Part shown: piece by piece, positions 1 through 25,000 of the stretch | Position numbering within the stretch: position 1 is the stretch's first letter | Layout: the number at the start of each line of letters is the position of its first letter | Notes under the pieces: generated by a model | What the model saw: the letters and a program-made list of their open reading frames with translations, nothing else | The model's database searches: none | Told to the model about the DNA's origin: nothing | Position numbers and translations under genes: made by a program | Virus record (IMG/VR): IMGVR_UViG_3300025648_000079 | Location: 1-25,000 of that record | Origin: a virus | Strand: one strand, 5' to 3' | DNA: 25,000 bases

Positions 1-168
1 GATGTTTTTTCTGCTAGCGGCTCAATTACGTTACCGTCCACAAGTATGGTGTATACTTTACAAAATGGCTACTTAACAATGGCAACTCCGTTTCCAGCTG
101 TTAAAAAGACATTGCAACCAGTAGTGTACGAGATTACTTGGCAGCGCATTATTGGCGGTCAAATCTAA
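1..168 (+). CDS. C-terminal part of a phage structural protein (5' end outside window)
   Basis: Frame 1 is open from the first base to the TAA at 166-168 and gives 55 residues ending in EITWQRIIGGQI. The start lies left of the window. It is directly followed by the tail-assembly chaperone gene on the same strand, and in contractile-tail phages that slot is usually held by the tail tube or another virion protein, so a structural role is likely from position. The short visible part contains no motif that I can assign to a family. It could equally be a tail tube, a tail terminator or a minor tail protein. Confidence 0.6.
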   Translation, partial: DVFSASGSITLPSTSMVYTLQNGYLTMATPFPAVKKTLQPVVYEITWQRIIGGQI

Positions 169-183
169 TATGGCAAATTAAAA

Positions 184-648
184 ATGGCAAGAAAAGAAGC
201 GACATTCGTAGCGGACGCAGGACGTGATAAGGGCAAGCAATTCCTTATCACTGAAATGTCTGCCTCACAAGCTGAGAGCTGGGCTTTCAGGGTAATTCTC
301 GCTATCGGCAATGCTGGTATTGAGATCCCGGATAACCTAGCTGCTCAGGGAATGGCGGGTCTTATGGCGGTGGGCTATATGAACCTTCTCAAGATTCCAT
401 TCGAGGCTGCAAAGCCTCTTTTGGACGAAATGATGGGATGCGTTCAAATAGTCCCGTCTGCCAATGTTAAGCGTCCATTAATTGAAGATGACATCGAGGA
501 AGTAAAAACTCGACTATCCCTGCGTAAAGCAATTTGGGATCTGCACATGGATTTTTTTTTAGACGCAGACAAGTCGACTTCGGAGTCAGAAGCGCAAGCA
601 CAAGCAACAATCGGCTCGTTGAGTATCAAGCCACCCCGAAAACGATAG
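184..648 (+). CDS. Tail-assembly chaperone, short form (lambda G-like)
   Basis: A 154-residue protein encoded just before the tape measure gene, the usual place of the tail-assembly chaperone that coats the tape measure during tail assembly. The fold is expected to be mostly helical, with a region around residues 45-85 (LAAQGMAGLMAVG, then LLDEMMGC) and an acidic stretch near residue 100. Codons 124-126 read TTT TTT TTA, a classic -1 slippery site, and the -1 frame continues open to the next gene. The short product ends at 648 in a basic tail (PPRKR). No Shine-Dalgarno sequence is obvious; a three-codon ORF (ATG GCA AAT TAA, 170-181) precedes it. The assignment relies on position and frameshift architecture more than on residue-level similarity. 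Confidence 0.75.
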   Translation: MARKEATFVADAGRDKGKQFLITEMSASQAESWAFRVILAIGNAGIEIPDNLAAQGMAGLMAVGYMNLLKIPFEAAKPLLDEMMGCVQIVPSANVKRPLIEDDIEEVKTRLSLRKAIWDLHMDFFLDADKSTSESEAQAQATIGSLSIKPPRKR

Positions 649-779
649 CAACAGTAGTCTCGTCAAGACTGGCTACCCTCCATGAACTTGATACTGTCTA
701 TGGTGTTGAGGATATGTGGATACTCCTTGAGATTCATGCTGTTGATCGGCATAATGCTTATATAGTGAATCAAAAATAA
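184..779 (+). CDS. Tail-assembly chaperone, -1 frameshifted long form (GT-like), join 184..561,561..779
   Basis: If ribosomes slip back one base after the TTA codon at 559-561, translation continues from AGA at 561 and runs 72 codons to the TAA at 777-779, giving a fusion of about 198 residues. The extension contains LHELDTVYGVEDMWILLEI and then AVDRHNAYI. An acidic VEDM..LLEI..VD..N block of this kind is typical of the T-type extension of tail chaperones in many phages. Its stop overlaps the tape measure start (TAATG), and the tape measure gene has no convincing Shine-Dalgarno sequence of its own, which suggests translational coupling. The extension has no good independent start, which supports the frameshift reading over a separate gene. 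Confidence 0.8.
555..561 (+). promoter_or_regulatory. Programmed -1 ribosomal frameshift site T TTT TTA
   Basis: The heptamer is in the correct register (zero-frame codons TTT TTT TTA at 553-561) within a run of nine T. Both tRNAs can re-pair in the -1 frame. A short hairpin, GACT (576-579) with AGTC (584-587) and a TCGG loop, begins 15 bases downstream; it is weak, and stimulation may come from elsewhere. Confidence 0.8.
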
Positions 780-2380
780 TGGCAACGGTCATAGACAGTT
801 TATTAATTGAGCTTGGATTAGATACATCCAAGTTTGATGCTTCTCAAAAGAAGTCCGTAGAGGAACTTCGCAAGTTTGACGAGCAAGCCCAAAAGACGGC
901 TAAAAATACTCAGCAAGGCTCCAAAAACATTGGTGACGGTTTTGAAAAGGCTCGGAATGCCCTAGTTTCCCTTGGAGTCGCTTTTGTCGGCATAAAAGGT
1001 TTTACGAACTTTGCTCAGCAAACGACAACGACCAATGCAGCTCTTGGTCGAAATGCTCAACTATTCCAAATGTCTGCCCGAGAGCTCGATGCTTGGGGCG
1101 GTGTTTTAAAAACAGTAGGCGGTGACGCTGAAACCTTTCAGTCATCCATTCAAGCGATGCAACAAGGGATTGCTGGCATTAAGCTGGGTGATGCTGCCAT
1201 TCTTACGCCATTGGCACGATTGGGGGCATTGGCTGCGGTAGACATCAATAAAGGTACTGTCGACATTTACAAGTTGGCAGATGCTTTAAAACGCTTTAAA
1301 GCGGAAAACGGTGAGCAGCTTACGCTGACCTTAGCTCAGCAGCTAGGAATGAATAAAGAGACCTATATGGTCCTTTCTCAAGGTGCTGACGCAGTTCATA
1401 AGCTTTATGACGAGCAATACAAGCTTTCAGGCGTAACTGAGCAAAATACCAAAAATGCCCAAAAGCTGCAGCAGCAATGGGCTGAAACCAGTCAAGCATT
1501 CTCCAAGGCAAAAAATGCCTTAATGGACGAGCTTTATCCTGCATTGAGCGCAACTCTCCAAGGCGGGACGGCTTTCTTTGAAGGGTTTGTCAATGCCGAT
1601 AAAAAGCTGGACGGATTCCTTTCCCAGTTAACTTTGATTGGGGGCGCAGCTTTAACTTTGCAAGGCGCACTGTCTTCTTTGAAGATTGTTGGCGTATCCG
1701 TTGGAGAGGGGCTCACAGCAGCGTTTTCTAAGCTCTTTGGGGCTGCTGCATTGCTATTCCATAGCGAAGGCTTAAACAAAGGTGAAGACGAGGAAATTGC
1801 TCGTATTTATGCAGCTCAAGACAAGGCTTCAGGAAAAGGCGGTGCTGCTTCCGGTCTTCCTCGCAATATGCGAAATAACAATCCCGGAAATATTGAGTAC
1901 GGTGATTTTGCTCGTAAGCATGGGGCGACTGGTAGCGATGGACGTTTTGCCATTTTCCCTGATATGAAGACAGGTCAGGACGCTATGGCTTCCTTGCTTA
2001 TGTCTTATGCAAAAGGCGGTACAAATACTATCGCTGGAATTGTTAGTAAATGGTCTCCTGCTGGCGATAACGGTGCAGCCAATACGAATGCGTACATTGC
2101 TGACGTTGCTAAAAAGACTGGAATTGATCCTAATAAACCGTTAAGCATGGGCGAATTGGCTGCAGTGCAGCAAGCAATGTCTGCTCATGAAGGAATGGTC
2201 GGAGCCAAAGCAACGGCTCCAGTTGGTGCTGGCGGTGGCGCAGGAACCAACGTACAAACCAATATCAACACAATCAACGTACAAACTCAAGCTACTGATG
2301 CCAATGGCGTTGCTAATGGCTTGCGTGGTGCGTTGCAAAATAATTCTTTGATTAATCTAGGCGTACAGGGAAATAGATAA
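779..2380 (+). CDS. Tape measure protein with an embedded P5/muramidase-like domain
   Basis: A 533-residue protein rich in Ala, Gln and Lys, with heptad-like helical segments in the first 280 residues (KFDASQKKSVEELRKFDEQ at the start). A hydrophobic stretch lies around residues 280-335. From about residue 361 comes a compact domain beginning PRNMRNNNPGNIEYG and continuing with GATGSDGRFAIFPDMKTG and WSP..NGAANTNAYI. This is the pattern found in phage structural or lytic proteins resembling PRD1 P5 and other RNNNPGNI-type domains linked to peptidoglycan processing. The C-terminus is Gly/Asn rich. The tape measure sets tail length, and the embedded domain is likely to help cross the cell wall at infection. 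At 533 residues it implies a fairly short tail. The start overlaps the frameshift product stop. Confidence 0.88.
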   Translation: MATVIDSLLIELGLDTSKFDASQKKSVEELRKFDEQAQKTAKNTQQGSKNIGDGFEKARNALVSLGVAFVGIKGFTNFAQQTTTTNAALGRNAQLFQMSARELDAWGGVLKTVGGDAETFQSSIQAMQQGIAGIKLGDAAILTPLARLGALAAVDINKGTVDIYKLADALKRFKAENGEQLTLTLAQQLGMNKETYMVLSQGADAVHKLYDEQYKLSGVTEQNTKNAQKLQQQWAETSQAFSKAKNALMDELYPALSATLQGGTAFFEGFVNADKKLDGFLSQLTLIGGAALTLQGALSSLKIVGVSVGEGLTAAFSKLFGAAALLFHSEGLNKGEDEEIARIYAAQDKASGKGGAASGLPRNMRNNNPGNIEYGDFARKHGATGSDGRFAIFPDMKTGQDAMASLLMSYAKGGTNTIAGIVSKWSPAGDNGAANTNAYIADVAKKTGIDPNKPLSMGELAAVQQAMSAHEGMVGAKATAPVGAGGGAGTNVQTNINTINVQTQATDANGVANGLRGALQNNSLINLGVQGNR

Positions 2381-3021
2381 TGCCAAATATTCCTTACCCT
2401 AATGTCCCAGCTTTACCCGGAGTACCCGCTTTAGCTCGTAGCAACAATTCTCAATTTGTGGCTGCAGCCTTAACTATTGTCGGAGAAATTCTTCCTCTCA
2501 ATTTATTTGGGACAACTTGGGGCATTGTTGACGAAAACGGATCAGCTCTTTTAACCCCCGATTCTTTTGTCGATTTTGAATATCGAGAAGAATACAAGAT
2601 TCCTATTTATCCGCTTGAGGAAGGTAGTTTTCAAAGCTATAACAAAGTGGCTATGCCTTTTGATTGTCGGGTGACAGTATCGTGTAGCGGTAATGGGAAA
2701 ATGAGCAAGGAAGCGTTTTTGGCAGCGATTGAAAAGCTTTTAAGCTCTTTGACTCTTTGCAGCGTGGTTACTCCGAACGGTACTTATAAAAGCTGCAACC
2801 TTATTCATGTTGACTATCGCAGAGAAGCAAGACAAGGGGCAACTTTAATCATTGCTCAATTATGGTTTCAAGAGATCAGAATTGCTCAGCAACCAGTGGT
2901 TCCTACTGCTTCCCCTTCGGGAGCAAGTAGCACTAGCCTTGGTCAGCTTTCTCCAAATACTCCTAAAGGAAGCTTTGGATCATTTAACGCTTCTTCAGTA
3001 TCAAACATAGGAATAGAATGA
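2380..3021 (+). CDS. Dit-like baseplate/tail protein
   Basis: A 213-residue protein whose middle contains FVDFEYREEYKIPIYPLEEG followed by SFQSYNKVAMPFDCRVTVSC. The pattern of a short acidic lead, a tyrosine-proline-glutamate-glycine turn, then F.SYNKVA and an alternating beta strand is the hallmark of the N-terminal domain of Dit-like tail proteins next to Pam3-type baseplate plugs. The last 40 residues are Ser/Gly/Thr rich and probably flexible. It starts by TAATG overlap with the tape measure stop, with AGGGAAA upstream as ribosome binding site, and overlaps the next start by ATGA. The expected role is a connector between tail tube tip and baseplate. Confidence 0.82.
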   Translation: MPNIPYPNVPALPGVPALARSNNSQFVAAALTIVGEILPLNLFGTTWGIVDENGSALLTPDSFVDFEYREEYKIPIYPLEEGSFQSYNKVAMPFDCRVTVSCSGNGKMSKEAFLAAIEKLLSSLTLCSVVTPNGTYKSCNLIHVDYRREARQGATLIIAQLWFQEIRIAQQPVVPTASPSGASSTSLGQLSPNTPKGSFGSFNASSVSNIGIE

Positions 3022-3311
3022 CAATTCAGACAATTCCAATTATTGCCGTTGCTGCTCAAAAATTTACCATTCAGTTAAATGGTCAAAGTTGTGCTATTAG
3101 CCTATCTCAAAAAAGCAATGGACTTTACTTTGACATGACTGTCAATAACAATCCTTGCGTAAATTCCGTAATTTGCCTAAATTTAGTAGGCTTGATTCGT
3201 GAAGCTTACTACGGATTTTCAGGTCAACTGGCATTTTTTGACACTCAGGGAACAGATGACCCGTATTACACTGGTTTAGGTTCTCGTTACCAATTAATTT
3301 ATCAATCATGA
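3018..3311 (+). CDS. Baseplate plug protein (Pam3 gp18-like, DUF6983 type)
   Basis: A 97-residue protein with the full set of conserved features of the family: an IPI leader, then a QKFTIQLNGQSCAISL strand pair, YFDMTVNN, a NLVGLIREAYYGFSGQLAFFD segment broken here by the hydrophobic L-V-G-L core, and a final DPYYTGLGSRYQLIYQ. Length fits the family, which is about 100 residues. It plugs the centre of the simplified contractile baseplate before infection. It lies between the Dit-like and hub genes, as in Pam3-like gene orders, and overlaps both neighbours by four bases. The assignment is from remembered family pattern, not from a search. Confidence 0.85.
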   Translation: MTIQTIPIIAVAAQKFTIQLNGQSCAISLSQKSNGLYFDMTVNNNPCVNSVICLNLVGLIREAYYGFSGQLAFFDTQGTDDPYYTGLGSRYQLIYQS

Positions 3312-4168
3312 CCTTTGCAGTCCGTCAGATAAACCTGACATTTTCCAGTGAAGATGCAGAGCCTTTGATTTTGGAAGGCTTGAGGTGTTCAGCCGTCATT
3401 ACAAATCCCGGTGGAAATAATGCTTTTGGACAGCTTCAAATGCAAGTTTATGGAATGACTTTGGATCAGATGAACCAATATTCAAGCACTGGCTCAAATA
3501 TGGTAGCGATTCAAAATCAAGCGATCACTGTAGAAGCAGGAGATCAAGGCGGGACCTTAAATCAGGTATTTTCAGGAACTTTGATTTCCAGCTTTATTGA
3601 CTTGTCAAATCTTCCCGAGGTGAGTTTTGTATGCGCTGCAGTGGCTGGATATAACAATAAAGGAGCTCCTTCTGCGCCAAATACCTATCAAGGTGCTCAA
3701 AACGCAGAAGATATTATTGCGTCATTAACTAATTTGCTTGGCTCCGATTGGACTTTTAATAATCCCAAAGGAGCTCATGCCGTTATTCAAAATCAATATT
3801 TGTCAGGATCATTGATAGATCAAATTCAAACCGTTGCAAGAGCTGCGTCTTTTCCTTTGATTATTGAAAACAATTCAATCACAATTTTCCCGAATGGTGG
3901 AGTAAGAGATGACATTATTGTTGATTTAAGTCCTGAAACTGGGCTTATTGGCTATCCTTATTATTGGGAGGCTGGATTTACTGTTAGATCTGAATTCAAT
4001 CCAATTATTGCTATTGGCAGGACAATCAACCTGACTTCAGGCTTACCAAAAGCAAACGGACAGTTTCCAGTTCAATATGCGACTCATGAATTAAGTACGT
4101 TAACCCCTGACGGTCCTTGGTTTACAACTTCTAAATTAAGTCCAGCAATATATGTCCCAAGGAACTAA
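3308..4168 (+). CDS. Baseplate hub protein (Mu gp44 / T4 gp27-like)
   Basis: A 286-residue beta-rich protein in the hub slot between plug and spike. The N-terminal part (FAVRQINLTFS, then an LEGLRCSAVITNPGG strand and FGQLQMQVYGMTLDQMN) resembles the first beta barrel of gp27/gpD-type hubs. A middle part with ATSLIDQIQTVARA-like helix sequence (here LIDQIQTVARAASFPL) precedes the NNSITIFPNGG turn, a typical hub feature where a short recognition helix meets the second barrel. The hub forms a trimeric ring that receives the spike. The last 17 bases overlap the spike gene. Individual domain borders are not certain from sequence alone. Confidence 0.8.
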   Translation: MTFAVRQINLTFSSEDAEPLILEGLRCSAVITNPGGNNAFGQLQMQVYGMTLDQMNQYSSTGSNMVAIQNQAITVEAGDQGGTLNQVFSGTLISSFIDLSNLPEVSFVCAAVAGYNNKGAPSAPNTYQGAQNAEDIIASLTNLLGSDWTFNNPKGAHAVIQNQYLSGSLIDQIQTVARAASFPLIIENNSITIFPNGGVRDDIIVDLSPETGLIGYPYYWEAGFTVRSEFNPIIAIGRTINLTSGLPKANGQFPVQYATHELSTLTPDGPWFTTSKLSPAIYVPRN

Positions 4169-4808
4169 TCAACCAATTCAAACTAATCACGTCCCGGCAG
4201 ATAATGCTTCAGACGTGGGGCGCATGGACTTTATTGTCCGATCTGCTTTATCGGGTCTTAGAACTGCAATTCCAGTAAAAGTTGTTGCAGTTAGCAATAG
4301 CGGTGGCGTTTCAGCTATTGGTCATGTTGACGTTCAGCCTTTGGTCAGCGCAGTTGACGGTAATGGTCAGGCTTGGGCTCATGGGATTATTTACAATGTC
4401 CCATATATGCGAATTCAAGGTGGATCAAATGGTGTAATTCTTGATCCAGTTGTCGGTGATATTGGTATAGGCACAGTTTGCGATAGAGACATTTCAACGG
4501 TAAAAAGCACTGGCGCAGTTGCAGCTCCCGGCTCTAACCGTAAAAATGATATGTCTGATATGGTTTATTTGATGACCATTATTGGCGCAGCTCCTACGCA
4601 ATACATCCAATTTAATAGCTCAGGAATTACCATACTTTCTCCTACTCAAGTTACAATAACTGCACCAAACATTAGCTCAAGCGGTACTTGGTCCCATACT
4701 GGATCCTTTACGGCAACGGGTGATGTTAAAGGTCAGGGAACGAGCCTCCACACTCACGTTCATTCTGGCGTTCAATCTGGTGGAAGCAATACGGGGCAAC
4801 CAGTATGA
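4152..4808 (+). CDS. Baseplate spike / membrane-puncturing protein (Gp138/Mu gp45-like)
   Basis: A 218-residue protein with an N-terminal OB-like domain (IPVKVVAV...VSAIGHVDVQPLVSAVDGNG, about residues 40-75), which is the signature of Gp138-type spike proteins. The middle has VILDPVVGDIG. From about residue 155 the sequence turns into short Ser/Thr/Gly beta repeats (ITILSPTQVTITAPNISS), as in a trimeric beta helix. The C-terminus HTHVHSGVQSGGSNTGQP carries the alternating histidines that bind a metal ion at the spike tip in gpV/gp45-type proteins. The protein would pierce the outer membrane. The start lies inside the hub gene, and the stop overlaps the next start by ATGA. Confidence 0.87.
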   Translation: MSQGTNQPIQTNHVPADNASDVGRMDFIVRSALSGLRTAIPVKVVAVSNSGGVSAIGHVDVQPLVSAVDGNGQAWAHGIIYNVPYMRIQGGSNGVILDPVVGDIGIGTVCDRDISTVKSTGAVAAPGSNRKNDMSDMVYLMTIIGAAPTQYIQFNSSGITILSPTQVTITAPNISSSGTWSHTGSFTATGDVKGQGTSLHTHVHSGVQSGGSNTGQPV

Positions 4809-5173
4809 CGATAATTCACAATACCTTACTGCTAGATCAGACTGCTTGGGATTTGGTTCTCGATCTCAATGGAAACATTGCCTTAGCTGGCGCACCTTAT
4901 GCAATAGCGCAAGACGTGGCTTCAGTTACTCGTACATTTTTAGGCGAATGCTGGTACGACACTACTCAGGGAATACCCTATTGGCAGCAAATTCTTGGGG
5001 GGTTTCCTCCCTTGCAATATGTAGCTGAAAAACTTCAGGATGCAGCTTTAACGGTTCCTGACGTAGCTGCAGCTCAAGCAACTTTTACGTCCTTCCAAAA
5101 TCGTTCTTTGGCTGGGCAAATTCAAATTATAGATACGGATGGAGTCGCAAATAATGTGGCTTTTGGAGGATAA
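4805..5173 (+). CDS. Baseplate wedge protein, gp25/gpW-like
   Basis: A 122-residue protein between spike and J-like genes, the conserved place of the gp25/W-like wedge subunit that triggers sheath contraction. The sequence contains WDLVLDLNGNIALA, an AIAQDVASVTRTFLGECWYDTTQGIPY stretch read here as the family's helix then the Y.....GIPY turn, and later DVAAAQATF. The AQDV......L.GE..YD...GIPY pattern is common in this family. An overlapping start with the previous stop and a GGAGGATAA stop-and-RBS arrangement before the next gene show tight coupling in the tail operon. Confidence 0.82.
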   Translation: MTIIHNTLLLDQTAWDLVLDLNGNIALAGAPYAIAQDVASVTRTFLGECWYDTTQGIPYWQQILGGFPPLQYVAEKLQDAALTVPDVAAAQATFTSFQNRSLAGQIQIIDTDGVANNVAFGG

Positions 5174-6382
5174 ATGAGCACTAACGTACCGTCAATTACA
5201 TGGACCAATGGCGCACCCGTCCTGCCAGCAGAAGCAGATATTTTGGCTGGAGTTCAAGCTGACATTAATGCAGCTTTTGGTGGTGGCGTAAACCCCGGTC
5301 TTACGACCCCTCAAGGTCAGTTAGCTCAAACTGAAACGGCAATTATTGGCGATAAAAACAATCAAATTGCTTATATTGCTAATCAAGTAAACCCAGCTTT
5401 TGCTTCGGGTATTTGGCAAGATGCTATTGGTTACATTTACTTTATGACCCGAATTCAAGCTTCGGGAACCGTAGTAAATGCAACTTGCGTAGGTGCAGTT
5501 GGTACAGTTATTCCTTTGGGTTCTATTGCTCAAGATACTAGCGGATACCTTTATGCCTCTACTGCTGCAGCCACAATTCCCTCCAGTGGTAGCGTAACAG
5601 TTGAATTTCAAAATCAAACTACTGGACCGATTGCTTGTCCTATTGGATCTCTTAATAATATATATACAGCCGTTGCCGGATGGAATACTGTTTCTAACCC
5701 TGCTGCTGGAGCTCTTGGCAATGCAGTTGAATCTCGTGCAGCCTTTGAATTCCGTAGACAATCAAGCGTTGCAGTAAATGCCGTTAATTCTATTCAGTCT
5801 ATTCAGGCAGCCGTTTTAGCGGTTCCGAACGTATTGCAAGCCGTAGTTGTTGATAACTCAACCAACTCAACCGTAAACTATGGCAGCACTAGCTATCCAT
5901 TGGCAGCGCATTCTATTTGCGTTAGCGTGGCTGGCGGTACGTCTTCAGCGATTGCCACTGCTATTTGGAATAAAAAACCACCGGGCTGCGGATACAACGG
6001 CAATACAACTGTTACCGTTTATGACAATACTTACGCAAGCCCAATTCCTTATACCGTCACTTATTTGACTCCAACATCAACACCTGCTTATTTCACTGTA
6101 AATATCAAAAATAGTCCGTTGTTGCCTTCAAATATTACTCAACTTGTCCAAAATGCTGTTCTTGCTTCATTTAATGGACAAGACGGAGGAACTGCGGTCA
6201 CAATCAACTCAACGACTTATTCAGGCAGATATTACGCAAACATCAATGCGATTAGTCCAAACGTTAACGTAATTGAGGTTTATTTGGGAGCTTCTGCAAG
6301 TCCGTCTACCTTATCTATTGCATTCGGCATAGATCAGTTGCCAACCCTTTCAGCCTCTAATATTGCGGTGGCATTGGTATAA
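5174..6382 (+). CDS. Baseplate J-like protein
   Basis: A 402-residue protein with the J-like layout: PAEADILAGVQADINAAFG near residue 15, TTPQGQLAQTETAIIGDKNN around residue 42, then IQASGTVVNATCVG and GAVGTVIPLGSIAQD with strand repeats, and a later ESRAAFEFRRQSS motif (about residues 187-199) and AVPNVLQAVVVDN. The (E/Q)SR..F..RR and VP.V..A.V.DN motifs are those of gpJ/gp47-type wedge proteins. With the gp25-like and DUF2612 proteins it would form the wedge that links hub and fibres. It has a strong ribosome binding site (GGAGGA) overlapping the end of the previous gene. Confidence 0.9.
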   Translation: MSTNVPSITWTNGAPVLPAEADILAGVQADINAAFGGGVNPGLTTPQGQLAQTETAIIGDKNNQIAYIANQVNPAFASGIWQDAIGYIYFMTRIQASGTVVNATCVGAVGTVIPLGSIAQDTSGYLYASTAAATIPSSGSVTVEFQNQTTGPIACPIGSLNNIYTAVAGWNTVSNPAAGALGNAVESRAAFEFRRQSSVAVNAVNSIQSIQAAVLAVPNVLQAVVVDNSTNSTVNYGSTSYPLAAHSICVSVAGGTSSAIATAIWNKKPPGCGYNGNTTVTVYDNTYASPIPYTVTYLTPTSTPAYFTVNIKNSPLLPSNITQLVQNAVLASFNGQDGGTAVTINSTTYSGRYYANINAISPNVNVIEVYLGASASPSTLSIAFGIDQLPTLSASNIAVALV

Positions 6383-6385
6383 CTT

Positions 6386-7069
6386 ATGTACGGATTAGTT
6401 CCCTTTTCAGGTTCGCCTTTTGCTTCTTTTGCAAATAAGCAAATAGCCCCAAAACCAACAGTAGAAGTCATTCCTCTTTGGCAACAAACCATATTAAGTC
6501 AATATTGTGATTCTCCAACGATTGACGGTTTGCTTAGTTCTTACAATAGTGCAGTTGATCCTGCTACTGATATTGCTAATTTTTATGTAAATATTTGGGA
6601 TGTCTATACAGCCGTTGGCACTGGTTTAGATATTTGGGGTGCAATTGTTAATGTTTCTCGTTATCTTCAAATTCCGGGATCGGCAAATTGTTTGGGATTT
6701 GATGAAGCTTATTTATCGGGATATGCAACTACGGGTCCACAACCTTTTGGACAGGCTCCATTTTTTTCTACCATTAGCTCAACAACCACTTATTATTTGT
6801 CAGATGACGTTTATAGGCAGTTAATTTTAATTAAAGCTGCGGTCAATATTGGCAATCTATCAGTTCCTCAAATTAATCAGTTGCTTCAAAAATTCTTTGG
6901 ACAATCTATTTCAGGAAGTCCTTATGGTGTAGCGTATGTTATTGATACACTTAATCAAGGATTTACTTATCATTTCAATTTTGTGCCAAACGCATTGCAA
7001 CTGGCTATTGTAGAAAATTCGGGAGTATTCCCTAGACCTGCTGGCGTTGCCGTAACAGTCACTTATTAA
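6386..7069 (+). CDS. DUF2612-like baseplate/tail protein
   Basis: A 227-residue protein directly after gpJ. The segments IIPLWQQTILSQY-like (here VIPLWQQTILSQYCDSP), FYVNIWDVYTAVGTGLDIWG, then a DDVYRQLILIKAAVNIGNLS helix and a final FPRPAGVAVTV match the pattern of DUF2612 family proteins that occupy the place of Mu gp48 or T4 gp53-like wedge components. The LIxxKAxxN...(S/T)VPQINxLL core is the best conserved part. It is separated from gpJ by only three bases. A role as baseplate wedge or fibre attachment protein is inferred from position. Confidence 0.85.
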   Translation: MYGLVPFSGSPFASFANKQIAPKPTVEVIPLWQQTILSQYCDSPTIDGLLSSYNSAVDPATDIANFYVNIWDVYTAVGTGLDIWGAIVNVSRYLQIPGSANCLGFDEAYLSGYATTGPQPFGQAPFFSTISSTTTYYLSDDVYRQLILIKAAVNIGNLSVPQINQLLQKFFGQSISGSPYGVAYVIDTLNQGFTYHFNFVPNALQLAIVENSGVFPRPAGVAVTVTY

Positions 7070-7080
7070 TAGGATCAAAT

Positions 7081-8154
7081 ATGCAAAGTACTAACATACC
7101 TTCAAAAATCCCTTTACCTTTTGCGTACGCAGCAAGTTCGGGATACGTCAACACAATACCAGTAGCTTCCCAAATTGGTATTACAAACGGCAAAGCGTCT
7201 CTTACAGATGGATTTCCACCTTTAACCTTTCAGGCTATTAGTGCTGGCGGTGTGCCTCCTTTTGGAGCTGACTTTAATGGAATTTTGAATGAAATAACAG
7301 CAATTCAACAATGGCAACAAGCAGGAGGCTTTTTCTTTTATGACTCTACTTTTTCAGGTGTCATAGGGGGTTATCCGAAAGGAGCAATTCTTCAAAGCAC
7401 AAGTTTTGCTGGTCTTTGGATGAGTTCTATAGAAAACAATACTACCAATCCCGATGCAGGAGGAGCTGGCTGGGTTTCTTTGACGTTTGAAGGTCTTACC
7501 TCTGTTGCAATGTCAAGCTCCACAGTGGCGCTTACACAGCTTCAATCGGCTTATCCAATCGTAAAAGTTACTGGCACTTTGACTGCTGGCAGCAATTTGA
7601 TATTCCCTGCCATTGTTGGAGAATGGATTGTAGTTAACAACACTAGCGGAGCTTATACCCTTACAGGTAAAACTGCTTCGGGTACTGGGGTTACTTTAAC
7701 TCAAAGTGCTTCTACCTATGTTTACGGTGACGGCACAAATATTTATTTTGCTGATTCAGCAAAAGTAGCAAGTTTTAATAGTAGAGTTGGCGCAGTTACT
7801 TTGAATGCGTTAGATGTTACTTCTGCATTAGGTTTTACTCCCATTCCTTCTACTTATAAATTTGGATTAGGTATTTCGGGAGAAACATGGAATCAAGTTT
7901 CTAAATCAGTCAATACTACATACACTAATCCATATTCTTATCCTATTTCTGTCAATGTGTCTTTTGGAGATACTTTAGGAACAAACCCAACTCTTGTAAT
8001 TTACGTTAATGGAACTGCAATTTCTACAGTCAATTTTGATGAGGGAGATTTTTTTGGAACAACACAAGCATCTTTTATTGTTCCTCCCGGACAAACATAC
8101 CAAGTTTACAATAGCGTTGGACAAAATCCAAATATTTGGGCTGAATTGTATTAA
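7081..8154 (+). CDS. Tail fibre / receptor-binding protein
   Basis: A 357-residue protein that ends the tail module. Its N-terminal 140 residues have the attachment-domain pattern known from many fibres: a first block with PFAYAASSGYVNTIP, then GFPPLTF, PPFGADFNGILNEITAIQQW, FFYDSTFSG, GGYPKGAIL and NTTNPDAGGAGWV. From about residue 150 comes a Thr/Ser/Gly-rich beta region with GKTASGTGVTLTQSA and FNSRVGAVTLNALDV (a collagen-free fibre linker motif), and a C-terminal beta domain of about 90 residues with aromatic and Asn-rich strands, the probable receptor-binding head. The start has an AGGA ribosome site. The C-terminal domain would be expected to vary most between relatives. Confidence 0.85.
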   Translation: MQSTNIPSKIPLPFAYAASSGYVNTIPVASQIGITNGKASLTDGFPPLTFQAISAGGVPPFGADFNGILNEITAIQQWQQAGGFFFYDSTFSGVIGGYPKGAILQSTSFAGLWMSSIENNTTNPDAGGAGWVSLTFEGLTSVAMSSSTVALTQLQSAYPIVKVTGTLTAGSNLIFPAIVGEWIVVNNTSGAYTLTGKTASGTGVTLTQSASTYVYGDGTNIYFADSAKVASFNSRVGAVTLNALDVTSALGFTPIPSTYKFGLGISGETWNQVSKSVNTTYTNPYSYPISVNVSFGDTLGTNPTLVIYVNGTAISTVNFDEGDFFGTTQASFIVPPGQTYQVYNSVGQNPNIWAELY

Positions 8155-8214
8155 AAAATAGTAAATGTATTTTTAGTAAAAACTTTTTAAAAATTAACAA
8201 TATAAGGAAAAATC

Positions 8215-8400
8215 ATGTTTTCAATCAAGCAATTCCTCATTAATGCGTCTTCAGAAGTTCGTCAAGAGATACGTAAGTTGATTAATGAGATTGAAGCCAG
8301 CATTCCTGCTGAAGCTCCTGTTGTCGAAGAAGCACCAGCCCCAGCAAAAACAAAGGTTAAAACTGCAGAAGCAGAAGCCTATACACCTGCTGCGGAGTAA
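8215..8400 (+). CDS. Small Ala/Glu/Pro-rich protein of unknown function
   Basis: A 61-residue protein with an amphipathic N-terminal helix (MFSIKQFLINASSEVRQEI) and a low-complexity tail alternating Ala, Pro, Glu and Val, then a few Lys. I do not recognise a family. The preceding 60 bases (8155-8214) are very A+T rich, end in ATAAGGAAAAATC before the ATG, and could hold a promoter that separates fibre and lysis genes, although no -35/-10 pair stands out. The composition of the tail resembles the basic H1-like protein encoded two genes downstream, but with opposite charge. Confidence 0.65.
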   Translation: MFSIKQFLINASSEVRQEIRKLINEIEASIPAEAPVVEEAPAPAKTKVKTAEAEAYTPAAE

Positions 8401-8405
8401 GTGTC

Positions 8406-8669
8406 ATGGATTGGTCAGCAATAGTTGCCTCAATAGCGATTTTAGCCACTGCAGCTTCCGGTGTAATCGGATGGTGGTCCAAAGAGCTATCTAAAAATCA
8501 AGATAAGATTGTTTTTGACCAATCGACCCTCGCAAGACAAATCAATAATCTTGAGGTAAAAGTATCAGATCATTACGTTAAGCGTGAAGATTTTCAAAGC
8601 GTTACCAATCAAATATTTCTAAAGTTGGACAAAATACTCGACAAACTTGATACAAAGGCGGATAAATAA
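8406..8669 (+). CDS. Small membrane protein with coiled coil, possible holin-related
   Basis: An 87-residue protein with one membrane segment at residues 4-24 (AIVASIAILATAASGVIGWW), followed by a heptad-like region (NNLEVKVSDHYVKREDF, IFLKLDKILDKLDTKAD) that probably forms a coiled coil. It sits just before a holin candidate and the spanins, so it may be a holin accessory, an antiholin or another envelope protein. The single-membrane-plus-coiled-coil design is common among small lysis-cassette proteins but not diagnostic. It starts five bases after the previous stop and overlaps the next gene by TAATG. Confidence 0.7.
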   Translation: MDWSAIVASIAILATAASGVIGWWSKELSKNQDKIVFDQSTLARQINNLEVKVSDHYVKREDFQSVTNQIFLKLDKILDKLDTKADK

Positions 8670-8875
8670 TGTTTAAGCAGATCGCAGCACTACTAAGACC
8701 TAGATCAGTAGCACCTGTAGCAGTTGCAGATTCTGCTGAAACTCCCGTCAAGCGTAAGCCAGCAACTAAAAAAGTAGCGGTTAAAAAGTATGCTGCAAAG
8801 CCTACAGTTAAAACTTCTGCAAAACCTGCAGCTAAAAAGCCAGCAGCAAAAAAGACCGTAGCTAAGAAAAAATGA
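8669..8875 (+). CDS. Histone H1-like Lys/Ala/Pro-rich basic protein
   Basis: A 68-residue protein. After a short N-terminal part (MFKQIAALLRPRSVAP) it consists almost only of Lys, Ala, Pro, Val and Thr in KPAAKK-like repeats up to the end. This composition is that of bacterial H1-like proteins and of the eukaryotic H1 tail, which bind DNA through charge. Its start overlaps the stop of the membrane protein gene, and its stop overlaps the holin candidate start (ATGA), so it is translated as part of the lysis cassette. What a DNA- or polyanion-binding protein does there is unknown. The low-complexity repeats are prone to recombination. Confidence 0.7.
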   Translation: MFKQIAALLRPRSVAPVAVADSAETPVKRKPATKKVAVKKYAAKPTVKTSAKPAAKKPAAKKTVAKKK

Positions 8876-9060
8876 GAAAGCCCCTTCACAAATCTAAGCT
8901 CATGTGGCTGGGATTTATTGTGACGATTTTGGGTTATGTAGAAACCAATTTTTCTGTATTGCAAAACGTAATTGACCCAAACAACTATGGAAAATGGTTA
9001 ATGGGAATTGGAATTGCAGTTCAAATGTTTCGTTGGTATCAAGATCAGGACAATAAGTAA
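8872..9060 (+). CDS. Candidate holin (two membrane segments)
   Basis: A 62-residue protein with a basic N-terminus (MRKPLHKSK), a membrane segment at about residues 10-27, a short polar loop with DPNNYGKW, and a second membrane segment at about residues 41-54 ending in RWYQDQDNK. The KSK..W.G......G..E..........I.P..YG....IGI......R pattern is seen in small holin-like proteins of phages of Gram-negative hosts. Two membrane segments with both ends inside would make a class II type holin. It is immediately followed by the spanin genes, which supports the call. A non-holin membrane role cannot be excluded. Confidence 0.72.
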   Translation: MRKPLHKSKLMWLGFIVTILGYVETNFSVLQNVIDPNNYGKWLMGIGIAVQMFRWYQDQDNK

Positions 9061-9485
9061 TGTTTCCATTGCCAATCCTTACTTACGTCAAGTTGGCTGC
9101 AGCAGTAGCTGCTTTGGCATTTTCTTGGTATCTTGGATACAGCTTTGAAGCGTCTCGCTTTGATCGTTATAAAGCCGATCAAGTGCTTGAGACTCAAAAG
9201 CTCAAAAACCAACACCAAGCAGCAGCAGATAAAATCGAAAAGGACAAAAATGACCAAATCAACGCTATTAATACTCGGCTTGCCAATGCTCTTGTCGAGC
9301 TGCGGAACCGTCCCAGCAGACCCAAATCTGAAGCCACCAACGCTTCAACGTGTGGAACTGGGGCAACCCTTTATGCCGAAGATGGAGAGTTTCTTATCCG
9401 GGAAGCTGCCCGAGCAGACCAAATCAGATCAGCCCTTGAAGCCTGTTACAACCAATACGACTTTTTAGAAAAGGTAGCAAAATGA
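9060..9485 (+). CDS. Rz: Rz-like i-spanin
   Basis: A 141-residue inner-membrane spanin subunit: one N-terminal membrane segment at about residues 9-27, a basic residue cluster, then a long helical periplasmic region rich in Lys, Gln, Ala and Asp (LETQKLKNQHQAAADKIEK onward). Two cysteines and an aromatic-rich C-terminus follow. It fuses inner and outer membranes together with Rz1 in the last step of lysis. The Rz1 gene lies wholly inside it in the +1 frame, the classic arrangement. The start overlaps the holin candidate stop (TAATG). Confidence 0.9.
   Translation: MFPLPILTYVKLAAAVAALAFSWYLGYSFEASRFDRYKADQVLETQKLKNQHQAAADKIEKDKNDQINAINTRLANALVELRNRPSRPKSEATNASTCGTGATLYAEDGEFLIREAARADQIRSALEACYNQYDFLEKVAK
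9250..9468 (+). CDS. Rz1: Rz1-like o-spanin lipoprotein, nested in Rz
   Basis: In the +1 frame inside Rz the ATG at 9250 is preceded by AAAAGGAC at a good distance. It encodes 72 residues: MTKSTLLILGLPMLLSSC, a lipoprotein signal with lipobox LSSC (Cys18), then GTVPADPNLKPPTL and a proline-bearing remainder. The frame is also open further upstream, but the signal peptide and the ribosome site fix the start here. The mature lipoprotein would be anchored in the outer membrane and pair with Rz. Full nesting is the same architecture as in lambda. Confidence 0.88.
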   Translation: MTKSTLLILGLPMLLSSCGTVPADPNLKPPTLQRVELGQPFMPKMESFLSGKLPEQTKSDQPLKPVTTNTTF

Positions 9486-10027
9486 AAAAAATACTTTTTG
9501 TTTTATTTTTTATTTCTTTAAATGCTCATTCAGCAAACATTGGAATTTGTAAAAATCAAGAATATGCTTTATGCGCTGCTTCTGCTGCAATTCCTACTGG
9601 AAAAACCATAACAGTTCAAGGAAAAACTTTTCGAGAAGGCGTGGCAGTTTGCCCGATTTTGACTGGGGATTCTATTGCCAATTTAGATCTTATGAACGGA
9701 TCTTGCGATCATGCCCCTAATAAAGTTTGGTCTTTGTTTGGAATTCCTCCACAAACAAGTTATCCACAAGGTCCAAGCTGGACTACTGTTACCGCAACTG
9801 TTAGAACTTTTACAATAGGACAAACACCTACAACAGGCATGAGCAATATGTGGAGTTTTATATGTGAAATTCAAGCTAAATCAATTAATGGCGTAAAACT
9901 AGCTAGTTGCTATGGTCCGATTATGGAAAGCCCTTGGAATAATGGTCATGTTCGACAAGGTGAAAAGGCATTTACTCAAGCTCCAGCAGGAGCAACCTAT
10001 CCTGTTGGTGGAAATATAGCTAAATAA
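9482..10027 (+). CDS. Exported six-cysteine protein of unknown function in the lysis cassette
   Basis: A 181-residue protein with a clear Sec signal peptide: MKK, a hydrophobic core ILFVLFFISL, and a probable cleavage site after NAHSA. The mature part has six cysteines (in GICKN, YALCA, AVCPI, GSCDH, FICEI and ASCYG), an even number that would suit three disulfides in the periplasm. Aromatic and Asn/Gly-rich strands (NKVWSLFG, WTTVTATVRTFTIG) suggest a beta fold. I do not recognise the family. It overlaps the Rz stop by ATGA and ends 21 bases before the lysozyme gene. A virion, superinfection-exclusion or lysis-regulating role is possible. No catalytic motif is visible. Confidence 0.8.
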   Translation: MKKILFVLFFISLNAHSANIGICKNQEYALCAASAAIPTGKTITVQGKTFREGVAVCPILTGDSIANLDLMNGSCDHAPNKVWSLFGIPPQTSYPQGPSWTTVTATVRTFTIGQTPTTGMSNMWSFICEIQAKSINGVKLASCYGPIMESPWNNGHVRQGEKAFTQAPAGATYPVGGNIAK

Positions 10028-10048
10028 ATAAAGAAAAAGTGATTAGTT

Positions 10049-10495
10049 ATGAATTATTCAAAAAACGGACTTCATTTAACTGAACAATTTGAAGGCTGTA
10101 AGCTTACTGCTTATCCTGATCCCGGAACTGGCGGGGCTCCTTGGACGATTGGTTATGGTCATACTGGACCTGAAGTTCACCCCGGACTGACAATTACTCA
10201 AGAGCAAGCCGAAGAATTGCTTATGCAAGACGTTCAGAAGGCTGCTGCAGCCGTTAACGCAAAAGTGACGGGGGACATTACCCAAGAAGAATTTGACGCT
10301 CTTGTGGACTTCGTATTCAACGTTGGTGCTGGAAACTTTACTGCTTCAACCTTGCTCAAAAAGGTAAACGCTGGCGATATTCATGGAGCTGCTGCCGAAT
10401 TTGAAAAGTGGGATATGGCAGGGGGCAAACACATGGCTGGACTTTTAAGACGTAGACAAGCAGAAGCTTCGGAGTTCCTCTCAGGATTAGCATGA
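10049..10495 (+). CDS. Endolysin, GH24 lysozyme (T4/P21-type muramidase)
   Basis: A 148-residue glycoside hydrolase family 24 protein. The catalytic triad is visible: Glu15 in EQFEGCKL, Asp24 in AYPDPG and Thr33 in PWTIGYGHT. Downstream are TQEEFDALVDFVFNVGAGNF and LLRRRQAEASEFL, the conserved C-terminal helices. It cleaves the MurNAc-GlcNAc bond of peptidoglycan. No signal-arrest-release or Sec segment is present at the N-terminus (MNYSKNGLHLTEQFEG), so export would depend on a holin that makes large lesions. It has a usable upstream AAGAAAAAGTGA ribosome region. The next gene overlaps its stop by ATGA. Confidence 0.95.
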   Translation: MNYSKNGLHLTEQFEGCKLTAYPDPGTGGAPWTIGYGHTGPEVHPGLTITQEQAEELLMQDVQKAAAAVNAKVTGDITQEEFDALVDFVFNVGAGNFTASTLLKKVNAGDIHGAAAEFEKWDMAGGKHMAGLLRRRQAEASEFLSGLA

Positions 10496-10707
10496 CAAAG
10501 CATTTCCCCGGTCTTGATATGGACGCTATTTACGACAAGCTGGAAGAAAAAAAACATAAGTATCCAAGGCAACATAAGACCACTGGATACTGTTTGTCCT
10601 GCAATGCCCAGCTTCATGACCGGGCTTTTTGCGATAACTGGTGTCGAGAAGACTACGAGTTTGAAAGCGAAATGCGAAAAAAGATTGTTGGAAAATCGAA
10701 GCGTTAA
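10492..10707 (+). CDS. Small zinc-finger-type protein of unknown function
   Basis: A 71-residue protein with four cysteines in a treble-clef-like array: YCLSCNAQL then FCDNWCRED. The GRxFCDxxCRxDxE ending followed by a basic tail is seen in small phage proteins and in zinc ribbons of DUF2116 type. Zn2+ binding by the four cysteines is inferred. It overlaps the lysozyme stop and is the last gene of the rightward structural/lysis block. It converges with the leftward cluster that ends at 10753, with 45 bases between and no clear terminator hairpin. Confidence 0.75.
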   Translation: MTKHFPGLDMDAIYDKLEEKKHKYPRQHKTTGYCLSCNAQLHDRAFCDNWCREDYEFESEMRKKIVGKSKR

Positions 10708-10752
10708 CGGAACCCGCTTAGATAGTAGTCAATGCAACCTTCTCAGCCCAAT

Positions 10753-10929
10753 TCATAGCCACCCCAATACGGCTCCCAATGGGAACATGAATATGCCAAC
10801 TACACGAAGGATCACAAGCCCAGTCACTAGATCGGCATGAGCAATCTCAATAATGTTGCAGATCCACCCAATCCCACCCAAGATAACCAATCCCAGCCCA
10901 AACAACGCACCCCAATCTGAATTTTTCAT
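10753..10929 (-). CDS. Small two-segment membrane protein
   Basis: A 58-residue protein starting MKNSDWGALFGLGLVILGGI. It has a membrane segment at residues 7-28, a polar loop (EIAHADL) and a second segment at about residues 34-56. ATGA overlap with the preceding gene stop (10926-10929) and GGAG upstream on the minus strand support translation. The function is unknown. It is the last gene of the leftward cluster. The two-segment design is consistent with an early envelope protein, for example one for exclusion or sensing, but no motif identifies it. Confidence 0.7.
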   Translation of the reverse strand: MKNSDWGALFGLGLVILGGIGWICNIIEIAHADLVTGLVILRVVGIFMFPLGAVLGWL

Positions 10930-11090
10930 TTTTGCTCCATTTTTGAAAGCATTGTAAGTACGCAGTTGTCCAGCTTTATGATCTCGTTGTAGATCTTGTC
11001 ACGTCCGGTTAACAATGGATTTGACATCATGATCTCAATGTTTTTGAGTAAATCTTTGGCTTTGATGATGTCTTCTGAAATGTCTTGCAT
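10926..11090 (-). CDS. Small hypothetical protein, helical
   Basis: A 54-residue protein (MQDISEDIIKAKDLLKNIEI, then LLTGRDKIYNEIIKLDN). AAGGAAAACC precedes the start at a good distance. The pattern is that of a two-helix hairpin with charged faces and no membrane segment. No family is recognised. It is embedded in the leftward cluster, ten bases from the upstream gene and overlapping the downstream one by ATGA. Confidence 0.7.
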   Translation of the reverse strand: MQDISEDIIKAKDLLKNIEIMMSNPLLTGRDKIYNEIIKLDNCVLTMLSKMEQK

Positions 11091-11099
11091 GGTTTTCCT

Positions 11100-11306
11100 T
11101 TATTTGATCCGGGCTACTTTTGCTTTGCGAAGTACGGCTTCGTATTGCTCTTTGGCTGCATCATCAAGCTTACGCAATGGCAAGTTTTGATAATAGGACC
11201 ATTTATCCCTGTAGACCTGCTGCTCTGAAGGCGGGACCCAACCGTTCATTCTCCAGCGAATAGTGACATCGGTTCCTGCAGGTGTCCAAATATGCTCGTT
11301 AGTCAT
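11100..11306 (-). CDS. Small hypothetical phage protein (WTPxGTD..xWRxxGWVPPSEQ type)
   Basis: A 68-residue protein beginning MTNEHIWTPAGTDVTIRWRM and continuing NGWVPPSEQQVYRDKWSYYQ. The short tryptophan-rich block WTP.GTD....WR..GWVPPSE resembles uncharacterised small proteins of other phages, from memory and unverified. A helical Lys/Ala/Glu-rich C-terminus follows. AAAAAGGAGAAGCGC precedes the start. A tiny ORF (11299-11343) overlaps its first codons in another frame, so translation may be coupled. Function unknown. Confidence 0.75.
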   Translation of the reverse strand: MTNEHIWTPAGTDVTIRWRMNGWVPPSEQQVYRDKWSYYQNLPLRKLDDAAKEQYEAVLRKAKVARIK

Positions 11307-11343
11307 TGCGCTTCTCCTTTTTCGGTTTGGAAATAATCTTCAT
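11299..11343 (-). CDS. 14-codon leader-type ORF with near-perfect ribosome binding site
   Basis: ATG at 11343 is preceded by TAGGAGGCTGCA, a full AGGAGG at ideal spacing, the best ribosome site in this cluster. It reads MKIISKPKKEKRND and stops inside the start of the 68-residue gene. Its codons cover that gene's own ribosome site, so ribosomes translating the leader would reach it directly. It may be a real micropeptide or a coupling device. Confidence 0.5.
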   Translation of the reverse strand: MKIISKPKKEKRND

Positions 11344-11352
11344 TGCAGCCTC

Positions 11353-11790
11353 CTAAAACGGAAGGTTCAAAATAACGTACTTAAACAACTCAATCGGTAC
11401 GTCATAAAAATATTCGTGGCGTTTGACTGCTCGGTTCGGAACCTCAATCAATGGGCTTCCTTTTACGTCCTCTGCCGTACACCAATACGCATTCTCAAAA
11501 TCTCGGGTAGTCACGAAGATCAAAGTGCCGGGATTGGTGAAAAGCTTTTCCTTTCGCTGAGCTATATGAATGGTGTCATAGGGGCAATGCCGAACCCCCC
11601 AGTCTCTTGTCTCCACCTCAATGTATCCACAGATCTGATCTTTTCTATACACGATCAAATCAACTGCATATTTATCGGGATTTTCTATGCAAGTCAGTCC
11701 CCACTTCATTTTGACCCACTCAGTCACAGCTTGTCGGGCTGGCGGGTCGCAAACGTCATGGAGCTCTTGATTAAACTTCTTATATTCCAT
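11353..11790 (-). CDS. Hypothetical protein with PD-(D/E)XK-like core
   Basis: With the ATG at 11790 this is a 145-residue protein (MEYKKFNQELHDVCDPPARQ). The central part reads YAVDLIVYRKDQICGYIEVE followed by TRDWG, with Asp44 and Glu58-Val-Glu60 in the spacing of a PD-(D/E)XK nuclease active site (D....ExE in place of ExK). Later come PYDTIHIAQRKEKLF and TLIFVTTRDF, which suit beta strand 3 and the following helix. The missing final lysine makes catalysis uncertain. An upstream in-frame start at 11817 is possible, but it would lie deep in the 43-residue gene, so 11790 is preferred. Function unknown; restriction, recombination or a non-catalytic fold are all open. Confidence 0.72.
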   Translation of the reverse strand: MEYKKFNQELHDVCDPPARQAVTEWVKMKWGLTCIENPDKYAVDLIVYRKDQICGYIEVETRDWGVRHCPYDTIHIAQRKEKLFTNPGTLIFVTTRDFENAYWCTAEDVKGSPLIEVPNRAVKRHEYFYDVPIELFKYVILNLPF

Positions 11791-11911
11791 AAGCGAACAT
11801 GGCTCCCAAGATCGCACCCAAGATAGCTGCCCCTAGGTATTCAAGCCATACTGGAGTCTTTTTATCCAGCAAGTCACCCTGATACAAACGTTGGTCTCGA
11901 TAGTCTCTCAT
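11780..11911 (-). CDS. Small membrane protein, 43 residues
   Basis: Reads MRDYRDQRLYQGDLLDKKTP then VWLEYLGAAILGAILGAMFA and YGI at the end. The N-terminal half is charged; the C-terminal half is one membrane segment with GxxxG-like small-residue spacing (LGAAILGAILGA). GAGGGGGAATTGAA before the start is a usable ribosome site. It overlaps the downstream gene by 11 bases and lies 19 bases after the 74-residue gene. Its charged N-terminus and C-terminal membrane helix make it a tail-anchored type protein of unknown function. Confidence 0.68.
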   Translation of the reverse strand: MRDYRDQRLYQGDLLDKKTPVWLEYLGAAILGAILGAMFAYGI

Positions 11912-11930
11912 TTCAATTCCCCCTCATTGT

Positions 11931-12155
11931 TTATAAATTGCCGTCCATGATTTCACCAAGAATCAACTTGGCACGATTTAAAGTCTGACGAGCACGTTCT
12001 ACTGCACCCATTGCCATTTCCTCTTGCGCATCGCTCATCAAGCCAGCAACAACCATATTGGCTCCGCTTAACTTATAAGTAATGCAGCCTTGGATTTGAG
12101 CAATAAATTCGGCACTGTTGCAGCCGTAACATTGGAGGTCAAAGTCTTGGTTCAT
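11931..12155 (-). CDS. Hypothetical small early protein, first gene of the leftward cluster
   Basis: The ATG at 12155 is chosen because CACGAAAGGA, the extended ribosome site shared by several genes in this window, ends seven bases before it; the longer frame from 12182 would place that motif inside the gene. The product has 74 residues: MNQDFDLQCYGCNSAEFIAQ, with two cysteines close together, and a helical second half (SDAQEEMAMGAVERARQTLN). No family is recognised. A promoter at 12211-12239 and a tandem repeat in the leader point to controlled early expression. Confidence 0.75.
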   Translation of the reverse strand: MNQDFDLQCYGCNSAEFIAQIQGCITYKLSGANMVVAGLMSDAQEEMAMGAVERARQTLNRAKLILGEIMDGNL

Positions 12156-12162
12156 TTTGATT

Positions 12163-12172
12163 TCCTTTCGTG
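12163..12172 (-). promoter_or_regulatory. Extended ribosome binding motif CACGAAAGGA before the 12155 start
   Basis: Exact copy of the shared motif, seven bases from the ATG. It decides the start over the longer in-frame option. Confidence 0.75.
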
Positions 12173-12173
12173 A

Positions 12174-12207
12174 AAAAATCAAACTACATGAAAAATCAAA
12201 CTACATG
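12174..12207 (-). repeat. Tandem direct repeat, two exact 17-bp copies
   Basis: The unit AAAAATCAAACTACATG (plus strand) occurs at 12174-12190 and 12191-12207 without a mismatch. It lies between the predicted -10 box and the ribosome site of the 12155 gene, so it is in the early transcript leader or around its start point. A repressor operator or an RNA-level control site would fit. Confidence 0.85.
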
Positions 12208-12210
12208 AGC

Positions 12211-12239
12211 AGTATTACATAGGAGTATTACAGTGTCAA
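12211..12239 (-). promoter_or_regulatory. Leftward promoter, TTGACA - 17 bp - AATACT
   Basis: On the minus strand a perfect -35 box TTGACA (plus 12234-12239) is followed after 17 bases by AATACT (plus 12211-12216), four of six matches to the -10 consensus. It would drive the leftward cluster 12155 to 10753. The -10 box abuts the tandem 17-bp repeat. Confidence 0.65.
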
Positions 12240-12270
12240 CATTTATTTTTGGATTTTGTTGCTATTTAGC

Positions 12271-12397
12271 AAAAAGGGTGGGGGTGTCAAACCACGAAAG
12301 GATCCAGCATTGCGCTGAGTAGTAGATTTTAGGGATACCAGCCCTGAATGACACCCCCATAGAGGTTTGGCAACCACCTTTGCTGCAAAGCTAAGGT
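12271..12397 (-). ncRNA. Candidate structured small RNA with an anti-Shine-Dalgarno segment
   Basis: No ORF fits this gene-free block, but the minus-strand transcript folds well by eye. A 10-bp closing stem GGGGGTGTCA (12358-12349) with TGACACCCCC (12289-12280) encloses two hairpins: AGGG/CCCT (12345-12342 with 12334-12331, loop of seven) and CAGC/GCTG (12317-12314 with 12308-12305, loop of five). Upstream, CTTTG/CAAAG and GGTT/AACC hairpins precede the stem. Five U follow four bases after the stem (12275-12271), as in an intrinsic terminator. Between the second hairpin and the closing stem is an unpaired stretch holding ATCCTTTCGTGG, the exact complement of the CACGAAAGGA ribosome motif of several early genes in this window. 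A perfect TATAAT lies upstream. Ends are estimates. Confidence 0.55.
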
Positions 12398-12403
12398 AGT
12401 GCC

Positions 12404-12433
12404 ATTATAAGGTGAGGCTACTCGCTGCGTCCA
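12404..12433 (-). promoter_or_regulatory. Candidate promoter of the small RNA, TGGACG - 18 bp - TATAAT
   Basis: On the minus strand, TATAAT (plus 12404-12409) is a perfect -10 box. A -35 candidate TGGACG (plus 12428-12433) matches four of six bases at 18-bp spacing. Transcription would start near 12397 and enter the hairpin block. Bases 12434-12495 hold nothing else that I can recognise. Confidence 0.5.
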
Positions 12434-12495
12434 TCTTGGTATGCCACTCCCAAGTCATAAGCATTAAATGGCATCCGCTTTTGCCTCAGTGAAGC

Positions 12496-12624
12496 TTAGC
12501 CTCCGCAGCTACAAACCATTTTCCCGTTATATCCGGGAGTGCAACGGTACGGAGCGTATACAGGGCATGAAGCTGCTGCTGCAAACGATACTGTCAACAA
12601 TACTACGGCTAGTGCTTTTTTCAT
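12496..12624 (-). CDS. Short exported Cys-rich peptide (possible lipoprotein)
   Basis: A 42-residue product starting MKKALAVVLLTVSFAAAASC, a clear signal peptide with either a signal peptidase I site after the AAAA stretch or a lipobox-like AAASC. The mature part is PVYAPYRCTPGYNGKMVCSC then GG, with four cysteines. It is too short for ordinary gene finding. The ribosome site is weak (AAAAAAGAAAATCGT). Comparable PVYAPY.C..GYNGK..C.C peptides occur, from memory, in betaproteobacteria and their phages; this is unverified. It is the last gene of the recombination operon, 13 bases after the HNH gene. It may act in the periplasm or outer membrane. Confidence 0.75.
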   Translation of the reverse strand: MKKALAVVLLTVSFAAAASCPVYAPYRCTPGYNGKMVCSCGG

Positions 12625-12637
12625 ACGATTTTCTTTT

Positions 12638-13057
12638 TTAAGACAACAATTCAATATGCCTTTGCTTGTGACAAGCTTGGCATAACCAAGTTACATCCAG
12701 TGGCTTGTCGTAATCCTCATGATGAGCCACCGTCACTTCACTACTGCATCTACTGCAAGGCTTGGGTATCAGCAAACCTTTTTTAAGAGCTCGGGCTACG
12801 GCATTGTGAGCTGCCATACGTCTTTTGTCGGCAGTCCTCCATGCTTTAGTCACTTCAATCGATTTTTTGATCCTGCTTGGAAGTTTTCCTCGCTGGCGAT
12901 CATATTCTCGAATTTTCTCAATATTGTTTTGCCTATACTCCGAAACGTCTTTTTTATTACATTCTTTGCATTTATTGACATGACCGTCAGGCATTCCTGA
13001 GTTTTTATAAAAATCAGTTAACGGCTTGACGGAATGGCATTTAAAACAGGCTTTCAT
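12638..13057 (-). CDS. HNH endonuclease-like protein
   Basis: A 139-residue protein. The N-terminus CFKCHSVKPLTDFYKNSG and then NKCKECNKKDVSEYR form a zinc-binding recognition domain common in phage HNH homing endonucleases. The C-terminal half has CSRCSSE..VAHHEDYDKPL and WLCQACHKQRH: two CxxC pairs with the AHHEDY catalytic histidines, a typical beta-beta-metal fold. Such enzymes nick or cut DNA and are often selfish elements inserted between phage genes. GTAATG is preceded by CAAGGAGAGC. It lies between the SSB gene and the exported peptide gene on the same strand. Confidence 0.87.
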   Translation of the reverse strand: MKACFKCHSVKPLTDFYKNSGMPDGHVNKCKECNKKDVSEYRQNNIEKIREYDRQRGKLPSRIKKSIEVTKAWRTADKRRMAAHNAVARALKKGLLIPKPCSRCSSEVTVAHHEDYDKPLDVTWLCQACHKQRHIELLS

Positions 13058-13089
13058 TACGCTCTCCTTGTAATTAAGCCCATTTTAAC

Positions 13090-13512
13090 TCAAAACGGAA
13101 TATCCTCATCCATATCACCTAGACCACCACTACCTGCCCCTTGATTCTGAGGCTGACCACCTGCGCCACTTTCACTTGGCTTTCCTCCGAGCATCTTCAT
13201 GGACTCTGCCACGATTTCAGTCGAATATTTTTCAATGCCGTTGGCATCGGTAAATTTGCGAGTGCGAAGCTTTCCCTCGATATAGCACTGGGAACCCTTT
13301 TTAAGGTATTGCCCAGCGATCTCAGCCAGCTTGCCAAAGAATGCAACCCTATGCCATTCTGTAGCTTCTTTTTGCTCTCCTGACTGCTTGTCCTTGTATT
13401 TGTCAGTGGTAGCCAGCGACAAGTTGGTTACTGCGTCCCCACTGGGCATATAGCGAGTTTCAGGGTCACGACCTACATTGCCGATCAGGATTACTTTATT
13501 TACTGAAGCCAT
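13090..13512 (-). CDS. ssb: Single-stranded DNA-binding protein
   Basis: The start at 13512 ([20 protein letters not shown]) is preferred over the longer frame because all SSB proteins begin this way and AGAGGGGATCC precedes it. The product has 140 residues with an OB fold through about residue 105 ([48 protein letters not shown]). A Gly/Gln-rich linker follows, and the acidic tip DMDEDIPF binds partner proteins as in host SSB. It protects single strands in phage replication and recombination, and its neighbours are ERF and Gp157-like genes. It overlaps the upstream gene by 17 bases. Confidence 0.96.
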
Positions 13513-13705
13513 GACGGATCCCCTCTTGCTTTGCAACTTGATAGGCTTTGCGTCCGCAAGTCTTTGTCAGTTGACATTGAACGAATTCCAAAAGTCCAAG
13601 CTTGGTTTGCATTTTCTTAACCGATCCGGTAAAGATTTTTTCTTTGGGCTCAACTCCCATAGCCCGAAGGGACTTGCGAAGTTGCTTTGCTTTTTTGAGA
13701 TTCAT
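13496..13705 (-). CDS. Small basic hypothetical protein
   Basis: A 69-residue protein beginning [20 protein letters not shown] and ending [15 protein letters not shown], strongly basic throughout. TCGGAAGGAAATTAA precedes the start. It sits between a 63-residue protein and SSB in the recombination operon. A KKAK.LR......G. opening with a later C.R..YQ..K pattern is seen in other phage proteins that I cannot name with certainty. DNA or RNA binding is possible from the charge only. Confidence 0.72.
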
Positions 13706-13897
13706 TTAATTTCCTTCCGAAGATTGAATCAGTTGTTGGGATATTTTCATAAACTCCTTAGAGACTATCCCCATAATCTCCTCGGTATTTTCTTTGTCCA
13801 GCTTGACTCTAATTTCAAGAACGCCCCCGGCAAAGGTTACGCTGCCTGATAGGAACCCTTCCGAGTTCCGGCTGAGATAAACGCTTTCAAGCTTCAT
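13706..13897 (-). CDS. Small hypothetical protein
   Basis: A 63-residue protein (MKLESVYLSRNSEGFLSGSV, FAGGVLEIRVKLDKE) with a beta-rich first half and a helical second half (IMGIVSKEFMKISQQLI). Its TAA directly abuts the next start. A weak ribosome site, AAGGGGTTGAT, precedes the start. No family is recognised; co-transcription with Gp157-like and SSB genes suggests an accessory role in DNA metabolism. Confidence 0.7.
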   Translation of the reverse strand: MKLESVYLSRNSEGFLSGSVTFAGGVLEIRVKLDKENTEEIMGIVSKEFMKISQQLIQSSEGN

Positions 13898-13906
13898 ATC
13901 AACCCC

Positions 13907-14410
13907 TTATTTGATTGCCAAAGACTGTCCAGCAGTCAGCTTAGCACCTTCAACAATAACACCAGCTTTCAGATCTTCCTTGAGACGATTCTTATTTAAG
14001 GTCGGGGCAGGTGGTTCAGGGATGTCGAAATACTCGTCCGGGATCATGTCTTGATTGAAAACCTCAACTGCTGGAGGATTCTTGCGAATGCTCAAAACAA
14101 AGTACGGGCTTTCAATCTTGGTAATGCCAGTGCGGTTCATGTTGTCCAGCAAATACTGACGAATGCAATCCGCTTTGGCTTCCAGCGATTTTCTACGCTC
14201 TGCCATTGCTTTTTCAGCATTCTTGATAGCTTCCGCAGAAGCCTCAAGGTTACGAACAAACATGGCAACGTTGGTCGCTTTGACTTCTAGGTCCCCGGAG
14301 AGACCCTCCAGCGTATCGGCAAACGTTTGCTCATCAATCTCCATGTCCTGCAGTTTTTGCAGGTCGACTAAGTATTGGTCGGCAATGTTGTAGAGAGTAA
14401 GGTTTGTCAT
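13907..14410 (-). CDS. Siphovirus Gp157-like protein
   Basis: A 167-residue protein with a long helical N-terminal part (EGLSGDLEVKATNVAMFVRN, IKNAEKAMAERRKSLEAKAD) followed by IRQYLLDNMNRTGITKIESP, a VLSIRKNPPAVEVFNQDMIP segment and IPDEYFDIPEPPAP with NRLKEDLKAG. This order is the Gp157 family pattern. Members are found next to SSB and annealing genes, and some reports link them to phage resistance to host defence; the biochemical role is not settled. The start overlaps the ERF stop by TAATG. The operon context supports a recombination function. Confidence 0.9.
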   Translation of the reverse strand: MTNLTLYNIADQYLVDLQKLQDMEIDEQTFADTLEGLSGDLEVKATNVAMFVRNLEASAEAIKNAEKAMAERRKSLEAKADCIRQYLLDNMNRTGITKIESPYFVLSIRKNPPAVEVFNQDMIPDEYFDIPEPPAPTLNKNRLKEDLKAGVIVEGAKLTAGQSLAIK

Positions 14411-15069
14411 TATGCGATCCCCAATTCTGCTTTTTTAGCGTCTTTTTTCGTGATAAATGATTTGATGGCTGCTTGATCGCCTTGAGCTTGAGCAACCCGG
14501 TAAGCCGCCTTGTAAGCTTTTGTCAGCTCGTCCTCATCGGCTGCAGCATCAATAGTTGCCAAGAAGTCGGCAACCTGAGTCACAGATAATGGGGATTTGT
14601 TGATCGGGGCTGGATTTGGAGCTGGCGCAGTACGGGGCGCAACTTCATGCGTTTGATTCTCGGTGTCGTTGTCACCCACAGTAGGAATGGCAAACGCTTG
14701 GAGAGCTGCGTATTTGTACGCTGCTGACATGGCTTTATTGGTAGCCTTGTCTCCGCTATCCATTGCCTCGCCAAAAGTTTTGACGGTGTGCTTGCTGCCG
14801 TCCTCGGCACAAACAAAGTCAAACTCAACCTCTACGGTAATGTAGAAAAGAGCTCCACCATTTTTGCTGACACGCTCAACGCACTCACGAGCCATAACCC
14901 GAGGCAGAATGCAAAGCTTGTGCTCTGCAAGCAATGGGCTAATTGCGTTGAAAATGTCATCAATACCCCGGAACTTGTACCCAACTCCTTGAGTGTTGGT
15001 ACGACTTTTGGTAATACCGACTTTGGCAAGTTCGGCTTGAACTGCATTGATTGCTTGATAAACTTTCAT
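14410..15069 (-). CDS. erf: ERF family single-strand annealing protein
   Basis: A 219-residue protein. Conserved ERF features are visible: an N-terminal helix (INAVQAELAKVGITKSR), YKFRGIDDIFNAISPLLAEH, then a GEAMDSGDKATNKAMSAAYK motif near residues 120-140, which is the family hallmark. A low-complexity Pro/Ala linker leads to a helical C-terminal domain (ELTKAYKAAYRVAQAQGDQA). It anneals homologous single strands in phage recombination together with SSB. The start is set by CCACGAAAGGA seven bases upstream. It is followed by Gp157-like and SSB genes, the usual recombination set. Confidence 0.95.
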   Translation of the reverse strand: MKVYQAINAVQAELAKVGITKSRTNTQGVGYKFRGIDDIFNAISPLLAEHKLCILPRVMARECVERVSKNGGALFYITVEVEFDFVCAEDGSKHTVKTFGEAMDSGDKATNKAMSAAYKYAALQAFAIPTVGDNDTENQTHEVAPRTAPAPNPAPINKSPLSVTQVADFLATIDAAADEDELTKAYKAAYRVAQAQGDQAAIKSFITKKDAKKAELGIA

Positions 15070-15076
15070 GATGATT

Positions 15077-15086
15077 TCCTTTCGTG
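15077..15086 (-). promoter_or_regulatory. Extended ribosome binding motif CACGAAAGGA before the ERF start
   Basis: Exact motif, preceded by another C that also matches the candidate small RNA (11 pairs). Seven bases separate it from the ATG. Confidence 0.75.
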
Positions 15087-15088
15087 GA

Positions 15089-15385
15089 TTAATCTAAATA
15101 ACCTGAATTCAGGTTTTCTACTGCGTGGTTTGTAGCTTGTTGCTCCATGCGTTCATAGCATATTGCCCAAAGCTTCAGACCCAACTTATCATACTCCTTC
15201 CGTTGAAGGTAGTCTTCAATAGTTTCAATGTCATCTTTGGAAGCTTCGCTAATCGACTCAACAAAATTATTAAAGTCGTTAGGGTTATAGTTTTCCTCCA
15301 TAAGCTCCTCAACTTGAGAATCGATCTTATCGTCCTCATCGTATTGGTCTTGGTATGGCTGCTCGAGCCAAGAATCGTAATTCAT
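15089..15385 (-). CDS. Acidic hypothetical protein, first gene of the recombination operon
   Basis: A 98-residue protein with many Asp and Glu (MNYDSWLEQPYQDQYDEDDK, QVEELMEENYNPNDFNNFVE) and a helical C-terminus (LGLKLWAICYERMEQQATN). The opening M.YD.WLE.PYQ.QY is seen, from memory, in many small phage proteins without a known function. The start is set by CACGAAAGGAT seven bases upstream. A DNA-mimic or host-protein-binding role could be imagined from charge, but nothing in the sequence shows it. Confidence 0.78.
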   Translation of the reverse strand: MNYDSWLEQPYQDQYDEDDKIDSQVEELMEENYNPNDFNNFVESISEASKDDIETIEDYLQRKEYDKLGLKLWAICYERMEQQATNHAVENLNSGYLD

Positions 15386-15392
15386 AGTCTTA

Positions 15393-15402
15393 TCCTTTCG
15401 TG
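15393..15402 (-). promoter_or_regulatory. Extended ribosome binding motif CACGAAAGGA before the 15385 start
   Basis: Exact motif followed by T, giving 11 matches to the complement in the candidate small RNA. Seven bases to the ATG. Confidence 0.75.
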
Positions 15403-15426
15403 AGATAAATTTGTTGCTACAGTTCC

Positions 15427-15456
15427 TATCATATATGATAAATCCTAGACCCGCAA
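15427..15456 (-). promoter_or_regulatory. Leftward early promoter with palindromic -10 region
   Basis: On the minus strand TTGCGG (plus 15451-15456), a 17-bp spacer and TATGAT (plus 15428-15433, five of six consensus) form a plausible promoter for the 15385-12496 operon. The -10 box is part of a perfect 14-bp palindrome, TATCATATATGATA (15427-15440), a possible operator. The sequence continues AGGAACTGTAGCAA, closely matching the rightward promoter at 16415. Confidence 0.6.
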
Positions 15457-15463
15457 GATTTTT

Positions 15464-16333
15464 TTACTCCCAACCTAAAATAAATCCTTTAACGCTTTTT
15501 TCTATAGATTTGTAGCCATTTTTCTCAATAACGATAAGCTTTACATCCGGGTGATAAATGCCCATACGTTTAATTTTTGTCTTGCTTCGATCATCCATCC
15601 AGCCTTTAACCTCGTGGTAGGACTCAGATCCATTTAATTCTTGCACCCAAAAATCAGGCAAATAGCTTACGCAGCCTCGTTTTATGCCCTCAAACCAAAA
15701 AGTTTTTGGTTCATGTTTCCAGTCTTTTATTTGATTGTTTTCTTTGAGCCACTGTAGGTATCTAGCGTAATTTGCTTCCCACTTGGATCGATAATATTTA
15801 TCAATTCCACCAATATTTCTCCATGAAGCTTTCCAAGAGGCTTTCCTAGGATTGACAAGGGTTCCGTTGGCGCAACGAGTTTTTTGACCTTTCATAACCC
15901 AATCGCCAATCTCATCCAAAGTCTTGTTTGCCCAAAGACTTGCTGATTTTTTGCCAATCATTTTTTTGACCTCATCCGTATGTTTTTTCCCCAACATTCC
16001 ACGAGGATGTCCGTTTTTGGCAATCCTGTCTTTTGCTGCTTTTGAGATAGCTTCTCCGTTAGATTTAGCCCAATCAGTAATTTGAGTCATGCCTTCAGCG
16101 TATTTTTGTTTCATGATGGCTGAATGCTCCGGTCTTTTAATGCCAGCTCTTGCAAGACCCCTCTTTTTTTGAAAAGCAACGCAGAATTCCCCCTTGTGAT
16201 CCAGCCTGAGACCAAGAACAGCAGCTCTATGCCTTACTTGACCCTCGGATTTGCCAAGAGCTTGCATACACCATTTTTTTCCTTTTGCTAAATAGTTGGT
16301 TTTTAAAAATTCGATGTCTTCAGGTGTCCACAT
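15464..16333 (-). CDS. Free-standing homing-endonuclease-like protein (SANT-like / NUMOD3 / PD-(D/E)XK)
   Basis: From the ATG at 16333 the protein has 289 residues (a TTG two codons earlier is possible; no clear ribosome site for either). Residues 1-45 (WTPEDIEFLKTNYLAKG, VRHRAAVLGLR) look like a Myb/GcrA-type DNA-binding helix-turn-helix. Residues around 108-135 (GHPRGMLGKKHTDEVKKMIG) form a NUMOD3 DNA-binding motif of homing endonucleases. The C-terminal 110 residues have the PD-(D/E)XK order: Glu186 in SKWEANYARYL, Pro226-Asp227 in SYLPDF, Glu241-Val-Lys243 in YHEVKGW, then KLIVIEK. It is likely to cut DNA site-specifically and spread itself. It stands between the two divergent early promoters. 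Lys-rich and A+T-leaning relative to neighbours. Confidence 0.87.
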   Translation of the reverse strand: MWTPEDIEFLKTNYLAKGKKWCMQALGKSEGQVRHRAAVLGLRLDHKGEFCVAFQKKRGLARAGIKRPEHSAIMKQKYAEGMTQITDWAKSNGEAISKAAKDRIAKNGHPRGMLGKKHTDEVKKMIGKKSASLWANKTLDEIGDWVMKGQKTRCANGTLVNPRKASWKASWRNIGGIDKYYRSKWEANYARYLQWLKENNQIKDWKHEPKTFWFEGIKRGCVSYLPDFWVQELNGSESYHEVKGWMDDRSKTKIKRMGIYHPDVKLIVIEKNGYKSIEKSVKGFILGWE

Positions 16334-16391
16334 AGTCAAGCCAGTGTAACATTAGGTTTAAAACGATTACAAACGTCACATAAAAATAAAT

Positions 16392-16420
16392 GTATTACCA
16401 TTTTAAATTTAGAGTATGAT
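16392..16420 (+). promoter_or_regulatory. Rightward early promoter candidate with TATGAT -10 box
   Basis: TATGAT at 16415-16420 is followed by AGGAAGCTTAGCAA, the same opening as the leftward promoter near 15430 (TATGATAGGAA..TAGCAA shared). No good -35 box is seen at 17 bp (GTATTA). It would drive the replication operon starting at 16457. The region 16340-16414 is A+T rich. Confidence 0.5.
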
Positions 16421-16442
16421 AGGAAGCTTAGCAAAAGCACCA

Positions 16443-16451
16443 ACGAAAGGA
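16443..16451 (+). promoter_or_regulatory. Extended ribosome binding motif ACGAAAGGA before the 16457 start
   Basis: Nine-base core preceded by A instead of C; five bases to the ATG. Confidence 0.7.
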
Positions 16452-16456
16452 GCCCA

Positions 16457-17218
16457 ATGAACTTCTACCCGTTTCACATAGGCGATTACATATCGCATAC
16501 AAGCCATTTAAGCGATGCTGAAGACCTCACCTACCGAAGGATGATGGATCTGTATTACCAAGGCGAGGAGCCCTTCACAAGCGTTCTTTTGGTCGCTAGG
16601 AAAGTCAAATCTACCATTGACATCGTAGAGGCTTTGCTTGAGGAATTTTTCGTTAAGCAGGAGGACGGCTGGCATAATGAGAGAGCCGACAAGGAAATTG
16701 CGAAGTATCGATCTAAAGCGAATTCCGCACGAAAAGCGAATCACATCCGTTGGGAATCCAAATCAGATCTGAAATCAGATCTGAAATCAGATAAGGAATC
16801 AGAACTGAAATCATATCAGGTTTCAGATACGTTTCAGATCCTAACCAAGAACCAAGAACCAAGAACCAATAACCAAGAACCAAGAACCAATAACCAAGAA
16901 CCAAAGATAAATACTAAGACTCCTGACGGAGTTAGTGAAACTGTTTTTCAAGATTTCGTAAAGTTGAGGAAGGGTTTAAAAGCACCCGTCACAGAAACGG
17001 CTTTAAAGGGTCTACAACGAGAGGCAGCAAAAGCTGGTATCAGCCTTCAGGAAGTTTTAGAACTCTGCTGTCAGAACGGCTGGAGGGGCTTTAAAGCGGA
17101 TTGGCTGAAGGACAGGAACCAGTCAAAGACGGCTGGCACTCGAAATCAGGAAGTAATGTCAGGGTTAACCCGAGGTTTAATTGGAGGAGACAACAATGCC
17201 CGACTACTTGGAAAGTGA
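16457..17218 (+). CDS. DUF1376-type replication initiation protein (lambda O-like)
   Basis: A 253-residue protein. The N-terminal MNFYPFHIGDYISHTSHLSD, AEDLTYRRMMDLYYQGEEPF and the following DNA-binding region to about residue 95 (KEIAKYRSKANSARKANHIR) are the DUF1376/YdaU pattern, winged-helix proteins in the O position of phage replication modules. Residues 98-155 are low complexity, coded by two sets of direct repeats (ESKSDLKSDLKSDKES; NNQEPRTNNQEPRTN). The C-terminal domain (VFQDFVKLRKGLKAPVTETA, GWRGFKADWLKD) probably binds the helicase loader. The repeats likely form the replication origin inside the gene, as in lambdoid O. Its last 23 bases overlap the P-like gene. Confidence 0.9.
   Translation: MNFYPFHIGDYISHTSHLSDAEDLTYRRMMDLYYQGEEPFTSVLLVARKVKSTIDIVEALLEEFFVKQEDGWHNERADKEIAKYRSKANSARKANHIRWESKSDLKSDLKSDKESELKSYQVSDTFQILTKNQEPRTNNQEPRTNNQEPKINTKTPDGVSETVFQDFVKLRKGLKAPVTETALKGLQREAAKAGISLQEVLELCCQNGWRGFKADWLKDRNQSKTAGTRNQEVMSGLTRGLIGGDNNARLLGK
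16760..16840 (+). repeat. 12-bp iteron-like repeats, possible origin of replication
   Basis: AAATCAGATCTG occurs exactly at 16760-16771 and 16772-16783, followed in register by AAATCAGATAAG (16784-), and looser copies at 16797 (AATCAGAACTG) and 16808 (AAATCATATCAG). TTTCAGAT at 16821 and 16832 adds copies with inverted flanks. The unit holds the palindrome CAGATCTG. Position inside the initiator gene matches lambdoid origins. Confidence 0.7.
16844..16906 (+). repeat. Nine tandem 7-mers (ACCAAGA/ACCAATA)
   Basis: Nine consecutive 7-base units, ACCAAGA or ACCAATA (last ACCAAAG), with a higher-order period of 21. One strand is nearly purine-free of G-C balance (A/C only), and an A+T-rich stretch follows (GATAAATACTAAGA). 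It could be a strand-opening element next to the iterons, or only a slipped-strand repeat coding NQEPRTN. Confidence 0.85.
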
Positions 17219-17609
17219 CTTTTGCCAGCCTGAAGACGGCTTGGATTACATTTTTGGGCGCATGGGTGCAATCTACGGAGCTGCTTTTATGCGTCATTGG
17301 GATGGGGTAGATCATGGATTGGTCCGTCAGACTTGGCTGGAGTTGCTGGGAGTTCATGCGACCTACAAGCCAAAGATTGATTATGCCCTTTTGCACATGG
17401 ACCCTAAGTTCCCACCTTCGGCATTGGCTTTTAAAAACCTATGCAAAGAAGGTCCGAGGATTCCTAGCAAGCCAAATACCATAATCACTAAGCAGCCAAC
17501 TCAAGCCGAGATCGCTGCATCAGCTAAGGCAAGAGAGGAAGCACTCGAAAAATTGAGGGAATTCACCTCCTCATTCAAACAAAAATCTGTTGCAATGAGG
17601 GGAAAGTAA
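17196..17609 (+). CDS. Lambda P-like helicase loader candidate
   Basis: The ATG at 17196 follows TTGGAGGAGACAACA, a strong ribosome site; the longer frame begins at a TTG. The product has 137 residues. The block YIFGRMGAIYGAAFMRHWDG, TWLELLGVH, then PKFPPSALAFKNLCKEGPRI is the pattern of P-type replication proteins (a mainly helical protein with a PP...F..LC motif near the end of the conserved part). A charged helical tail follows. It would bring the host DnaB helicase to the origin. Position directly after the DUF1376 initiator supports the call. Residue-level similarity to lambda P is limited. Confidence 0.72.
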   Translation: MPDYLESDFCQPEDGLDYIFGRMGAIYGAAFMRHWDGVDHGLVRQTWLELLGVHATYKPKIDYALLHMDPKFPPSALAFKNLCKEGPRIPSKPNTIITKQPTQAEIAASAKAREEALEKLREFTSSFKQKSVAMRGK

Positions 17610-17858
17610 ATGGAAAAGCAAAGCTCAAACGCACTGGTAAAGGTCCGAGCCGTATTTGTCAAAGAAAAAAATCCGTTGACCCTATCTGCGATCCGAGAAA
17701 AAACCAATTTGACTTCTGCTGCAATCGCAATGGCTTTGTGCCACCTGCGAAAACAACGGTATATCACTCGGGAAATCGTGCCAAATACAACTTTGAGAGC
17801 TCGGAAGGAAGTATGGTCCTACCAGTATCACCCGGACCGGATCAATGGCGATCAGTGA
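17610..17858 (+). CDS. Small winged-helix DNA-binding protein
   Basis: An 82-residue protein. LTLSAIREKTNLTSAAIAMA followed by LCHLRKQRYITRE is a clear winged-helix pattern: helix, turn, recognition helix, then a wing with basic residues and VWSYQYHP. It could act as transcription regulator or as a replication accessory. The ATG directly abuts the previous stop, and the ribosome site GAGGGGAAAGTAA lies in the end of the upstream gene. Confidence 0.8.
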   Translation: MEKQSSNALVKVRAVFVKEKNPLTLSAIREKTNLTSAAIAMALCHLRKQRYITREIVPNTTLRARKEVWSYQYHPDRINGDQ

Positions 17859-18042
17859 GCAAACGCATAAACACCGTTGCCTTGTACGGCAGCTTTTGAA
17901 ATACAGACACGAATGGGGATTGGGGGAATTTAGAAGATGGGTGAATACGGAAAGGTCAAGATCACTATGGCTCAAGTGCGAAAGCGACTTCATCGTCCAG
18001 TGGAGGCTAGGGAACCGGGGAGACTGGGGGGTGTGGCTATAA
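17845..18042 (+). CDS. Small hypothetical phage protein (HRC.VRQ...WRxGNRGxxG type)
   Basis: A 65-residue protein overlapping the previous gene by 14 bases. MAISEQTHKHRCLVRQLLKY, then ERSRSLWLKCESDFIVQWRL and GNRGDWGVWL. The HRC.VR.LL opening and the final QW..GNRG..G.W are a pattern that I recall from small proteins in phage replication modules of betaproteobacteria, next to NinB or Ref-like genes. Function unknown. Basic and tryptophan rich. Confidence 0.7.
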   Translation: MAISEQTHKHRCLVRQLLKYRHEWGLGEFRRWVNTERSRSLWLKCESDFIVQWRLGNRGDWGVWL

Positions 18043-18176
18043 CCGAACTTCAAGTTGCAAAAGAAGCTGCCGATTACTGGAGAACGAAGTATGATGAGCT
18101 ACTGAAGCACATTGAGCACCAAAACCAGTATTGCAGATACCTAGAGCGTGAAGTTTTTGGAGGACCTACTTTTTGA
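18033..18176 (+). CDS. Small hypothetical helical protein, GTG start
   Basis: The most likely start is the GTG at 18033, right after a run of G that can serve as ribosome site, giving 47 residues beginning MAITELQVAKEAADYWRTKY and ending LEREVFGGPTF. An upstream ATG at 17937 is in frame, but that would cover most of the previous gene. The sequence is one amphipathic helix with heptad spacing. Its stop overlaps the NinB start (TTGA). Function unknown. Confidence 0.6.
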   Translation: MAITELQVAKEAADYWRTKYDELLKHIEHQNQYCRYLEREVFGGPTF

Positions 18177-18556
18177 GAAAATATTTAATATTGGCTCATG
18201 ACGTTGCTAGGTCAAACGCAAAAATTGCCGTAGCAGAAGCCCCGGAAGGTTACGCAGTTGAGATCAAACCGATTACCCGCAGCCTAGCTCAGAATGCCAA
18301 GCTTCATGCCCTGCTAACCGATATTGCCAAAGCACTTGAATGGGCTGGCGCAAAGCGAGACGTAGAGACTTGGAAACGATTATTGACGGCTGCATGGCTT
18401 CGAGCTCGTGGCGAACCAATCGAAATGCTGCCAGCTTTAGACGGTCATGGGGTCGACATCGTTTTCCGTAGGACCTCGGAGCTGTCGGTCAACGAAATGA
18501 TCGAGCTGATTGAATACATCCAAGCATGGGCAGTCGATAAAGATTTAAGTGTATGA
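18173..18556 (+). CDS. ninB: NinB-like recombination protein
   Basis: A 127-residue protein with the NinB/Orf signature ITRSLAQNAKLHALLTDIAK, then DVETWKRLLTAAWLRARGEP, LPALDGHGVDIVFRRTSELS and LIEYIQAWAVD. NinB (lambda Orf) binds single-stranded DNA and SSB and can replace host RecFOR in phage recombination. The start is a TTG (18173) overlapping the previous stop, with GGAGG ten bases upstream. Length is a little below lambda Orf (146). Confidence 0.93.
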   Translation: MRKYLILAHDVARSNAKIAVAEAPEGYAVEIKPITRSLAQNAKLHALLTDIAKALEWAGAKRDVETWKRLLTAAWLRARGEPIEMLPALDGHGVDIVFRRTSELSVNEMIELIEYIQAWAVDKDLSV

Positions 18557-18557
18557 T
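18552..18557 (+). promoter_or_regulatory. Possible -10 box TATGAT at the end of ninB
   Basis: TATGATAAGAA resembles the -10 regions at 15430 and 16415 and is 12 bases before the extended ribosome motif. No -35 box is visible, and it overlaps the ninB stop, so it may be chance. Confidence 0.3.
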
Positions 18558-18568
18558 AAGAATATATT

Positions 18569-18578
18569 CACGAAAGGA
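18569..18578 (+). promoter_or_regulatory. Extended ribosome binding motif CACGAAAGGA before the 18585 start
   Basis: Exact motif followed by T; six bases to the ATG. It decides this start over the upstream in-frame start at 18549. Confidence 0.75.
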
Positions 18579-18584
18579 TATGCA

Positions 18585-18746
18585 ATGTACGTTATCAAAA
18601 ACGAAGACAACGAAGTAATGCGAATTGTTGGCAGACAAGAGGAGGCTCTTGCAGTTTGCGCTTTGCGTCCCGGCTGGACGTTTAAATGCGTTCGCAAACC
18701 AAAACCAAAATTAGATTTGTCACAATTTGAGGAAGCGTTACTATGA
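18585..18746 (+). CDS. Small hypothetical protein
   Basis: A 53-residue protein beginning MYVIKNEDNEVMRIVGRQEE and ending PKLDLSQFEEALL. The first part looks like two beta strands and a helix, with VCALRPGWTFKCVRKPKPK in the middle. No family is recognised. The start is fixed by the CACGAAAGGAT motif. It overlaps the next gene by ATGA. Confidence 0.75.
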   Translation: MYVIKNEDNEVMRIVGRQEEALAVCALRPGWTFKCVRKPKPKLDLSQFEEALL

Positions 18747-18919
18747 AGGACATTCTCAATCTTGCTAAACTAATTATCTGCATGGTCATATTGCTTTGTG
18801 CTGTCAAAGCATTTTTGGATTACCGGGATAATTGTCCAGTTGATATTTTTTGGCAGTCAAGCAATAGCGTTGAAAAGCAATTTTGCCAGTTGGCTTACGG
18901 GTACAAGTATGGCGACTAA
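18743..18919 (+). CDS. Small membrane or exported protein
   Basis: A 58-residue protein with a membrane or signal-anchor segment at residues 5-24 (LNLAKLIICMVILLCAVKAF) and a polar remainder with two cysteines and aromatic residues (YRDNCPVDIFWQSSNSVEKQ). It starts inside the end of the previous gene (ATGA) and overlaps the Ref-like gene start (ATGGCGACTAA). Both overlaps support real translation. Function unknown. Confidence 0.72.
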   Translation: MKDILNLAKLIICMVILLCAVKAFLDYRDNCPVDIFWQSSNSVEKQFCQLAYGYKYGD

Positions 18920-19184
18920 AGCACAGAAAGAACATTTTGACAAACTTGCAAGCCTCGGGTGCATCCTTTGCATTCACCTCGGATACGGAGAAGGAAGCCC
19001 TGCTGTCATTCATCACATCCGTAGAGCCGGGAAGCGCAGTAATGCTCCAGTCATCCCCCTCTGTCCCGAGCACCATACTGGTAATTCCGGTATTCATGGA
19101 CTTGGGCGCAAAAAATTCGAGTCGGTTTACGGACTCACCGAGGAATATTTGCTGGAAATCACCACTGGAAGATTTGCGGGATGA
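18909..19184 (+). CDS. Ref-like HNH recombination nuclease
   Basis: The ATG at 18909 gives 91 residues (MATKAQKEHFDKLASLGCIL). A longer frame from 18798 would run across the previous gene and lacks a ribosome site. The core CILCIHLGYGEGSPAVIHHI, RRAGKR, then IPLCPEHHTGNSGIHGLGRK and FESVYG is the pattern of the recombination-enhancement nuclease Ref (P1): CxxC, HH.R, LCxxHH and GIH. Ref is a metal-dependent HNH nuclease that cuts in RecA-bound D-loops. It may have the same role near NinB here. Confidence 0.88.
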   Translation: MATKAQKEHFDKLASLGCILCIHLGYGEGSPAVIHHIRRAGKRSNAPVIPLCPEHHTGNSGIHGLGRKKFESVYGLTEEYLLEITTGRFAG

Positions 19185-19204
19185 TAAGTGATCGATTAAG
19201 ATTG

Positions 19205-19257
19205 ACGCAAATCAGTGCGTTAATTCCTTTTTCGCACCCCGGATAAATGTAACCGGG
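19205..19257 (+). other. Two small hairpins in the gap before the Q-like gene
   Basis: ACGCA/TGCGT (19205-19209 with 19216-19220) is followed by TTAATTCCTTTTT, which could act as a weak terminator. CCCGG/CCGGG (19238-19242 with 19253-19257) follows and ends 16 bases before the next start, with AAAAGGAAAG as ribosome site. Both are short, so the call is tentative. Confidence 0.3.
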
Positions 19258-19273
19258 ACCTTAAAAGGAAAGC

Positions 19274-19714
19274 ATGAGCAGACAGTTTACCGATCCTGAA
19301 TTTGAGGAGATATGCGTAAATTTTTGGCACTATGCCAAAGCGCATAGGTATGGCGGTCCCCGTCTCCCACCCGGCTTTGACAAGGTGCTCAATGAAGGAT
19401 CAGCCACTCATGAAGTCGACTATCCGTTAAACAAGTATTTCCCAGCATTTACTTTGGTGATTGACAGCTTTGATCCAGTGGAGCAGATTGCTTTTTATGC
19501 GGTCTACATTTCGGCTGGATACAGGAATGGACGCAAGATCCCGATTAAGGTCCTTGCAAGCGAGGTAGGAATCAGCCGGGCAAACTTTTACAAGAAGGCA
19601 GACTCAGTGGCTCAGAAAGCGTGGAAGCAAGCTAAGAACTTGACAATGCTGCAATCAAAACTTTACAAAACAGATCAAAAACTTTACAAAAACGAAGACG
19701 TGGAAGCAGATTAA
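19274..19714 (+). CDS. Q-like late regulator candidate (HTH protein before terminase)
   Basis: A 146-residue protein. The second half contains EQIAFYAVYISAGYRNGRKI, then VLASEVGISRANFYKKADSV, a helix-turn-helix with the GIS...FY.K recognition helix typical of sigma-region-4-like phage regulators. The final part is Lys rich. Its place, last in the early operon and directly upstream of a non-coding block and the terminase genes, is that of antiterminator Q or RinA-type late activators in lambdoid phages. Family membership is inferred from position and the HTH only. Confidence 0.65.
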   Translation: MSRQFTDPEFEEICVNFWHYAKAHRYGGPRLPPGFDKVLNEGSATHEVDYPLNKYFPAFTLVIDSFDPVEQIAFYAVYISAGYRNGRKIPIKVLASEVGISRANFYKKADSVAQKAWKQAKNLTMLQSKLYKTDQKLYKNEDVEAD

Positions 19715-19718
19715 GGTG

Positions 19719-19810
19719 GGGGGTGTAGATTTGGTGATTTTGAACTGTAGAGCAGAAGGCAGAAAAACTCTCTACTTCTCACATCCTCTAATGTCTGCCT
19801 AACCACCCCC
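19719..19810 (+). other. Structured non-coding element with possible H-type pseudoknot
   Basis: A stem GGGGGTG (19719-19725) with CACCCCC (19804-19810) encloses GTAGAG (19747-19752) / CTCTAC (19770-19775) and GGCAGA (19758-19763) / TCTGCC (19794-19799). The last two stems interlock and would form a pseudoknot, or be alternatives. The remaining bases to 19943 hold a TCCCA/TGGGA hairpin (about 19851-19863) and CGTAT/ATACG (about 19907-19923) before a GAAAGGA ribosome site. No promoter pair is convincing. Late-operon control is likely from position. Confidence 0.45.
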
Positions 19811-19943
19811 GTTGATAGAGAAATATCATGGTAAATTTGCCAATCATGGATAAACTGTATCCCAGTTTGGGAGTCAATAAAGTTGGATACATTTTGGGCA
19901 ATAAATCGTATATTTTCGATACGCTGAAAGGAATAGTCAGCTA

Positions 19944-20495
19944 ATGGCACGTCCTTCAAAGCTCACTGACAAACAGTGGGAAGAAATCAAAAGCCGAATG
20001 CTCAAGGGCGAGAAGGCTGCGGATCTATCCCGAGAGTACGGGGTGAGTAAGACATCGATCAGCGAACGGCTTTCCGAACGAATCCGAACAATGAAATCCG
20101 TTTCAAATCAATTAGTTACGGCTGAACAGAATTTAAAGGCTTTACCTGTTTCCGAACAAGTTACCGTACTAAACTTTGTGGATGACCTCAAAGCGATCAG
20201 TACGAACCTAGCCAGCGCAGGTAAGTTCGGAGCCATAAATGCCAATCAGTTATCGAGACTGGCAAATCAGCAGCTCAATACAGTGAATGAGGAAAACCTC
20301 CTGACTGGCGAAGGCATGGTCGCACTCAAGACGGTGAGCGCATTGCAAGACATGGCAAACGAAGCCAGCAAAGTTCCCTTGGGATTGCTCAATGCAAACA
20401 AGGAACAAGTGCAGAAATTCACAAGTACCGAAGACTCAAATCTGCGGGAAATGACAGACGAGGCTCTCCTTGCCATCGCAAGCCGAAGCAGCTAA
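19944..20495 (+). CDS. terS: Terminase small subunit
   Basis: A 183-residue protein with an N-terminal helix-turn-helix (MARPSKLTDKQWEEIKSRML, LSREYGVSKTSISERLS), then a long helical part (LVTAEQNLKALPVSEQVTVL) and a C-terminal GLLNANKEQVQKF region. It would recognise the packaging site and recruit the large subunit. The start follows TGAAAGGAATAGTCAGCTA, with a somewhat long spacing. Its last 26 bases overlap the large-subunit gene. Confidence 0.9.
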   Translation: MARPSKLTDKQWEEIKSRMLKGEKAADLSREYGVSKTSISERLSERIRTMKSVSNQLVTAEQNLKALPVSEQVTVLNFVDDLKAISTNLASAGKFGAINANQLSRLANQQLNTVNEENLLTGEGMVALKTVSALQDMANEASKVPLGLLNANKEQVQKFTSTEDSNLREMTDEALLAIASRSS

Positions 20496-21921
20496 GGAAG
20501 TCCTAATCAGGCGCAGGGCTCGTGCAGACATTCTGCAGTATGCCAACGCTATTGATGTACCGGGTAAACCGTCCACAGACGATCCCGACACTGAATTCTT
20601 TGAGCCAATCGAAACCACGATGGCTCATCATCATCGGCTTTTATTGCAAAAGCTAGATGAAGTAGCAAATACTCCGTATGGTCGAATGATGGTATTTATG
20701 CCCCCGGGCAGTGCCAAATCGACCTATGCCTCAGTAGTTTTCCCCAGTAAGTACCTTGGGGCTCAGCCAAACCGTAAGGTGATCCTAGCCAGCTATGGTG
20801 ACGATCTAGCCCGAAAACTGGGTAGACGCACCCGATCAATCATTAAGCAGCCTAGATACCGAGGAATCTTCGGAACTGGGCTGACAGTCGAGTCTTCGGC
20901 TGCTCAAGAGTTCTCACTGGACAACGGCAGCGAATACATGGCTTGCGGTATTCTCGGGGGCGTTACTGGTAATCGAGCTCATGGAATCATCATTGATGAC
21001 CCTATCAAGGGACGTGAGCAAGCTAATTCGGACACAATCCGTAATAAAACCTATGACGCTTTCGAGGATGATCTAAAGACCCGTTTGATACCGGGAGGCT
21101 GGATTGTCCTCATTCAAACCCGTTGGCACGAGGATGACCTCGCTGGACGAATACTTCCCGATGGCTGGAAAGGTGAGTCCGGCAGGATTCTCTGCAAGGA
21201 CGGCAACTACTGGGAAGTGGTCTGCTTACCCGCTAAATGCGAAAACGAGGGAGATCCCCTTGGCAGACAGATCGGTGAATACCTTTGGACCGAATGGTTC
21301 GATGAGAAGCACTGGGCGCAATTTGAAAGTAATCCGAGGACGTGGGCAGCTCTCTATCAACAAAGACCTGCTCCACTAGACGGAGACTTGTTTAAACCCG
21401 ATCAAATACAGATCGTGGACGCATTACCTGCTGGCGAAATTAAATGGTGCAGGGGCTGGGACTTAGCCAGCACTACAGACGGTGACTACACTGCGGGAGG
21501 AAAACTTGGGCGATTATCGGATGGCAGGTTTGTTATTGCAGATATGGTTCGACTGCGTGTGGGTCCCGATCAGCGTGACGCAGCAATGGTTAATACGGCT
21601 GCACTTGATGGAAAAGCCGTCAAAGTGAGCATTCCGCAAGATCCCGGTCAAGCAGGTAAAACGCAAGTCTTGTACCTAACCCGAGCATTGTCAGGATATA
21701 CTGTCAAAAGCTCACCCGAGTCGGGCGACAAAATCACGAGAGCAGAGCCGTTTGCTGCTCAAGTTAATATTGGTAACGTATTAATGCTTCGAGGAGATTG
21801 GAATGCACCCTTGATAAACGAAATGCGAATATTCCCCAATGGATCACATGATGACCAAGTGGACTCGTTATCAAGAGCGTTTTCTGAAATAATGATTCCT
21901 CGCAAGAGTTTCTTTGGATAG
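20470..21921 (+). CDS. terL: Terminase large subunit (ATPase and nuclease)
   Basis: A 483-residue protein starting at a TTG (20470) with GAGG at good spacing; no in-frame ATG exists before residue 51. Walker A is MPPGSAKST (residues 77-85, Lys83), Walker B is GIIIDDP (Asp176, Asp177). A coupling segment IQTRWHEDDLAGRI follows. The RNase H-like nuclease has Asp331 in GWDLAS and the final aspartates in HDDQVDSLSRAF (Asp462, Asp465). It pumps DNA into the prohead through the portal encoded six bases downstream. Motif spacing and length are normal for the family. Confidence 0.96.
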   Translation: MPSQAEAAKEVLIRRRARADILQYANAIDVPGKPSTDDPDTEFFEPIETTMAHHHRLLLQKLDEVANTPYGRMMVFMPPGSAKSTYASVVFPSKYLGAQPNRKVILASYGDDLARKLGRRTRSIIKQPRYRGIFGTGLTVESSAAQEFSLDNGSEYMACGILGGVTGNRAHGIIIDDPIKGREQANSDTIRNKTYDAFEDDLKTRLIPGGWIVLIQTRWHEDDLAGRILPDGWKGESGRILCKDGNYWEVVCLPAKCENEGDPLGRQIGEYLWTEWFDEKHWAQFESNPRTWAALYQQRPAPLDGDLFKPDQIQIVDALPAGEIKWCRGWDLASTTDGDYTAGGKLGRLSDGRFVIADMVRLRVGPDQRDAAMVNTAALDGKAVKVSIPQDPGQAGKTQVLYLTRALSGYTVKSSPESGDKITRAEPFAAQVNIGNVLMLRGDWNAPLINEMRIFPNGSHDDQVDSLSRAFSEIMIPRKSFFG

Positions 21922-21927
21922 GATTTT

Positions 21928-24693
21928 ATGTTTAAGTGGCTAAAAGGAAAGACAGAGGTTCAACAAGAACCTATTAAGCCCAAGGCTCGTAAAAGCCTAT
22001 TCAGCACTCATGCGTTCGATATTCTCGATCCCGATGCTAAACGATTCAAATTGGCTGACTCTTTGGAAGCGATCAAAAAGACTCAGCCAGCGTTCTATGG
22101 CGAATACGCTATGGATGACTCCAGCAATGGAGTAGCTAATTTCAAAATGTACGCAAACGGTATGAATACCGTTTCCGATGCAGTAGTTGGCTGGTATGTT
22201 TCACAAGGTTTTATCGGTGCTCAGTTATGCGGTATCTTGGCGCAAAACTGGTTAGTGAATAAGGCTTGTGCTATGCCAGCCGATGATGCTATCCGTAAGG
22301 GCTACAACGTAGTTACCGTTGACGGTGACGAGCTAGATCCTGAAGCCGTTAAGATCATCAAGGCTTACGACAAAGCGTACAAGCTCAATTTCAATATGCG
22401 TGAATTCATCCGTAAGGGTCGAATTTTCGGCATTCGCATTGCAATGTTTAAAGTCATTTCGACTGACAAAGATTATTACGAGAAGCCTTTCAACATTGAT
22501 GGCGTGACTGCAGGTTCCTATAAAGGGATCGTACAAGTTGACCCGTACTGGACAGCTCCAATGCTGGACGGTGCTTCTGCCAGCCAACCGGATACCCTGC
22601 ACTTCTACGAGCCGACTTGGTGGATCATCAACGGTAAGAAGGTTCACCGTAGCCACTTAATCATTTTCCGTCATGCCGAGCCAGTAGACGTACTCAAGCC
22701 CCAATACATTTATGGCGGTGTGCCATTGACTCAGCAGATCATGGAGCGAGTCTATGCTGCCGAGCGAGTTTCCAATGAAGCCCCTCAGTTGGCAATGTCC
22801 AAGCGGACAACAATTTGGCTAACCGATATGGAAGCCGTCATGAGCGACACCAACGCAGCAATCGGAAGATTGCAGCAATGGGCTGCTTATCGTGACAACT
22901 ACGGAGTCAAACTGGGCGATAAAGAAGGTGACGAATTCCAACAGTTCGACACTTCTCTAGCCGACTTCGATTCCCTCATCATGACCCAATATCAGCTTGT
23001 GGCTGCTATTGCAGGTGTGCCAGCTACTAAACTGCTCGGTACTTCTCCGAAGGGCTTTAATGCCACTGGCGAATACGAGGAAGCAAGCTATCACGAAATG
23101 CTGGAGTCGATCCAATCAAACGATCTGACCCCATTCGCTGAGCGTCATCATCAACTGGTTATCAAGTCTTTTGTAGAGCCACAGCTCAAGAAAAAGCTCG
23201 ACCTCGAAACTACATTGAACTGGCTTCCACTCGATACACCAACTGCCGAGGAATTGGCTGCGACTAACCTTGCTAAGGCTCAGGCTGGACAAGCGTTGAT
23301 CGGCTCCGGTGCTATCAGCAGCGAAGATGAGCGTCAACGTGTGGCAACTGACAAGCAGTCCGGCTACAACGAAATCGGTATTCTTGAAGATCAAGACCCT
23401 GAAGGCGAGGAACTCGCTGAGGAAGATTTCGAGAAGGTGCAAGACGGTATTTGGACACCATTGCCAAAGAATGAGGAACTCTCATACAAAACAACTGACG
23501 GAGACTTTGCCGATCCTGAAGATGGCGAAGGTCCTGTTGGCAAGATGCTGCAAGTAACCCAAGACAAAGATCCCTGCTGGGAAGGTTACGAGCAATTTGG
23601 CATGAAGGACAAAGACGGCAAGCAAGTCCCTAATTGCGTATCTCAAGACGATGCAGAATTTAAAGAGGAAGATCATCCTCGTGCAAAAAACGGACAATTC
23701 GGTTCCGGTGGCGCAAGTGCAGCCCCTGAATCCAAAGAATCTAAAAAAAAAGAAGTAAAAGGTGAGTCTCATGGATCTGCTGAAAAGTCCCCTGAGTCTG
23801 CTCAAAAAGATCTCCCTTTGGAGGAAAAGACAGGATCCAGCCAAGCGCAAGCAAGCGGGTTCAAAAAAACCAAAGAGCTTCCTAACGGTGGATATGTCGA
23901 CCAACATGGATTCGAGCATTCACCCGGACTCAATGACCATGAGCGAAGTATTGAAGACGGCTTTTACGAAGAAATCCTAAAAGACACCCCGAAGCTGATT
24001 GCCGAATACAAGGCAACATTCGGAAACAAAATAGATCCTGACCTCGTTAAGAAGTTAGATCCAAATTTTGCAAAAGATCCATCATTGGCTGCAGCCGTAC
24101 ATGAGCCAAGTTCTTACTTGTCCAAGGTAATTTGGAAAGACGCTCTCGAGCAAAAAGCGAAAAACAACGATACCTCTGCCACCATGTTTACGGCTGGCGG
24201 TAGTGGATCAGGCAAGTCTGAATCTGAAAAGATGGCTAAAGATATGCTTGGTCTTGAAGAAGATTGCTTGACCTTTGATTCTGTATTGGGCAACTTTAAA
24301 TCCTCTACTGACAAGATCGATCAAACCCTTCAAATTACTAAGGGTGGCGTGGACATCGTTTACACCAATGCGTCTCTTGACCTTGCCGTATTGCTCAATT
24401 TGAAACGCCCCCGGACCGTCCGATTGGATACCCAGCTTGATGCTCATATCAAAGCTTCTGAAAACATTAAGAAGATTGCCGAGCATTACAAGGGTGACAA
24501 ACGAGTCAACATTACGATTGTCAACAACAACACCGGAGATCCTCCTTATTTAACCGAAGGCAAGATCGACCAAGTTCCTGACTACACCGACAGAGCTGCT
24601 ATGCGGGAGAGAATGATCTCATTCGCTAAGAAGATTGTCGCTGAAGGCAGGATCAAGGATGGCGATAAAAAGCTCAAGATGCTGCTAGGCTAA
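21928..24693 (+). CDS. Portal protein (DUF1073-like) fused to a C-terminal zeta-toxin-like P-loop domain
   Basis: A 921-residue protein, about twice the usual portal length. Residues 30-500 have the DUF1073 portal pattern: FGIRIAMFKV, VDPYWTAPML, HFYEPTWWIINGKKVHRSHL, FRHAEPV, GGVPLTQQIMERVYAAERVS, AAIAGVPATKLLGTSPKGFN and then SYHEMLESIQ. Residues 500-550 are acidic. Next come CWEGYEQFGMKDKDGKQVPN (550-569) and DHPRAKNGQFGSGG (582-595), linker motifs found in phage head proteins that carry extra enzyme domains. A Ser/Glu/Lys linker leads to a domain from about residue 640 with Walker A GGSGSGKS (757-764, Lys763), CLTFDSVLGNF and VDIVYTNASLDLAV, resembling zeta-toxin kinases. The gene is uninterrupted, with no frameshift. 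A lab artefact is unlikely. Confidence 0.88.
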   Translation: MFKWLKGKTEVQQEPIKPKARKSLFSTHAFDILDPDAKRFKLADSLEAIKKTQPAFYGEYAMDDSSNGVANFKMYANGMNTVSDAVVGWYVSQGFIGAQLCGILAQNWLVNKACAMPADDAIRKGYNVVTVDGDELDPEAVKIIKAYDKAYKLNFNMREFIRKGRIFGIRIAMFKVISTDKDYYEKPFNIDGVTAGSYKGIVQVDPYWTAPMLDGASASQPDTLHFYEPTWWIINGKKVHRSHLIIFRHAEPVDVLKPQYIYGGVPLTQQIMERVYAAERVSNEAPQLAMSKRTTIWLTDMEAVMSDTNAAIGRLQQWAAYRDNYGVKLGDKEGDEFQQFDTSLADFDSLIMTQYQLVAAIAGVPATKLLGTSPKGFNATGEYEEASYHEMLESIQSNDLTPFAERHHQLVIKSFVEPQLKKKLDLETTLNWLPLDTPTAEELAATNLAKAQAGQALIGSGAISSEDERQRVATDKQSGYNEIGILEDQDPEGEELAEEDFEKVQDGIWTPLPKNEELSYKTTDGDFADPEDGEGPVGKMLQVTQDKDPCWEGYEQFGMKDKDGKQVPNCVSQDDAEFKEEDHPRAKNGQFGSGGASAAPESKESKKKEVKGESHGSAEKSPESAQKDLPLEEKTGSSQAQASGFKKTKELPNGGYVDQHGFEHSPGLNDHERSIEDGFYEEILKDTPKLIAEYKATFGNKIDPDLVKKLDPNFAKDPSLAAAVHEPSSYLSKVIWKDALEQKAKNNDTSATMFTAGGSGSGKSESEKMAKDMLGLEEDCLTFDSVLGNFKSSTDKIDQTLQITKGGVDIVYTNASLDLAVLLNLKRPRTVRLDTQLDAHIKASENIKKIAEHYKGDKRVNITIVNNNTGDPPYLTEGKIDQVPDYTDRAAMRERMISFAKKIVAEGRIKDGDKKLKMLLG

Positions 24694-24745
24694 CCCTGCG
24701 CTCCTCAAGAATCATTCGGTTTGGAACAAATACAACAAAATATTT

Positions 24746-24937
24746 TTAGTACCTGTTACGGAGCAAACGCTTTGCAGCAGCTAAACGGATCTCATCGGCT
24801 GGAGTGTTTAGACCGGGCAGGATCTGCAGAGCTCGTATCATGTTTTTGAGAGCAGTCTTGTCAGAGTTTCCAGCGATCTTCAAATCAGCAAACTTGGCTG
24901 GATTGTTTTTTGCAAGGTCTTGGTAGTAAGTTGACAT
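24746..24937 (-). CDS. Small hypothetical protein encoded against the packaging operon
   Basis: A 63-residue basic helical protein (MSTYYQDLAKNNPAKFADLK, TALKNMIRALQILPGLNTPA, then IRLAAAKRLLRNRY). The start is supported by ACGAAAGGA seven bases upstream, a shared motif of early genes here. The reverse orientation between the portal and whatever follows to the right suggests a separately regulated gene inserted in the late operon. A DNA-binding or host-interaction role could be guessed from charge, but no family is recognised. The 52 bases between its end and the portal stop show no terminator. Confidence 0.78.
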   Translation of the reverse strand: MSTYYQDLAKNNPAKFADLKIAGNSDKTALKNMIRALQILPGLNTPADEIRLAAAKRLLRNRY

Positions 24938-24944
24938 TTCAATT

Positions 24945-24953
24945 TCCTTTCGT
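24945..24953 (-). promoter_or_regulatory. Extended ribosome binding motif ACGAAAGGA before the 24937 start
   Basis: Nine-base core preceded by T instead of C; seven bases to the ATG. Confidence 0.7.
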
Positions 24954-24955
24954 AT

Positions 24956-24971
24956 GGGAGCCGAAGCCCCC
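24956..24971 (-). other. UUCG-capped hairpin in the 24937 gene leader
   Basis: On the minus strand GGGGGC-TTCG-GCTCCC forms a six-pair stem (one G-T) with the very stable UUCG loop, ending two bases before the ACGAAAGGA motif. There is no U-run, so a terminator is unlikely; it may stabilise the mRNA 5' end or affect ribosome access. Confidence 0.6.
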
Positions 24972-25000
24972 GGATTAAATTTATGCAGTTACGATTTTTT

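Follow-up and report, generated by a model that had tools for sequence, protein, structure and literature searches.

The window analysed here is a 25-kb virus record of a tailed phage (IMGVR_UViG_3300025648_000079, positions 1 to 25,000). Genes for tail and baseplate occupy 0.2-11 kb. The minus strand at 13-16.3 kb carries an erf-gam-ssb recombination operon together with a Holliday-junction resolvase gene, and from 16.4 kb the plus strand continues with a replication O-like gene, ninB, terminase and portal genes. Tandem repeats within the replication O-like gene (16760-16904, plus strand; the 12-nt unit AAATCAGATCTG repeated 4.8 times and the 7-nt unit AACCAAG 8.9 times) are possible origin iterons of the kind known from lambda O. 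The gene at 19944-20495 (plus strand), preceding that of the large terminase subunit, matches a PHROG named RNA polymerase sigma factor (E 8e-6); judged by its position, it is more likely the small terminase subunit with an HTH domain. Downstream of ssb (13090..13512, minus strand) lies a compact structured block, which in the lineage of the window is separated from ssb by an HNH gene, a small secreted-peptide ORF and a -10-like TTATAAT. A 42-aa ORF in this interval (12496-12626, minus strand) begins MKKALAVVLLTVSFAAAAS, ends CSCGG and resembles a small secreted Cys-containing peptide; its C-terminus recurs upstream of the block in the related loci L005 and L013. Between the end of the block and the start of a 74-aa gene, the segment 12174-12239 (minus strand) holds tandem repeats of 17 nt and 13 nt as well as a promoter-like site, TTGACA-17-AATACT.

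A sequence-only reading of this DNA had proposed that the block encodes a small antisense RNA. Comparison with relatives delimits the following parts, all on the minus strand:

12268..12365, minus strand: RNA core (closing stem, pseudoknot, hairpin, seed, 3' ACC and U run), from a 19-member alignment and covariation
12349..12359, minus strand: 5' strand of P1, TGGGGGTGTCA; in relatives, 8 of the 11 P1 pairs show two-sided change
12279..12289, minus strand: 3' strand of P1, TGACACCCCCA; inverted repeat, covariation
12331..12345, minus strand: P2 hairpin AGGG-CUGGUAU-CCCU; 100% paired, two of four pairs covary
12339-12336, minus strand: 5' strand of the pseudoknot, the P2 loop GGUA
12330-12325, minus strand: invariant AAAAUC, bridging to the 3' strand of the pseudoknot
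12321..12324, minus strand: 3' strand of the pseudoknot, UACU; all four pairs changed on both sides, 98.7% paired
12305..12317, minus strand: P3 hairpin CAGC-GCAAU-GCUG with an invariant GCAA loop; all five pairs changed on both sides
12292..12303, minus strand: seed AUCCUUUCGUGG, unpaired in the comparative structure
12277..12279, minus strand: ACC directly 3' of P1; RCC in 19 of 19 aligned members, possible RNase P recognition
12271..12275, minus strand: U run following P1, terminator-like; L012, L017 and L113 have it weakly or not at all
12404..12433, minus strand: candidate promoter TGGACG-18-TATAAT (TATAAT at 12409-12404); not above chance by scan alone

The core scores 116 bits with our covariance model, R1, and from its sequence the RNA would be about 95-130 nt long on the minus strand. 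Much of the initial description of the fold stands. The closing stem, given there as 10 bp, is a perfect 11-bp inverted repeat (12279-12289 with 12349-12359), the terminal run of five U is present, and both internal hairpins, P2 and P3, covary, whereas the pseudoknot had been missed; it was first spotted by eye in the alignment, as a pairing of the P2 loop with the linker after AAAAUC. The stretch said to be unpaired is so in the comparative structure, whereas a single-sequence fold pairs much of the seed; such a fold of the minus-strand block is only mildly more stable than shuffles (z -2.1). Directly 5' of P1 the window has a further hairpin (12365-12397, minus strand); by eye, L014, L094, L102 and L109 also have hairpins at this position, of unrelated sequence, and none is seen in L009, L012 and L113.

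Scanning 2.9 million viral contigs for the Erf protein yielded 80 loci. The block is conserved in the loci closest to the window, whereas the flanks are different, upstream DNA and intervening genes included; more distant members were added by a pattern scan, and the very distant L012 was found by R1 at 39.7 bits (R1 E-values rest on a short calibration). The element is carried by about 20 distinct viral contigs, in minus-strand sense and downstream of ssb. Among 19 distinct aligned members, 97.6% of cells are paired, as opposed to 37-46% in slid controls, and 19 of the 24 pairs show two-sided change. Cells with two-sided change number 94 versus 23.7 (sd 3.7) in shuffles, none of 500 shuffles reaching 94. 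All four pairs of the pseudoknot covary (GGUA/UACU, UGCA/UGCA, UACA/UGUA, GAUG/CAUC and GGUG/CACC), and L012, which had been left out when the pseudoknot was drawn, has GGUU/AACC. The G-U cells of the comparative structure, 17 on the minus strand and 3 on the plus strand, fix the RNA strand as minus. The stem covariation that the sequence-only reading had named as a check is thus very strong, and on the strand it had named. The unpaired parts that do not vary across the family are AAAAUC, the GCAA loop, CCUUUCGUGG within the seed (19 of 19 aligned members) and the CC after P1.

On this comparative sequence evidence, the block is a real RNA family, previously undescribed and absent from Rfam 15, where it had no match at the gathering score and lax thresholds gave chance matches only. 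As far as sequence searches reach, uncultured phages alone carry the family: 50,697 phage records (named phages) yielded no relative of the element at the DNA level. The RNA is also absent from 399 genomes of Burkholderiales, a result of little weight, as these may not be the host group. A seed-free scan found no family member without the seed; the five extra matches of a tighter version were mostly chance matches, as were those that a looser, seedless pattern gave in viral and genome contigs. We also considered a coding role and rejected it, since the 44-aa ORF on the element's strand is not conserved and the length of the element varies by 1-2 nt between members, so that no protein is encoded.

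In relatives the RNA starts 1-300 nt after the ssb stop codon on the same strand, and its orientation follows that of ssb in every member examined. Among short-gap members 1-52 nt separate the end of the SSB tail (...DIPF, stop) from the element, which in L113, L012 and L090 begins 1-14 nt after the stop codon. This same-strand placement next to ssb puts the RNA at the 3' terminus of the recombination mRNA, whether or not the RNA also has its own promoter. Signals for a separate transcript in the window consist, at the level of sequence, of the promoter -10 and the U run. The perfect minus-strand TATAAT noted initially is indeed there, whereas promoter-like matches in the region are not more frequent than in shuffles (3 versus 2.4); a -10-like TTANAAT is kept in neighbours with unrelated upstream DNA. 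Promoter and terminator signals are weak or variable among members, which counts against an antisense RNA.

The ends of the element have a recurrent composition: the first P1 pair is G-C, the preceding base is mostly U and otherwise C, and RCC follows in all 19 aligned members. A G-C first pair, an upstream U and a trailing RCC are what RNase P requires of a tRNA-like stem. Dependence on RCCA has been reported for a pseudoknot substrate of RNase P (PMC12710915). From the first pair, the preceding base and the RCC we hypothesize that the RNA may be matured by RNase P.

The complement of the seed core, ACGAAAGGA, is present in seven copies in the window (at 12163, 12294, 15077, 15393, 16443, 18570 and 24945) versus 0.24 expected, and none of 100 shuffles reached seven. 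Six copies lie 5-7 nt before the ATG of ORFs of 74, 219, 98, 253, 53 and 63 aa; the remaining one, at 12294, is antisense and falls within the structured block. The excess, six copies at starts and one antisense, had already been pointed out and is fully borne out. The six leader copies are:

12163..12171, minus strand: target motif of the 74-aa gene (11931-12155)
15077..15085, minus strand: target motif of erf (14410-15069)
15393..15401, minus strand: target motif of the 98-aa gene (15089-15385)
16443..16451, plus strand: target motif of the replication O-like/primosomal gene (16457-17218)
18570..18578, plus strand: target motif of the 53-aa gene (18585-18746)
24945..24953, minus strand: target motif of the 63-aa gene (24746-24937), 9 pairs only

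These leaders sit in several operons on both strands, and the genes behind them account for 6 of the 17 non-structural genes versus none of the 23 in the structural region. Each leader offers 9-11 consecutive pairs, as originally counted, that of the 63-aa gene being at the low end with 9. When duplexes were predicted for 50 leaders, five of the six motif leaders were among the six strongest. The 63-aa leader, whose duplex energy is moderate, ranked ninth, and first place went to the ssb leader, which is devoid of the motif and pairs through GGGGAUCC; both results count against the antisense reading. The ranking of duplexes fits the antisense mechanism only partly. The ssb duplex may reflect chance complementarity or an additional target. 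A second pairing site seen by eye, between AAUCUA and UAGAUU of the erf leader, was neither colinear nor general and was dropped.

The motif is enriched in all 20 RNA-bearing records (2-14 copies each, with almost nil for a reversed-pattern control), counts that, like the other association counts given here, derive from related sequences of shared ancestry on incomplete contigs and are not independent. Leaders with CGAAAGG before ATG make up 73 distinct contexts with the consensus YCACGAAAGGA, and in 61 of these position -3 is C or U, facing a G of the RNA by G-C or G-U. In RNA-bearing phages such leaders belong to 38 protein clusters, among them Erf, the replication initiator, a DUF932 protein and many small unknowns. 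As ACG precedes AAAGGA in 50 of 101 leaders of phages with the RNA and in 0 of 68 of RNA-free relatives (Fisher p 1e-14), the extension goes beyond ordinary Shine-Dalgarno pairing. An unbiased k-mer count ranks ACGAAAGG top in the leaders of the window and of L360; the same count yields no comparable leader motif in RNA-free relatives. Nor is CACGAAAGGA enriched in 300 genomes of Burkholderiales, with the same proviso on the host group.

RNA and motif occur together in 12 distinct Erf sequences. The erf leader carries the motif in 16 of 16 contigs of the RNA clade (one with an inserted A), as opposed to 0 of the 43 RNA-free relatives listed. Two of the 16, L008 and L015, have the motif and end before the usual place of the RNA (L015 just after erf, L008 less than 1 kb after it), while L012, RNA-free by pattern, proved to hold a divergent copy by model. 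The seed region of L012 reads GUGA, and U stands opposite in three of its four leaders, too few to count. Neither RNA nor motif is found in 64 of the 80 erf loci (L018 onward), with zero motif copies. In the Erf tree the RNA-bearing rows cluster together, and L018-L026, which are without both, are nested inside them at 99/96 support; judging from the sequences, this looks like a joint loss or replacement. The erf leaders of L017 (9970-10000) and L452 (5982-6000) keep CCACGAAA with one or two extra A before AGG (CCACGAAAAGG, CCACGAAAAAGG), which part the seed match from the Shine-Dalgarno core.

One clade departs from this pattern. Near L012, the records L452, L454 and L455 have 3-5 CACGAAAGG leader motifs each and the erf leader CCACGAAAAAGGA, and yet no recognisable RNA was detected in their about 83 kb by the model, with filters on or off; a scan for stem plus RCC plus seed, which recovers the window and the L012 members, finds nothing there either. 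There are three possibilities: a recent loss of the RNA, an RNA located outside the sequenced parts, or a different reader of the motif. Relatives keeping the motif while lacking the complementary segment had been named as the adverse outcome for an antisense RNA; generally this is not what is seen, these three records being contrary. It is mainly on their account that our confidence in the antisense reading is kept at fairly probable. The near invariance of seed and motif core also counts against this reading, in that compensatory changes between RNA and target cannot show, and so do the ordinary Shine-Dalgarno character of the motif core and the partial pairing of the seed in a single-sequence fold. 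In record L454, promoter-leader modules resembling one another (TCATACTTCAATCGT...CCACGAAAGGA) are found at 4840-4900 and 8200-8260, each preceding a different small gene, as though the leaders had been copied as cassettes.

Taken together, the sequence, the conserved fold and its strand, the invariant seed, the shared leader motif and its co-occurrence with the RNA make it fairly probable that the block encodes a trans-acting antisense RNA that blocks translation of an early regulon; as in trans-acting antisense sRNAs, a conserved seed is complementary to several unlinked mRNAs. The proposal of the sequence-only reading is thereby supported in part, stem covariation being clear and the coupling of motif and RNA mixed. 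In the mechanism we envisage, P1 would enclose an H-type pseudoknot (P2 and PK) and the GCAA-loop hairpin P3, leaving the unpaired seed exposed. The RNA would be transcribed from its own promoter, as in the window, or processed out of the erf-gam-ssb mRNA at its 3' end, possibly by RNase P. In the cell, the seed would pair in trans with the extended Shine-Dalgarno motif of early genes, and 9-11 bp across the Shine-Dalgarno, 5-7 nt before the ATG, would exclude the ribosome. The seed resembles the host anti-Shine-Dalgarno tail; to this stretch it adds GUGG, an extension that would distinguish phage early leaders from host mRNAs. Since its source would be the end of the recombination operon, the RNA would accumulate and shut off early genes with a delay, recombination, replication and small early genes being turned down jointly after transcription of that operon. 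As the sequences suggest, the RNA thus probably switches the early genes of the phage off together during infection, and might act at the switch to late expression.

Other readings of the same evidence carry less weight. The motif could be read by something else, such as a ribosome preference or a phage repressor protein of the type of T4 RegA, a protein that turns down many early phage genes at ribosome sites, the RNA being secondary, a modulator or a decoy. This we regard as unlikely, though it is the reading that the motif-bearing, apparently RNA-free records L452, L454 and L455 favour, and the motif core is an ordinary Shine-Dalgarno sequence; against it, the seed is invariant while the RNA stems change freely, motif and RNA are missing together in L018-L026, and the motif is not favoured in Burkholderiales genomes. 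More improbable still is a structured 3' UTR or terminator of the ssb operon, stabilising or ending the mRNA, whose anti-Shine-Dalgarno stretch would act in cis on erf and the 98-aa gene only. The very short gap between ssb and the element in L113, L012 and L090 and the U runs after P1 in most members would suit it; those U runs are weak in L012, L017 and L113, however, a pseudoknot, an invariant seed and a GCAA loop would be superfluous in a terminator, motif leaders occur in other operons and on both strands, and an HNH gene and the small secreted-peptide ORF part the element from ssb in the window.

The sequence-only reading had itself offered a plus-strand alternative, a degenerate leader copy with an unrelated structure. 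An RNA of that strand, displaying CCACGAAAGGA as a structured decoy or leader copy, would be in keeping with the slightly better fold of the plus strand alone (z -2.9 versus -2.1). The bias of G-U pairs, the orientation with ssb and the minus-strand ACC and U run all oppose it, as do the covariation of the structure and the lack, in every member, of a plausible ATG start following the plus-strand motif; we consider this alternative very improbable. Least of all do we expect a structured RNA with an unrelated job, such as host takeover or protein binding, whose seed came to resemble the leaders through descent or by accident. In its favour, plain antisense RNAs rarely contain pseudoknots, and host targets may exist; chance would, however, hardly produce 9-11 nt of complementarity to dozens of unrelated leaders together with the shared presence or absence of RNA and motif. 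With these alternatives weighed, the trans-acting antisense RNA remains our preferred reading.

Of the phage antisense RNAs described in the review consulted, most act on one or a few targets, and none governs many phage early genes at ribosome sites (PMC12197685; open-access literature only). Lambda OOP and P22 sar repress phage genes (PMC12197685), one gene each and antisense to the target region, whereas the RNA described here would use short pairing with many unlinked genes. The closest counterpart is the C4 antisense RNA of P1/P7, which has stems P1-P3 and a loop over a ribosome site and matures when RNase P releases it from a longer transcript by cleavage at the 5' end of P1 (PMC5320573; PMC12197685). 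Like C4 (RF01695), the new element is a small phage RNA with a closing stem around inner stem-loops (about 77-100 nt; P1, P2 and P3 covary here), an unpaired region complementary to phage ribosome sites (here seed CCUUUCGUGG versus CACGAAAGG leaders) and a predicted ribosome-site block in trans; its P1 starts with G, RCC follows, and it is often located at an mRNA 3' end. Unlike C4, which controls ant with two loops, it has one seed for many unrelated early genes, and the pseudoknot, AAAAUC and GCAA belong to the new family, the pseudoknot not appearing in the C4 descriptions consulted. The C4 model found no match in 15 RNA-bearing records (single-family search up to E 10) or around the window block (cmscan, E up to 10), and the window and target genes that were scanned include no recognisable ant (antirepressor) gene. 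By analogy, the new RNA would work like C4 and, given the failed model match, is not filed as C4.

Further parallels are more distant. The CI RNA of P4 is a phage antisense RNA that pairs with phage leader sequences, acting on nearby leaders and causing transcription termination, while by description the targets here are scattered ribosome sites. In bacteria, RNAs of the Staphylococcus RNAIII and RsaE type and streptococcal csRNAs cover the Shine-Dalgarno with a C-rich seed, one seed serving many sites; their U/C-rich seed is without the phage-specific GUGG, and they have no such pseudoknot. T4 RegA resembles our proposal in acting on many early genes at ribosome sites, the proposed agent here being an RNA instead of a protein.

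More tentatively, and with rather less confidence than in antisense action as such, one may picture a single pseudoknotted RNA, cut by host RNase P from the end of the recombination mRNA, as the off-switch of an early regulon. Its genes would be marked by a common extended Shine-Dalgarno address, making the RNA a possible counterpart of T4 RegA; the leader being the address, new genes could enter the regulon just by gaining it. If true, this would be a virus-wide post-transcriptional switch operated by one RNA through an address common to dozens of unrelated genes. The leader address would provide a rule for listing early-regulon genes from sequence alone, and the RNA would constitute a compact pseudoknotted antisense scaffold whose mechanism is testable with a two-plasmid reporter.
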